From NCBI GenBank assembly GCA_019113345.1, contig DXHQ01000048.1:1-53560 (forward strand): DNA of 53,560 nucleotides, read 5' to 3'. The translations under genes and the position numbers were made by a program. Of the stretch, positions 1-53,560 are shown in pieces. This DNA comes from Candidatus Faecalibacterium intestinigallinarum. GTDB lineage: Bacteria > Bacillota > Clostridia > Oscillospirales > Ruminococcaceae. Below the pieces are notes generated by a model. It made no database searches, was not told the origin of the DNA, and was given only the letters and a program-made list of their open reading frames with translations. The stretch's first letter is position 1. The number at the start of each line of letters is the position of its first letter.

Positions 1-40
1 AAATCTATTTGGCGCACCTGTTTGCGTGCGCTTTGGGCTT

Positions 41-68
41 ATTGTACCATGTTTTTTTCACTTGTCAA
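41..68 (-). promoter_or_regulatory. Leftward sigma-A promoter at window edge
   Basis: On the minus strand there is a consensus TTGACA (63-68) and a TACAAT (41-46) separated by 16 bases that include an A-tract. It fires out of the window to the left, so a leftward gene probably begins just outside. It is divergent from the gene at 191. Confidence 0.7.
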
Positions 69-190
69 GCGGTCGGATAAAAATCCTTTCACTTTTTATG
101 GAGGCTTGCCGAAAAACTGCGAAACCGGCGCAATCATCCGGGCGCACGGTCCGTATTATCCAAAAGGATATTTCTGGAAGGAGGAGCCCC

Positions 191-1258
191 ATGGCACGAA
201 ACAAGCAGAAAACGTGGCAGGTCTATTTTGACCTGAACGTCCCGCGCAAAGACCAGCCCCGCAGACGGCGTCCCGGCAAAGAATACCCGATCCATCAGGC
301 GTTTTTCTGGGGCGGGGCGGAATGGCGCATCCCCGCAGTCTACGCCTGCGCGCAGGGACTGGTGGCCGACTTTGTGCGGCGGGTGCCCGTCGGGCGCATC
401 CGGGAGTTTGCAGACCGGCATGGACTGCGCCCTGACGAGGACCGGTACGATTTCACCCGGGAAAAACGGATGCGGCTGGAAAGCGAAAACCCGCTCACCT
501 TCGATTTTTCCCCCACCCTCCTGCTCAACGGCCGTCACCTGCATTCCTCTCGTGGGCACGGCATCTGCTGGAACCCCCTCCCCGGCTGTCACGACCCGGA
601 CGACCTGCCGCTGCTGGAACATTACGGTCTTGATCCCTCCGACGGCTGGTTCATCTGGCGCTATAACTTCCCCTGGAAAACAAAACACAAGCCGCCCATC
701 CGCAGTCTGGCGGTCTATATGGAAGCAGCCCGTGTTTCCCTGCCCGGCCCGCACATCACGGTGCAGGGAGAGGGCGGCAGCTTCCCCTTTACCGACCCGG
801 ACGGGACGGCGCACACCCTCACCGTCCGGGAATATGCGCGCGAGACCCTCCCGCGCGGCACCTTCCGGGACAAGGATTTTCTCTATCCCGACCACTGTGT
901 CACCCTTGGCTATACGGTGGAGCCGCCTTTGCCCCGCAGCGCCTTCCATCTGATGGACTGCTCGGAGGGCGACCGCCCCCGCCGGGTGCATAGGCCCGCC
1001 CCCTGGGAACCGGAGCAGGCCCTGTCGGCGGCGGTCTGCGTCCTCAACACAGAGCCGGATGTTCTGGAAAAAGCCCAAATCGGGGTGATCGGTTCCGCCG
1101 ACGGGCCGGCCGCCGTCTTTGTCGCTTCGCCGCAGAACGCCGCAAAGCCGGTGCGCCATGATGTCTCTTCCCTCTACTTTGAGACGTCCGAGACGCTGGA
1201 GTGGCTGATGGTGTTCCAAAAGCTGCCCTGCGGGCCAATCAAGATCAAGCTCCTGTAA
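191..1258 (+). CDS. Unrecognised 355-aa protein with a GIGSADGP-type motif
   Basis: I do not recognise this family. The ATG at 191 is preferred over upstream in-frame starts because a strong GGAAGGAGGAG ribosome binding site sits just before it. The protein is soluble, with a basic N-terminus (MARNKQKTWQ) and no signal peptide or membrane segment. The middle is rich in His, Pro and Trp. At residues 297-313 there is a segment IGVIGSADGPAAVFVAS that closely resembles the conserved IGIIGGADGP motif of the beta subunits of sodium-translocating decarboxylases, although nothing else in the protein looks like that membrane subunit. Transcription is monocistronic and ends at a terminator shared with the convergent amidase gene. 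Function unknown. Confidence 0.8.
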   Translation: MARNKQKTWQVYFDLNVPRKDQPRRRRPGKEYPIHQAFFWGGAEWRIPAVYACAQGLVADFVRRVPVGRIREFADRHGLRPDEDRYDFTREKRMRLESENPLTFDFSPTLLLNGRHLHSSRGHGICWNPLPGCHDPDDLPLLEHYGLDPSDGWFIWRYNFPWKTKHKPPIRSLAVYMEAARVSLPGPHITVQGEGGSFPFTDPDGTAHTLTVREYARETLPRGTFRDKDFLYPDHCVTLGYTVEPPLPRSAFHLMDCSEGDRPRRVHRPAPWEPEQALSAAVCVLNTEPDVLEKAQIGVIGSADGPAAVFVASPQNAAKPVRHDVSSLYFETSETLEWLMVFQKLPCGPIKIKLL

Positions 1259-1261
1259 ATA

Positions 1262-1294
1262 AAAAGGCCGCCGCGGGTCCCGCGGCGGTCTTTG
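1262..1294. terminator. Bidirectional terminator
   Basis: A very strong GC hairpin (CCGCCGCG / CGCGGCGG) is flanked by an A-run on the left and a short T-run on the right. It lies 3 bases beyond the stop of the rightward gene and just past the end of the leftward amidase gene, so it probably serves both. Confidence 0.75.
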
Positions 1295-1297
1295 CTG

Positions 1298-2146
1298 TTA
1301 TTGAGGCAAGCTTTCCAGCGGCGTGGTGCCGAAATAGGCGCAGATGGCCTGGTAGTAGACCCGCGCCGCCAGGGCGCAGCCGTCGGCGTCGCCGAATAAT
1401 TCGACGTCGGCGGCGCTGGTCACAAAGCACTGTTCGGCCAGCACCGCCGGGCAATTTGCCTGTTCCAGCAGCGTGAAGGTCTCCTCGGCGCGGACGCGGC
1501 GGTCGCTTGCCTCGGCCAGGACCTTTTGGCCGTTTTCGTAGTAGATGTACCGTACCCCGCGCTGCCCCCGCAGGGTGCTGCCGGCGGCCTCCATCCCGTC
1601 GGCCAGCAGCCGGGCAAAGTAGACGCTCTCCCGGTGCCAGACCCGCCCCGGTGTGATGGGATAACACTCAAAGCCGGCGGCCTCAGTGCCGGCCGAGTTG
1701 CCGTGGATGGACAGCAGCAGGTCGGGGTTCTGGCTGTTGGCCCGCTCGGCCCGCTGGGTGGGGTTGGCGGTGACGTCGTAGCCGTCCCGGGTGGGGACGG
1801 GGATGTAGTTGGGGTCGGCGTCCAGCCAGGCGGTCAGGGCCTGGGCGGTGGCGGCGGTCATCTCCCGCTCCACCACCACGCCGGTCGCGCCGGGGTCGTC
1901 CCCGCCGTGCCCCGCGTCCACCGCGATGGTGTAGGGCGGGTCCCCCACCTCGGGGCGGAACAGCTCGTCCGGCTCCTGAACGGCGCTCTCTTCCTGCAAG
2001 GCCGCCTGCTGGGCCCGCCAGCGGCTGCCCGCTTGCCAGAGCTTTGCCAGCCCGAGGACCGCCGCCAGAACCAGGGCAATCAGCTGCCAGTTGACCCGGC
2101 GGGCTTTGCTGTGTTTCGATCTTGTACGTCTGCGCTTGCTGCTCAT
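1298..2146 (-). CDS. N-acetylmuramoyl-L-alanine amidase (CwlD/Amidase_3)
   Basis: This is a zinc amidase that cleaves the MurNAc-L-alanine bond of peptidoglycan. The 282-aa protein has a basic N-terminus and one membrane segment at about residues 21-38, followed by a short linker and an Amidase_3 domain at about 72-275. Zinc ligands are visible as H80 in DAGHGG, E93 in VVEREM and H148 in SIHGN, and the catalytic glutamate is E238 in LAEQCFV. Size and topology fit CwlD, which makes muramic delta-lactam for spore cortex, but a vegetative amidase is possible. The start has a modest AAAGGG site 10 bases upstream. It stands alone, with the mutS2 terminator hairpin upstream. Confidence 0.9.
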   Translation of the reverse strand: MSSKRRRTRSKHSKARRVNWQLIALVLAAVLGLAKLWQAGSRWRAQQAALQEESAVQEPDELFRPEVGDPPYTIAVDAGHGGDDPGATGVVVEREMTAATAQALTAWLDADPNYIPVPTRDGYDVTANPTQRAERANSQNPDLLLSIHGNSAGTEAAGFECYPITPGRVWHRESVYFARLLADGMEAAGSTLRGQRGVRYIYYENGQKVLAEASDRRVRAEETFTLLEQANCPAVLAEQCFVTSAADVELFGDADGCALAARVYYQAICAYFGTTPLESLPQ

Positions 2147-2217
2147 CCGATGCGCTGCCCTTTCAAAGTCTTTTTTCTTAAAACGAAATAGATTGTACAG
2201 ATATTTCGCAGATCATT

Positions 2218-2257
2218 AAAAAGTCCCGGCCGGACGACAAGCGCGTACGGCCGGGAC
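2218..2257 (-). terminator. Terminator downstream of mutS2
   Basis: On the minus strand a perfect 10-bp hairpin (GTCCCGGCCG / CGGCCGGGAC, 2223-2232 with 2248-2257) is followed directly by five Ts. It lies about 160 bases past the mutS2 stop and is the outermost hairpin of the dispersed repeat. Confidence 0.7.
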
Positions 2258-2395
2258 ACCGACAGGGAAATTCAAGCTCGGAGAGTGTGCGAGCGCAGCG
2301 AGTGCGCGGTTCCGGGCTTGAATTTTGTCCCCAGGGGGATATTAGGGGGAAGGAATTTCTGCCGCACGAAAGTGCGCAGAAATGGGTTCCCCCTA
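2223..2395. repeat. Structured dispersed repeat, copy 1
   Basis: This non-coding element has three hairpins: A at 2223-2257; B with arms 2268-2281 and 2312-2325; and C with outer arms 2343-2351 and 2387-2395, whose inner stem is capped by a GAAA tetraloop. The loop of B holds a conserved core, GAGTGTGCGAG then CGAGTGCGCGGTT. A second, diverged copy lies at 40077-40360, with the same order of hairpins and the same core but different, still complementary stem bases. Just beyond it a separate hairpin (AGCGTGTC-GCAA-GACACGCT, 2397-2416) overlaps the mutS2 stop codon. Confidence 0.8.
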
Positions 2396-2414
2396 AAGCG
2401 TGTCGCAAGACACG

Positions 2415-4832
2415 CTATTTTAATTCGACCACGGTGACGCCGCTCTCGCCTTCGCCATAGCGCCCGAGGCGGAAGCTCTTGACATTCCGGTGGCCCCGCA
2501 GGTGCTTCTGGATGGCGGCGCGCAGCGCGCCGGTGCCGTTGCCGTGGATCAGGTAGACGGTGGACTGCCCGTTCAGGACGGCGTGGTCGATGAAGGAATC
2601 CGCCTCCTGGATGGCCTCGTCGACGGTCAGGCCCAGCAGGTTGCACTCCATCTTGGTCTCCCGGCGGACCCGCTCAAAGTGCCCGCCGTCGCCCCGGCTG
2701 CTGTCGCCGGTCTGGCGGGTGTAGCGCTGCTGCGCCTTGGTCTTGGGGGCGACGGGCGCCTTTTCCAGCTTGTCGGGCTGCTTGAGCCCCTTGAGGGGCA
2801 CCTTGGTCTTGACGATGCCGGCCCGGACCAGAACGTCGCCGTTGCGGTCGGGCAGGGCCAGCACGGTGGCCAGCTGGCCCAGTTCGGCGATGCAGACCTC
2901 CTGACCCACCCGGACCTCCTTCAGGGGGACAAAGTCCCGCACCGGGTTATGCACCACGTCGGAATGGGCAAACAGTTTGGCCGACTCCTTTTTGGCGATC
3001 TCCCGGGCGCGCTGGGCCCGCTGCTGGGCGCTGGTCTTTTCGTCCTTCTGGATCTGGCGCAGCTCGTCGGTCAGGCGGTAGGCCTCGTTTTCCACCTGCT
3101 GGGCCAGGGCGCGGGCCTTGGCGCGGGCGGCTTCCAGCTCGTTCTCGCCCTGGCGGATCAGCTCTTCCTTCTTTTTCTGGGCGTCTTCCAGCTGATGGGC
3201 CGCCTCGTGGCGCAGCCGCTCCACCTCGTCCTGGCTGGCCTTGAGCTGCAGCTTGAGGTCGTCCAGCTGGCCCAGCACCGCGTCCAGCCGCTTGTCGTCG
3301 GCCGAAAGGTGCTGCTTGGCCGCCTCGATGACCCGCTCGGGGATGCCCAGCTTTTCGCTGATGAGAAAGGCGTTGGATTTGCCCGGCACGCCGACGCTCA
3401 GCTTGTAGGTGGGCCGCAGGGTCTCGAGGTCGAATTCGCAGCTGGCGTTGACGACGCCGGGCGTTTCGAGGGCAAAGACCTTCAGCTCGGCGTAGTGGGT
3501 GGTGGCCATCAGCAGAACGCCGCGGCGGCGCAGCTCCTCGATGATGGCGACGGCCAGAGCCGCGCCTTCGGCCGGGTCGGTGCCGGCGCCCAGCTCGTCC
3601 AGCAGCACAAGGGTGCCGGGGGCGGCCAGCTCCAGAATGCCGGTGATCTTGGTCATGTGGCCCGAGAAGGTGGACAGGCTCTGCTCGATGCTCTGCTCGT
3701 CGCCGATGTCCACCAGATACTCCTGAAAGACGCAGACCTCGCTGCGCTCGTCCGCCGGGATCAGAAAGCCGCACTGGGCCATGGCGCAGAGCAGACCGGC
3801 CGTCTTGAGGGTGACGGTCTTGCCGCCGGTGTTGGGGCCGGTGATGATGAGGGAGTCGTAGTCGCTGCCCAGGGCGATGTCCACCGGCACGCACCGGGCC
3901 GGGTCGATCAGGGGGTGGCGGGCCCGCACCAGCGAGAAGGAGCCGTCGTAGCTGACCGAGGGCTTGAAGGCCTTCATCTCCAGGGCCATCCGGGCCTTGG
4001 CCAGCAGGATGTCGATCTCCAGCATGGCCTTGTAGCTGAACTGGAACTGCGGCTCGATGGCGGCCACCTGGCTGGTGAAGGCGGTCAGGATCCGCTCGAT
4101 CTCCTGCGCCTCCTGGGCGCGGTACTGCAGAATGCGGGCGTTGGCCTCGACGACGGCCTGCGGCTCGACGAAGACGGTGGCGCCGGTGGAGGAGACGTCG
4201 TGGATGATGCCGCTGATCTCGCCGCGGTATTCGCTCTTGACCGGCACGACGTACCGCCCGTTGCGGATGGAGACGACCGCCTCCTGCAGGTACTTGGAGG
4301 ACTCCATGTTGTGGACCAGGCCCTCCAGCCGGTCGCGGATGGCGTTTTCGGTGGCGCGGATCTTTTTGCGCAGCTCGGCCAGGGTGTGGGAGGCGGTGTC
4401 GGCCATGGTGTCGGGCGCGAGGATGGCGTCCGAGATCTGCTGTTCCAGCCCGGGCTGGGGGGCCAGGGCGTAGAACAGATCGTCGGTGGGCAGGGCGTCA
4501 TGGTCGGTCGAGCCGTACCAGGCGCTCAGGTTCTGGAAGTTGCGCAGCGCGCCGGCCACTTCCAGCAGCTCCCCCATCGAGAGGACGCCGCCCTTGACGG
4601 CGCGGGCAGCCAGCCCGCTGACCCCCTCCACCCCGCCGAACCGGGGGGAGCCGTTCTTGATCAGCAGGGTGTTGACGGCGTCGGTCTGTTCCAAAGCAAA
4701 GCGGACCTCGTCGGGGTCGCACTGGGGGGTCAGTTCCAGCATTTTGGCCCTGGCCTCTTTGCAGACGCAGCCGGCGGCCGCCCGCTCGATGATCTTGTTC
4801 AGTTCCAGTGTTTTTAAGTAACCTGTTTCCAT
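2415..4832 (-). CDS. mutS2: MutS2 ATPase/endonuclease
   Basis: MutS2 is a MutS-family ATPase linked to suppression of recombination and, in Firmicutes, to rescue of collided ribosomes. The 805-aa length is normal. The Walker A GPNTGGKTVT is near residue 330, the Walker B region LVLLDELGAGTDP follows, then a long charged coiled-coil stretch (about 515-640) and a C-terminal Smr domain from about 725. In the Smr domain the HGNGTG motif is intact, but the LDLR/LDLH catalytic motif reads CNLL. An AAAAAGGATTG ribosome binding site lies before the ATG, overlapping the end of recO, whose stop is only four bases upstream, so the two genes are surely cotranscribed. Confidence 0.96.
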   Translation of the reverse strand: METGYLKTLELNKIIERAAAGCVCKEARAKMLELTPQCDPDEVRFALEQTDAVNTLLIKNGSPRFGGVEGVSGLAARAVKGGVLSMGELLEVAGALRNFQNLSAWYGSTDHDALPTDDLFYALAPQPGLEQQISDAILAPDTMADTASHTLAELRKKIRATENAIRDRLEGLVHNMESSKYLQEAVVSIRNGRYVVPVKSEYRGEISGIIHDVSSTGATVFVEPQAVVEANARILQYRAQEAQEIERILTAFTSQVAAIEPQFQFSYKAMLEIDILLAKARMALEMKAFKPSVSYDGSFSLVRARHPLIDPARCVPVDIALGSDYDSLIITGPNTGGKTVTLKTAGLLCAMAQCGFLIPADERSEVCVFQEYLVDIGDEQSIEQSLSTFSGHMTKITGILELAAPGTLVLLDELGAGTDPAEGAALAVAIIEELRRRGVLLMATTHYAELKVFALETPGVVNASCEFDLETLRPTYKLSVGVPGKSNAFLISEKLGIPERVIEAAKQHLSADDKRLDAVLGQLDDLKLQLKASQDEVERLRHEAAHQLEDAQKKKEELIRQGENELEAARAKARALAQQVENEAYRLTDELRQIQKDEKTSAQQRAQRAREIAKKESAKLFAHSDVVHNPVRDFVPLKEVRVGQEVCIAELGQLATVLALPDRNGDVLVRAGIVKTKVPLKGLKQPDKLEKAPVAPKTKAQQRYTRQTGDSSRGDGGHFERVRRETKMECNLLGLTVDEAIQEADSFIDHAVLNGQSTVYLIHGNGTGALRAAIQKHLRGHRNVKSFRLGRYGEGESGVTVVELK

Positions 4833-4836
4833 TGAT

Positions 4837-5625
4837 TCAATCCTTTTTGGGTTGTTGGTCCGGGTCCCAGGCAGAGAGGGACCGCAAAAATTTCAGAGAA
4901 TTGAGGGGCTTATCCATATGGGCCAGGGCATACTGCTCCGCCGCGGCAAAGAGCAGCCCGGCGCTTGCGGCCGAGATGCGGAAACCGAACAGTTTCCTGT
5001 CCTCCGCAAGGCAGATGTACCGCACCGCAAAGAGGGCGCCCTTGTCGAGATTGCAGGCCAGGTCCTCCTTGGCGGCGCAGCTCTCGCAGAGCAGCCGCCC
5101 GTCCTCCCGGTCCAGATAAAAGCGGCTGCCGTCGTAGGCGCCGCACCCCTGGCAGCAGAGCAGCTGCGGCTGAAATCCGCACAGGCACATCATCCGCAGC
5201 TCGAACACCGCCTTGACCAGTTTGGGGTCGGTCGTCTGCTGGCAGATCTTATACAGGCAGTTCATCAGCAGTTTCAGCTCGGCTTCGGCCGGCTGGTCCG
5301 CGAGGGAAAGCCCCAGCGTGAACTCCACCATATACATGGCGACGCCCTGCGCCTCAAAGCTGTAGCCGATCCCCCGGAAGTCGGTCTCATAGCCGGCTTC
5401 CACCACCGTATACATCCGGTCCTCGGTGCCGCGCCCCGGCCGGAGAACGAATTCGGAATAGCACAGCTGCCCGCAGGCAGCAAACAGATGGCTGGTCAGC
5501 CGCATACTGTTTTTGGCAAACGCGGTGATCAGCCCTTTTTCAGCGGTCAGGATCTTGAGGATCCGGTCCGCTTCGCCGTACTCGATCTCCTGCAGCACCA
5601 GGCCCATGATCACAAATTCGTCCAT
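4837..5625 (-). CDS. recO: DNA repair protein RecO
   Basis: RecO helps load RecA on gapped DNA in the RecFOR pathway. The 262-aa product starts MDEFVIMGLVLQE, with an N-terminal OB-fold, a helical middle and a four-cysteine zinc finger (CQGC near residue 155 and CESC near 176). The ATG at 5625 is chosen because it matches the usual RecO N-terminus and follows AGGGG; an in-frame start 42 bases upstream would add an arginine-rich stretch not typical of the family. The 5' end overlaps the yqzL-like frame, and era lies further upstream, the common Clostridia order era-recO. Confidence 0.94.
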   Translation of the reverse strand: MDEFVIMGLVLQEIEYGEADRILKILTAEKGLITAFAKNSMRLTSHLFAACGQLCYSEFVLRPGRGTEDRMYTVVEAGYETDFRGIGYSFEAQGVAMYMVEFTLGLSLADQPAEAELKLLMNCLYKICQQTTDPKLVKAVFELRMMCLCGFQPQLLCCQGCGAYDGSRFYLDREDGRLLCESCAAKEDLACNLDKGALFAVRYICLAEDRKLFGFRISAASAGLLFAAAEQYALAHMDKPLNSLKFLRSLSAWDPDQQPKKD

Positions 5626-5725
5626 TGCACGTCCCCTGCGCGGGCGCTGCCGCCCGTTTGTAGTCAAGATAGTGGCCGATTTCCCCGGTCAGGGCAAACG
5701 CCTCCCAGCAGCTCTCAGCATCCAT
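5540..5725 (-). CDS. YqzL-like small protein overlapping recO
   Basis: A small frame between era and recO begins MDAESCWEAFALTGEIGHYL. It resembles YqzL, a short protein often encoded at this place in Firmicutes (tryptophan, then Phe-x-x-Thr-Gly and a Tyr-Leu-x-Tyr segment). GAGGTG lies about 8 bases before the ATG. The recognisable part covers residues 1-30. The remaining half of the 61-residue frame runs into the start of recO in another frame and looks like shadow coding, so the true C-terminus may be elsewhere, for example because of a frameshift. Function of the family is unknown. Confidence 0.55.
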   Translation of the reverse strand: MDAESCWEAFALTGEIGHYLDYKRAAAPAQGTCNGRICDHGPGAAGDRVRRSGPDPQDPDR

Positions 5726-5816
5726 CTGTCAGCACCTCGCCTTCTGTATCAGCTTGTAGTGTTGACCTCATCTTAGCGCGGTATCCGCGGGAAAAGTGTC
5801 CTCTTCTGGCAGGCGG

Positions 5817-6761
5817 TCACCTGCGGCCGGCATCCTGCCGGAAGCCGAAGCTGTTGAGCAGGAACTCGTTGTCCCGCCAGTCGGCCTTCACCTTGACCCA
5901 GCACTGCAGGTTGACCCGGCAGCCGAGGAATTCCTCGCAGTCCACCCGGGCCGCGCTGGCGATCTTTTTCAGCATGGCGCCGCCCTTGCCGATGACCATT
6001 CCCTTGTGGCTCTCCCGCTCGCAGTAGATGTTCACGTCGATGTCCACAAGGTCGGTGCCGGGGCGCTCCTTGAAGCGCTCGACCACCACCGCCAGCCCGT
6101 GGGGGATCTCGTCCCGCATGAACAGCAGGGCCTTTTCGCGGATCAGCTCGGCCACCAGCTCCTTTTCGGGCATATCGGTGTAGGCGTCGTCGTCAAAGTA
6201 GTGGGGACCCTCCACCGCGTAGCGGCCCAGGATGGCAAACAGCTCCTCGCAGTTTTTGTTGTCCCGGACGCTGACGGTGCAGACGGTGTCAAAGACGCCC
6301 AGCGCTTCCAGCTCGGCTTTGCGCGCTTCCAGCGCGGCCGTGTCCTTGACCAGGTCGATCTTGTTGATGACCGCGATGGCCGGTCCGCCCCGGCGCAGCG
6401 CGTCGATCAGCATCTGCTCCGACTCGTTGATGCCGGGGTGCGGCTCGAACAGCATCATGGAGACGTCCACGTCCCCCAGCGAGTCGCTGGCGGTCTTGTC
6501 CATCCGTCTGCCCAGCTTGTTCTTGGCCTTGTGGACGCCGGGGGTATCCAGCAGGACGTACTGCAGCGGCCCCCGGGTGATGACGCCGGTGATCCGGGTG
6601 CGGGTGGTCTGGGGCTTGGAGGTGACGATGGCCACCTTTTCCCCCACCAGAAGGTTGGTCAGGCTGGACTTGCCGACGTTGGGCCGGCCGATGACCGCCA
6701 CAAAGACCGACGATGTATCGCAGTGCGGCGTAGTTTCTGCGTGTTTTTCGGTGTGATTCAA
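5817..6761 (-). CDS. era: GTPase Era
   Basis: Era is an essential GTPase that binds the 3' end of 16S rRNA and assists 30S assembly. The 314-aa protein shows G1 GRPNVGKS (residues 25-32), G3 DTPGVH near 77, G4 NKID near 136 and a C-terminal KH domain with the GKGG loop (VIGKGGAMLKKI) near 258. The start is a TTG with an upstream AGAGAG site; there is no ATG before the G domain, and the N-terminal extension of about 19 residues is polar. It lies 29 bases downstream of ybeY in the same transcription direction. Confidence 0.95.
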   Translation of the reverse strand: MNHTEKHAETTPHCDTSSVFVAVIGRPNVGKSSLTNLLVGEKVAIVTSKPQTTRTRITGVITRGPLQYVLLDTPGVHKAKNKLGRRMDKTASDSLGDVDVSMMLFEPHPGINESEQMLIDALRRGGPAIAVINKIDLVKDTAALEARKAELEALGVFDTVCTVSVRDNKNCEELFAILGRYAVEGPHYFDDDAYTDMPEKELVAELIREKALLFMRDEIPHGLAVVVERFKERPGTDLVDIDVNIYCERESHKGMVIGKGGAMLKKIASAARVDCEEFLGCRVNLQCWVKVKADWRDNEFLLNSFGFRQDAGRR

Positions 6762-6790
6762 AACGATTCTCTCTTTCCTGAAATCCTGCG

Positions 6791-7282
6791 TTATTCGGTG
6801 TAGCTGACGGTGCGGGGCAGTCCCAGCTGCTGCAGGACGGCTTCTTCCCGCTCCCGCATACGGACGGCCTCCAGCCCGCCGTTCTCGTGGTCGTAGCCCA
6901 GCAGGTGGAGCATGGAGTGGACGGTCAGGAACGCCACCTCCCGCTGCAGCGAGTGGCCGTAGAGGTTGGCCTGCTCCATGGCCCGCTCCATGCTGATGAC
7001 GATGTCGCCCAGCATCTTGCAGCCGTTGTTCTCGTCGATGTCGTACTGGCCGTCCACCCCCAGCGGGAAACTGAGCACGTCGGTGGGCATGGGCTTGTTC
7101 CGGTACTGGTTGTTCAGCTCGGCGATGGCGGCGTTGTCCACAAAGGTGACGCTGATCTCGGCGGCGCCCTCAAAATGTTCGTATTCCAGCACGGCGTTGC
7201 AGGCCCGGCGGATCAGGATGCGCAGGCCGGACGGCACTTTGACCGCTTTCTGTTCATTGGCTATCAGTACTTTATTGGACAT
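6791..7282 (-). CDS. ybeY: Endoribonuclease YbeY
   Basis: YbeY is a zinc-dependent endoribonuclease that matures 16S rRNA and takes part in ribosome quality control. The 163-aa protein has the metal-binding signature HSMLHLLGYDHE at about residues 121-132, with all three histidines, and the conserved FPLGVD-type segment near 70. An AAGGAG ribosome binding site precedes the ATG. It sits between phoH and era. The yqfF/pgpH and dgkA/cdd genes often found in this cluster in other Firmicutes are absent here. Confidence 0.95.
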   Translation of the reverse strand: MSNKVLIANEQKAVKVPSGLRILIRRACNAVLEYEHFEGAAEISVTFVDNAAIAELNNQYRNKPMPTDVLSFPLGVDGQYDIDENNGCKMLGDIVISMERAMEQANLYGHSLQREVAFLTVHSMLHLLGYDHENGGLEAVRMREREEAVLQQLGLPRTVSYTE

Positions 7283-7337
7283 GGTAGGTCCGCTCCTTTC
7301 TTGTTTGCGGCGGGTCGCTTCTTCTTATCATTTCGGA

Positions 7338-8300
7338 TCATCGTTTGGCCGGGTGCGCGGCAGCCTCGTATGCCTTGATGATCTCCTGCACAAGGCGGTG
7401 GCGCACCACGTCTTTTTCGTTGAAATAACACTGTGCGATGCCGGAAATATTCTTCAGCACCTGCAAAGCGTCCACCAGGCCGCTGCGGGTGCGGTCGGGC
7501 AGGTCGATCTGGGTGACGTCGCCGGTCACCACCACTTTGGAGCCGGTGCCCATCCGGGTCAGAAACATCTTCATCTGCTCGGGGGTGGTATTCTGGGCCT
7601 CGTCCAGGATGATGAAGGAATCGTCCAGCGTCCGCCCCCGCATATAGGCCAGGGGGGCCACCTCGATCATCTGCTTTTCGGTCAGCCGCTCGAAGGTCTC
7701 GGCCCCCAGCATATCGAACAGCCCGTCGTAGAGGGGCCGCAGGTAGGGGTCCACCTTCTGCTGCAGGTCGCCGGGCAGAAAGCCCAGCTTCTCCCCCGCT
7801 TCCACCGCCGGCCGGGTCAGCACGATCCGGCAGACGTCCTTGGCCTTGAAGGACTTGACCGCCATGGCCACCGCCAGATAGGTCTTGCCGGTGCCGGCCG
7901 GCCCCACCCCAAAGGTGATGGGATGGGTGCGGATGGCGTTCAGGTATTCTTTCTGACCAAGCGTCTTGGGCCGGATGGGCCGTCCCTTGGCGGTCACGGC
8001 CACAAAGTCCTCGGTCAGCTCCCGCACCCGCTTTTCCTCCCCGTCGTGGGCCAGGCTCATGCAGTAGCGGACGGTCTGGTCTTCCAGGGGGGTGTGGTTC
8101 TCGTTCAAAAGCAGCATACCCTCCACCGCGCGGGCGGCGGCGGCGACGTTTTCCGCTTCGCCCGCCAGGCGCAGCATGGTGCCCCGGCAGGTCGCCGTGA
8201 CGGCGAATTCCTTTTCCAGCAGCCGGATGTTGCAGTCGCAGTTGCCAAAGACGGCGGCGGCCACTTCCACGCTGTCCAGTTCGATGCTCTTTTCAGCCAT
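7338..8300 (-). CDS. PhoH-family ATPase
   Basis: This is a PhoH/YbeZ-type ATPase, a putative RNA helicase-like partner of YbeY in rRNA processing. The 320-aa protein has an N-terminal KH-like region, the Walker A GPAGTGKTYLA near residue 131 and the Walker B motif with SFIILDEAQNT near 230. A strong GGGAGGG site precedes the ATG. It is the first gene of the leftward run phoH-ybeY-era-yqzL-recO-mutS2, with its own promoter upstream. Confidence 0.93.
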   Translation of the reverse strand: MAEKSIELDSVEVAAAVFGNCDCNIRLLEKEFAVTATCRGTMLRLAGEAENVAAAARAVEGMLLLNENHTPLEDQTVRYCMSLAHDGEEKRVRELTEDFVAVTAKGRPIRPKTLGQKEYLNAIRTHPITFGVGPAGTGKTYLAVAMAVKSFKAKDVCRIVLTRPAVEAGEKLGFLPGDLQQKVDPYLRPLYDGLFDMLGAETFERLTEKQMIEVAPLAYMRGRTLDDSFIILDEAQNTTPEQMKMFLTRMGTGSKVVVTGDVTQIDLPDRTRSGLVDALQVLKNISGIAQCYFNEKDVVRHRLVQEIIKAYEAAAHPAKR

Positions 8301-8353
8301 GTGATCCCTCCCGAGGCGTTTTGCGCCCGATCAAATAACGATTCTTACCCTTT

Positions 8354-8386
8354 ATTATATCACCAAAACTTTACAGTGAAAACTGT
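8354..8386 (-). promoter_or_regulatory. phoH operon promoter with palindrome over -35
   Basis: On the minus strand a perfect TATAAT (8354-8359) lies about 50 bases before phoH. At the expected -35 there is no good hexamer; instead a perfect inverted repeat ACAGT-N4-ACTGT (8373-8386) overlaps it. This looks like a promoter that depends on, or is blocked by, a regulator bound to the palindrome. Confidence 0.55.
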
Positions 8387-8466
8387 GAAATTTGCACAAA
8401 ATTATTCTCGCATAATGAAGCGCTTTTCCCTGTCCCGGGCCGGCGGGCAGGGACCATCCAAATCGC

Positions 8467-8495
8467 TTGACACCATCCGGCTTTTGTGCTACAAT
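8467..8495 (+). promoter_or_regulatory. tRNA-Thr promoter
   Basis: TTGACA (8467-8472), a 17-base spacer and TACAAT (8490-8495) form a near-consensus sigma-A promoter ending 23 bases before the tRNA. Confidence 0.85.
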
Positions 8496-8518
8496 AACTC
8501 CGTTGCATCTTGCAGCGT

Positions 8519-8594
8519 GCTACTGTGGCTCAGCCGGTAGAGCAGCTCACTCGTAATGAGCAGGTCGTCCGTTCGAATCGGATCAGTAGCTCCA
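8519..8594 (+). tRNA. tRNA-Thr (CGT)
   Basis: The sequence folds as a complete tRNA. The acceptor stem is GCTACTG/CAGTAGC, the anticodon arm is GCTCA-CTCGTAA-TGAGC with anticodon CGT, and the T arm contains TTCGAAT. The discriminator is T and CCA is encoded (8592-8594). The anticodon reads ACG, threonine. Confidence 0.95.
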
Positions 8595-8600
8595 GTTTGG

Positions 8601-8640
8601 AAAAGCCCCGAGGCCGTTTTCAGCGGCTTCGGGGCTTTTT
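8601..8640. terminator. Bidirectional terminator after tRNA-Thr
   Basis: The hairpin AAAAGCCCCGAGGCCG ... GCGGCTTCGGGGCTTTTT ends in five Ts on the plus strand and has four As on its left side. It terminates the tRNA and probably also the convergent ylbJ-like gene. Confidence 0.85.
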
Positions 8641-8642
8641 GG

Positions 8643-9695
8643 TTACGGGCCGTCCGGGCCCTGTGCAAGGCGGCTGAGCTGGCAGAGGACCAGGCAGCAG
8701 CCAAAAAAGGCCAGCAGGGCGCAGTCGGGCGGGACCCGGCGCAGGACGGCCGGCACGGGATGCAGCGCCGCCGCAGCCGGGGCGGCGCCGCCCGGCAGCC
8801 AGAGCAGCAGCCGGAACAGGGCCAGCGACAGCGGCAGGTGGAGCGCCCGCGCCGCCAGCAGCGGCCGGAAGGAAACATCGGGCGGGCAGATGGTCCGCAC
8901 CTGCAAAAGGACCGACAGCCCCTGCCAGCTGACGGCCCCGCAGCACAGCCAGCTGGCCCACCGGCCCGCGCGGGACGCGAGGTCGCAGCCGGAGGCCACC
9001 TCCAGCAGCAGGGCGGCGGGCAGGCCGAGGGCCGGCAGCGCCGCGCCCAGACCCCCGGCCAGCAGCCGGAAATAGAGGATGAACCCGCACAATTTGCAGT
9101 AGGTCAAGGCGGCGTCGGCGATGACGCCGTCCAGCCGCAGAGGCGCTTCGCCGGCCGGCGGGGCGGCGAGGTTGGCGGGGGCCGGTTCGGCCGGCCCGTG
9201 CAGCCGGCTGAGAAGGGCGGCCGAGAGCAGCCCGGCCGCCGCCTGTGCCGCAAAGAGGCGCACCCCCGCCCCGGCGCTGCCCAGCATTCCCTCGCCCACC
9301 GTCAGGATGACGAAGGAGGGTCCCGAGCAGATGCAGGCGGGCAGCAGGTCCGCGGCCTCCCGCGGGGAGAGTTTGCCGGCCCGGACGGCCTGGGCCGCGG
9401 CGTTGGCGGCCGGCGCAAAGCCACCCACAAGACCCATCAGCAGGACGTCGCCGGCCGCAGGCGCGCGGACTCCCGCCAAACGGGCGGCCGGGCGCAGCAG
9501 CGCCCCCAGCAGCTCTCCGCCGCCGCTGCGCACCAGCAGGGTGGAGACGATCAGGAACGGAAAGAGAGACAGCAGCAGCGGCCCGCCGCAAAGGGCCAGC
9601 CCCTCCCGCAGGGCGCGGGCGCAGGCTTCCGGCGCGGCAAAGGGCAGCGCCGCCGTCAGCAGCGCAAGCAGGAGCAAACCAAAGCGGCGATACAT
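8643..9695 (-). CDS. ylbJ: YlbJ-like sporulation membrane protein
   Basis: A 350-aa polytopic membrane protein of the nucleoside-recognition (Gate) group resembling YlbJ, which in Bacillus is needed for spore cortex formation. It starts MYRRFGLLLLALLTAALPFA and has about eight hydrophobic segments, with the conserved LLMGLVGGFAPAANAA near residue 87 and PACICSGPSFV near 117. The ATG at 9695 follows GGGGG at the right distance; a further upstream ATG would lie in the leader of yqfC. It is divergent from the yqfCD pair, which strengthens a sporulation link, but family members also occur in non-sporulating species. Confidence 0.75.
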   Translation of the reverse strand: MYRRFGLLLLALLTAALPFAAPEACARALREGLALCGGPLLLSLFPFLIVSTLLVRSGGGELLGALLRPAARLAGVRAPAAGDVLLMGLVGGFAPAANAAAQAVRAGKLSPREAADLLPACICSGPSFVILTVGEGMLGSAGAGVRLFAAQAAAGLLSAALLSRLHGPAEPAPANLAAPPAGEAPLRLDGVIADAALTYCKLCGFILYFRLLAGGLGAALPALGLPAALLLEVASGCDLASRAGRWASWLCCGAVSWQGLSVLLQVRTICPPDVSFRPLLAARALHLPLSLALFRLLLWLPGGAAPAAAALHPVPAVLRRVPPDCALLAFFGCCLVLCQLSRLAQGPDGP

Positions 9696-9766
9696 AAGCA
9701 GACCCCCTGCTTCCATATATATGGACAGAAGCGGCGCACCATGCCGGGCCGACGGGAGGGGAAACG

Positions 9767-10057
9767 ATGCCAAAGCAACGCAAACGGCGGCTGACGCCGC
9801 GCAGCTGGCTGGGGCTGCTGTTCCGTCAGCCTCCCGCCGGGATGTACCGCCGGCCGGCCGTCTACATGACCGGTTCCCAGATGGAGATCGAGCATTTCCG
9901 GCAGATCCGCACCTACGATGAGAGCAAACTCTGTCTTGAATGGCAGGGCGGCGCCCTGACCGTCTACGGAGACGGGATGCGCATCCTCTCCCTGACCGCC
10001 CACCGGATCACCCTGCAGGGGCGGTTTGTGCGGACCGACTTTTCGGACAGCGTCTGA
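9767..10057 (+). CDS. yqfC: Sporulation protein YqfC
   Basis: YqfC belongs to the YabP/YqfC family of small sporulation proteins and is made in the mother cell in Bacillus. The 96-aa product has a basic N-terminus and the family pattern VYMTGSQMEIEHFRQIRTYD followed by glycine-turn beta strands (LTVYGDGMRILSL, ITLQGRF). GGGAGGGGAAACG precedes the ATG. It is followed after 18 bases by yqfD, the usual pair. Confidence 0.9.
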   Translation: MPKQRKRRLTPRSWLGLLFRQPPAGMYRRPAVYMTGSQMEIEHFRQIRTYDESKLCLEWQGGALTVYGDGMRILSLTAHRITLQGRFVRTDFSDSV

Positions 10058-10075
10058 GCGGAAGGAGGCGGCCGG

Positions 10076-11221
10076 ATGGAGGCTGTACAGCTCTGGGCCG
10101 GGGTCAGTTTTTCGGCCCGCGGCGGCCATACCGAGGGCCTGCTCAACGATGCGGCCGGCGCAGGGCTGCAGCTGGCGGCCGTCGTCCCCCGGCCCGGCGG
10201 CTTTGACGGGCGCTGCGCCGCCTGGCGCTACCGGAAGCTGGCCGCCCTGGCCCGCCGGCGGCGGGTGCGGCTGCGGGTCCGGCAGCGGCGGGGGGCGTTC
10301 TTCGGGCTGCGGCCCCTGCTGCTGCGGCGTGGGCTGTGGGCAGGTCTGGTCCTGTTTCTGCCCCTGCTGCTCTGGAGCCGGGGGCTGGTCTGGGCCGTCG
10401 CCTACACCGGCCTGACCCCCGGCCAGCAGGCCCGGGCAGCGGCCGTCCTGCGGGAGAGCGCCGGCCTCGAGCCGGGGGCCCGCGTCACCCGGGAAGCCCT
10501 GGCCGCCGGCGAGTACGCCCTGCTCCAAAGCGGGGAGTTCTCCTGGGCCAGTGTCAACTTTTTCGGCGGCCGGCTGGAGGTGGAGGCCGCCGCTGCAAAG
10601 CCGGCCCCCACCCTCTTTTCGGGCAAATGGCAGACCATCTGCGCCCGGACCGGGGGGCTCGTCACCGCGGTCGACCTCAAGAGCGGCACCGCTCTGGTGG
10701 AGCCGGGCCAGCAGGTGGAGACCGGGCAGCCCCTCATCGGCACCGCCCGCACCGAGCGGGACGGCACCCCCATCTTTGCGCCGGCGGCCGGCACCGTGAC
10801 CGCCCGGTTCGAGTGGTCCGCCTCCTGCGAGCAGCCCCTTGCGGTGGAAGCGCCCCTGCTGACCGGCGGACGGGCCGTCCGGCTGCGGCTCTCCTGCGGG
10901 GGGCTGGATCTGGCCCTGCCGCGCTGGGGCTCCGCCGGCGGGGAGAGCGCCGGAGTCACCCGGCACACCCAGCTGGAACTGTGGGGCCTGCCTCTGCCGG
11001 TCGCCGTCGAGGAGACGACCTTCTATGCCCGCCGGACCGGCACAGCCGCCTATCCCGACGATCTGGCCCTCGCCATGGCCCGCCTGACCTGCCTGCGCGC
11101 CCTCGAGGCAGAGTGGCCGGACGCCGTCATCGCCGCCCAGAAGGAGACGGTCGAGATGCGCGCCGGCAGCCTGCACTATGCCGTCACCTACACCCTGCTG
11201 GGCGATATCGCCGGCGGGTAA
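10076..11221 (+). CDS. yqfD: Sporulation protein YqfD
   Basis: YqfD is a membrane protein of unknown biochemical role needed for efficient sporulation; here it is 381 aa, near the family norm. A soluble N-terminal part of about 80 residues contains the DGRCAAWRYRKLAAL-like segment. It is followed by a positively charged stretch, one membrane helix at about 86-110 and a large extracytoplasmic C-terminal domain with a basic-residue-poor beta-rich sequence. AAGGAGG precedes the ATG. It is cotranscribed with yqfC and ends at a strong terminator shared with hslO. Confidence 0.9.
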   Translation: MEAVQLWAGVSFSARGGHTEGLLNDAAGAGLQLAAVVPRPGGFDGRCAAWRYRKLAALARRRRVRLRVRQRRGAFFGLRPLLLRRGLWAGLVLFLPLLLWSRGLVWAVAYTGLTPGQQARAAAVLRESAGLEPGARVTREALAAGEYALLQSGEFSWASVNFFGGRLEVEAAAAKPAPTLFSGKWQTICARTGGLVTAVDLKSGTALVEPGQQVETGQPLIGTARTERDGTPIFAPAAGTVTARFEWSASCEQPLAVEAPLLTGGRAVRLRLSCGGLDLALPRWGSAGGESAGVTRHTQLELWGLPLPVAVEETTFYARRTGTAAYPDDLALAMARLTCLRALEAEWPDAVIAAQKETVEMRAGSLHYAVTYTLLGDIAGG

Positions 11222-11226
11222 AGCGC

Positions 11227-11270
11227 AAAAAGCCCTGCCCTTCCGGATATTCCGGAGGGGCGGGGCTTTT
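11227..11270. terminator. Bidirectional terminator between yqfD and hslO
   Basis: A long hairpin (AAAAGCCCTGCCC with GGGCGGGGCTTTT) is flanked by As on one side and Ts on the other, placed between two convergent genes. Confidence 0.85.
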
Positions 11271-11284
11271 CCGGTCTGATGGGC

Positions 11285-12166
11285 TCAGGCCTGCGCGGGC
11301 AGCTCCTTTAAGAGCTTGTTGAGATCGAACTCGTATTTTGCGTGGCAGAAATGGCAGACCACCTCGCAGTGCGGGTCCTCGTCCCGGAGCTTTTCCAGCT
11401 CCTTGCGGCCGAGGCTGAGCAGCATCTCCCGGGTGCGCTCCCGGCTGCAGTCGCAGCGGTAGGCCACTTCGCGGCTGTCCAGCACCGAGGGCGCAAAGCC
11501 GTCCAGCGCCTTTTCCATCATGTCTTTGGGGCCGAGGCCGCTGCGCAGCATCTCGGTGACCGACGGCATGGCGGCGATGTTCTGTTCCAGCCGGGTGATC
11601 TCGGCGTCGGTCGCGCCCGGCAGCAGCTGGACCAGGTAGCCGCCGGCGCAGTGGATGGTCAGGTCGGGGTCGACCAGCACCCCCAGGGCGCAGACGGTGG
11701 GGATCTGCTCGCTGTAGGCGTAGTAGGCGGTCAGGTCCTCGGCGATCTCGCCCGAGACCAGGGGCACCTGCCCCACCGTCGGCTCCTTCTGGAGGCGGTT
11801 GTCCCGGATGACGGTCAGCACGCCGTCCTTGCCGACCGCGCCGCCCACGTCCAGATGGCCGTCGGCGCGGGGCGGCAGCTCGACCAGCGGGTGGTCGATG
11901 CAGCCCTTGACGTTGCCGGTGCCGTCGGTGCAGGCGATCAGCAGGCCGGCCGGGCCGCCGCCGTTCACCCGCAGAGTGATGCTGTCCCGGTCGTCCTTCA
12001 GCATCGAGCCCATCAGGGCCGCGCCGGTCAAAAGCCGGCCCAGCGCCGCGCTGCAGGTGGCGGTTGTGGTGTGAAGTTCTTCTGCTTTACAGACAATATC
12101 TGTCGAATCTACGCCGCAAAATACAATGCCGCCGTTGTCGGACAGGCCGCGGATCAGTCTAGCCAT
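11285..12166 (-). CDS. hslO: Redox-regulated chaperone Hsp33
   Basis: Hsp33 is a cytosolic holdase switched on by oxidation of a zinc-bound cysteine cluster. The 293-aa protein starts MARLIRGLSDNGGI and has the substrate-binding N-terminal domain. The C-terminal zinc module has Cys-Asp-Cys (YRCDCSRER) near residue 240 and CHFC near 271, the expected CxC...CxxC arrangement. The ATG at 12166 follows GGAAGGAG; the longer frame upstream is inside the methyltransferase gene, whose stop overlaps this start by eight bases, indicating translational coupling. Confidence 0.95.
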   Translation of the reverse strand: MARLIRGLSDNGGIVFCGVDSTDIVCKAEELHTTTATCSAALGRLLTGAALMGSMLKDDRDSITLRVNGGGPAGLLIACTDGTGNVKGCIDHPLVELPPRADGHLDVGGAVGKDGVLTVIRDNRLQKEPTVGQVPLVSGEIAEDLTAYYAYSEQIPTVCALGVLVDPDLTIHCAGGYLVQLLPGATDAEITRLEQNIAAMPSVTEMLRSGLGPKDMMEKALDGFAPSVLDSREVAYRCDCSRERTREMLLSLGRKELEKLRDEDPHCEVVCHFCHAKYEFDLNKLLKELPAQA

Positions 12167-12920
12167 GCTTTTCTCCTTCCAGCTGTGTGTAGTTCTTGAC
12201 CGCACAGAAAAAATACCGCTCGCTCGTCTCGGTCAGCGGGCCGAAGCTCTCGCCGTCGCAGACCGACTCAAGGGTAAAGCCGTGCCGCTCCAGCGCGGCG
12301 CGGACCTCTTCCAGCGTATAGGTATACTCGCAGAATTCCTCGTGGAACGTCTCGCCGTTCTCCCGGTCGGTGATGTCCAGTGCGATCCGCACCCGGCGGC
12401 CGCCCTCTTCGAGGCGGTTGCGCCAGACGCAGCCGGCGTCCTCCCCCTCCAGGGTGAAGGTGTTGTCTCCCAGCACTTCCCGGTGCTTGTAGGGAGTGTT
12501 CATGTCGAACAGCAGCACCCCGCCCTTTTCCATAAAGAAGCCGGCGTTGGCAATGGTCTTGTCCAGCGCGGGCAGATGGTTGAAGGTGTCGAAGGTGGAC
12601 ACCGCCCCCCGGATGGTGCCGTAGAGGTCAAGGCTGCACAGGTCCTGCTCCAGCAGCAGCAGCCGGCCGGTCAGCGCGAGCTGGTCGGCCTTGTCCCGGA
12701 CGACGCAGAGCATCTCCTCCGACTGGTCGATGGCGATCATGTCGTACCCCGCCTGGGCCAGCATCAAGGTCAGCTCGCCGGTGCCGCAGCCGAGGTCGGC
12801 CAGGATGCCGTCCCGGATGCCGTGGGCGTCCAGCTCGGCCTTGACGTGGCTGTACAGAGCGTCGTAGTCGGCGTCCCCGTTCAGGGCGTCGTAAAAATAG
12901 GCAAACTCGTTATACGCCAT
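12159..12920 (-). CDS. Class I SAM-dependent methyltransferase
   Basis: A 253-aa methyltransferase. The SAM-binding motif I is DLGCGTGELTLMLA near residue 43, with the acidic residue IAIDQSEEML at the end of the second strand near 64. Substrate is unknown; the family (Methyltransf_25/UbiE-like) is broad and includes small-molecule and tRNA enzymes. The start overlaps the end of engB by 11 bases and the stop overlaps hslO, so it sits inside a tightly packed lon-engB-MT-hslO operon. Confidence 0.85.
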   Translation of the reverse strand: MAYNEFAYFYDALNGDADYDALYSHVKAELDAHGIRDGILADLGCGTGELTLMLAQAGYDMIAIDQSEEMLCVVRDKADQLALTGRLLLLEQDLCSLDLYGTIRGAVSTFDTFNHLPALDKTIANAGFFMEKGGVLLFDMNTPYKHREVLGDNTFTLEGEDAGCVWRNRLEEGGRRVRIALDITDRENGETFHEEFCEYTYTLEEVRAALERHGFTLESVCDGESFGPLTETSERYFFCAVKNYTQLEGEKHG

Positions 12921-13515
12921 CGGCCTGCGCCCCGCTTTCCGCGGCCTTGTCCAGGATGGCCTGCAGTTCGGCCACGCCGTAGCCGCTCTCAGCGCTGGTC
13001 AACACCACCGCCCGGCAGCCGAAGGGCCGGACGGCCTCTTCAAAGGCCCGCCGAGTCTCTTCCAGCTGGCTCTTTTTCAGCTTGTCGGCCTTGGTCAGGG
13101 CCACCACATAGGGGATACGGTGGTAGTGCAGATAGCGCAGCATCTGGACGTCGTCGGCCCCGATGTCGTGCCGGCAGTCGATCAGCTGGACCAGCAGGGT
13201 GTGGTTGCGCCGCGCGCCGAAATAGCTGTTGATGAGATCGTCCCACCGCTGACGGTCGGCGTTGCTCACCTTGGCGTAGCCGTAGCCGGGCAGGTCGACG
13301 AAATAGCAGCCGTCCACCTCATAAAAGTTGATGGTGGCCGTCTTGCCCGGCGTGCTGGACACCCGGGCCAGGTTCTTGCGGTTGCACAGCTTATTGATCA
13401 GGCTGGATTTGCCCACGTTGGACCGGCCCGAAAAGCTGATCTCGGGCCGGCCGCTTTCGGGCAGCTGGCTGGAAATGCCGTAGCTTGCCAGAAAGGCCGC
13501 TTTGTTGTAGTTCAT
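12910..13515 (-). CDS. engB: Ribosome biogenesis GTPase EngB/YsxC
   Basis: EngB (YsxC/YihA) is an essential GTPase in 50S subunit assembly. The 201-aa protein has G1 GRSNVGKS (residues 30-37), the G2 threonine in STPGKT, G3 DLPGYG near 73 and G4 TKAD near 140. GGAGAGAAG precedes the ATG. It follows lon by 21 bases, a conserved Firmicutes neighbourhood. Confidence 0.96.
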   Translation of the reverse strand: MNYNKAAFLASYGISSQLPESGRPEISFSGRSNVGKSSLINKLCNRKNLARVSSTPGKTATINFYEVDGCYFVDLPGYGYAKVSNADRQRWDDLINSYFGARRNHTLLVQLIDCRHDIGADDVQMLRYLHYHRIPYVVALTKADKLKKSQLEETRRAFEEAVRPFGCRAVVLTSAESGYGVAELQAILDKAAESGAQADGV

Positions 13516-13536
13516 CTTCTCTCCTCACAGTTGCGG

Positions 13537-15990
<2,454 letters not shown>

Positions 15991-16076
15991 TGTGAACCTC
16001 CCACAGCCGGGCCCGGTCTTGGCGGGCGCGGCCTTTCTTCTCTCAGGCGGCAGGGCGCAGGCCCTGTTCCTGTGGT

Positions 16077-16105
16077 ATTATAGCGGGTCGCGGCGGCGGT
16101 TGCAA
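16077..16105 (-). promoter_or_regulatory. lon promoter
   Basis: On the minus strand TTGCAA (16100-16105), a 17-base GC-rich spacer and a perfect TATAAT (16077-16082) lie about 87 bases upstream of lon. Confidence 0.85.
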
Positions 16106-16171
16106 TGGGGCCCCCTGTTTTTGCCAGCGGGCCATGCCCGGGAACCGTTTCCATCCGCGGTCAGTTTCTTT

Positions 16172-16711
16172 TTACAGGGGGTGCCGCTCCCGGGTGCTGA
16201 AGCCGAGCTTTTCCAGCGCCGGCAGCAGCGCGCGCAGGATCATGGCGGTCAGCGCCCCCATCACCAGCCCCAGCACCAGCATGACCGGCGCATAGTAGAG
16301 GGAGAGGGACGAGGAGATGATGATCCCCGCGCCGATCAGCTGTCCCACATTGTGGGAGAAGGCCCCGCTCACCGACAGGATGAACCAGGTGGGCCGCCAG
16401 GGCAGCACATCATAGAGCAGCCACATCACCAGCAGCGAGAGCATCCCCCCGCACAGGGACAGAAAGCCGGCCGTCGGCCCCGACACCAGAAAGACGAACA
16501 GTGCCTTGAGCAGGTCGAGGATGAGGGCCTGCCGCACCCCCATAAAGAGCAGCGCGTACATGACGACGACGTTGGCCAGCCCCAGTTTCATCCCCGGCAG
16601 CAGGCCCGGAAAGGTCAGCGACCCCTCGATGAAGGAGAGGGCCATCGCCATGGCGAACAGCATCCCCGAAAGGGCGACCTGTTTGGCCTTGCTTGGTTGT
16701 TTGTTTGACAT
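16172..16711 (-). CDS. Gx transporter family / HepS-I-like membrane protein
   Basis: A 179-aa membrane protein with about five helices, of the family labelled heptaprenyl diphosphate synthase component I or Gx transporter. The signature region is FPGLLPGMKLGLANVVVMYA near residues 34-53, and the later GAFSHNVGQLIGA segment also matches. The family resembles ECF-type S components, so small-molecule uptake is likelier than prenyl synthesis, but this is inference. It lies 20 bases downstream of the ABC-F gene, probably in one operon with it and the HAD gene. Confidence 0.8.
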   Translation of the reverse strand: MSNKQPSKAKQVALSGMLFAMAMALSFIEGSLTFPGLLPGMKLGLANVVVMYALLFMGVRQALILDLLKALFVFLVSGPTAGFLSLCGGMLSLLVMWLLYDVLPWRPTWFILSVSGAFSHNVGQLIGAGIIISSSLSLYYAPVMLVLGLVMGALTAMILRALLPALEKLGFSTRERHPL

Positions 16712-16731
16712 GGACGGCCTCCTTTGGGGCG

Positions 16732-18642
16732 TCAGGCCCCGGCTTCCCCGCCGGCTTCGGACAGGGCGCGCTCGTACTGTTCCTGCTCTTCGACGGCGGC
16801 TTCCCAGGCGGCGAAGAGCTCTTCCTGATGGAAGCGCAGGTCCTCCAGCTCATCGCTCTTCTGGCGCAGCAGCTGGGGGTCGTTGTAGACCTCGGGGGAG
16901 TTGATCTCGTTGTCCAGCTCCACCTCCCGGGCGCCGCACCGCTCCATCTCCTCCTCGCAGGTCTTGATCCTGGCCCGCAGCTCAGCGCGGCGGCGGCGCT
17001 GTTCCTTGCCGTAGCCGGCTTTGGCGGTCTCGCTCTTTTCCTGCGCGGGGGCGGCGGGGGCCGCGCGGCCCATCAGGGCGTCGTAGCTGGGGTAGAGGGC
17101 GGCCTTGCCGTCCTCGAGATAGAGGATGGGGCAGGCCAGGCTGTTCATCAGATGGCGGTCGTGGGTGACCAGCAGCAGGGTGCCGGTGTAGGCCATCAGA
17201 GCCTCGGTCAGGTTCTCCCGGGTGTAGATGTCCAGGTGGTTGGTGGGCTCGTCCAAAAACAGCAGGTTGGGCCGCTCGAGGACGATCTCGGCAAAGCGCA
17301 GGCGGGCCAGCTCGCCGCCCGAGAGGGAGGCGCAGTCCTTAAAGACCGTCTCCCCCCGGAAGCCCAGCCGCGCCAGATGGCTGCGCACCTCCAGCTCGGT
17401 CATCTGGGGGTACTTGTCCCAGATGGCGTCGATGACCCGGCCCGCGCCGAGGCGGTGCTGCTGCTGTTCAAAGATGGAGGGCCGTGCCCCGGTGCCGAGG
17501 CGGACCATCCCGCCCGAGGGGCGGCGGCGTCCGTCCAGCACCTGCATCAGGGTGGACTTGCCCGCCCCGTTGGGCCCCGCGATGACCAGCCGCTGCCCGC
17601 GGCAGACGGTATGGGTGAAGGGCTCCAGCAGCACCCGGTCCCCGATGCGGATGGTCAGGTTCTTCATGATGACCAGCTCGTTCCAGGGCTCGACGTCGTA
17701 CTCGAAGCGGAAGCTGAGGCGGTTGGTCTCGTCCTTGGGCGCTTCGGTGATCTCCAGCTTTTCCAGCTGTTTGCGGCGGCTCTGGGCCATCTTGGTGGTG
17801 GAGGCCCGGACCAGGTTGCGGTCGATGTAGTCCTGCAGTTTTTCGGCCAGGGCGACGTCGGCGTCGTGCTGTTTCTGGCGCAGCGCGTCGGCCGCCTCCT
17901 TCTGGGGCAGATAGGCCGAAAAATTGCCCTTGTAGACGGTCATGGTCTGCCCCGCGACCTCCCAGATCTTGGTGCAGACGTTGTCGAGGAAGTACCGGTC
18001 GTGACTGACCACCATCACCGCGCCGGCGTAGGTCTTGAGGTAGGTCTCCAGCCACTCCATGGTGGCGAAGTCCAGGTGGTTGGTGGGCTCGTCCAGGATC
18101 AGGATGTCCGGCTTTTCCAGCAGCAGCTTTGCGATCCGCAGCCGGGTCAGCTCGCCCCCCGAAAGGACCCCCACATTCTTCTCCCAGGTGTTCTGGGCAA
18201 AGCCCATGCCGCTGAGCACCTTTTTGATGTTCACATCCATGTTGTAGCCGTCGGCGGCGTCCACCACCGCCTGCAGGGCGGCGTGCTGCTCCAGCAGCGC
18301 CGGGTCGCTGGGGCGCGCGGCCATCTTGCGCTCCACCACCTGCATCTGGGCCATGGCGTCCAGCACCGGCGCAAAGGTCGAGCGCATCTCGCCGTAGACA
18401 TCCAGCGTCGCGTCCAGTCTGGCGTTCTGGGCCAGATAGCCCACCGTGACACCGTGGGTCAGGCTGAACTCGCCGGTATAGTCGGTGTATTCACCGGTCA
18501 GGATCTTGAGCAGGGTCGTTTTGCCGGCGCCGTTCTGGCCCACAATGCCAATGCGGTCCTCCCGCTCGACGCTGGCCGTCACGTGTTCCAGCACGACCTT
18601 CTCCCCAAAGCTCTTGCCGATCTGTTCCAGGTTCAATAGCAT
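16732..18642 (-). CDS. ABC-F family ATPase
   Basis: ABC-F proteins are soluble twin-ATPase factors that act on ribosomes, in translation or antibiotic protection; they have no membrane domain. The 636-aa protein has two ATP-binding modules: Walker A GQNGAGKTT with LSGGELTRLR, and GPNGAGKST with LSGGELARLR. A charged linker of the +/- type lies between them and a C-terminal coiled coil follows (about 550-630). The ATG at 18642 follows GGGGA; a GTG 15 bases upstream is less well placed. The subgroup (Uup-like or other) cannot be decided by eye. Confidence 0.93.
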   Translation of the reverse strand: MLLNLEQIGKSFGEKVVLEHVTASVEREDRIGIVGQNGAGKTTLLKILTGEYTDYTGEFSLTHGVTVGYLAQNARLDATLDVYGEMRSTFAPVLDAMAQMQVVERKMAARPSDPALLEQHAALQAVVDAADGYNMDVNIKKVLSGMGFAQNTWEKNVGVLSGGELTRLRIAKLLLEKPDILILDEPTNHLDFATMEWLETYLKTYAGAVMVVSHDRYFLDNVCTKIWEVAGQTMTVYKGNFSAYLPQKEAADALRQKQHDADVALAEKLQDYIDRNLVRASTTKMAQSRRKQLEKLEITEAPKDETNRLSFRFEYDVEPWNELVIMKNLTIRIGDRVLLEPFTHTVCRGQRLVIAGPNGAGKSTLMQVLDGRRRPSGGMVRLGTGARPSIFEQQQHRLGAGRVIDAIWDKYPQMTELEVRSHLARLGFRGETVFKDCASLSGGELARLRFAEIVLERPNLLFLDEPTNHLDIYTRENLTEALMAYTGTLLLVTHDRHLMNSLACPILYLEDGKAALYPSYDALMGRAAPAAPAQEKSETAKAGYGKEQRRRRAELRARIKTCEEEMERCGAREVELDNEINSPEVYNDPQLLRQKSDELEDLRFHQEELFAAWEAAVEEQEQYERALSEAGGEAGA

Positions 18643-18669
18643 ACTTTTTCCCCACACTTGCAGTCAGGC

Positions 18670-19410
18670 TCAGATCTGATGCCGCCGGTTCTTCATCCCC
18701 ACCCGGGCCAGCTCGTCCGATTCCATCACGATGGGATAGAGCTGTTCGAGGGAGTCGATCTCATAGGTCGGGCAGACCTGGCCCGGGTTTTCGATGTGAT
18801 TGCGGTTGAGCCAGCAGGTGTCCAGCCCGGCGTTGATGCCGCCCTGGATGTCGCTGCTCAGGCTGTCCCCCACCACCAGGACATGGTCGCGGTTTTCCAC
18901 CCCCAGCGTCCGCAGGGCGGTGTCAAAGATCTTGCGGTTGGGCTTTTCGCTCTCCGACTGCTCCGAGACAAAGACCTCCTCCATAAAGGCGGCCACCCCC
19001 GACTCCTTGACCCGGCGGCTCTGCACCTTGTCAAACCCGTTGGTGACGATGGCCATGGTGGCCACCTCGGCCAGCTCATGGAGGACGTCCAGCACATTGC
19101 CGGGCATCAGGTCGGGATGGGTGGACAGCTGGTTGAGATAATAGCGGTTCATCTCGGCGCCGTTGCCCGCCGCGCCGATCTCCTTCAAAAAGCGGGTGAA
19201 CCGCTCGTTCACCAGCTTTTCGCGGCGGATCTGTCCCTTTTCCAGCTGCCGCCACAGCCCTTCGTTGATGGCGCGGTACCGTTCCACCGTCTCGTTCGAG
19301 GGCTCGATGCCGTACTGGGTCAGGGTCTCGGCCAGGGCCTTGCGCTCGGCCGCGTCAAAATCGAGCAGCGTGTTGTCTGCGTCGAACAGGATGCAATAGT
19401 ATTTTGCCAT
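18670..19410 (-). CDS. YjjG-like HAD phosphatase
   Basis: A 246-aa HAD-superfamily phosphatase resembling YjjG-type noncanonical pyrimidine nucleotidases, which clear odd nucleoside monophosphates. Motif I is ILFDADNTLLDFD at residues 6-18, motif II IVTNG near 115 and motif IV VVGDSLSSDIQGG near 183. The ATG at 19410 follows GAGGGAAAG. The ABC-F gene follows after 27 bases in the same direction. A specific substrate cannot be assigned from sequence. Confidence 0.85.
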   Translation of the reverse strand: MAKYYCILFDADNTLLDFDAAERKALAETLTQYGIEPSNETVERYRAINEGLWRQLEKGQIRREKLVNERFTRFLKEIGAAGNGAEMNRYYLNQLSTHPDLMPGNVLDVLHELAEVATMAIVTNGFDKVQSRRVKESGVAAFMEEVFVSEQSESEKPNRKIFDTALRTLGVENRDHVLVVGDSLSSDIQGGINAGLDTCWLNRNHIENPGQVCPTYEIDSLEQLYPIVMESDELARVGMKNRRHQI

Positions 19411-19466
19411 GGATCTTTCCCTCTTTCGCCTTTCCAATCATCCAAAAACGTTCTGTTCCGTGTACA

Positions 19467-19499
19467 AGACAAAGCCAGCCCCGCCCGCGCAGAGCTGGC
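19467..19499 (-). terminator. Terminator after the small 84-aa gene
   Basis: On the minus strand a GCCAGC/GCTGGC hairpin with a GC-rich loop is followed by TTTGTCTT, shortly past the stop of the gene at 19506. Confidence 0.5.
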
Positions 19500-19505
19500 C
19501 CTTGT

Positions 19506-19760
19506 TCATTCGTTCACCGTCTCGCCGCCGGCGCCGTTCTGCTGCGGGCGGCTGCCGCCGCAGCGGGGCGCGGTCTCGGTCCGGGCTGCCGGGGCGGCAT
19601 CCGTCTCGTCTGCCGCACTGCGGCCGGCACGGACGCTTCGGGCGGCGGACAGGCTGTCCCGGCCGACGATCTCCCACTCCATCGGGTAGTAGTCGACGCT
19701 GCCGTCGGTCACATCGCCGGCGCCGGGCTCTGCGATGGTGTAGCTTTCCTCTTTGGGCAT
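19506..19760 (-). CDS. Small unrecognised protein (84 aa)
   Basis: I do not recognise this protein. It is supported by an excellent AAAGGAGGGG ribosome binding site before the ATG and by its place directly downstream of the SGNH hydrolase gene in the same direction, ahead of a terminator. The N-terminal half is acidic and aromatic (GSVDYYPMEWEIVGRDS); the C-terminal half is Ala/Arg/Thr/Gln-rich and probably disordered. There is no signal peptide or membrane segment. Confidence 0.6.
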   Translation of the reverse strand: MPKEESYTIAEPGAGDVTDGSVDYYPMEWEIVGRDSLSAARSVRAGRSAADETDAAPAARTETAPRCGGSRPQQNGAGGETVNE

Positions 19761-19819
19761 CGGGTCCCCTCCTTTCCCTTCAACCTATGCAGGCCGGGGG
19801 CGGAGGGTTCCGCGGCGGG

Positions 19820-21793
19820 TCAGTCCACGATCCCCCACAGACCGTCCAGCACATCGCCGGTGACATCGCTGGAAGCGCTGTCCTCTTCCCCGCGCGAAGC
19901 GCTGGAATTCGATGCGCTCGACGAACTCGATGAGCTCGAGGAACTGGAGGGCCGGCTGCTGGGCGCTTCCTCCTCATCCTCTGCCGGGGCGGCGTGGGAA
20001 GAAGAGCTGCTGCCCGCGCCTGCCGGGCGGCTGGAGCTGCCCGAAGCGCTCGAGCTGCCCGAGCTCGACGAAGGCCGGCTGCTGCCCGAAGAGCTTGACG
20101 AACTCGAAGAACTTGACGAGCTCGACGAGGCGTGGCTGCTGGAAGAGGAGGGGCGGCTGCCGGAGCTGCCGGAACTGGAAGAACTGCCCTCCTCCCGGTC
20201 CGCCGAAGAAGAACTGCTGCTGGAGCTGCCCGAAGAAGCGGAAACTTCCTCCGAGGGCTCTTCCTCCGTCTCGCTGGACGCGCCCGAAGAGCTGGACGAG
20301 CCGGACGAAGAGGAAGAACCGGAAGAGCTCGAGCTGCCCGAGCTGCTGGAAGAACCGGACGAAGAGCCGCCGATGCCGCCCTCAAAGGAGACGGTCAGGG
20401 TGTTGCTGACCACCCGGCTGTCGTTGTAGGTGACGGCCGCGTAGACGGTGTAGGTCTGGTTGGCCAGCAGCGGGTCGACGATGAAGGAGACGCTGGTGCG
20501 GCCAGCCGCCTCCGTCGATTCTTCGCCGTTGACGTACCAGTGCAGGTTTTCCGCCTTGGCGTACTGGCCGCTGAGCCGCGCGGTGAAGGTGTAGTTCATC
20601 CCCAGCAGGCCCGAGCCCTCGCCCACGATCTCGACCGACGCGCGGGAAAAGACCGCCGTCACGTCCAGATTCTGCTTGAAGCTGCTGTCGGTGCGGGTGC
20701 GGCTGGTGACGCCGTCGCTCCAGTTGACGAAGAAGTAGCCCTCGTCCGGCACCGCCGTCACGGTGACCGACTGCTCGCCGGTGACGTCAAAGCGGAGCGC
20801 GGTCTCGCCGGAGGCGTCGCCGCTGGTCAGGGTGCCGCCGGTCTGGTCGATGCGGTAGCGGGCCTCAAAGGTCTCGCCGGCCGCCTGGGACGAAGAGCTG
20901 GGGGCCACCGGGTCGCTGGGGTTGCTGGTGTACTCCAGGGTGCGGGTGGGGATGTTGTCGGTATCGGGGCGGCGGTCCTCGGTTTCGTAGGCGTGGGTGG
21001 TCAGGTAGCCGAGCATCGCCTTGAGGCCGCTGTTCTTGAGGTGGATGTCCCCGCTGATATAGTAGTCGTTCAAACCAAAGCCGGTGGCCGGGTCCTTGAG
21101 GACCTCGGCGCTGTTCAGAAACTTGACCCCCAGGTTCTCGCACATGGTCAGCAGGGCCATGTTGAAGTCGTCCAGCTTCTCCTGCGAGGTGGAGGGGTAA
21201 TTGGAGTGATCCTCCGGCACCGGCGGGACGGTGTTGACGATGATATCGGTATAGGGGTAGCTGGCCTGGATCTGCTGGACCAGCTGGGTGTAGTAGCCGA
21301 TGAAGGTCTCCACTTCCATCCCGCTGTCGTTGGTGCCGAGGGTGATGACCACCCGGCGGGGCTTCATCATGGCGACAGCCTGGGCCATGGTGTACCGCTC
21401 ATCGGTCCCGCGGAAGGTGACCAGCGGCTCCGAGAGGGCGGTCTGGATGCCGATGCCCTCCTTGGCGCAGAACTGCTGCAGGGTGATCAGGCCGTTGTTG
21501 TACAGGCGGACGGTATTGGAATCGCCCAAAAACAGGGTGTCATTGAGGTAGGCTTCGCCGGCGTCGGCCGTCTCGGTCAACAGCGCGGCGGATTGGGTGT
21601 CCACCTGGTAGTGGGTGGCAAGGTCGTCCGGTTCCTCCACCTGCGGGACGCTGCTGGACGAGGGCGCTCCGCCCTTGGTGGCCAGCAGCACATAGGTGAC
21701 GCTGGCCGTGATCAGGATGGCCAGCGCGCAGACGGCGCAGACAAGCACCGCCTGCTTCTGGATCGGCGACATGGACTGTGCATTTCGACTCAT
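19820..21793 (-). CDS. SGNH/GDSL hydrolase with long serine-rich C-terminus
   Basis: A 657-aa envelope protein. After a short cytoplasmic N-terminus there is a membrane helix at about residues 14-38. An SGNH hydrolase domain follows, with FLGDSN (catalytic Ser) near 92, LGTND near 150 and the SGDIHLKNSG Asp/His pair near 246. Next comes a beta-rich repeat domain of the InlB/flagellin-repeat type (EGYFFVNWSDG near 355), then an Ig-like stretch, and finally about 170 residues that are mostly serine with Gly, Glu and Arg. No LPXTG or C-terminal helix is seen, so the N-terminal helix probably anchors it outside the membrane. Cell-wall or glycan deacetylase/esterase activity is likely but unproven. 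Confidence 0.85.
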   Translation of the reverse strand: MSRNAQSMSPIQKQAVLVCAVCALAILITASVTYVLLATKGGAPSSSSVPQVEEPDDLATHYQVDTQSAALLTETADAGEAYLNDTLFLGDSNTVRLYNNGLITLQQFCAKEGIGIQTALSEPLVTFRGTDERYTMAQAVAMMKPRRVVITLGTNDSGMEVETFIGYYTQLVQQIQASYPYTDIIVNTVPPVPEDHSNYPSTSQEKLDDFNMALLTMCENLGVKFLNSAEVLKDPATGFGLNDYYISGDIHLKNSGLKAMLGYLTTHAYETEDRRPDTDNIPTRTLEYTSNPSDPVAPSSSSQAAGETFEARYRIDQTGGTLTSGDASGETALRFDVTGEQSVTVTAVPDEGYFFVNWSDGVTSRTRTDSSFKQNLDVTAVFSRASVEIVGEGSGLLGMNYTFTARLSGQYAKAENLHWYVNGEESTEAAGRTSVSFIVDPLLANQTYTVYAAVTYNDSRVVSNTLTVSFEGGIGGSSSGSSSSSGSSSSSGSSSSSGSSSSSGASSETEEEPSEEVSASSGSSSSSSSSADREEGSSSSSGSSGSRPSSSSSHASSSSSSSSSSSSSSGSSRPSSSSGSSSASGSSSRPAGAGSSSSSHAAPAEDEEEAPSSRPSSSSSSSSSSSASNSSASRGEEDSASSDVTGDVLDGLWGIVD

Positions 21794-21817
21794 GATAATC
21801 TCTTCCCCATCTCTCTG

Positions 21818-22471
21818 TCAGGCCGGCGTTTCCAGCAGGAGGCCGGCCAGCTCTTCGCAGCTTGCGGCATAAAATTTCGGCGCAAAGGGGGCAAGCTCTT
21901 CCCTGCCGCCATAGCCGTAGAGGACCGCTGCCGCGTCGATCCCGCAGGCCGCCGCGCCGCGCAGGTCGTCGTGACGGTCCCCCACCATCAGCGCCCGCTT
22001 GCCTTGCATCAGGGGCTGATCCAGAACATACCGGATCACCCCCGCCTTGGTGTCGCGGCTTGCGTCCATCGACGCGCCGGCGATGCAGTCGATCAGGGGC
22101 GCAAGGCCCTGTTCTTCCAAAATCGGCGTCACCACCCGGGTGGGCTTGCAGGTGGCGGTGCAGATGGTCAGCCCCGCCGCTTTCAGCCGGCGCAGCATCC
22201 CGGCTGCGCCGGGGTACGGTTTGCAGATATGGCAGCCCCGTTTTGCGTAGCTGGCGCGGTAGAGCTCGGTCGCCTGCTCGATCTTCGCCTGGTCCGAATA
22301 ATATTCGGCAAAGGTGTCCCGCAGCGGCGGGCCGATATAGCGCATCAGGTCCACGCCGGCGATGTCCGTCCCCATGGTGTGAAAGACCTCGCGCAGGGTG
22401 GAAAGAATGCCCGGGGCGGAATCAAGCAGAGTCCCGTCCACATCAAACAGGATGGCATCGTAGGGTAGCAA
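21818..22471 (-). CDS. HAD phosphatase, phosphoglycolate phosphatase-like
   Basis: A 217-aa HAD hydrolase of the Gph/PGP type. Motif I is ILFDVDGTLLDSAPG near residue 7, followed by the helical cap region; the region normally carrying motif II reads TICTATCKPTRVV near 105 and motif IV is MVGDRHDDLRGA near 167. The start is a TTG at 22471: AAAGGAGGAG lies at the right distance and no ATG precedes the DVDGT motif. It is the first gene of a unit with the SGNH hydrolase and the small protein, driven by a strong promoter. Phosphoglycolate, pyrophosphate or another small phosphate could be the substrate. Confidence 0.87.
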   Translation of the reverse strand: MLPYDAILFDVDGTLLDSAPGILSTLREVFHTMGTDIAGVDLMRYIGPPLRDTFAEYYSDQAKIEQATELYRASYAKRGCHICKPYPGAAGMLRRLKAAGLTICTATCKPTRVVTPILEEQGLAPLIDCIAGASMDASRDTKAGVIRYVLDQPLMQGKRALMVGDRHDDLRGAAACGIDAAAVLYGYGGREELAPFAPKFYAASCEELAGLLLETPA

Positions 22472-22511
22472 ACGGCGCTCCTCCTTTTACAAGCATAGAT
22501 ATACAGTAGGT

Positions 22512-22540
22512 AGTATAGCACAAATTGCCCCGGCGGGCAA
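22512..22540 (-). promoter_or_regulatory. Promoter of the HAD-SGNH unit
   Basis: On the minus strand TTGCCC (22535-22540), a 17-base spacer and TATACT (22512-22517) lie about 40 bases before the TTG start. Confidence 0.75.
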
Positions 22541-22593
22541 TTCTGAGGCGAGGATTTAATAAATTTTCCATTTTTCCCTTTTTTCCGGCAGCG

Positions 22594-22624
22594 CAAAACG
22601 CCCGTCCCAGGGTGTGGGACGGGC
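22594..22624 (-). terminator. yerC terminator
   Basis: A perfect GCCCGTCCC/GGGACGGGC hairpin lies 35 bases past the yerC stop and is followed on the minus strand by a short T-run. Confidence 0.7.
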
Positions 22625-22658
22625 AGACAGACGCCGGAATGTTCCGGCGTGCGGCGCA

Positions 22659-22973
22659 TCACGCCTCTTCTTCCCGCTGTGCCAGACGGTCGATGATGAC
22701 CTGATAGCCGCCGCTGCCGTACTGGATGCAGCGGTTGATCCGGCTGATGGTGGCGGTGCTGATCTCGGCCGATTTGACGATCTGCTCGTAGGTCTTGCCC
22801 GCAAGCAGGAGCTTGGCCGCCTCCAGCCGCTGGGACATATCGGCGATCTCCTTGACCGTACACAGGTCGTCGAAGAACTGATAGCACTCCTCCCGGTTTT
22901 CCAGGCTGAGGATGGCGTCAAAAAGGGCGTCGGTCAGGGCGTTGCGTCTGGGGTTTTTGTCAAACTTGGGCAT
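22659..22973 (-). CDS. YerC/YecD TrpR-related DNA-binding protein
   Basis: A 104-aa protein of the YerC/YecD family, which shares the TrpR helix-turn-helix fold. The N-terminal helices (DALFDAILSLENREECYQFF) are followed by LCTVKEIADMSQRLEAAKLL and the recognition segment SAEISTATISRINRCIQYG near residues 68-86, which is typical of the family. AGGAGG precedes the ATG. It is a single gene with its own promoter and terminator. Its target is unknown; no tryptophan genes are in the window. Confidence 0.92.
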   Translation of the reverse strand: MPKFDKNPRRNALTDALFDAILSLENREECYQFFDDLCTVKEIADMSQRLEAAKLLLAGKTYEQIVKSAEISTATISRINRCIQYGSGGYQVIIDRLAQREEEA

Positions 22974-23012
22974 AAGGGGCCTCCTGTACTTCCTGCGGAT
23001 GGTTTCCTTCCC

Positions 23013-23041
23013 ACTTTAGCACGAGAAAGCACAAAAGTCAA
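23013..23041 (-). promoter_or_regulatory. yerC promoter
   Basis: On the minus strand TTGACT (23036-23041), a 17-base spacer and TAAAGT (23013-23018) lie about 40 bases before yerC. Confidence 0.7.
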
Positions 23042-23072
23042 GAGCTGTCTGCAAAGTTTTCTCCCCGGCAGC

Positions 23073-23105
23073 AAAAAAGGACGCGGCATCCTGCGATGCC
23101 GCGCC
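23073..23105 (-). terminator. tsf terminator
   Basis: On the minus strand a GGCGCGGCATC/GATGCCGCGTCC hairpin is followed by six Ts, shortly past the tsf stop. Confidence 0.9.
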
Positions 23106-23137
23106 TTTTCAGGGTCAGTTTTGGATGCCGGGAAGCA

Positions 23138-24058
23138 TTACTTCACCATGCTGGCGACTTCGGCGGCGAAGTCATCCGAGCGCTTCTCCAGGCCCTCGCC
23201 CTTCTGGAAGCGGGCGAACTTGACGATCTTGATGTCGCCGCCCAGCTCCTTGGCGACCTTGGCGGTGTACTGGGCCACAGACAGATCGCTGTCCTTGACG
23301 AACTCCTGGTCGACCAGGCAGTTCTCCTTGTAGTACTTCTTCATCTTGCCCTCGATCATCTTGATCTTGACGGCCTCGGGCTTGTTGGCGTTCTTGGGAT
23401 CGTTGGCCATCTGGACCAGCATGATCTCCTTCTCCTTGTCCACGACAGCGGCGGGGACGCTGGCCTCATCCAGGTAGCTGGGGTTGGCAGCGGCGACCTG
23501 CATGGCGATGTCCTTGCCGTAGGCGGTGAACTCGGGCTTGGCGGCGATCTCGTCCGAGGTCTCGAAGTTGACCAGGACGGCGTGGGTGCCGCCGCCGTGG
23601 ACGTAAGCGGCGCAGGGACCCTCGTAGCGGACAAAGCGGCGGACCTTGATGTTCTCCTTGATGACCAGGATCAGCTGCTTGAGCGCGTCGTCGACGCTGC
23701 CCTCGCCCATCTTGCAGCTCATCAGAGCCTCGACGTCGGCGGGGTTCTGCTGCATGATGACCTTGGCGGCCTCCTTGACGAACTCGACGAACTTGTCGTT
23801 CTTGGCGACGAAGTCGGTCTCGGCGTTGACCTCGATGACAACGCCCACCTTGCACTCGGGGCAGTAATCGGCGTAGACCATGCCCTCGGCGGCCACACGG
23901 CCGGCCTTCTTGGCGGCGGTGGCGAGGCCGCGCTCACGCAGCAGCTCGATGGCCTTGGCGAAATCACCCTCGGCGTCGGTCAGAGCCTTCTTGCACTCCA
24001 TCATGCCGCAGTCGGTCTGCTTGCGCAGCTCCATAACGTCCTTTGCAGAAATAGCCAT
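23138..24058 (-). CDS. tsf: Elongation factor Ts
   Basis: EF-Ts is the nucleotide exchange factor for EF-Tu. The 306-aa protein has the N-terminal UBA-like domain with the GMMECKKAL segment near residue 17 and the EF-Tu-contacting ETDFVAKND motif near 80, followed by the dimerisation domain. GAGAGGA precedes the ATG. It follows rpsB by 46 bases, the standard operon, and ends at a strong terminator. Confidence 0.97.
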   Translation of the reverse strand: MAISAKDVMELRKQTDCGMMECKKALTDAEGDFAKAIELLRERGLATAAKKAGRVAAEGMVYADYCPECKVGVVIEVNAETDFVAKNDKFVEFVKEAAKVIMQQNPADVEALMSCKMGEGSVDDALKQLILVIKENIKVRRFVRYEGPCAAYVHGGGTHAVLVNFETSDEIAAKPEFTAYGKDIAMQVAAANPSYLDEASVPAAVVDKEKEIMLVQMANDPKNANKPEAVKIKMIEGKMKKYYKENCLVDQEFVKDSDLSVAQYTAKVAKELGGDIKIVKFARFQKGEGLEKRSDDFAAEVASMVK

Positions 24059-24104
24059 TGTAATCCTCTCCTATTCTATACGTTTGGGTATCCGGGCGGA
24101 GAAA

Positions 24105-24827
24105 TCAGGCGTTGGCTGCTTCCTCGGCGGGGGCGGCCTCCTGATTGCCCTGCTTGCCCTCCAGGACGGCGTCGGCCATGGCGCCGGCGATCAGCTTGAC
24201 AGCGCGGATGGCGTCGTCGTTGCCGGGGATGACCCAGTCGATCTCATCGGGGTTGCAGTTGGTGTCGACGATCGCAATGATGGGGATGTGCAGCTTGCGG
24301 GCCTCGGAGACGGCGATGCGCTCCTTGTGGGGGTCAACGATGAACAGAGCCTTGGGCAGAGTCTTCATGTTCTTGACGCCGCCGAGGTACTTGTCCAGCT
24401 TCTCCATCTCCAGCTCGAGCTTGGCCACTTCCTTCTTGGGCAGCAGCTCGAAGGTGCCGTTCTCCTGCATCTTCTTCAGCTGCTCCATCCGGTCGATGCG
24501 CTTGCGGATGGTGCGGAAGTTGGTCAGCATGCCGCCCAGCCAGCGGGCGTTGACGTAGTGCATGCCGCAGCGGGTCGCCTCGTCGCGGATGGACTCCTGC
24601 GCCTGCTTCTTGGTGCCGACGAAGAGGATCTCGCCGCCCTCAGCGGCAACTTCCTTGACGTAGTTGTAAGCCTCGTCCAGCTTCTTGACGGTCTTCTGCA
24701 GGTCGATGATATAGATGCCGTTGCGCTCGGTGAAGATATACTTCGCCATCTTGGGGTTCCAGCGGCGGGTCTGGTGACCGAAGTGCACGCCTGCTTCGAG
24801 AAGCTGCTTCATAGAAATGACTGCCAT
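24105..24827 (-). CDS. rpsB: 30S ribosomal protein S2
   Basis: S2 is a late-assembling protein of the small subunit. The 240-aa protein begins [20 protein letters not shown], with the family signatures [20 protein letters not shown] and [12 protein letters not shown]-like segment ([15 protein letters not shown]), and ends in a short Ala/Glu-rich tail. GGAGGTAATGTAAC lies before the ATG. It is the first gene of rpsB-tsf and is preceded by a structured leader of about 160 bases. Confidence 0.97.
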
Positions 24828-24855
24828 GTTACATTACCTCCAGATTGTTTTCTCC

Positions 24856-24925
24856 TCCGCACACCATGATCCGCCGCCCCGCATGGTACAGGGTGCGGAC
24901 TGCCCTCCACCTCCCGCAGGAGGCA
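24856..24925 (-). promoter_or_regulatory. Structured rpsB mRNA leader, candidate S2 autoregulatory element
   Basis: In the transcribed leader a long interrupted stem pairs TCCGCAC (24893-24899) with GTGCGGA (24856-24862) and CCATG (24882-24886) with CATGG (24864-24868). The internal loop is asymmetric (6 bases on one side, 1 on the other) and the apical loop is GC-rich. Upstream of it is a small CCTCC-TGCG-GGAGG hairpin with a UNCG-type loop. The stem ends 28 bases before the rpsB start. The position and shape fit a ribosomal-protein leader; binding of S2 is inference. Confidence 0.5.
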
Positions 24926-24995
24926 CATAAGGGCATAGTGATGCGTGTGTGATGGTTTTTGGCGTCCGACCCCTGTGGCCGGGCGCACCTGTATT

Positions 24996-25024
24996 ATGAT
25001 ACCACACCGCGGGCCCGGTTGCAA
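24996..25024 (-). promoter_or_regulatory. rpsB-tsf promoter
   Basis: On the minus strand TTGCAA (25019-25024), a 17-base spacer and TATCAT (24996-25001) lie about 165 bases before rpsB, just beyond the stop of the sulfatase gene. Confidence 0.75.
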
Positions 25025-25064
25025 GACCGATTTTCGCATTTTGCAGGGGATTTACGCAGTTTTT

Positions 25065-26993
25065 TCACAGGACAAGGCCCATCCGGTCCAGCGCGTACCC
25101 TTTGCCGAACATCAGGTCATACTGCAGCAACCAGTGGTCCTGCCGCCAGGCGGCCTGCCGCTGAGTCAGGCCGCGGTGCATTTTGCCGTCCCAGTCCACC
25201 GTCACGCCGGCGGTGCAGCTGCGGTAGCCATAGCGCAGCTGCCGGTTCAGGTACCGGAAATAGAGGGGCTGTTCCAGCCCGAACAGGTCCATCATGACCG
25301 GCGAGATCTCGTAGGCCGCGATGGTGCCAAGGTCGACCGGCTGCCCGCTGTAGTTGGACCAGATCAGCAGAGTGGTCTGGCGCAGCCGGGGGTCGGTGCT
25401 GTCGGCCTTTGCGTAGCCGGTGGCGGTGTAGACGTCGTAGCCCGAGTCGATGGGGTTGTAGTGGTCCCCCCAGAAAACCAGGATGACCGGCTCGTCCACC
25501 CCCGAAAAATAGCTGACCAGCTGGCCCAGCAGGGCGTCGGCGTCCCGCACGCCGGTGGCGAAATCCTCCAGCGCGCCCACCGTGCCGGCCTTGAGGCCGG
25601 CCGGCGCACTGGTGACGTGGACCCGCTGCTCGTCGGGGTAGTTGGCGGCGTTGTAGTTGGTGTGGTTCTGCATGGTCACCGCGTGGAGAAAGACCGGCGC
25701 GTCCGACGCGGCCTTCAGCTTTTCGTATTCCCGGATGATCTGCTCCCCCATCGCCTGGTCGGTGACGAGGCCGCCCTTCCAGTAATAGCCGCGGACCTTT
25801 TCCACCCCGCGCATATCCTCCAGGCTGATGAAATCGTCAAAGCCGAGGTTGGGGTAGGCGGTGTTCCGGCTCCAGTATTTGGCGTAGTAGCAGTGGACCG
25901 CCGCCGTCTGGTATCCCCTGCTCTTCAGATAGGACGGCAGGGCGAACATGGGGCGGGTCACATGCTGCTGGTAGGGCTTGCAGCCCGACGGCAGAAAGCC
26001 CACCGAATAGCCGGTCAGGGCCTCGAACTCGACGTCGCAGGTGCCGCCGCCGAAGCTGGGGCTGTAGACCCTGCCGTAGGCGCTGGACTGCTGCAGGGCG
26101 TGCAGGTTGGGCGAGACGTCGGTGTCAAAGGTGACGCCGTATTCTTCCAGCTCGCTGACGTCCCAGTAGGATTCGTCCATCACATAAAGAATGGTGGGGG
26201 TCTTTTCGATTTCGGCAGGGTCGGTGTTGGCCGCGTAGCTGCCCGGGAAATTGGGCCCCGTCTCGATCTTGCCGGCAGCCTCCACATCGTCGAGGAGGGC
26301 GTTGACCGCCTCTTCGCCGTACCCCTCCGGCTCGTCGATCTCCAGATTGGTGAGGTTGGTCATAAATCCGGTGATGACGCCGTACCATCTGTAGTAGCGG
26401 TCCTGCATCCAGGCGTCGGGGTAGATGCCGAGGGATTCGGTCACCGCCGGCTGCAGATAGACGCCAAAGACCAGCGCCAGCAGCGCCGCCGTCGAAGCCG
26501 CGATGGCGGCCAGGCGCGCCGGCAGCCCCAGCCGGCCCCGCCGCCGGTAGAGGAAAAAGGACAGCGCCGTCAGCGCCAGCAGGGCGCAGCCGGACCAGAC
26601 CATGCTGGGCTGCACCTTCAGCCCGGCGGCGGCCGCCACCCCCGCGGCCTCCTCCACCTGGGTCAGGTCCCAGGGGAGGAAGGGCTCGCCCCGCAGCTGC
26701 AGGGTGTAAAAGTTGACCGCGGCCGGGATGAGCCCGGCGCAGCCGGCGGCCAGGGTCGCCAGCGGAGCCAGCCGGGTGACCGCGTCCACCACCGCCCAGA
26801 TCAGGACCAGCAGCAGCCACGAGAGAAGATAAGCCTTGTAGTGGGGGCGGATGTATTCGGCAAAGGTTTCGGCCGTCAGTTCCCCGCGGGCCACCCACTC
26901 GGTCAGGGCCAGAAAGAGCAGCGCCGCCAGGAGCGGAAAAATCCCCCGGGCCAGCCCTGCGCCCAGGGACGCTGCCGTCTGCTTGTGTTTCAT
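25065..26993 (-). CDS. LTA synthase-family membrane sulfatase
   Basis: A 642-aa member of the LtaS/MdoB family, which transfers phosphoglycerol or related groups to cell-surface polymers. Five membrane helices occupy the first 200 residues or so, followed by an extracytoplasmic sulfatase-fold domain. Visible catalytic features are MDESYWD with the metal-binding Glu near residue 258, the nucleophile threonine in FGGGTCDVEF near 318 and the WGDHYNP metal site near 507. The ATG at 26993 follows AGGAAG. The substrate could be lipoteichoic acid glycerol phosphate or another polymer. No teichoic acid genes are adjacent. Confidence 0.88.
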   Translation of the reverse strand: MKHKQTAASLGAGLARGIFPLLAALLFLALTEWVARGELTAETFAEYIRPHYKAYLLSWLLLVLIWAVVDAVTRLAPLATLAAGCAGLIPAAVNFYTLQLRGEPFLPWDLTQVEEAAGVAAAAGLKVQPSMVWSGCALLALTALSFFLYRRRGRLGLPARLAAIAASTAALLALVFGVYLQPAVTESLGIYPDAWMQDRYYRWYGVITGFMTNLTNLEIDEPEGYGEEAVNALLDDVEAAGKIETGPNFPGSYAANTDPAEIEKTPTILYVMDESYWDVSELEEYGVTFDTDVSPNLHALQQSSAYGRVYSPSFGGGTCDVEFEALTGYSVGFLPSGCKPYQQHVTRPMFALPSYLKSRGYQTAAVHCYYAKYWSRNTAYPNLGFDDFISLEDMRGVEKVRGYYWKGGLVTDQAMGEQIIREYEKLKAASDAPVFLHAVTMQNHTNYNAANYPDEQRVHVTSAPAGLKAGTVGALEDFATGVRDADALLGQLVSYFSGVDEPVILVFWGDHYNPIDSGYDVYTATGYAKADSTDPRLRQTTLLIWSNYSGQPVDLGTIAAYEISPVMMDLFGLEQPLYFRYLNRQLRYGYRSCTAGVTVDWDGKMHRGLTQRQAAWRQDHWLLQYDLMFGKGYALDRMGLVL

Positions 26994-27151
26994 ACCAACT
27001 TCCTGCTCTCCTGTTATCATAAGATATTATAGGTATGGGATCGGGCCGCGCCCGGCGCAGCCCGTGAAAAGGATCGGAAAACGTATCCTATTATAGCGCA
27101 GTTTGACCTAAAGTCTACCTGCTTTTTTGTGAAATTTTACAGGCACTCCCC

Positions 27152-27445
27152 CTATTTCCCCAGCAGGCGGGACAGCAGGCCGGGCTTTTTCTCCCCCTGC
27201 ACGCTCTCCTCGGGCAGTGCGGTGGTGACCAGCAGGGCGTCGGCGCCGATCTTCTCGATCTCGTTCCAGTCGATGACCAGCGTTTCGCCCCGGCCCAGCA
27301 GGCCGAACAGTTTGGGCCTGCCCAGCATCAGCAGCTTTTCCACCCGGGCCGTCTCAGGGTCGATGACCATATCGTCGATCTTGCCCAGACAGGCGCCCTC
27401 CTGCAGCTGAACGACCTCTTTCTTGCTCAGTTCGCGGAATGTCAC
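27152..27445 (-). CDS. YlmC/YmxH PRC-barrel protein
   Basis: A 97-aa PRC-barrel protein of the YlmC/YmxH family, found in most sporulating Firmicutes; its biochemical role is unknown. Conserved parts are MTFRELSKKEVVQLQEGACL at the start and GRGETLVIDWNEIEKIGADA near residue 51. The start is GTG at 27445, preceded by AAGGGGGAA. It is divergent from the HAD gene at 27551 and may be cotranscribed with the sulfatase downstream. Confidence 0.88.
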   Translation of the reverse strand: MTFRELSKKEVVQLQEGACLGKIDDMVIDPETARVEKLLMLGRPKLFGLLGRGETLVIDWNEIEKIGADALLVTTALPEESVQGEKKPGLLSRLLGK

Positions 27446-27550
27446 GGTAAGTTCCCCCTTTCCTTCTGCCGAAAACCAGTGGAAATCACCGGTCCCGATG
27501 TGCTATACTATGCGGTAGAGAGAAAAACGTGCACCGTATGGAGAATGCCT

Positions 27551-28165
27551 ATGTATAAAAATGTAATTTTCGATATCGGCGGGGTGATGGTGGATTTCGA
27601 CCCCAAAGATTTTCTGCTGGAGCGGTTCTGCAACGCCGCCGTGGAAGAAAAGGTCTACCGGCTGACCTTTGGCAGCGAGACCTGGCAGAAGCTGGACGCC
27701 GGGCTGTGCAGCCGGTACGAGGGCAGCCAGGCCATGCTCGCCGCCGCCCGGGCCGAGGGCTGCGCCTTTGAGGTGCAGGAAGTGCTGGAAAACTGGACCT
27801 CCATCCTCCGCATCCGCCGCCGGATGGTGGAGCTGGTCCGCCGGCTGAAAAACCACGGCTACTGCGTCTACTACCTCAGCAACATCCCCGAGGATATCCT
27901 GCCCCTGCTGATGCGCCGGGGGCTGGAAGGGGTCTTTGACGGCGGCGTCGCCTCCTGCGACGTCCACATCAACAAACCCGACCCCCGCATCTACCAGTGC
28001 CTGCTGGACAAGTACGGCCTGACCGCCGGCGAGTGCATCTTCATCGACGACAGCCGCGCCAACGTCCAGACCGCCTTCCAGCTCGGGATGAACAGCATCC
28101 AGATGCGGGACAGCGTCGACACCTTGGTCCGCAGCCTGGCCACCTGCAACGTCACCCTGCGGTAA
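27551..28165 (+). CDS. HAD-IA family hydrolase
   Basis: A 204-aa haloacid dehalogenase-like hydrolase of subfamily IA, of the type that starts NVIFDIGGVMVDFDP (residues 4-18). Motif II is the YYLSNIPEDIL segment near 110 with the Ser-Asn pair, the lysine is in HINKPDPRIY near 143, and motif IV is IFIDDSRANVQTA near 167. The ATG at 27551 follows GGAG; a longer frame upstream runs through the promoter region (TATACT at 27504-27509). Substrate unknown. Confidence 0.87.
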   Translation: MYKNVIFDIGGVMVDFDPKDFLLERFCNAAVEEKVYRLTFGSETWQKLDAGLCSRYEGSQAMLAAARAEGCAFEVQEVLENWTSILRIRRRMVELVRRLKNHGYCVYYLSNIPEDILPLLMRRGLEGVFDGGVASCDVHINKPDPRIYQCLLDKYGLTAGECIFIDDSRANVQTAFQLGMNSIQMRDSVDTLVRSLATCNVTLR

Positions 28166-28176
28166 GAAGAACAAAA

Positions 28177-28222
28177 TTCCCCCGCCGCGCATCCTTCGGG
28201 GATGTACGGCGGGGGAACTTTT
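28177..28222. terminator. Bidirectional terminator with UUCG-capped inner hairpin
   Basis: TTCCCCCGCCG (28177-28187) pairs with CGGCGGGGGAA (28207-28217). The loop folds again as CATCC-TTCG-GGATG. Ts follow on the plus strand and As precede, serving the convergent HAD and DUF1540 genes. Confidence 0.85.
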
Positions 28223-28231
28223 ATGCGGAGG

Positions 28232-28399
28232 TCACTTCTTCTGATAGCTCTGGCAGAAGTGAGGGGTCTCCACCTGCTGGGCAGCGCAGCTGCCGGACGC
28301 GCAGTGCTCGGTCACCTTGATCTGAGGCAGGTTGCACTTGCAGCAGTCGACGTTGTAGCGGCACTCGCTGACGTCGCAGATGACGCCTTTGTTCTCCAT
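28232..28399 (-). CDS. DUF1540 cysteine-rich small protein
   Basis: A 55-aa cysteine-rich protein of the DUF1540 family, common in Clostridia. It has ten cysteines in the family arrangement (CDVSEC, DCCKCN, HCASGSC and a final FCQSY), which suggests metal binding, probably zinc. AGAGAGGTG precedes the ATG at 28399; the longer frame lacks a site. Function unknown. It may be cotranscribed with the DUF1624 gene upstream. Confidence 0.85.
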   Translation of the reverse strand: MENKGVICDVSECRYNVDCCKCNLPQIKVTEHCASGSCAAQQVETPHFCQSYQKK

Positions 28400-28468
28400 C
28401 TTTATCACCTCTCTTTGCAGGCAGTATGCCCGCGGGAGAGGTTTTTTATACCGGCGGGGCAAGCCATT

Positions 28469-29248
28469 TTATCCCAGCTGCCGGGCCAGGAGGCTCAGCG
28501 CCGTCAGCGCGCCGTAGAGCGCCGGCTGATGCAGCAGGTAGAGCAGCAGCGAGTGCCGGCCCATCCAGCCCAGCGGCGGGCAGACCGAGCGGCGCAGCGG
28601 CTCCATCCGTTCCCGCCCGGTCAGCTTCTGCAGAAAGTAGCCCGCCCCATACAAAAACAGCCAGGGGAAGAGCGAGAAATAATCGGTGGAATAAAACCCC
28701 GGGCCCGGAAAGCCCAGAAAGGTCATCACAAAATCCCGGTAGAGTGCGCCGGGCAGCTCGGCGATGACCCACCCGCCAAAGCCGAGGTAACCGCTGTTGA
28801 TCTCCCGCGTCACGATAAACAGCAGCGCGCAGCCCAACAAGCCGGCCCAGGCCGGCAGCTTTTCCAGCGCCGGGCGCAGCAGCCCGGTCAGCACCATGGC
28901 CGCGCCCAGAAAGGTCAGCACCCCGAACAGGACAAGATCGGCCGGCATGAACAGCGCGGTCACCGCCGTGACCAGCGCTCCGGCGGCGAACACGACCAGA
29001 CCCCGCCGGATGGGATGATGTCCCAGCCGCAGGCAGAACCCCGACAGCAGGATAAAGCACCAGCTGGTGGCCTGCTGCCACAAAAAGCCCGGCATCCCGC
29101 CGTACCAGGGCGCATACACCCCGAACAGATAGACCAGATCCCACATGGCGTGGTAGCCCATCATGCTGACAAGGGCCAGCCCGCGCATTTCGTCCAGCAG
29201 CGGGTAGCGGGGCGCGGGACTGTGTGTTTCGGCCATAGATGACTGCAT
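28469..29248 (-). CDS. DUF1624 / heparan-alpha-glucosaminide acetyltransferase-like membrane protein
   Basis: A 259-aa membrane protein with about eight helices, of the DUF1624 family related to the acyltransferase domain of HGSNAT and YeiB. The start region LLDEMRGLALVSMMGYHAMWDLVY shows the family's Asp-x-x-Arg-Gly and membrane histidine. The end WMGRHSLLLYLLHQPALYG carries the second conserved histidine pattern. A GGGGGGAA site precedes the ATG at 29248. It may acylate a cell-surface sugar, but no partner genes point to a substrate. Confidence 0.85.
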   Translation of the reverse strand: MQSSMAETHSPAPRYPLLDEMRGLALVSMMGYHAMWDLVYLFGVYAPWYGGMPGFLWQQATSWCFILLSGFCLRLGHHPIRRGLVVFAAGALVTAVTALFMPADLVLFGVLTFLGAAMVLTGLLRPALEKLPAWAGLLGCALLFIVTREINSGYLGFGGWVIAELPGALYRDFVMTFLGFPGPGFYSTDYFSLFPWLFLYGAGYFLQKLTGRERMEPLRRSVCPPLGWMGRHSLLLYLLHQPALYGALTALSLLARQLG

Positions 29249-29293
29249 AGATTGCTTCCCCCCTCGTTTGGTCAACCGGTTTCTGACAGCTCC

Positions 29294-29322
29294 AATATAA
29301 ACCTGACACGCCGTCAGCACAA
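29294..29322 (-). promoter_or_regulatory. DUF1624 promoter
   Basis: On the minus strand TTGTGC (29317-29322), a 17-base spacer and TATATT (29294-29299) lie about 45 bases before the ATG. Confidence 0.65.
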
Positions 29323-29390
29323 GCGAAAAATTCGTGAAATTTTTTGAGATAATTCATTTGCAAAACTTTTGGTTGTTTTACGGTTTTGTA

Positions 29391-29419
29391 TTGACAACTT
29401 ATCCAGGGTGCGATACCAT
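29391..29419 (+). promoter_or_regulatory. Promoter of the Y-family polymerase gene
   Basis: TTGACA (29391-29396), 17 bases and TACCAT (29414-29419). I see no CGAAC-type LexA box near it, so SOS control is not evident. Confidence 0.65.
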
Positions 29420-29458
29420 AGAGAAGAAGAGACTGCGTCCAACACGGAGGTGATCCAG

Positions 29459-30937
29459 ATGGCAGCTCCCCGCACCTATTTCGCCATTGACCTGAAGAGC
29501 TACTACGCCTCGGCGGAGTGCGCCGCCCGGGGCCTCGACCCTCTGACCACCAACCTGGTGGTGGCCGACCTCACCCGCACCGAAAAGACCATCTGCCTGG
29601 CGGTCTCCCCTTCCCTCAAGGCGCTGGGCATCCCGGGACGGGCACGCCTGTTCGAGGTGGTGCAGAAAGTCGGGCAGGCCAACGCCGGCCGGCTGCGGCA
29701 GGCCGTCCGCAGCCGTCAGGCGGTGCGCCGGGAGGGAAAGTGGGCCCTCAGGGAAGCCTCCTGCGACGCCAGAGAGCTTGCCGCCGACCCGGCGCGGGAG
29801 ATCGGCTATCTGGTGGCTCCGCCCCGGATGGCCTACTATGAGCAGGTGTCCCGCCAGATCTACGGCATCTATTTAAGGTATATCGCGCCCGAGGACATGG
29901 TGGTCTACTCCATCGACGAGGTCTTTATCGACGCGACGGCCTACCTCGAGCTCTACAGGACCACCGCCCACGACCTGGCCCGGACCATCATCCGGGAGGT
30001 GCTGGCCGCCACCGGCATCACCGCCACCGCCGGCATCGGCTCCAACCTCTACCTCGCCAAGCTTGCGATGGACATCACCGCCAAGCACGCCGCCCCTGAC
30101 AAGGACGGCGTCCGCATCGCCGAGCTGGACGAAACATCCTTCCGTTTGCAGCTGTGGGACCACAGGCCCCTGACCGATTTCTGGCAGGTAGGCCCCGGCA
30201 CGGCCCGCCGGCTGGAAAAGCACGGCATCCGCACCATGGGCGAACTGGCCCGCACCAGCCTCTACGATCAGGAGCTGTTCTACCGGGAGTTTGGGGTGAA
30301 CGCCGAGATCCTGATCGACCACGCCTGGGGCATCGAGCCCTGCGGCATGAAGGAGATCGCCGCTTACCGGCCGGAGACAAACAGCATCAGCGAGGGACAG
30401 GTCCTCTCTTGCCCCTACAGCTGGGAAAAGGCGCGCATTATCGTACAGGAAATGGCAGACAGTCTGGTCTGGCAGCTGGCCGGCAAGGGTCTTGTCACCG
30501 ACGGCGTGGTGCTGGACATCGGCTACGACCGCGAAAACTGCGACAAGGGCGGCTACCGCGGCCCGGTCCATATCGACCGGTACGGCCGCCGCCTGCCCAA
30601 ACCCGCCCACGGCTCTACCCGGCTGGCGGTCCCCACCAGCCTCGGCAGCCAGATCGGCGAGGCGGCCCTCGCCCTTTACGACCGCATCGCCGACCGCAGC
30701 CTGACCGTCCGCCGCCTGAACCTTGCCGCCATCCGGGTGGAGCGGGACTGCGGCTTTGTGCAGGCCGACCTTTTCACCGACACCGCGCGGCTGGAAAAAG
30801 AAAAGAGCCTGCAGCAGGCCATGCTTGCCCTGCGAAAAAAGTACGGGAAAAACGCCGTCCTGAAAGGGACCAACTACCTCGAAGGGGCCACCATGCGCCA
30901 GCGCAACGGCCTGATCGGCGGGCACAAAGCCGAATGA
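29459..30937 (+). CDS. Y-family DNA polymerase (UvrX/UmuC-like)
   Basis: A 492-aa translesion DNA polymerase of the UvrX/YqjW type found on Firmicutes chromosomes and phages. The first catalytic motif is YFAIDLKSYYASAE (Asp11), and the second is YSIDEVFID near residue 150 with the two acidic residues. The helix-hairpin-helix region VGPGTARRLEKHGIRTMGEL is near 245, and the little-finger domain follows. GGAGGTGATCC precedes the ATG. The next gene is a YolD-like protein, a conserved pairing. No beta-clamp motif was clearly located. Confidence 0.93.
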   Translation: MAAPRTYFAIDLKSYYASAECAARGLDPLTTNLVVADLTRTEKTICLAVSPSLKALGIPGRARLFEVVQKVGQANAGRLRQAVRSRQAVRREGKWALREASCDARELAADPAREIGYLVAPPRMAYYEQVSRQIYGIYLRYIAPEDMVVYSIDEVFIDATAYLELYRTTAHDLARTIIREVLAATGITATAGIGSNLYLAKLAMDITAKHAAPDKDGVRIAELDETSFRLQLWDHRPLTDFWQVGPGTARRLEKHGIRTMGELARTSLYDQELFYREFGVNAEILIDHAWGIEPCGMKEIAAYRPETNSISEGQVLSCPYSWEKARIIVQEMADSLVWQLAGKGLVTDGVVLDIGYDRENCDKGGYRGPVHIDRYGRRLPKPAHGSTRLAVPTSLGSQIGEAALALYDRIADRSLTVRRLNLAAIRVERDCGFVQADLFTDTARLEKEKSLQQAMLALRKKYGKNAVLKGTNYLEGATMRQRNGLIGGHKAE

Positions 30938-30951
30938 CAGGAGGCATCGCC

Positions 30952-31215
30952 ATGAGCCAGAACACACCCGAAAGCCGCGCCGCTTGGGGAAAATACGGCG
31001 ACATCCTCACCCTCGAGCGGCCCGCGCCGCCGGCCCGACATCCCCGGATGCCGGCGGCCAGCCGGGCCAAGCTGTTCAGCCCCTTTGCGGCGCTGCGCGG
31101 CTTTGACGACGAGCTGTCGGCCGAGAGCGCGCAGCACCGCCTGCGGGTGGAAGCCCCCGCCGGGGCGGAAAGGGATTTGTCCCCCGAAGAAGAGTGTGGT
31201 ATACTGTCAGGGTAA
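30952..31215 (+). CDS. YolD-like protein paired with Y-family polymerase
   Basis: An 87-aa protein resembling the YolD-like family usually encoded next to UvrX-type polymerases and thought to modulate them as UmuD does. The recognisable core is KYGDILTLERP followed by MPAASRAKLFSPFAALRGFD (residues about 20-57). An AGGAGG site favours the ATG at 30952; an earlier in-frame ATG at 30934 overlaps the polymerase stop. The last 13 codons contain the promoter of the next gene. Confidence 0.8.
   Translation: MSQNTPESRAAWGKYGDILTLERPAPPARHPRMPAASRAKLFSPFAALRGFDDELSAESAQHRLRVEAPAGAERDLSPEEECGILSG
31177..31205 (+). promoter_or_regulatory. Promoter of the two-component genes, inside the YolD-like gene
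   Basis: TTGTCC (31177-31182), a 17-base spacer and TATACT (31200-31205) lie 22 bases before the regulator start and overlap the end of the preceding coding region. Confidence 0.75.
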
Positions 31216-31227
31216 GGGGGAAGGAGT

Positions 31228-31926
31228 ATGTATCTCAAAGCTGCCATCTGCGACGACTCGGCCGCCGACCGCGGCTATCTGTCGGGCCTTGTGGAAAAGT
31301 GGGCCGCCGGGGCGGGCCACGCCGTGAGCCTGGCCGCCTTTGATTCGGCCGAGCGCTTTCTGTTTGCGTACGCCGAAAAGAACGACTACGACCTGCTCCT
31401 GCTCGACATCGAGATGGGCGCGATGGACGGCGTCACCATGGCAAAGCGCCTGCGGGCCGAGAACGACTCGGTGCAGATCGTGTTCATCACCGGCTACGGC
31501 GACTACATCGCCGAGGGCTATGAGGTGGCCGCCCTGAACTATCTGATGAAGCCGGTCAGGGAAGAAAAGCTCTTTGCGGTGCTGGACCGCGCCGCCGAAA
31601 AGATCGCCAAAAACGAAAAGATCCTCTATTTCGAGACGGGCGGCGAGATGGTGCGGGTGCCGGTCTACCAGATCCGCTACGCCGAGGTCATGGGCAACTA
31701 TGTGACCCTCCACGCCCAGAGCGAGCTGACCGTCAAGATGACCCTCGGCGAGCTGGAGCAGCAGCTGGACGAGCGCTTTTACCGGGTGGGGCGGTCGGCG
31801 GTGGTCAACCTGACCCAGATCGCCCGGGTGACCAAAAGCGAGATACGCCTTGTGGACGGCGCGTCCATCCATCTGCCGCGGGGCGCCTACGAGGGCGTCA
31901 ACCGCGCCATCATCCATATGAGGTAA
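31228..31926 (+). CDS. LytTR-family response regulator
   Basis: A 232-aa AgrA/ComE-type response regulator. The receiver domain has the acidic pair D9-D10, the phosphorylated D60 in LLLLDIEMGAMDG and the lysine of MKPVRE near 112. The LytTR DNA-binding domain covers about 135-232 and includes EVMGNYVTLHA and FYRVGRSAVVNLTQI. GGGGGAAGGAG precedes the ATG. The kinase gene follows after six bases. A two-repeat LytTR-type operator lies in front of the exporter genes 0.7 kb downstream, the most likely target. Confidence 0.94.
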   Translation: MYLKAAICDDSAADRGYLSGLVEKWAAGAGHAVSLAAFDSAERFLFAYAEKNDYDLLLLDIEMGAMDGVTMAKRLRAENDSVQIVFITGYGDYIAEGYEVAALNYLMKPVREEKLFAVLDRAAEKIAKNEKILYFETGGEMVRVPVYQIRYAEVMGNYVTLHAQSELTVKMTLGELEQQLDERFYRVGRSAVVNLTQIARVTKSEIRLVDGASIHLPRGAYEGVNRAIIHMR

Positions 31927-31932
31927 ACTGCC

Positions 31933-32595
31933 ATGGGACTGTTCTCCAAACTGATCGACAAGCAGCTGGCCGCCTACCAGCGGGAGCTGATCGAGACCCA
32001 CTACCGCGAGGTGGACAATATGTACCGGCAGATCCGCGGCTGGCGGCACGACTACCGCAACCACATCCAGACCATGAAGGCCTACGCCGCCGCCGGCGAC
32101 TGGGAGGCCATCAGACGCTACCTCGACCTGCTGGACGAGGACCTGACCACCGTCGACACCGTCATCAAGACCGGCAACGCCATGACCGACGCCATCCTCA
32201 ACTCCAAAATTTCGCTGGCCAGATCGAAGGGCATCCAGGTGACGGCCGACGCCCACATCCCGGTCAGGCTCAAGACCGGCGAGATCGACCTGTGCTGCAT
32301 CATCGGCAACCTGTTCGACAACGCCATCGACGCCAGTATGCAGCTGCCCGAATCCCAGCGGCTGATCCGCGTCTACATGGACATGAAGAACACCCAGCTC
32401 TACATCTCCTTTACCAATTTTACCGCCGGCAAAAAGATGCAGAAGGTGGGCGGCCTCTTCCGCACCACCAAGGGGGAGGGCCACGGCTTTGGGCTGGTGC
32501 GGATCGACGCCATCGTCGAGCGGCTGGACGGCTACATTAGCCGCAACAGCGAGGACGGGGCTTTCACCACCGAAATCCTGCTGCCGCAAATCTGA
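31933..32595 (+). CDS. Soluble GHKL sensor histidine kinase
   Basis: A 220-aa kinase related to AgrC-type GHKL kinases. The phosphoacceptor is H39 in GWRHDYRNHIQ, the N box is NLFDNAIDAS near residue 126, and the G box is GHGFGLVRI near 182. The usual multi-helix membrane sensor of about 200 residues is missing: the protein begins with a polar coiled-coil-like segment, so it is cytosolic. It is not a degraded gene, as the catalytic core is whole. It must receive its signal from inside the cell or from a membrane partner, perhaps the exporter encoded next. Confidence 0.92.
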   Translation: MGLFSKLIDKQLAAYQRELIETHYREVDNMYRQIRGWRHDYRNHIQTMKAYAAAGDWEAIRRYLDLLDEDLTTVDTVIKTGNAMTDAILNSKISLARSKGIQVTADAHIPVRLKTGEIDLCCIIGNLFDNAIDASMQLPESQRLIRVYMDMKNTQLYISFTNFTAGKKMQKVGGLFRTTKGEGHGFGLVRIDAIVERLDGYISRNSEDGAFTTEILLPQI

Positions 32596-32604
32596 CTCTG
32601 ACCT

Positions 32605-32634
32605 GCAGTTCGTCCCCGCCAGATGACAATTCGT
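32605..32634 (+). promoter_or_regulatory. LytTR operator (two 9-bp repeats)
   Basis: GCAGTTCGT (32605-32613) and ACAATTCGT (32626-32634) are each one base from the LytTR consensus [TA][AC][CA]GTTN[AG][TG]. Their starts are 21 bases apart with a 12-base spacer, the spacing known for AgrA/ComE-type dimers bound on one helix face. The downstream repeat ends 32 bases before the -10 of the exporter promoter. Confidence 0.75.
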
Positions 32635-32662
32635 CCCCGAAATGCGCCGGGGACGATTTTTT
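32631..32662 (+). terminator. Terminator of the two-component genes
   Basis: CGTCCCC (32632-32638) pairs with GGGGACG (32649-32655), extended by one pair on each side, and is followed by six Ts. It lies between the kinase stop and the exporter promoter and overlaps the second LytTR repeat. Confidence 0.8.
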
Positions 32663-32672
32663 GTGCTATACT
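32644..32672 (+). promoter_or_regulatory. Exporter operon promoter, activator type
   Basis: A good -10 TATACT (32667-32672) has no recognisable -35 at 17 bases (GCGCCG at 32644-32649). The pattern is typical of a promoter that needs an activator bound upstream, here the LytTR regulator. Confidence 0.65.
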
Positions 32673-32697
32673 ACCCCCGAAATGAGGTGAACCACAT

Positions 32698-34515
32698 ATG
32701 AAAACCAAACCAAAGTACAGCGTCTGGCAGAACGTCCGGTTCATGCTGGCGCTGGCCTGGCGCAAGGGCAAGGACGTGCTGGCCCTGTGCGTCCTCTTTG
32801 CGGCCCTTTCGCTGGGCATCAACCTGGCGCAGCTGTTCATCGCGCCGGTAGTTCTGGCGCAGGTGGAGGCCCACGCTCCCCTGCCCCGCCTGCTGGGGGC
32901 CATCGCCGGCTTTGCGCTGGCGCTCATCCTTCTCAACGGCCTGCTGGGCTACGTCGACCAGAACACCATGTTCGGCCGGGTGCGGCTGCGCATCTCCATC
33001 ATCAACGATCTGAACGAAAAAGCCTGCACTACCTCCTATCCCAACACCCGGGACCCCGAAGCGCTCAAACTCTTCGAGAAAGCCCAGGACGCCACCCGTT
33101 CCAACTCCCGCTCGGCCGAGCACGTCTGGACCACCCTGACCAGCCTTCTGCTCAACCTGGCCGGCTTTGCGGTCTATCTGGCTCTCCTTTCGGGGCTGAA
33201 CTTTGCGCTGATCGCGCTGGTGACCGCCACCACGGCGGCGGGTTTCTTTGTCAGCCGGCGGATCAACAGCTGGGGCTACCGCCACCGGGAAGAAGAATCC
33301 GCTTACCAGAAAAAGATCCACTACATCGCCCAAAAGACCGAGTCCATCCAGCTGGCGAAAGACATCCGCATCTTCGGTCTGCGCCCCTGGCTGTCCGACA
33401 TCTACGAGAGCACCCTCCGGCTGTATGACGCCTTCATCAACCGGCGGGAGCGGATCTACACCGGCGCCTGCGCGGTGGACGCGCTGCTCAGTCTGGCCCG
33501 CAACGGCATCGCCTACGCCTATCTCATCCGGCTGACCCTTGCCAATGGGCTGCCGGCCAGCCAGTTTCTGCTCTACTTTTCGGCCTTTACCGGCTTTTCC
33601 ACCTGGGTCACCGGCATTCTGCAGGAATGCTCCACCCTTTGCAAAGAGAGCCTCGACCTGTCCACCATCCAGGAATACCTGCATCTGCCCGAGCCCTTCC
33701 GCTTTGCGGACGGCGCGCCCATCCCCCCGGCGGACCGGTACGAGCTGCGGCTGGACCACGTCACCTTCCGCTACCCCGGCGCGGAAAAGCCCACCCTGCG
33801 GGACCTGAGCCTGACCATCCGCCCCGGCGAAAAGATCGCCGTCGTCGGCCTGAACGGCGCGGGCAAGACCACCCTGGTCAAGCTGCTCTGCGGCTTTTAC
33901 GACCCCGACGAGGGCCGGGTGCTTTTGAACGGCCAGGACATCCGGCAGTTTGACCGCCGGGCCTATTACCGGCTGTTCTCCACCGTCTTTCAGGAAACCT
34001 CCGAGCTGGACATCACCGTCGCCCAGACGGTGGCCCAAAGGGTGGACGGCATCGACATGGACAAGGTGAAAGCCTGCGTTGCCAAGGCGGGCCTTGCCGA
34101 AACGATCGCTTCCCTGCCCCAGGGCTATGACACCCACCTGGGCAAGCAGGTCTATCTGGACGGCGTGGAACTGTCGGGCGGGCAGACCCAGCGGCTGATG
34201 CTGGCCCGCGCCCTCTACAAGGACGGGGCCTTCCTGGTGCTGGACGAACCCACCGCCGCCCTCGACCCCATCGCCGAGAGCGACATCTACCAGAAATACA
34301 ACGAGATGACCGCGGGCAAATCCTCGGTCTTTATCAGTCACCGGCTGGCCTCCACCCGTTTTTGCGACCGCATCCTTTTTATCCAGGACGGCGGCATCGC
34401 CGAGGAGGGCACCCACGAGGAACTTTTGCAGAAGGGCGGCGCCTACGCCAAGCTGTTTGAAGTGCAGGCCCGCTATTACCAGGAAGGGAGGGATCTGGAT
34501 GACATCCAAATCTGA
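32698..34515 (+). CDS. ABC exporter half-transporter A
   Basis: A 605-aa fused membrane/ATPase half-transporter. Six membrane helices lie in about residues 25-310, with no N-terminal peptidase or other extra domain. The ATPase domain has Walker A GLNGAGKTT near 383, the Q-loop region FSTVFQETSELD near 432, the signature LSGGQTQRL near 491 and LVLDEPTAALDP near 513. GAGGTG precedes the ATG. The next gene overlaps by 17 bases, so the two products probably form a heterodimer. Peptide or drug export is likely; the cargo is not encoded visibly nearby. Confidence 0.92.
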   Translation: MKTKPKYSVWQNVRFMLALAWRKGKDVLALCVLFAALSLGINLAQLFIAPVVLAQVEAHAPLPRLLGAIAGFALALILLNGLLGYVDQNTMFGRVRLRISIINDLNEKACTTSYPNTRDPEALKLFEKAQDATRSNSRSAEHVWTTLTSLLLNLAGFAVYLALLSGLNFALIALVTATTAAGFFVSRRINSWGYRHREEESAYQKKIHYIAQKTESIQLAKDIRIFGLRPWLSDIYESTLRLYDAFINRRERIYTGACAVDALLSLARNGIAYAYLIRLTLANGLPASQFLLYFSAFTGFSTWVTGILQECSTLCKESLDLSTIQEYLHLPEPFRFADGAPIPPADRYELRLDHVTFRYPGAEKPTLRDLSLTIRPGEKIAVVGLNGAGKTTLVKLLCGFYDPDEGRVLLNGQDIRQFDRRAYYRLFSTVFQETSELDITVAQTVAQRVDGIDMDKVKACVAKAGLAETIASLPQGYDTHLGKQVYLDGVELSGGQTQRLMLARALYKDGAFLVLDEPTAALDPIAESDIYQKYNEMTAGKSSVFISHRLASTRFCDRILFIQDGGIAEEGTHEELLQKGGAYAKLFEVQARYYQEGRDLDDIQI

Positions 34516-36394
34516 CAAGATCACCCTGCGCGAAACGCTGCAGATCCATGGACGCGCGCTGAAGGATATCCGCCGTTACTGCCCCGGGGCCTTTGCGGCC
34601 AGCGTCCTGTATGGAATCGCCGCCGCCCTCAGCCCCTATGTGACGGTCTACCTGTCGGCCCGGATCATCAACGAGCTGGCCGGGGCGCGCCGCCTCGAGG
34701 TACTGGGGCCGCTGACCATGCTGGCCGTTGCCAGCGGCGCCCTGCTGACCTTTGTGACCGGCGCGCTGCTGCGCTGGAAAACGGCCAAGGAGCATACCTT
34801 TTTGGAGCGGAAGAACCGTGTCTTTGCCGACAAGATGCTCTCGATTGACTTTGCCGACATCGACAAGGCCGAGACCCATGACCTGCGCTCCCAGATCGCC
34901 CAGAGCGAAAACTGGGCCGGGTTTGGCTTTTACCGCTTTTGGGATCAGTTTGAAAAAGTGGCGCAGGGGCTGGCCGGCATTTTGGGCGCAGCTGTCCTGA
35001 CTGTCAGCCTCTTTACCCTGCCGGTGCCCGCCTCTGCCGGGGCTTTCACCGTCCTGAACCGCCCCGCCTTCATCGCCCTGCTGGCGCTGGCCCTGGCCTT
35101 TACCGCCGCCCTCGGCCCTTTGTGCAACAACCGCGCCATGGACCATCTGGCCCGCTGCGCAGAGAATTCCCGTTTTTGCAACCGGGTGTTTCATGGTTTC
35201 GGCTTTCTGGCCGACGACAAGGGACGGGGCATGGATATCCGTATGTACGGCCAGCAGAAGATTGCCCGTTCCTACATGGAGAAAGAAAGCGTTTTCAACA
35301 ACAATTCCTCCTCGCTGGTCCGCGCCTGCCGCGGCCCCATCGGCATCTGGGCGGCGCTGGGTTCCTGCGCCAGCGCCATCCTCACCGGACTTGTCTACCT
35401 CTTTGTCTGCGTCAAGGCGTGGGCCGGGGCCTTCGGGGTCGGCTCGGTCACCCAGTACGTCGGCGCGGTCAGCGCGCTGGCCAACAATATGGGCGTGCTG
35501 ATCGAGGCGGTGGGCACCCTCAAGAGCAACGTCCCCTTCATGCGGGACATCTACCAGTTCCTCGATATCCCGAATCAGATGTACCAGGGCAGCCTGACCA
35601 CCGAAAAGCGTTCCGACCGCCAGTATGAGATCGAATTTCGGGACGTCTCCTTCCGCTACCCCGGCAGCAGCACCTGGGCGCTGCGGCACGTGAACATCAA
35701 GTTCCGCATCGGCCGCCGGCTGGCGGTGGTGGGCGAAAACGGCTCGGGCAAGACCACCTTCATCAAGCTGCTCTGCCGCCTCTACGACCCGCAGGAGGGC
35801 CACATCCTCTTAAACGGCATCGACATCCGCAAGTACAACTACCGCGACTATATGGACCTGTTCTCGGTGGTGTTCCAGGATTTCCAGCTGCTGGCCCAGC
35901 CCCTGGGCGCCAACGTGGCCGGCGCGCAGGACTATGACCGCGCCCGCGCCCAACAGGCCCTGACCGACGCCGGCTTTGGGGATCGGCTTGCCGCCATGCC
36001 CGCCGGCCTCGACACCATGCTGTACAAGGAGTTCGCCGAGGACGGGGTGGACGTCTCGGGCGGCGAGGCGCAGAAGATTGCCATCGCCCGGGCCCTGTAC
36101 AAAAACGCGCCCTTCATCATCCTGGACGAGCCGACGGCCGCCCTCGACCCCATCGCCGAGGCCGAAATCTACGCCAGGTTCAACGACATCGCCGGCGACA
36201 AGACCGCCGTCTACATCAGCCACCGGCTCTCCTCCTGCAAGTTCTGCGACGAGATCGCCGTCTTTGACCACGGTCAGGTGATCCAGAAAGGCAGCCACGA
36301 GCAGCTGCTCGCCGACGAGGGCGGCAAGTACGCCCAGCTCTGGCACGCCCAGGCCCAGTACTACACCGAACAGCCCTCCCCTGCCGGGATATAA
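34499..36394 (+). CDS. ABC exporter half-transporter B
   Basis: A 631-aa half-transporter, the partner of the preceding gene. The membrane part covers about residues 20-330, and an unusual polar loop containing ENSRFCNRVFHGFG lies near 225. The ATPase domain has Walker A GENGSGKTT near 411, signature VSGGEAQKIA near 518 and ILDEPTAALDP near 540. Both ATPase sites look intact, since the Walker B glutamates are present. The ATG at 34499 follows AGGAAGGGAGGG inside the end of the first gene, indicating coupling. A terminator follows after eight bases. Confidence 0.92.
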   Translation: MTSKSDKITLRETLQIHGRALKDIRRYCPGAFAASVLYGIAAALSPYVTVYLSARIINELAGARRLEVLGPLTMLAVASGALLTFVTGALLRWKTAKEHTFLERKNRVFADKMLSIDFADIDKAETHDLRSQIAQSENWAGFGFYRFWDQFEKVAQGLAGILGAAVLTVSLFTLPVPASAGAFTVLNRPAFIALLALALAFTAALGPLCNNRAMDHLARCAENSRFCNRVFHGFGFLADDKGRGMDIRMYGQQKIARSYMEKESVFNNNSSSLVRACRGPIGIWAALGSCASAILTGLVYLFVCVKAWAGAFGVGSVTQYVGAVSALANNMGVLIEAVGTLKSNVPFMRDIYQFLDIPNQMYQGSLTTEKRSDRQYEIEFRDVSFRYPGSSTWALRHVNIKFRIGRRLAVVGENGSGKTTFIKLLCRLYDPQEGHILLNGIDIRKYNYRDYMDLFSVVFQDFQLLAQPLGANVAGAQDYDRARAQQALTDAGFGDRLAAMPAGLDTMLYKEFAEDGVDVSGGEAQKIAIARALYKNAPFIILDEPTAALDPIAEAEIYARFNDIAGDKTAVYISHRLSSCKFCDEIAVFDHGQVIQKGSHEQLLADEGGKYAQLWHAQAQYYTEQPSPAGI

Positions 36395-36401
36395 AATAAC
36401 A

Positions 36402-36441
36402 AAATCCGAACCTCTTCTTTCGGGAAAAGGTTCGGATTTAT
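36402..36441. terminator. Bidirectional terminator between exporter operon and tRNA-Leu
   Basis: AAATCCGAACCT (36402-36413) pairs perfectly with AGGTTCGGATTT (36428-36439). It lies past the second exporter gene and also just downstream of the leftward tRNA-Leu. Confidence 0.75.
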
Positions 36442-36449
36442 GTTTGCAG

Positions 36450-36533
36450 TGCCGCCGACGGGGGTCGAACCCGTACTCTGTCTCCAGAAAGGGATTTTAA
36501 GTCCCTCGTGTCTGCCAATTTCACCACAGCGGC
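36450..36533 (-). tRNA. tRNA-Leu (TAA)
   Basis: On the minus strand the 84-base sequence folds as a class II tRNA. The acceptor is GCCGCTG/CGGCGGC with one G-U pair, the anticodon arm is GGGACTTAAAATCCC with anticodon TAA, a long variable arm is present and the T loop is TTCGACC. The discriminator is A, and CCA is not encoded. Confidence 0.95.
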
Positions 36534-36537
36534 CCGG

Positions 36538-36566
36538 CTGTCTGCCGCGCACAGCGCGGCAGACAG
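36538..36566 (-). other. Perfect 13-bp hairpin in the tRNA-Leu 5' leader
   Basis: CTGTCTGCCGCGC (36538-36550) and GCGCGGCAGACAG (36554-36566) form a perfect hairpin with a 3-base loop. It lies between the tRNA promoter and the mature 5' end, only four bases from the tRNA. No T-run follows, so it is not an ordinary terminator. Confidence 0.7.
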
Positions 36567-36577
36567 GAACAGATACT

Positions 36578-36606
36578 ATAATACAGGAATGCCGGGTTTT
36601 TGTCAA
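36578..36606 (-). promoter_or_regulatory. tRNA-Leu promoter
   Basis: On the minus strand TTGACA (36601-36606), a 17-base spacer and TATTAT (36578-36583) lie immediately after the pncB stop. Confidence 0.85.
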
Positions 36607-36610
36607 CCGG

Positions 36611-38131
36611 TCACATCCGGCCGCCGTGGTATTCGGCGTACATCTTCTCGCGGCACTCGGCCACGGCGGGGGTCATGTTGACGTAGTGCTTGTGGGGGCA
36701 CTCCATCCGCAGCTCGCTCTCCCAGACTTCGGTGGTCAGCTGGCGGACGACGTAGTCCCGCCGCTCGCTGATGGAGGGCAGGTCGATGACCAGCTGTCCG
36801 TCCAGGATATAGGGCACCAGCAGGGGCTTGACCGCGGTCGGGGTGAAGGTGATCACCCGCTCGACGGCGTCGGGGTCCAGGTTGACCATGGTGATGGGCT
36901 TGCCGGCCTCGATCACCTCGCCGTCCATGGCGATCAGGTCGCACTGGGCCTGCCCGTTGACGTCGTAGAGACGCCAGGGCATCTTTTTGCCGGGGATGAT
37001 GGCCTTGCTGACGCTGTCCGAGATCTTCATCTTGGGCTGATAGCTGCCGTCCGGCTGCTTGACCGCCACCAGCTTGTAGACGCCGCCAAAGACCGGGTCG
37101 GAGGCCGAGGTGATGAGGTTTTCGCCCACGCCGTAGGAATCAAAGTGGGCGTGCTCGTACAGCTCCATGTTGGCGATCTTCTTCTCGTCCAGGGCGTTGG
37201 AGGCCACCAGCTTGATATAGGGCTTGCCTGCCGCGTCCAGGGCCTTGCGCAGCCGCTTGGAGCCGCGTGCCAGGTCGCCCGAGTCGATGCGGGCCGACTT
37301 AACCCGCTTGTTCGGGTCGTCGGGGTACTTCTCGATCAGGTAGTCGTCCAGCTTGATCAGGTTGGGCAGGCCGCTCTCCATGATGTTGTAGGTGTCCAGC
37401 AACAGGCTGACCGAGTCGGGGTAGGTGTCGGCAAAGGCCTTGAAGGCCTCAAACTCGGTGGGGAAAAACTCGATGAAGCTGTGGGCCACCGTGCCCACCG
37501 CCTTGACCTCGGCGCCGTACTTCATCTCGGCCAGACAGTTGGCGGTGCCGATGCAGCCGCCCAGCACCGCCGCGTAGGCGCCGTCGTTGCCGGCGCTCTC
37601 GCCCTGGGCGCGCCGGGTGCCGAACTCCATCACGCTGCGGGGGGTGTGGGTGTTCAGCCCCACGATCCGGGTGGCCTTGGTGGCGATCAGGCTGTGGAAG
37701 TTGATGGTCTGCAGCAGGTAGGTCTCGATCAGGATCGCGCCCACCATGTCGCACTCGATCCGCACCATCTGGACGTTGGGATAGCAGACCGTCCCCTCGG
37801 GCAGGGCGTACATATCCCCTTTCCACTGGTAGGTGCGCAGGTAGTCGCAGAATTCCTCGCTCATCCCCTTGGTGCGCAGCCACCAGATGTCCTGGGCGTT
37901 GAAGTGGTAGTTGAGCAAAAAGCGGGTCAGTTTGCGCTGGCCGGCGCTGATGGAGTAGCCCTGTTCGTCCGGGTTCTTGCGGAAGAACATATCAAAGACC
38001 AGTTTGGTGTCCTTGTAGCCGTGCAGAAACAGGCAGTTGGCCATGGTGAACTCGTAAAAGTCCACCACCATGGCAGGGTTATCATAGTCCTCGTCGGGAA
38101 TATACGGGATCACTTCGATTTTATGTTCCAT
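36611..38131 (-). CDS. pncB: Nicotinate phosphoribosyltransferase
   Basis: This enzyme converts nicotinate and PRPP to nicotinate mononucleotide in NAD salvage. The 506-aa protein starts MEHKIEVIPYIPDEDYDNPA. It has the family N-terminal segment MVVDFYEFTMANCLFLHGYK, the phosphoribosyl-site region ARIDSGDLA near residue 281 and a VASNALDE segment near 310. The ATG at 38131 follows GAGGGGAAAG; an in-frame start nine codons earlier is less well placed. It is a single gene with its own promoter; I see no terminator before the tRNA-Leu promoter. Confidence 0.94.
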   Translation of the reverse strand: MEHKIEVIPYIPDEDYDNPAMVVDFYEFTMANCLFLHGYKDTKLVFDMFFRKNPDEQGYSISAGQRKLTRFLLNYHFNAQDIWWLRTKGMSEEFCDYLRTYQWKGDMYALPEGTVCYPNVQMVRIECDMVGAILIETYLLQTINFHSLIATKATRIVGLNTHTPRSVMEFGTRRAQGESAGNDGAYAAVLGGCIGTANCLAEMKYGAEVKAVGTVAHSFIEFFPTEFEAFKAFADTYPDSVSLLLDTYNIMESGLPNLIKLDDYLIEKYPDDPNKRVKSARIDSGDLARGSKRLRKALDAAGKPYIKLVASNALDEKKIANMELYEHAHFDSYGVGENLITSASDPVFGGVYKLVAVKQPDGSYQPKMKISDSVSKAIIPGKKMPWRLYDVNGQAQCDLIAMDGEVIEAGKPITMVNLDPDAVERVITFTPTAVKPLLVPYILDGQLVIDLPSISERRDYVVRQLTTEVWESELRMECPHKHYVNMTPAVAECREKMYAEYHGGRM

Positions 38132-38194
38132 AGAGCTTTCCCCTCTTCTCTCTTTCAAACAGCCGCGGGCCGGCGGCCCTTGCGTATCAACGCT

Positions 38195-38223
38195 ATGATA
38201 GCATCATTTGGGGCGCGGCGCAA
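38195..38223 (-). promoter_or_regulatory. pncB promoter
   Basis: On the minus strand TTGCGC (38218-38223), a 17-base spacer and TATCAT (38195-38200) lie 64 bases before the start. The leader contains a small GGGCCGCCGGCCC hairpin. Confidence 0.65.
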
Positions 38224-38280
38224 GTTTTTTTGCAAAATTTGGGTCAAATCCAGGCAGATGTCTTGACAGCTGTCGGGCAG

Positions 38281-38305
38281 AAAAAGCCCCGGCGCAAACC
38301 GGGGC
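38281..38305 (-). terminator. guaB terminator
   Basis: GCCCCGG (38286-38292) pairs with CCGGGGC (38299-38305), followed on the minus strand by five Ts, just past the guaB stop. Confidence 0.9.
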
Positions 38306-38322
38306 CTCTGGTTTTATATGCT

Positions 38323-39837
38323 TCAGCCGTTCATCATGCTGGGGGTGGAGTTCTTGAGCAGGACGTCGTGGCTGCCGCCCTCGACGATGGAGGTGGAGGA
38401 AACGACGGTCAGTTTGGCCTTCTGCTGCAGCTCGGGGATGGTCAGGGCGCCGCAGTTGCACATGGTGCTCTTGACCTTGTAGAGGGTGGTCTGGACGCCC
38501 TCGGCCAGGGGGCCGGCGTAGGGCACGTAGCTGTCCACGCCTTCCTCGAAGGAGAGCTTGGTCGCGCCGCCCAGGTCATACCGCTGCCAGTTGCGGGCGC
38601 GGTTGGAGCCCTCGCCCCAGTACTCCTTCATGTACTGGCCGTTGACCCGGACGCGGTTGGTGGGGCTCTCGTCAAAGCGGGCAAAATACCGGCCCAGCAT
38701 CACGAAATCGGCGCCCATGGCCAGAGCCAGGGTGATGTGGTAGTCGTGGACGATGCCGCCGTCCGAGCAGATGGGGATATAGATGCCGGTCTCCTTGAAG
38801 TACTCGTCGCGGGCCTTGGCCACCTCGATGACGGCGGTCGCCTGACCGCGGCCGATACCCTTGGTCTCGCGGGTGATGCAGATGGAGCCGCCGCCGATGC
38901 CGATCTTGACAAAGTCGGCCCCGGCCTTGGCCAGGAAGAGGAAGCCCTCGCGGTCGACCACGTTGCCCGCGCCCACCTTGACCTTGTCGCCGTAGTGCTC
39001 GCGGATCCAGCCCAGGGTCCGGCTCTGCCACTCCGAGAAGCCCTCGGACGAATCGATGCAGAGCACGTCCACCCCGGCGTCCACCAGGGCGGGCACCCGC
39101 TCGGCGTAGTCGCGGGTGTTGATGCCGGCGCCCACCACATAGCTCTTGCGGGCGTCCAGCAGCTCGTTGGCGTTCTCCTTGTGGGAGTTGTAGTCCTTGC
39201 GGAAGACGAAATATTTCAGATGGCCTTCCTCGTCCACCAGGGGCAGGGTGTTGATCTTGTTGTCCCAGATGATGTTGTTGCAGTCGTGCAGGGAGGTGTT
39301 CTCGGGCGCGGTGACCAGCTTGCTCATCGGGGTCATGAAGGTAGTGACCGGCGCGTCGTCGGCGGTATGGTTGACGCGGTAATCGCGGGAGGCGACGATG
39401 CCCAGCAGCTTGCCGGAGGCGGTGCCGTCGTCGGTGATGGCGATGGTGGAGTGGCCGGTGCGGGCCTTGAGCTCCAGCACGTCGTGGAGGGTGGCGTCGG
39501 GGCCGAGGTTGGAGTCGGACACCACATAGCCGGCCTTATAGGTCTTGACCCGGCGGACCATGGCAGCCTCGTCCTCGATGCTCTGGGAGCCGTAGATGAA
39601 GGAGACGCCGCCCTGACGGGCCAGCGCAATGGCCAGGTTCTCGCCCGAGACCGACTGCATGATGGCGCTGACCATCGGGATGTTCATCTCAAGGGGGCAC
39701 TTCTCCTCCCCTTTGCGGTACTTGACCAGGGGGGTCTTGAGGCTGACTGCAGCGGGCACGTTCTCCGCGGAGGAGTAGCCGGGGACCAGCAGATATTCGC
39801 CGAAGGTACGGGAGGGTTCTTCATAAAAATATGCCAT
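38323..39837 (-). CDS. guaB: IMP dehydrogenase, Tritrichomonas-type
   Basis: IMP dehydrogenase oxidises IMP to XMP, the first step of GMP synthesis. The 504-aa protein has the split TIM barrel with two CBS domains inserted at about residues 105-215. The catalytic loop is [13 protein letters not shown] with the active cysteine near 320, and the flap is [13 protein letters not shown] with the conserved Arg-Tyr near 420. These segments differ from the common bacterial GIGPGSICTTR form and match the distinctive enzyme of the protist Tritrichomonas foetus, thought to have come from bacteria. AAAAGGAG precedes the ATG. It is a single gene. Confidence 0.96.
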
Positions 39838-39928
39838 GACAATCTCCTTTTCTCATGCCAACCTTGTGAGACGCCGCGGCGCTGTGCGCTGCGCAGAGCC
39901 GGACGCAGATACAAAATACTTGGCTATA

Positions 39929-39957
39929 ATAATACCACATTTGGCGCCAGAATACAA
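39929..39957 (-). promoter_or_regulatory. guaB promoter
   Basis: On the minus strand TTGTAT (39952-39957), a 17-base spacer and TATTAT (39929-39934) lie about 90 bases before guaB. No PurR box or purine riboswitch was recognised in the leader. Confidence 0.65.
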
Positions 39958-40076
39958 AACCTTCGGGCGACAAACTTTTCCAAAATCCGCTCGCAAAAAA
40001 CAGTCACTTTGCATAGTCAACGCATGAAACCTGTGCAACTTACCTCCCCTGCCTATTCCCCCGTCCATTTTGATTC

Positions 40077-40360
40077 GTCCCGCCGGACGGCATGTACGTC
40101 CGGCGGGACACCTCCAGGGAAATTTGCCGCGGGGAGTGTGCGAGGCCGCAGGCCGAGTGCGCGGTTCCGCGGCAAATTTTGTCGGAAAGGGGATACTAGG
40201 GGACTGCGTAGCTGAGGCGCGTCCTGCGGACGAAACAGCCGAAGCGGAGCAGGGGCCGCGGTCTGCTTTTTGCAAGCGGCTTTAGCCCGCGCGGCAAAAA
40301 CAGGGCACCGCAACCAAATAAATTTCTGACGCGCGGCTGCGCGCCAGAATGGGTCCCTCT
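40077..40360. repeat. Structured dispersed repeat, copy 2 (expanded)
   Basis: This is the second copy of the element at 2223-2395. Hairpin A (GTCCCGCCGGACG, 40077-40089, with 40097-40109) and hairpin B (AAATTTGCCGCGG, 40120-40132, with 40167-40179) are perfect 13-bp stems with bases different from copy 1. The loop core (GAGTGTGCGAG, GAGTGCGCGGTT) and the following GGGGATACTAGGGG are kept. Between the left arm of C and its TTTCTG...CAGAA tip there are about 115 extra bases with their own small hairpins. The region has no plausible gene. Confidence 0.8.
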
Positions 40361-40370
40361 TTGTTGAAAA

Positions 40371-40399
40371 CAAAAAAGCCCGCCTCGAAAGACGGACTT
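40371..40399 (-). terminator. Terminator of the candidate small RNA
   Basis: On the minus strand AAGTCCGTC (40391-40399) pairs with GGCGGGCTT (40376-40384) using two G-U pairs, followed by a run of Ts. The G-U pairs would be A-C mismatches on the other strand, so the hairpin is built for minus-strand transcripts. Confidence 0.75.
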
Positions 40400-40547
40400 T
40401 TTTGCACACGAAGCGGGATATCGCCTGTGTGGCGCCGGCCTAACAGCTGAGAAGGAGAACAGCCGGAGGAGGGGCAGGCGGCGCCCGATATCCCAAAAGC
40501 AAGAAGAAAAAGATTTCACAGTCGCCGGGTTGGTTCCCTGCTGTAAC
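40371..40547 (-). ncRNA. Candidate small RNA with SD-complementary C/U-rich regions
   Basis: A transcript of about 175 bases is predicted between a strong promoter and a minus-strand terminator. Its parts in order are: a 5' hairpin (ACAG...CTGT around GGG/CCC); a U-rich linker (40494-40514); and a long hairpin pairing GGGATATCG (40486-40494) with CGATATCCC (40415-40423) and GGCGCC with GGCGCC, with a 7-base bulge. That hairpin carries the unpaired CCCCTCCTCC (40465-40474) and the loop TTCTCCTTCT (40450-40459). Both C/U stretches are complementary to Shine-Dalgarno sequences, as in C-rich Gram-positive regulators such as RsaE/RoxS. There is no open frame of note. A 6S-type RNA is a less likely alternative, since the ends do not pair. 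Confidence 0.65.
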
Positions 40548-40550
40548 TAT

Positions 40551-40579
40551 ATTGTAACTCTTTTGTCTCCAAATTGCAA
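40551..40579 (-). promoter_or_regulatory. Promoter of the candidate small RNA
   Basis: On the minus strand TTGCAA (40574-40579), a 17-base spacer and TACAAT (40551-40556) form a strong promoter 65 bases beyond the thioesterase stop, in the same direction. Confidence 0.8.
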
Positions 40580-40624
40580 TACCTTTTTGTCACTTTTTTG
40601 TAATTTCTTTTGTGAACTTTTTGT
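40561..40624 (-). repeat. Five helically phased ACAAAA motifs around the small-RNA promoter
   Basis: Read on the minus strand, ACAAAA occurs with plus-strand coordinates starting at 40619, 40608, 40596, 40585 and 40561, i.e. at steps of 11, 12, 11 and 24 bases. The missing step coincides with the -35 hexamer. Such phased A-tracts suggest bent DNA, an extended UP element or a row of regulator sites. Confidence 0.7.
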
Positions 40625-40644
40625 TGCCTCCCCCTGCCGGCCGC

Positions 40645-41382
40645 TCAGAACCGGCAGAACAGCTCGAAGGCGGCCTTGCCCTCCCGGCGGCCGGTCACAT
40701 ACCAGCCGGGCGCGCCGTCCTCGCCGGCGGCCTGGCCGTAGAACAGCTCCATCTCCTCCCCGAGGGGCACCTGCCGGTGGTACTTGATGGCGGCAAAGTG
40801 GACGGGGCCCTGGTCGATCACCTCGAGGGGCAGCGCGTCGCAGGCCACATCCAGATAGGAGGCGTTGTTGATGTGCCGGTTGGTGTCGCAGATGGAGTAG
40901 GCCGCCCGCCGGGAACCGGCGCTGACCAGCTCGGCCGCTTTCGGCACCTGCAAAGACAGCTCCCAGTCCACCGTGTCGCTCCAGTACTGGTCGATCTCCG
41001 GCGGGATGTGCCGGATGATCTTGCCGGCGCAGGTGTCCACCAGCGTCCAGCGGGTGTCCACCCGGGCCAGCTCTTCCCCGTCCAGGCTGCGCACCACCAG
41101 GACACGCTTGTTGGCCCCGCGGCGGGTCTTTTCGGGGTAGGTGGTCAGGGTGACCGTCTCCCGCATGGCGGGGGCGCGGTAGAACTGGAAGGCCTGCCGG
41201 CCCACCAGATAGACCATCTGCCGGGCGCTGTAAAACGCCTTGTCCATCCCAAGGCCCCAGGCGTGGGCGGTGGCCATGTGCTCGGCGCAGCGCAGCAGGG
41301 CCGAGGGCCGCATCAGGCCGCGGTAATCGACGTCCCCTTCGTCCAGGGTGATCTGTTCGGTATAGGTGCTGTGATCTTCCAT
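40645..41382 (-). CDS. Acyl-ACP thioesterase
   Basis: A 245-aa FatA-like acyl-ACP thioesterase (two hotdog domains) that releases fatty acids from acyl carrier protein. The first domain starts YTEQITLDEGDVDYRGLMRP, and the second shows DTNRHINNASYLDVACDAL with the Asn-His pair near residue 185. AAAAGGAG precedes the ATG at 41382; a much longer upstream frame overlaps potD and is not real. It follows potD by 26 bases, so it may be read from the pot operon. A CTGCCGG/CCGGCAG hairpin spans its stop codon. Confidence 0.9.
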   Translation of the reverse strand: MEDHSTYTEQITLDEGDVDYRGLMRPSALLRCAEHMATAHAWGLGMDKAFYSARQMVYLVGRQAFQFYRAPAMRETVTLTTYPEKTRRGANKRVLVVRSLDGEELARVDTRWTLVDTCAGKIIRHIPPEIDQYWSDTVDWELSLQVPKAAELVSAGSRRAAYSICDTNRHINNASYLDVACDALPLEVIDQGPVHFAAIKYHRQVPLGEEMELFYGQAAGEDGAPGWYVTGRREGKAAFELFCRF

Positions 41383-41408
41383 CGTGTTCTCCTTTTCGCG
41401 TTTCCGGG

Positions 41409-42641
41409 TCAATACATATTGCGCATTTTTCTGCGCATCTTGCGCCAGATGTTGAAGCAGGCCAGCAGGACCATGGCCAGCAGCAAAAGCAGGAACAGGT
41501 AGCCGCTGCCGCCCTCGTCGTAGCTCTTCATCTCGCTCCACTTGACGTCCAGCTCGCTGTTCACTTCCTCGCTCAGGGCGGTAAAGACCTGCTCTTTGGC
41601 GGCGATCTCGGCCGAAGGATAGGCGATCTCGCTGTACTTCAGCTCCTCGTCCAGCTTTTCCCAGACGGCCGTGCTCGGGGTGGTGTAGCCGATGTACTCG
41701 GCGTTGGCCACCCCCACGTCCACCTCGCACATGAAGTTGATGAACATCTCGGCGGCCTCCTGGTTCTGGCTTGCCGCCGGGATGCACATGCAGTCCACCG
41801 ACAGCACGCTCCCCTCTTCGGGGAAGACCCAGGCCAGGTCGGGGTTGTCGTCGATCATGGTGATGGCGTCGCCCGAATAGTAGACGCCCACCGCCGCCTC
41901 GCCGCCGATCATCTTGTCAAAGATCTCGTCCATGACGTAGGCCTGGACCAGAGGCTTCTGGGCCTTGAGCTGCTCCATCACCTCGTCCACCTCGTCGGTG
42001 GTGGGCGGATTGACGCTCCTGCCCTCCTTGAAGGCCGCGATGGCGTAGGCGTCCCGGCTGTTGTTGAACATCAGGATGCTGCCGGCGTACTGCTCGTCCC
42101 ACAGGTCGGCCCAGGCGGTGGGGGCCTCGGACACCATGGTGGTGTTGTAGATGATGCCGGTGGTGCAGAGCATATAGGGCACGGTGTAAGCGTTGGCGGG
42201 GTCGTAGTCGGGATTGCGGTATTCCTCGTCGATAAGGGCGAAGTTCGGGATATTCTCGTAGTTGAGGGGCAGCAGCATCTCCTCGTCGATCATCTTGGCC
42301 ACCATATAGTCGGAGGGGATGATGACGTCGTAGCTGGCCGCGCCCGACTTGAGCTTGGCGTACATCGACTCGTTGGAGTCGAAGGTGGTGTAGTTCACAT
42401 GGATGCCGGTCAGCTCCTCAAAGGCGGCCACCACATCCACGCTGTCATCCGACCCGTTGGAGATATACTCGCCCCAGTTGTAGACGTTCAGGGTCACATT
42501 CTGGCCGGCAAAGCGGGTCCAGTCATAGTCTGCCGAGACGGTGATGCCGTCCACTACCGCAATGGGTTCGGCCGCCGGGGCCGGCAGGGCGCAGAAAGTC
42601 AGCGCCGCCAGAGCGGAAAGGGTCGCAAGCAAACGCTTCAT
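41409..42641 (-). CDS. potD: Polyamine ABC transporter substrate-binding protein with C-terminal anchor
   Basis: A 410-aa extracellular binding protein for spermidine/putrescine. A signal peptide covers about residues 1-23 (MKRLLATLSALAALTFCALP) and lacks a lipobox. The PotD fold starts at NVTLNVYNWGEYISNG near 48. Unusually, the C-terminus has a hydrophobic helix at about 381-399 followed by a very basic tail (RRKMRN), so it looks anchored by a C-terminal transmembrane segment instead of a lipid. The gene starts inside the potC stop (ATGA). Confidence 0.92.
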   Translation of the reverse strand: MKRLLATLSALAALTFCALPAPAAEPIAVVDGITVSADYDWTRFAGQNVTLNVYNWGEYISNGSDDSVDVVAAFEELTGIHVNYTTFDSNESMYAKLKSGAASYDVIIPSDYMVAKMIDEEMLLPLNYENIPNFALIDEEYRNPDYDPANAYTVPYMLCTTGIIYNTTMVSEAPTAWADLWDEQYAGSILMFNNSRDAYAIAAFKEGRSVNPPTTDEVDEVMEQLKAQKPLVQAYVMDEIFDKMIGGEAAVGVYYSGDAITMIDDNPDLAWVFPEEGSVLSVDCMCIPAASQNQEAAEMFINFMCEVDVGVANAEYIGYTTPSTAVWEKLDEELKYSEIAYPSAEIAAKEQVFTALSEEVNSELDVKWSEMKSYDEGGSGYLFLLLLLAMVLLACFNIWRKMRRKMRNMY

Positions 42642-43501
42642 CTCGCTCCCTCCTCTCCCCGCTGCGCCCGCTGCTGGGCGGTCAGGTCCCGGCGGTAGCG
42701 GCGGCCTTCGGCCGCGTTGGAGATCAGGATCACGGCCAGGATGGCTGCGAACATGATGGTGGACAGGGCGTAGATCTCGGGGCTGACCTTGCGGCGGGTC
42801 ATTGAGTAGATGGCGATGGGCAGGGTCTCGACGGTGCCGCAGTTGAAGTAGGAGATCATGAAGTCGTCAATGGAATAGGTCAGGCAGATCAGGAAGGACG
42901 AGAGGATGGCCGGGCTGATCTCGGGCAGGATGACCTTGAAGAAGGCCTGCCGGGGGTCGCAGCCGAGGTCGAGCGCCGCCTCGTAGAGGTGGACGTCCAG
43001 CTGCCGGAGCTTGGGGCTGACGTTGAAGATGACGTACGGCACGTTGAAGGCCACATGGGCGATCAGCAAGGTGGGCAGGCCCATGATGGTATCGGGCAGC
43101 CAGGAGACCCCGGCCGCAAACCGCTGATAGGCCACAAAGAGCAGCATCAGCGAGATGCCGGTGATAATCTCGGGGTTGACCACCGGGATATAGGTCACGT
43201 TGGTGATGAGGAGCCGGCTGGTCCGCTTCATCCCGGCGATGCCGAGGGACGCCGCGGTGCCCAGCACGGTGGCCGCCACCGCCGAGACCAGCGCCACCTC
43301 GATCGAGACGGCCAGCGCCCGCAGGATGGAGGAGTTGTGCAGAAGACTCTCATACCACTTGAGGGTGAAGCCGGTGAACAGGGCGTAGCCCTTGCTCTCG
43401 TTGAAGCTGAACAGGATCATATAGGCGATGGGCAGATACATGAACCCGAAAAACAGGATGATATAGGTCCGCTGCATCAGGCGGAGATGCTTTGTTTTCA
43501 T
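42638..43501 (-). CDS. potC: Polyamine ABC transporter permease PotC
   Basis: A 287-aa inner-membrane permease with six helices and the binding-protein-dependent transport signature (EAALDLGCDPRQAFFKVILPEI, EAA loop near residue 176). It overlaps the end of potB by one base (TGATG) and potD by four. The order potA-potB-potC-potD is the classical one. Confidence 0.94.
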   Translation of the reverse strand: MKTKHLRLMQRTYIILFFGFMYLPIAYMILFSFNESKGYALFTGFTLKWYESLLHNSSILRALAVSIEVALVSAVAATVLGTAASLGIAGMKRTSRLLITNVTYIPVVNPEIITGISLMLLFVAYQRFAAGVSWLPDTIMGLPTLLIAHVAFNVPYVIFNVSPKLRQLDVHLYEAALDLGCDPRQAFFKVILPEISPAILSSFLICLTYSIDDFMISYFNCGTVETLPIAIYSMTRRKVSPEIYALSTIMFAAILAVILISNAAEGRRYRRDLTAQQRAQRGEEGAR

Positions 43502-44316
43502 CAGGACACCCCCTCCATTTCGTCTTCGTCAAAGCTGGAAGTGAAGCTCATGCAGAGCAGGACGATGATCATCAGCACCAAGCTCATGGCCGAGCCGACG
43601 TTCAGGTTGTAGCTGTTGCCCAAAAACTGCATCTCGATCAGGTCGCCGATCAAAAGGTTGGCGCCGCCGCCCAGCATCCGGCTGATGACAAAGGTGGACA
43701 CCGCCGGGACGAACACCATGGTGATGCCGGTGCAGATGCCGGGCACGCTCATCGGGATCAGGACCCGGAACAGGGTCTTGGCGGTGCCCGCGCCGAGGTC
43801 CTGCGCCGCCTCGATGATGCTCTGGTCGATCTTGACCATGCTGGTGTAGAGGGGCAGGATCATATAGGGCACATAGTTGTAGACCATGCCCAGCACCACC
43901 GCGCCGGCGGTGTTCAGCATATTGAAGGGCCCGAGGCCGAACACCCCCAGCAGGGTGTTGATGGGGCCGTTGATGCTCAAAAGGCCCATCCAGGCGTAGG
44001 TGCGCAGCAGAAAGTTCATCCACATGGGCAGCATGACCAGCATCTGCATGATCCGCTGCTTGTTCACCCGCAGCCGGGAGAGGAAGTACCCCACCGGGAA
44101 GGCGATAACCAGGCAGATGACGGTGGCGATGAGGGCCAAGAGCAGGCTGCGGGCAAAGACCGAGCCGTACCCGCTGACCGAGACGAGGTTTTCCAGGGTG
44201 AAGCGCCCCTCGGCGTCGGTCAGGGCGTAGTAGCAGACGATCAGCAGCGGGATCACGGTGAAGAGGGCCATCCAGACCAGATACGGGGAGGCCAGCCGCT
44301 TATCATACACTTTCAT
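43501..44316 (-). CDS. potB: Polyamine ABC transporter permease PotB
   Basis: A 271-aa permease with six helices, partner of PotC. The EAA loop is IIEAAQDLGAGTAKTLFRVL near residue 165. The C-terminal tail is acidic (SSFDEDEMEG). GAGGGGTGA precedes the ATG, six bases after potA. Confidence 0.94.
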   Translation of the reverse strand: MKVYDKRLASPYLVWMALFTVIPLLIVCYYALTDAEGRFTLENLVSVSGYGSVFARSLLLALIATVICLVIAFPVGYFLSRLRVNKQRIMQMLVMLPMWMNFLLRTYAWMGLLSINGPINTLLGVFGLGPFNMLNTAGAVVLGMVYNYVPYMILPLYTSMVKIDQSIIEAAQDLGAGTAKTLFRVLIPMSVPGICTGITMVFVPAVSTFVISRMLGGGANLLIGDLIEMQFLGNSYNLNVGSAMSLVLMIIVLLCMSFTSSFDEDEMEGVS

Positions 44317-44322
44317 CCGGCA

Positions 44323-45369
44323 TCACCCCTCGCTCCGCGCCATGATGTGGATCTCGTTGGGGCCGATCCGCATCCCGATCCGCTCGCCGGGGGTGCAGGC
44401 GCGGGTGGAGTGGATCAGCCATTCCCGCCCGTCGCAGTCGACGTGCATCTCGAAGTGGACCCCCTTGAAGATCACCTCGTTCACCTCGCCGGTCAGCTGG
44501 CCCTCCATCGGCGAGACCACCTCGATGTCCTCGGGGCGGACCACCACCTGGACGCTCTGCTCGGGCTTGAAGCCCCGGTCGACGCAGGGGAACTGCACCC
44601 CCGCAAAGGAGACCAGGAAGTCCCGGTGCATGACGCCGTCGATGATGTTGGAGTCGCCGATGAAGTCGGCCACAAAGGCATTTTTCGGCTCGTTGTAGAT
44701 TTCCTCGGGGGTGCCCACCTGCTGGATGACGCCGCCGTTCATGACGACGACGGTGTCCGACATGGTCAGCGCTTCCTCCTGGTCGTGGGTGACGTAGACG
44801 AAGGTGATGTTCATCTCGCGCTGCAGCCGCTTGAGCTCCAGCTGCATCTCCTTGCGCAGCTTGAGGTCCAGCGCGCCCAGCGGCTCGTCCAGCAGAAGGA
44901 TCTCCGGCTCGTTGACAAGGCTGCGGGCGATGGCCACCCGCTGCTGCTGTCCGCCCGACATCTGGGAGATGCTGCGCCGCTCAAAGCCCTTCAGGCCCAC
45001 CACTTCCAGCATATCCCGCACCTTGGTGCGGATGGTGTCCTCGTCGAGATGCTTGAGTCGCAGGCCGAAGGCCACGTTCTCAAAGACGTTCAGGTGCGGG
45101 AAAAGCGCGTACTTCTGAAAAACGGTGTTGACCGGCCGCTTATAGGGCGGCACCCCGGTGATATCCTTGCCGTGCAGGCTGACGGTGCCGGACGTCGGCT
45201 CAAGAAAACCGGCGATCAGCCGGAGGGTGGTGGTCTTGCCGCAGCCGGACGAGCCCAGCAGGGTCACAAATTCCTTGTCGTGGATATCGAGGTTCAGGCC
45301 GTTGAGGATGCGCTGGCCGTCAAAATCCACCACGATGTCCCGCAGGGACACAATTACCGAATTGTCCAT
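44323..45369 (-). CDS. potA: Polyamine ABC transporter ATPase PotA
   Basis: A 348-aa ATPase that drives spermidine/putrescine uptake with PotBC. Walker A is GSSGCGKTTT at residues 39-48, signature MSGGQQQRVAIARSL near 138, Walker B ILLLDEPLGALDLK near 160, and a C-terminal TOBE regulatory domain follows from about 270. It is first in the pot operon, behind a consensus promoter and a short leader with a CCGGCCG hairpin. Confidence 0.96.
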   Translation of the reverse strand: MDNSVIVSLRDIVVDFDGQRILNGLNLDIHDKEFVTLLGSSGCGKTTTLRLIAGFLEPTSGTVSLHGKDITGVPPYKRPVNTVFQKYALFPHLNVFENVAFGLRLKHLDEDTIRTKVRDMLEVVGLKGFERRSISQMSGGQQQRVAIARSLVNEPEILLLDEPLGALDLKLRKEMQLELKRLQREMNITFVYVTHDQEEALTMSDTVVVMNGGVIQQVGTPEEIYNEPKNAFVADFIGDSNIIDGVMHRDFLVSFAGVQFPCVDRGFKPEQSVQVVVRPEDIEVVSPMEGQLTGEVNEVIFKGVHFEMHVDCDGREWLIHSTRACTPGERIGMRIGPNEIHIMARSEG

Positions 45370-45440
45370 CTTTCAAATGAGTCCTCCCCTTATCATGTTG
45401 CCTTGGCCGGCGGCAGGGATGCGGCCGGTATACAAGGACT

Positions 45441-45469
45441 ATCTTAAACAATCCCGCGGGAAATGTCAA
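45441..45469 (-). promoter_or_regulatory. pot operon promoter
   Basis: On the minus strand TTGACA (45464-45469), a 17-base spacer and TAAGAT (45441-45446) lie about 70 bases before potA. Confidence 0.8.
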
Positions 45470-45491
45470 TTCAGAAAGAAAAATAAAGCAG

Positions 45492-45522
45492 AAAAACCGG
45501 CGCGCAAAGCGCGTCCGGTTTT
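45492..45522 (-). terminator. Terminator of the Gld-like operon
   Basis: AAAACCGG-GCGC arms pair around an AAA loop, with Ts following on the minus strand, nine bases past the stop of the DUF4340 gene and just upstream of the pot promoter. Confidence 0.85.
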
Positions 45523-45530
45523 GTCTGCGT

Positions 45531-46496
45531 TCAGATTTTCAGTTCTTCGGCGGGCAGAAAGGCGTTTGCCGCCGCGCCGTCCACTGTGTAGACCGAGCCG
45601 TCCCCTTCCACCATCAGGTAATAGCCGTCGGTCCCCTCCCCATAGGTCAGGACGTACTCGCCCGCCCCGTCCCAGGCGGTGACGGCGGCAAGGGGCGCGT
45701 CAAAGCCGCAGGCAGCGGGGTCCGCCCCGGCGGCCGGGGTGATCTGCCCGGTCACATAGCCGCCGAGGGCCGAGAGGATGGCCTCGACCTTTTCCTCGTC
45801 GAGCGGGGCGTCGGGCTGGTCCGTCAGCCGCCAGACGGTGGTGTAGGCGCTGTCCGCGCCGCTTTCGTCCGGCACCGAGACCGCCTGCAGGCAGACCTCC
45901 TCCCCGTCCGCAAGGGTGTAGCGGATGGTTTCCAGCCGGCTGGCCGTGATGCCCGCCGGGTTGAAGGGCTCGAAGAGCTCTTCCCTGCTCACTTCAAAGC
46001 AGCCCGCCCGGGCGGCGTCGGCGGTGTAGACCGCGTCCTCCCCCGCTTTCTGAAGGTAGATGTCCCCGGTGACGGGGTTTGAGTCCCCAAAGACAAAGGT
46101 CTCGGTCCGGCCCGCCGCCGTCACCGCGACGGTGACCAGGGGCGCGGCAAAGCCGTAGTCCTCCCCGGGCTGCGCTTCCAGCCGGCGTTTGGCCCGCAGG
46201 CCGACCAGTGCGGCGGCCATGGTGTCGCATGGAGTCTGGTCCAGATGATAGTCCGGGTCGTCCGCGAGGGTCCAGTTCTCCCCGTCGTAGGCAAGGCGGA
46301 CCGTCTGTCCCTGCCAGGTGTACTCGATGGCTTCCAGCTCCGCCTCCCCAAAGGCGGTGAGGGGGATGCTCCCCTCTTCGGCCTCCCGTTCGGCCTCCGC
46401 CGCCCGGCGGTTCGCGGCGGTCAGCAGGGCCAGCGCGGCTCCGGCCAGTGCGATGAGACCCAGCAGGACCAGCAGGGTGCGGCGCTCTGCGCGCAT
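45531..46496 (-). CDS. DUF4340 protein of Gld-like ABC system
   Basis: A 321-aa DUF4340 protein with one N-terminal membrane helix (residues about 9-27) and an extracytoplasmic beta-rich part that contains the repeated pattern WTLADDPDYHLDQ / VWRLTDQPDAPLDEEKVEA typical of the family. Such proteins are regularly encoded with GldA/GldF/GldG-like genes. Function unknown. The ATG at 46496 is preferred over a GTG nine bases upstream because the AAGGGGGG site is too close to the GTG. It is last in its operon. Confidence 0.85.
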   Translation of the reverse strand: MRAERRTLLVLLGLIALAGAALALLTAANRRAAEAEREAEEGSIPLTAFGEAELEAIEYTWQGQTVRLAYDGENWTLADDPDYHLDQTPCDTMAAALVGLRAKRRLEAQPGEDYGFAAPLVTVAVTAAGRTETFVFGDSNPVTGDIYLQKAGEDAVYTADAARAGCFEVSREELFEPFNPAGITASRLETIRYTLADGEEVCLQAVSVPDESGADSAYTTVWRLTDQPDAPLDEEKVEAILSALGGYVTGQITPAAGADPAACGFDAPLAAVTAWDGAGEYVLTYGEGTDGYYLMVEGDGSVYTVDGAAANAFLPAEELKI

Positions 46497-46510
46497 GGCG
46501 TCCACCCCCC

Positions 46511-47932
46511 TTATCTTCTGCGGCGGCGGATGGTCACCACCGCCCCCGCGGCCAGCAGCCCCACCGGGATGACGGCCAGAAAGGTCAGCCCCACCGCGGC
46601 CGCCGTCCGGGCCGGCAGGACCAGCTGGTCGGCCTCGAGGGCCTTTGATTCGATCAGCAGCCCGCCGGACTGGCCGGTCAGGGCCGCCGCGCAGCCCACC
46701 AGAAAGTCGCAGTTGCCGGGGATGCTCTGGTAGAGCAGGTCGTCGTCCATGTTGGAGCAGCCCACCCAGACGACGGCGGCCCCCGTCCGGTCCGCCTCGG
46801 CCCAGACGGCCAGGTCAAAGGGCCCGTCGAGGTCCCCCTCCTCCCGGTCGACGGTGGTCATCTCGTACCCCGCCGTTTTGCTGTGGGCCGCGTCCGAGGT
46901 GGTCAGCAACGGCACAGCGGTCACGCCGTCCGCCGGGGCGGCCGCAAGGCCCTGCGCCATCTGCAAAAGGACCGGCGCGGCGGGGTCCAGGCTCTCCACC
47001 ACCTCCTGCGCACCGGCGGCAAGGGCGGGCAGCAGATAATAACTGTAGCCGTAGAGGCAGCGGTCCGCGTCCCCTTCCACCACCAGCCCTTCCACCCGGG
47101 TCAGGCCAAAGCCGGCCATCACGGCGTCCAGGTTGGGGGTGCTGTAATAGGCGTCGGTCAAAAGCAGCACCCGGCCCCCGGCGTCGAGATAGTCCTGCAG
47201 CAGGGCGGTCTCGTCCACCGGGCCCTCCGCCCCCGCAAAATCGCTGGCCGGGCAGTTGATAATCAGCAGCGCGCAGTCCTCCGGGACGGGGCCCGAGAGA
47301 AGGCTGAGGCTTTCCACCTCGATGTTCTGCGCCTCGAGGGCGTCGGTCAGGGTGGCCGAGAGGGCCTTTTCGCCGTGGTTGGAGGTGGCGTAAGCCCGGC
47401 TGGGCTCCCCGCTGGTCAGCCGGTAGAGGGCCTCGGTGATCTGCCCCTCGCCGTCAAAGCGGATGCTGTAGCTGGAAGCGTCGGTATAGGCATAGACGTA
47501 AAAGTCCGCCGCGTCGAGAACGGCGCTGCGCTCCCCCGCGTCGACGATCAGGCTGCCGGCCGAAGCCGTCTCGGCCCCGTATTTCGCCGCAAAGGTGGGG
47601 TGGAGGGCGGGGTCGACCTGCTCCCACCGGATCCGCCCGCCGGCAGCCGCGTACTGGTCCAGCAGGCCGGTGATGATGGCGTCCTCGCTGCCCGTCTCGC
47701 AGAGGTAGTAGATGGTCACATCCTGGCCGAGCTCCCCGGCCAGCTGCCGGGAGGTCTCGCCTAGGGTGTAGAGCCCGCCCTCCGACAGATCGAATTCGGT
47801 ATAGCGGGCAGGGATGGCCCGCACCGCCAGATTGACCAGGACGGCCAGCACCACGGCCGCGGCCAGGATGGCGGTGGAATAAAGCCCGCTGCGGAAGATG
47901 CGCCCCGCGCCGGGGCGGTTGTTCTTTTTCAT
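46511..47932 (-). CDS. GldG-like ABC transporter auxiliary protein
   Basis: A 473-aa membrane-anchored protein of the GldG/ABC_transp_aux family. It has an N-terminal helix (about 17-40) and a large outside domain with the family start RYTEFDLSEGGLYTLGETSR. The segment RVLLLTDAYYSTPNLDAVMAGFGL lies near 250, and a second helix near the C-terminus (about 447-467) is followed by a short basic tail RRRRR. GGGAGG precedes the ATG. In Bacteroidetes GldG acts in gliding; in Firmicutes the role of these systems is not established. Confidence 0.88.
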   Translation of the reverse strand: MKKNNRPGAGRIFRSGLYSTAILAAAVVLAVLVNLAVRAIPARYTEFDLSEGGLYTLGETSRQLAGELGQDVTIYYLCETGSEDAIITGLLDQYAAAGGRIRWEQVDPALHPTFAAKYGAETASAGSLIVDAGERSAVLDAADFYVYAYTDASSYSIRFDGEGQITEALYRLTSGEPSRAYATSNHGEKALSATLTDALEAQNIEVESLSLLSGPVPEDCALLIINCPASDFAGAEGPVDETALLQDYLDAGGRVLLLTDAYYSTPNLDAVMAGFGLTRVEGLVVEGDADRCLYGYSYYLLPALAAGAQEVVESLDPAAPVLLQMAQGLAAAPADGVTAVPLLTTSDAAHSKTAGYEMTTVDREEGDLDGPFDLAVWAEADRTGAAVVWVGCSNMDDDLLYQSIPGNCDFLVGCAAALTGQSGGLLIESKALEADQLVLPARTAAAVGLTFLAVIPVGLLAAGAVVTIRRRRR

Positions 47933-47944
47933 GCCCGCCTCCCG

Positions 47945-48817
47945 TCAGACCCAGCGGCGCTTTTCGATGTGCTGCGCCGTAAAAAAGAGGAACAGCCCCG
48001 CCGCGCTGAGGTAGTAGACCACCGCCGAGAGGGAGAAGCTGCCATTGACGAACCGCTCAAAGGGAGCAAAGAGGCACAGCGCCTCCAGCACCCCGCCCAG
48101 TGCTTCGACCAGCCAGACGGGGTGGAACAGAAAGAGGGCCGACAGCCCCGCCGCCAGCGCCGCAAACAGAAAGCAGCCCAGCGTCAGGCTGCGGCTGCGC
48201 AGCCCGGCCCCGACGGCGGCCCCCGCCGCCAGCAGGGCAAAGACCGCCAGCGCTGCCGCGCTGCCCGCGCTGAACAGGCTGCGCAGGCTGGGCATCAAAA
48301 AGGCCAGCAGCAGCGCCGCAAAGCTCAGCAGCGCGGCGGCGGCCGGACTCTCGGTCAGGCCCGAGACCCACTCGCAGAGGGCGATGGCCGCGCAGCCCAG
48401 CAGATAATAGCCCAGCAGGCTGGCAAAATTGGACGCCAGGGCGGCGCCGGTGCAGCCGAGGGCGCGCAGAGCCAGAATCATCCCCGCGTCGGCCAGGCAG
48501 GGCAGGGCGAAGGCCGCGCACATGGCAAGGTACTTGCCCAGCACGATCCCCCAGACCGACACCGGACTGGTCAGCAGCAGCTGGTCGGTCCGGGCCTGCC
48601 GCTCCCCCGCCAGGCTGCGCATGGCCAGCACCGGCAGATAGACCAACAGGACAAAGGAGGTCTGGTAGAGGGTATAGTAGCCGAAATCGGACAGCCCCAG
48701 GCCGAGGTTGTTGGCCGTGAAGTACAGGCCCGACGCCGCCGTCAGAAAGGCGGCCAGCAGCCAGCCCAGCATCCCGGAAAAGGCGCTGCGCAGTTCCCGC
48801 ACAAAGATCGCCGTCAT
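47945..48817 (-). CDS. ABC-2 type permease (GldF-like)
   Basis: A 290-aa permease with six to seven helices that starts MTAIFVRELRSAFSGMLGWL, as is usual for GldF/ABC-2 permeases. A conserved segment SLAGERQARTDQLLLTSPVS lies near residue 68. AAAGGAGG precedes the ATG, which overlaps the stop of the ATPase gene (ATGA). The downstream GldG-like gene starts 12 bases later. Confidence 0.9.
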   Translation of the reverse strand: MTAIFVRELRSAFSGMLGWLLAAFLTAASGLYFTANNLGLGLSDFGYYTLYQTSFVLLVYLPVLAMRSLAGERQARTDQLLLTSPVSVWGIVLGKYLAMCAAFALPCLADAGMILALRALGCTGAALASNFASLLGYYLLGCAAIALCEWVSGLTESPAAAALLSFAALLLAFLMPSLRSLFSAGSAAALAVFALLAAGAAVGAGLRSRSLTLGCFLFAALAAGLSALFLFHPVWLVEALGGVLEALCLFAPFERFVNGSFSLSAVVYYLSAAGLFLFFTAQHIEKRRWV

Positions 48818-49548
48818 TCCGCCGCCTCCTTTCCCGCCCCGGCGCCGCCGGTCCGTTCCAGATACAGCTCTTCCAGGCTGCGGCCGCCCGCCGTCAGCTC
48901 GGAGAGCGGGCCGCAGGCCGCCAGCTTCCCGCAGGACAGGATCAGCAGGTGGCTGCAGACAGCCTCCACCTCGCTGAGGATGTGGCTGGACAGGAGGACG
49001 GTGTGGCTCCCGCCCAGCTCCCGCACCAGCCGCCGGACCTCGATCACCTGCGCGGGGTCAAGTCCGGCGGTGGGTTCGTCCAGGATGATGAGCTGCGGGC
49101 TGCCCAGCAGGGCCTGCGCGATGCCCACCCGCTGGCGGTATCCCTTGGAGAGGCCGCGGATCAGCCGGGGCATCACCTCCGCCACGCCGGCGCGGCGGGC
49201 CGCCGCCAGTGCCTGCGCCGGACGCTCGGCCCGCCTGACCCCTTTCAGGGCGGCGGCAAAGCGGAGATACTCCTCCACCGTCATCTCCGGGTAGAGGGGC
49301 GGGGTCTCGGGCAGGTAGCCGACGCAGGCCCGGGCCGCCCCGGCCTCCTCGGGCAGCGGGTGGCCGCAGACTGTCACCGTCCCGTCGGTGGGCGCAAGGT
49401 AGCCGGCGAGGATGTTCATGACAGTGCTCTTGCCCGCGCCGTTCGGCCCGAGCAGGCCGTAGATCTGCCCGTCCCCGACGGTGAAGGACAGGTCCTCGAC
49501 CGCCGTGCGGGCGCCGTAGCGCCGGGTCAGATGGGATACTTCGATCAA
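48814..49548 (-). CDS. ABC transporter ATPase (GldA-like)
   Basis: A 244-aa ATPase for the Gld-like system. Walker A is GPNGAGKST near residue 36, the signature LSKGYRQRVGIAQAL near 133 and Walker B LIILDEPTAGLDP near 153. The start chosen is TTG at 49548, giving MIEVSHLTRRYG: an AAAGGAG site lies ten bases before it, inside the longer frame, and a TATCAT -10 lies so close to the upstream ATG at 49569 that this ATG would be almost leaderless. It is first in the operon. Confidence 0.9.
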   Translation of the reverse strand: MIEVSHLTRRYGARTAVEDLSFTVGDGQIYGLLGPNGAGKSTVMNILAGYLAPTDGTVTVCGHPLPEEAGAARACVGYLPETPPLYPEMTVEEYLRFAAALKGVRRAERPAQALAAARRAGVAEVMPRLIRGLSKGYRQRVGIAQALLGSPQLIILDEPTAGLDPAQVIEVRRLVRELGGSHTVLLSSHILSEVEAVCSHLLILSCGKLAACGPLSELTAGGRSLEELYLERTGGAGAGKEAAE

Positions 49549-49676
49549 AAGGCTGACACTCCTTTCCATAGGGCCATGATACCCCAGTGTAGGGCGCAAA
49601 TGTGTTCAAAATGAGGCAGAAGGGTAAAACTTCAGAAACCTTTCGTTTTCCCGCGCAAAAACGCCGCCTCAAAACA

Positions 49677-49705
49677 CAAAAAGCCGCCCTCCGAAGCGGA
49701 GAGCG
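49677..49705 (-). terminator. rpmE terminator
   Basis: A GCCGC-CTCCG/CGGAG-GCGGC hairpin with one G-U pair on the minus strand is followed by five Ts, shortly past rpmE. Confidence 0.85.
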
Positions 49706-49728
49706 GCGTTGATGCGCATGGTTTGCAA

Positions 49729-49929
49729 TTACTTGCGGCCAAAGCGGCGATTGAAGCGGTCCACACGGCCGCCGGTATCGACCAGCTTCTGCTTGCCGGT
49801 GTAGAACGGGTGGCACTTGGAGCAGATTTCCACGTGGATCTCGGGCTTGGTGGAGCGGGTCTGGATGACGTTGCCGCACGCGCAGGTGATGGTGCAGTCA
49901 ACGTAGTTGGGATGGATACCCTGTTTCAT
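49729..49929 (-). CDS. rpmE: 50S ribosomal protein L31, zinc form
   Basis: A 66-aa L31 of the zinc-binding type: the four cysteines are C16 and C18 (ITCACGN) and C36 and C39 (ICSKCHP). The rest ([28 protein letters not shown]) is canonical. GAGGTG precedes the ATG. It is a single gene with its own promoter and a 5' leader of about 110 bases. Confidence 0.97.
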
Positions 49930-50045
49930 AGCTTTTCACCTCATTTCTGGTTCTGACGAATAGGGGCCATATTCAATGTATGCGCCCATCACAACCTTCA
50001 ATTTCGGCTACCCCGTCGAGCGGCCTTGGGAACGATTGCTGTAAT

Positions 50046-50073
50046 AGTATAGCACGAATTCAGAAAAATGCAA
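50046..50073 (-). promoter_or_regulatory. rpmE promoter
   Basis: On the minus strand TTGCAT (50068-50073), a 16-base spacer and TATACT (50046-50051) lie about 117 bases before rpmE. It is divergent from the GH36 promoter. Confidence 0.75.
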
Positions 50074-50098
50074 GAGGAAATTTGCGCCGCGCGCGCTC

Positions 50099-50127
50099 TT
50101 GTGCGGCAGGGACGGGTATGGTACAAT
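50099..50127 (+). promoter_or_regulatory. GH36 gene promoter
   Basis: TTGTGC (50099-50104), a 17-base spacer and TACAAT (50122-50127) lie 45 bases before the start. Confidence 0.7.
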
Positions 50128-50171
50128 CAGAGCAGATACGAACATCCCTCATCCACCAAAGGAGGAACCCC

Positions 50172-52199
50172 ATGTCGAACGAATCCCTCATCCGCTGCGA
50201 GGTGTACTGCCAGAAGGGCCGGCAGTACAGCGCAGCGTTTCCCCTGGGCGGCGGCTACAGCAGCGAGCAGATCCAGATCGGCGTCGCCGAGCGCGCGGAG
50301 GACGGCTGCCGCATCGGCTCCGTCCGGGTCTGGCTCCAGAACAACTACAACACCGAGAGCTGGAACCTCCGTCTGGAGACGCCGGTCAAGGTCTGGCTGC
50401 CCTTCCCCCGCCCCGAATCGATGACCGCTCTGTACCTTTTGAATGAATGGTGGACCCGCCCCGCCTTTGTCAGCCGCTTTGAGGACATCCCCGACCGCAC
50501 CCAGGTGCTGCTGATGCGCTACCCCGACCGATGCGGCTGTTTTGTGCCGATGGTGGGCCGGGCGTTCAAGGCCATCCTCGGCCCCGGCACGGCCGGCGCC
50601 CTCGCCCTCGCGATGCAGTCCGGCACTTCCGGCGCGCGGGAACTGGACGAGCCCCTCTACCTCTACGCCGAAGGCGCCACCCTGGCCGAAGCGGTCCGCA
50701 AGGCCTTCCGCTGGCTGGCCGGCGAGAAAAACCTCCGCCTGCGCGCCGAGCGCCGCATTCCCGAGATGCTGCGGTATCTGGGCTGGTGCAGCTGGGACGC
50801 CTTCTACCGGGAGGTCAGCGAGGCGGGCATCCGTCAGAAGGCCGAAGAGCTGCGCGCCAAAGAAGTGCCCGTCCGCTGGATGATGATCGACGACGGATGG
50901 TTCAAGGCCGAGGAAAACGTCCTGCTTTCCATGACGCCCGACCCGGCCAAATTCCCGCAGGGGTTCGGCGGCATGGTGCGGGACCTGCGGGAGGAGTTCG
51001 GCGTCCGCTGGGTGGGCGTCTGGCACACCCTGGCCGGCTTCTGGGGCGGCCTCCAGCCCGGCAGCGCCCCGGCCGAGGCGGAAAAAGCCTACCTCTGCCG
51101 GTCGGCTTCCGGCAAAATTCTGCCCAGCCCCGTGCACGGAGCCGGTTTTTACCGGGACTGGTACGACCTGCTGCGCCGGCAGGGCATCCGCTTTGTCAAG
51201 GTAGACGGGCAGAGCTCGACCGCCTGCCATTTTGAAAACACCATTCCCCTGGCCGAGGCGGCCGCCGGGCTGGGCCGCGCCCTGGAAGAGGGCAGCGCCG
51301 CCATGGACGGCGACGTCATCAACTGCATGGGAATGGCCATGGAGACCATCCTGGCCCGGCCGGTGTCGGGCGTGTCGCGCAACAGCGACGACTTCTTCCC
51401 CATGCGGGAGGGCTCCTTCACCGAGCACCTGCTCCAGAACGCCTACAACGCCCTCTATCACAATGAACTGTACCACTGCGACTGGGATATGTTCTGGACC
51501 GTCCATCCCGACGCGCCCAAGCACGCGCTGCTGCGGGCTGTCAGCGGCGGGCCGGTCTATGTCAGCGACCCGCCCGGCAGGACCGACCCGGCCATCCTCA
51601 AGCCGCTGGCCTGGCTGGACGGCCGCCTGCTGATGCTCTCCCGGTCGGCCAAGCCCACCGACGACTGCCTCTTTGCCGACCCGCGGCAGGGCGGCGTCCT
51701 CAAGCTGCACAACGCGGGCAGCGGCGGCGCCGGCACGGCCGGGGTCATCGCGGCCTACAACCTCACCGGGACGGCGCAGTCCTTCTCCTTCACGGCCGGC
51801 GACGTCCCCGAGCTGAACCCGGCCGGAAGCTGCTGGGTCTGGGACTTCTTCGCCCGGACGGCTCGCCGCCTCGAGGGCGGCGGCCGGTGGACCGGTTCCC
51901 TCCCGGCCGGCGGGTACGGCCTCTATCTCCTGCTGCCTGAAGGCAGGCGCTGCACCTTCCTCGGCCGGACCGACAAATACGCCGGCTTCCTCGCCCTCGA
52001 AACCGTCCAGGAGACCAAAAACACGACCATCGCCGTCCTGCACGAAACCGGGCCGGTGGGCTGGCTGGCCGCTCAGCCGCCCCGCCGTGTGGCCGCCGGC
52101 GGCCTCGACCTGACCGGCCGGCTTGAGACCGCAGGCCCCCTCTGCACCCTCTCCCTGCCCGAAGCGCCGGACAGAATGGTGCTGGAGATCGACTGGTAA
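50172..52199 (+). CDS. Raffinose-synthase/Sip1-like GH36 glycosidase
   Basis: A 675-aa glycoside hydrolase family 36 protein of the raffinose synthase/seed imbibition (Sip1) branch, most likely an intracellular alpha-galactosidase since no signal peptide is present. The segment LGWCSWDAFYREV is near residue 202 and MMIDDGWF near 237. The probable nucleophile Asp is in RFVKVDGQS near 344 and the acid/base Asp in SRNSDDFFP near 404. AAAGGAGGAA precedes the ATG at 50172. It stands with its own promoter; no sugar transporter is adjacent. Galactosyl transfer rather than hydrolysis is possible. Confidence 0.88.
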   Translation: MSNESLIRCEVYCQKGRQYSAAFPLGGGYSSEQIQIGVAERAEDGCRIGSVRVWLQNNYNTESWNLRLETPVKVWLPFPRPESMTALYLLNEWWTRPAFVSRFEDIPDRTQVLLMRYPDRCGCFVPMVGRAFKAILGPGTAGALALAMQSGTSGARELDEPLYLYAEGATLAEAVRKAFRWLAGEKNLRLRAERRIPEMLRYLGWCSWDAFYREVSEAGIRQKAEELRAKEVPVRWMMIDDGWFKAEENVLLSMTPDPAKFPQGFGGMVRDLREEFGVRWVGVWHTLAGFWGGLQPGSAPAEAEKAYLCRSASGKILPSPVHGAGFYRDWYDLLRRQGIRFVKVDGQSSTACHFENTIPLAEAAAGLGRALEEGSAAMDGDVINCMGMAMETILARPVSGVSRNSDDFFPMREGSFTEHLLQNAYNALYHNELYHCDWDMFWTVHPDAPKHALLRAVSGGPVYVSDPPGRTDPAILKPLAWLDGRLLMLSRSAKPTDDCLFADPRQGGVLKLHNAGSGGAGTAGVIAAYNLTGTAQSFSFTAGDVPELNPAGSCWVWDFFARTARRLEGGGRWTGSLPAGGYGLYLLLPEGRRCTFLGRTDKYAGFLALETVQETKNTTIAVLHETGPVGWLAAQPPRRVAAGGLDLTGRLETAGPLCTLSLPEAPDRMVLEIDW

Positions 52200-52240
52200 A
52201 CAACGGCTGTCTGCAAGGCCGTCTGTGAGGAGGAATCAAC

Positions 52241-53395
52241 ATGAAACGGCACGTTTCCCATCTGCTGCTCTGTCTGGCGCTGCTGCTGGCAGGCTGTTCG
52301 CTGCTGGCCGTGGGAGCGGCGGCCGCCACCCCCGTGGGCGAATTCGACTCCGCCCGCTATGGCAGCGACTACCCCGACCTGCTGCGGGCCTACGGCCCGG
52401 GCATCCTGCAGGATGAGCTGTACCTGCACTACCTGCGCTACGGCGCAGCCGAAGGGCGCACCGCCTACTCGCTGCGCACCGGCCAGCCCTTTGTGCTGGA
52501 AGAAAACGCCCAGCAGTCCTACCAGAACCAGCTGGCCCTCACCGGGGCCGAAGCCCGGCTGAACAACGCAGCCCTCACCCCCGACCGCAGCTGGCCCGAG
52601 CCGCTGCTGGCTGTGGCGGACGAGGTGCTGGCCCAGGTCGGCGGCGCTACCCCCTGCGAGAAGCTGCGCGGGTGCTATGACTGGCTGATCCAAAACTGCT
52701 CCTACGGCTCCGCGACCACCGGTCTGAGCGGAGGGGGCCGGATTGCGGACGACGCCTACGGGATTCTGGTGGACCGGGTCGGCGTCTGCGACAACTACTC
52801 GGCGGCCTTTGCGGTCTTGGCCCGGATGATCGGCTTTGACGCACGGCTGCAGAACGGCATGACCCACATGGCCAGCGGCGGCTACACCGGCCACGCCTGG
52901 TGCATGATCAACATCCACGGGGTGGACTATGTCTTCGACCCCCAGGTGGAGGACAACATCGCCGCGGGCGGCCCCATCCGCTACCTGCGCTTCTGCAAGA
53001 CCTATGAAGAAGTGCCAGACAAATACAGCCGCTTCTACGACGATGTGGTGCAGGACAGCGTCATGGCCGGCGGCGATGCCGGGCCGACCTACGCCTTCGG
53101 GAAGGGCGGCGACTATTTTGCGCAGGTGAACCAGGCCCGCGCAGAACAGGGCCTGGCCCCGCTGGTCTGGGATGTCGACCTCGCCCGCGCCGCCCTGCGC
53201 ATCGCCCGGGGCGAGGACAGCGACCTGGTGGAATCCGAGCTGGAAAGCCAGACCGGCAAGAGCTGGTCGTCCTGCTTCACCAGTTACGGGTTCTTCCCCT
53301 CCCCCAGTTCGTGGAAGAACGTGTCGGATTCTTATAAGAGCATCGGCGTCTGCATCTACGGGGTCAGCATGTGCGCCATTTACAGCAAAACCTGA
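52241..53395 (+). CDS. Lipoprotein with transglutaminase-like and CAP-like domains
   Basis: A 384-aa surface lipoprotein. The signal peptide ends in a clear lipobox LLAGCS (Cys19). A short repeat domain follows, FDSARYGSDYPDLLRAYG ... HYLRYGAAEGR, of the kind found in clostridial cell-surface proteins. The transglutaminase-like domain has Cys near residue 182 (GVCDNYSAAF), His near 217 (GHAWCMI) and Asp near 232 (VFDPQ). The C-terminal 95 residues look like a shortened CAP domain, FAQVNQARAEQGLAPLVWD to GVCIYGVSMCAIY. GGAGGAA precedes the ATG. A protease or peptidoglycan-linked role is likely. The IS element lies just downstream. Confidence 0.85.
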   Translation: MKRHVSHLLLCLALLLAGCSLLAVGAAAATPVGEFDSARYGSDYPDLLRAYGPGILQDELYLHYLRYGAAEGRTAYSLRTGQPFVLEENAQQSYQNQLALTGAEARLNNAALTPDRSWPEPLLAVADEVLAQVGGATPCEKLRGCYDWLIQNCSYGSATTGLSGGGRIADDAYGILVDRVGVCDNYSAAFAVLARMIGFDARLQNGMTHMASGGYTGHAWCMINIHGVDYVFDPQVEDNIAAGGPIRYLRFCKTYEEVPDKYSRFYDDVVQDSVMAGGDAGPTYAFGKGGDYFAQVNQARAEQGLAPLVWDVDLARAALRIARGEDSDLVESELESQTGKSWSSCFTSYGFFPSPSSWKNVSDSYKSIGVCIYGVSMCAIYSKT

Positions 53396-53431
53396 GAAAC
53401 AGGGATAGAAAAACCGCCCGGCTTTCCGGAA

Positions 53432-53560
53432 TGAACTGCACCCCATTTGTTAGACAGTATGGTATACTGGATAACAAGTGGGGTGATTTATTATGCCAAA
53501 AGGAAAACCGAACAAACGGTACACACCAGAATTTAAGCAGCTGGTAGTAGAGACAATGCG
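53432..53560 (+). mobile_element. Left end of an IS3-family element (runs off the window)
   Basis: The left end begins TGAACTGCACCCCATTTGTT and is followed by AGACA, matching the conserved TGnACTGCACCCC...TTAGACA terminal repeat of IS3-group elements (IS150 type). A TATACT -10 and a GGGGTG site precede the transposase start. The right end and any target duplication lie outside. Confidence 0.8.
53493..53560 (+). CDS. IS3-family transposase OrfA, 5' part
   Basis: Only the first 22 codons are inside the window. The product starts MPKGKPNKRYTPEFKQLVVE, matching the helix-turn-helix N-terminus (RYTPEFK) of IS3-type OrfA proteins. The ATG follows GGGGTG. Whether the gene is whole cannot be judged. 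Confidence 0.8.
   Translation, partial: MPKGKPNKRYTPEFKQLVVETM

Follow-up and report, generated by a model that had tools for sequence, protein, structure and literature searches.

A catalogued RF02994 RNA near guaB in Faecalibacterium, its sister-genus forms and a possible role in translation control

Background

What lies in the gap between guaB, which encodes IMP dehydrogenase, and an acyl-ACP thioesterase gene in Candidatus Faecalibacterium intestinigallinarum, and what might it do in the cell? Here we analyze a 53,560-nucleotide stretch of this genome (the window). An earlier note, made from the sequence alone, had placed in this gap a minus-strand unit with its own promoter, a multi-stem fold, a strand-specific terminator and two C/U-rich segments complementary to Shine-Dalgarno (SD) sequences, and had taken it for a probable new small regulatory RNA. 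Faecalibacterium and related genera are abundant in the human gut, and if the boldest of the readings set out below is true, many exported solute-binding proteins would be lowered in them at once.

Results and discussion

Family identity and distribution

The RNA is a member of a catalogued family. In an Rfam covariance-model search it matched RF02994 (IMPDH RNA) over its full length and scored 117.8 bits, where the gathering threshold is 95.4 (Table 1). The earlier note had asked for this search and had named a match to a known family as grounds for giving up the claim of a new RNA, a claim that is therefore withdrawn. RF02994, which Rfam types as “Gene; sRNA”, reportedly goes back to Weinberg et al. 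2017; no description of its function was found in the literature searched. Its model has 108 positions and leaves out the 5' box, as well as the greater part of the terminator hairpin, of the RNA described here. No other Rfam family reached its gathering score at this locus, which excludes 6S RNA and RsaE/RoxS, and the rest of the window yielded two tRNAs only.

The window's genome carries one copy. Matches were found in 30 of 61 genomes, all 30 of them among the 31 genomes of Faecalibacterium; the one genus genome with no match is a 77%-complete assembly, and all 22 genus genomes with at least 90% completeness and at most 5% contamination have the RNA. In 197 genomes of the bacterial family the RF02994 model matched four, three from this genus and one from another (G104, 27.7 bits), which we dropped: by eye it resembles coding DNA, and none of four neighborhood proteins matched.

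Table 1. Positions of the RNA, its parts and its neighbors in the window
Feature	Position	Strand	Basis or conservation
-35 hexamer TTGCAA	40574..40579	-	TTG-type -35 in 30/30 own-genus copies
-10 hexamer TACAAT	40551..40556	-	kept in 30/30 own-genus copies
GTTACA-N5-GTTACA, 11-bp direct repeat spanning -10 and inferred start	40542..40558	-
Upstream TTACA-N6-TGACA	40588..40603	-	second such repeat but for one mismatch
Inferred transcript, about 173 nt	40371..40543	-	promoter and terminator positions; start inferred
5' single-stranded box TCTTTTTCTTCTTG, third conserved pyrimidine segment	40500..40513	-	TTTTTC in 30/30 own-genus copies
Rfam RF02994 IMPDH RNA match	40391..40499	-	model positions 1-108 of 108
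Stem P1, 5' arm GGGATATCG	40486..40494	-	fold and covariation
Stem P1, 3' arm CGATATCCC	40415..40423	-	fold and covariation
Anti-SD segment CCCCTCCTCC	40465..40474	-	UCCUCC in 29/30 own-genus copies
Loop TTCTCCTTCT of hairpin P3, the second segment complementary to SD	40450..40459	-	TCTCCTTC in 28/30 own-genus copies
One-sided 7-nt bulge ACACAGG, P2/P1 junction	40424..40430	-
Pre-terminator box GCTTCGTGTGCA	40403..40414	-	CTTCGTGT in 28/30 own-genus copies
Terminator hairpin, 15 pairs	40371..40404	-	fold and covariation
guaB (IMP dehydrogenase), downstream neighbor	38323..39837	-	Pfam IMPDH domain
Acyl-ACP thioesterase, upstream neighbor	40645..41382	-	Pfam thioesterase domains; start 41382 judged by eye
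potD-like solute-binding protein gene, candidate target	41409..42641	-	Pfam SBP_bac_8

A covarying fold with near-constant unpaired segments

The multi-stem fold proposed for the minus strand is borne out: positions 40371-40579 fold with a z-score of -4.1 on that strand, as good as in none of 200 shuffles, versus -0.25 on the plus strand. The parts follow one another as a 5' single-stranded UCUUUUUCUUCUUG, stems P1 and P2, the unpaired UCCUCC segment, P3 with its UCUCCUUC loop, the ACACAGG bulge, CUUCGUGUGCA and the terminator hairpin. In an alignment of 29 own-genus copies (A1; 28 distinct), which omits L030 because its stems differ, standard pairs fill 99.2% of cells, against 44.5-49.3% with slid partners; both sides have changed at 22 of 34 pairs, and the covariation score was reached by none of 500 shuffles. 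The stems thus vary and covary, and the single-stranded segments stay near-constant (UUUUUC in 30/30 own-genus copies, UCCUCC in 29/30, UCUCCUUC in 28/30 and CUUCGUGU in 28/30).

In the minimum-energy fold of the window's RNA the TTCTCCTTCT loop is unpaired, as are five of the six bases of UCCUCC. Among the corresponding own-genus folds at least five of these six bases are unpaired in 24/30, the loop motif is open in all 28 copies that carry it, and at least 12 of the 14 bases of the 5' box are unpaired in 21/30. The two C/U-rich segments, CCCCTCCTCC at 40474-40465 and TTCTCCTTCT at 40459-40450, had been placed correctly and hold as conserved, unpaired complements of ribosome-binding sites, with the conservation in relatives that the earlier note had proposed to check. 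It had not described the RF02994 match, the TCTTTTTCTTCTTG segment, the conserved CTTCGTGTGCA pre-terminator box or the 11-bp-spaced GTTACA repeats over the -10 hexamer.

A few copies deviate. An alternative pairing replaces P1 in the folds of L003 and L017, and in L017 the 5' pyrimidine box is also duplicated in tandem (1478-1500). The most diverged copy, L030, has a different outer helix and no CACAGGC, and retains CUCCUUUCC, the UCUCCUUC loop and CUUCGUGUGCA. A pseudoknot joining the CACAG bulge to CUUCGUGUG, considered by eye only, is unsupported, L030 having CUUCGUGUG without CACAGGC.

Promoter, terminator and putative control

The promoter TTGCAA-17-TACAAT (40579-40551) is the sole promoter-like site within 39500-41500, weak when taken alone because 0.5 such sites are expected there by chance; the conservation of TACAAT and of a TTG-type -35 in 30/30 own-genus copies (Table 1) supports it. 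The terminator had been held to work on the minus strand only. In the window its stem is indeed unbroken on that strand and mismatch-broken on the other, but the hairpin does not fix the strand in general, because in some relatives, such as L004, it is fully Watson-Crick. A simple terminator scan missed this hairpin because its T run sits inside the stem, and reported instead a second terminator-like hairpin of 11 pairs just 3' of the RNA (40349-40324, minus strand). These observations support a structured RNA unit that, as far as its sequence tells, has its own conserved promoter and terminator hairpin.

PhoP-like and WalR-like regulators would read similar repeats, and such a repeat overlies the -10 hexamer. 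On the reverse strand the GTTACA repeat reads TGTWAH-N5-TGTWAH, the WalR consensus (PMC4168254); that paper associates WalR sites over the promoter and +1 with repression. Exact TGTWAH-N5-TGTWAH occurs in all 30 own-genus promoter regions (one in 7, two in 23), which are related by descent and so are not 30 independent events, and at least once in 15 of 36 sister-genus promoter regions; the background is none in 360 kb of stretches from G012 and two in 400 kb from G272. The upstream TTACA pair is present in 24/30 own-genus copies, and three GTTRCA-type units at 11-bp steps in 24/36 sister promoters. The RNA is probably transcribed under the control of a response regulator of the OmpR family that resembles WalR or PhoP.

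TTACA-N6-TTACA has three sites in the whole own genome, versus none for the reversed control: the RNA promoter, a site 5' of a gene for a BMP-type lipoprotein, which has cdd and deoD next to it, and one near an ftsK-like gene (L032 1501-1516 and L033 1501-1516; cdd and deoD named by eye).

RNAs of the same layout in sister genera

Gemmiger, Ruthenibacterium, Fournierella and Subdoligranulum have RNAs built on this plan, which share with those of Faecalibacterium the promoter with 11-bp GTTRCA repeats, a U-rich 5' box, UCCUCC and a terminator. A covariance model built from 29 own-genus copies (R1) recovers the held-out L030 at 69 bits. Of 29 sister-genus guaB loci, seven have weaker matches 5' of guaB (22-47 bits, E <=0.0061), in which the parts follow one another as in the own genus. 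R1 also has matches in nine genomes outside the genus; among the matches listed only that in G101 (L072) is convincing, and the others are not counted because it was mainly the terminator hairpin that matched. Some of the genomes with uncounted matches carry the RNA at another place.

The common promoter pattern, GTTACAATWTRGTTRCA, was found at 59 places in 51 of 396 genomes of the bacterial family, against three for the reversed pattern (a hand count). Of 30 such loci that were read, 22 have an RNA of this layout (4 in the own genus, 18 in others) and eight do not (L091, L094, L095, L100, L105, L107, L108 and L109); the latter could be further promoters under this regulator, or match by chance. 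A scan of 84,980 species' genomes for the promoter pattern with CTTTTTC and TCCTCC, which also excludes gaps of less than 9 nt between CAT and UCCUCC, gave 42 stretches, all from Faecalibacterium, its sister genera, or organisms labeled Oscillospiraceae or Clostridia bacterium. Classed by the form of the RNA, 18 are own-genus and 24 sister, three of the latter (L243, L264 and L266) being labeled Faecalibacterium. The RF02994 model reached gathering at none of the 18 sister loci tested of these 24, and R1 matched 11/24 at the position of the RNA with E <0.01.

The whole sister set comprises 39 loci (36 unique), eight of them first found through the neighborhood of guaB, seven of these eight also by R1. 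Counts of GTTACAAT, TTTTTC and UCCUCC in this set are not independent evidence, because the collecting patterns and filters largely demanded them. A terminator finder located none in 5/36 sister RNAs; some ends are too short, among them those of L266, L269 and L278. The folds of L039, L247 and L266 follow the same plan of P1, 7-nt bulge, P2, anti-SD segment and P3, and the shortest forms (L093, L102, L103 and L106) consist of single-stranded boxes and a terminator. The sister 5' box reads UUUUUCAU in 36/36, partly through selection. The boxes drift between the two groups, since the TCTCCTTC/UCUCCUUC loop is absent from 36/36 sister RNAs and the CAU box is missing in 29/30 own-genus copies. About 5 kb from the RNA, a Ruthenibacterium assembly from a metagenome has a glmS ribozyme (L263 1227-1437).

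Complementarity to translation start sites and a proposed mode of action

Half of the unique sister RNAs (18/36) have a 5' segment that is reverse-complementary to an entire ribosome-binding site and start codon at natural spacing, CTCC standing 4-12 nt from CAT, an arrangement seen in 9% of shuffles; near-identical sequence in 13 of the 18 means that there were fewer independent events. GGAG-ATG distances peak at 8-9 nt in two sampled genomes. The reverse complements of the sister box and anti-SD segment read AAAGGAGGAGAAGAACACAUGAAAAA (L241 and others), AAAAGGAGGAAAAGAAUGAAAAAA (L093) and UAAGGAGAAAUUAUGAAAAAA (L042 and L090, through a CUCCUU adjoining the 5' box rather than the main UCCUCC). 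In the remaining half, stem arms lie between the 5' box and the anti-SD box. Judged by its letters, the sister layout is the one to be expected of an RNA that covers SD sequence and start codon at once.

Relative to shuffled boxes, the anti-SD box favors start regions over the interior of coding sequences (z -2.8 for 203 ATG genes in stretches of G012; z -3.0 for 214 in stretches of G272). The loop box and the sister CAU box gave z -1.8 and z -1.6, and order-specific preference was absent for the own-genus 5' box (z 0.1) and the pre-terminator box (z -0.5). Any complement of an SD sequence would show such a preference, which does not single out a target.

With moderate confidence, we favor the reading that the RNA is a free-standing RF02994 small RNA acting in trans, in which anti-SD pairing blocks ribosomes and which is under WalR- or PhoP-like control. 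From the promoter and terminator we infer its expression as an independent transcript. Its unpaired UCCUCC, joined in Faecalibacterium by the UCUCCUUC loop, would pair in the cell with the SD region of mRNAs and exclude the ribosome, repressing translation. In sister genera the UUUUUCAU box may extend this pairing over the start codon and following lysine codons (AUGAAAAA), which would favor mRNAs of exported and transport proteins as the target class. An OmpR-family response regulator, WalR- or PhoP-like, would act through the GTTRCA repeats that overlie the -10 hexamer at 11-bp spacing. A bolder extension, which we put forward only tentatively, makes RF02994 the elaborate end of a wider, clade-specific class whose simplest form, UUUUUCAU-N-UCCUCCUUUC plus a terminator, would be antisense to a generic translation start (GAAAGGAGG-N-AUGAAAAA), with response-regulator control lowering exported solute-binding proteins.

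Instead of pairing with mRNA, the pyrimidine segments could recruit an RNA-binding protein, or the RNA could serve as a protein scaffold. Near-invariant unpaired segments that lack SD complementarity, CUUCGUGUGCA and the 7-nt bulge among them, speak for this, but UCCUCC is common to the own genus and its sisters and, in half of the sister RNAs, is as far from CAU as an SD sequence is from its start codon, and we regard a protein-binding role as rather unlikely.

RsaE/RoxS of Bacillales aims C-rich unpaired motifs at SD sequences. The comparison with RsaE/RoxS made in the earlier note holds for mode of action alone and not for family membership, given the lack of a match at gathering. GcvB targets transport solute-binding proteins, a presumed target class that the RNA described here would have in common with GcvB and AbcR; neither the GcvB nor the AbcR family matched this locus at gathering. 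NfeR1 silences mRNAs at the ribosome-binding site through anti-SD motifs, its predicted targets being mostly ABC transport systems, and the alpha-r14 small RNAs are described as having three hairpins, each with CCUCCUCCC (PMC10746234). The likeness of the RNA here to NfeR1 and alpha-r14, which are from Alphaproteobacteria, lies in the unpaired CCUCCUCC-type anti-SD motifs of both, whereas it has one such segment plus the UCUCCUUC loop, and a different fold. It scores 17.2 bits against 58.8 for alpha-r14 (RF02344) and lacks the plan of three hairpins with CCUCCUCCC, which places it outside that family. By analogy, NfeR1 is the closest system in presumed mode of working, a closer functional analogue than RsaE/RoxS.

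If the bolder extension is true, the RNA class would be the Gram-positive equivalent of NfeR1, AbcR or GcvB and would exploit the signature that exported proteins carry at their start codons. The promoter, the sister forms and the complementarity to SD sequence and start codon allow control of translation, perhaps that of nutrient-uptake genes, to be put forward as a hypothesis that can be tested, and they speak against the link to guaB implied by the family name. Since the family itself is already catalogued as RF02994, what remains of interest is the sister-genus forms and the layout antisense to start sites, of which no description was found in the literature searched.

Relation to guaB

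That name suggests a cis-acting guaB leader, an attenuator or riboswitch whose hairpin terminates transcription unless a signal opens it, and guaB does lie downstream on the same strand in 28/30 own-genus loci and in 34 of the 42 stretches. In the other eight stretches, however, guaB is on the opposite strand in three and outside the stretch in five, one of which covers only 1.1 kb downstream. In two Faecalibacterium genomes (G023 and G019), 20-kb stretches carry the RNA beside potD and the thioesterase gene, with other genes downstream and no guaB, so that the RNA and guaB need not stay together. Some sister genomes have guaB at a distance of about 1.6-1.9 kb, and Rfam types the family as an sRNA gene. 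With the linkage broken in several genomes we reject a simple guaB leader, and consider cis-acting control of guaB in general improbable.

The guaB matches of the bacterial family fall into two classes, with about 70-86% and about 35-40% identity to the window's gene, and the RNA is found only beside the first. A dispersed repeat at 40077-40202, between the RNA and guaB, recurs at 2223-2348 of the window (about 79% identity over 113-131 bases) and on another contig next to a lipoprotein gene (L032 3-114); it may be the reason for the long gap between RNA and guaB here.

Candidate targets

For the trans-acting RNA that we favor, candidate targets can be sought among translation starts. The pattern GGAGGA-N1-10-ATGAAAAA occurs 479 times in 29 sister genomes, versus 15 times reversed (hand counts). 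We examined 27 genes with such starts, drawn from the automatically chosen loci L281-L310 (28/30 usable, less one that was the RNA itself): by Pfam, 12 encode solute-binding proteins and four other transport proteins, and by a crude rule 23/27 encode lipoproteins or exported or membrane proteins, versus 45/203 and 43/214 in samples. This transport bias is a property of such starts, because spacer letters matching one sister RNA exactly are not enriched (7/134 versus 8.4 expected, a hand count over G204, G437, G406 and G108).

Specificity for solute-binding proteins through ACACATGAAAAA was considered and rejected. This sequence has 53 matches versus five reversed (hand counts), and eight of nine frames longer than 200 aa among 30 such loci have lipoprotein-like beginnings; this reflects the base rate, the spacer being unenriched and five of seven SD-led starts with other spacers also belonging to lipoproteins. 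Targets of the own-genus 5' box were likewise rejected: its complement shows no enrichment in eight genus genomes (75 versus 79 reversed, hand counts) and falls at an SD-led start in only 2/30 loci.

The opposite of a broad regulator would be an RNA dedicated to a single conserved target such as the adjoining potD. Of the four start regions compared in the window, that of potD gives the best pairing with each of the three boxes and that of guaB pairs weakly; across 14 loci, pairing energies of the anti-SD box are -10.8 to -28.7 kcal/mol with potD and -7.3 to -14.1 with guaB (the thioesterase start region being excluded from these comparisons). Compared with shuffled start regions, however, potD mostly does not stand out (z -0.1 to -3.8; -0.7 in the window), so that purine-rich composition may explain them, and potD was not found near the RNA in many sister loci; a single-target RNA is a little less probable still than a guaB leader. 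A small gene on the opposite strand, where the sister-genus reverse complement resembles a translation start (SD...ATGAAAAA), is very improbable, its frames having 3 to 21 codons that differ in sequence between species and its start codon being absent in 29/30 own-genus copies.

Returning to trans-acting pairing at translation starts, G396 offers an example of it, not a proof: there the RNA and the mRNA of a LivK-like protein (identified by eye) are predicted to pair over both boxes at -29.6 kcal/mol.
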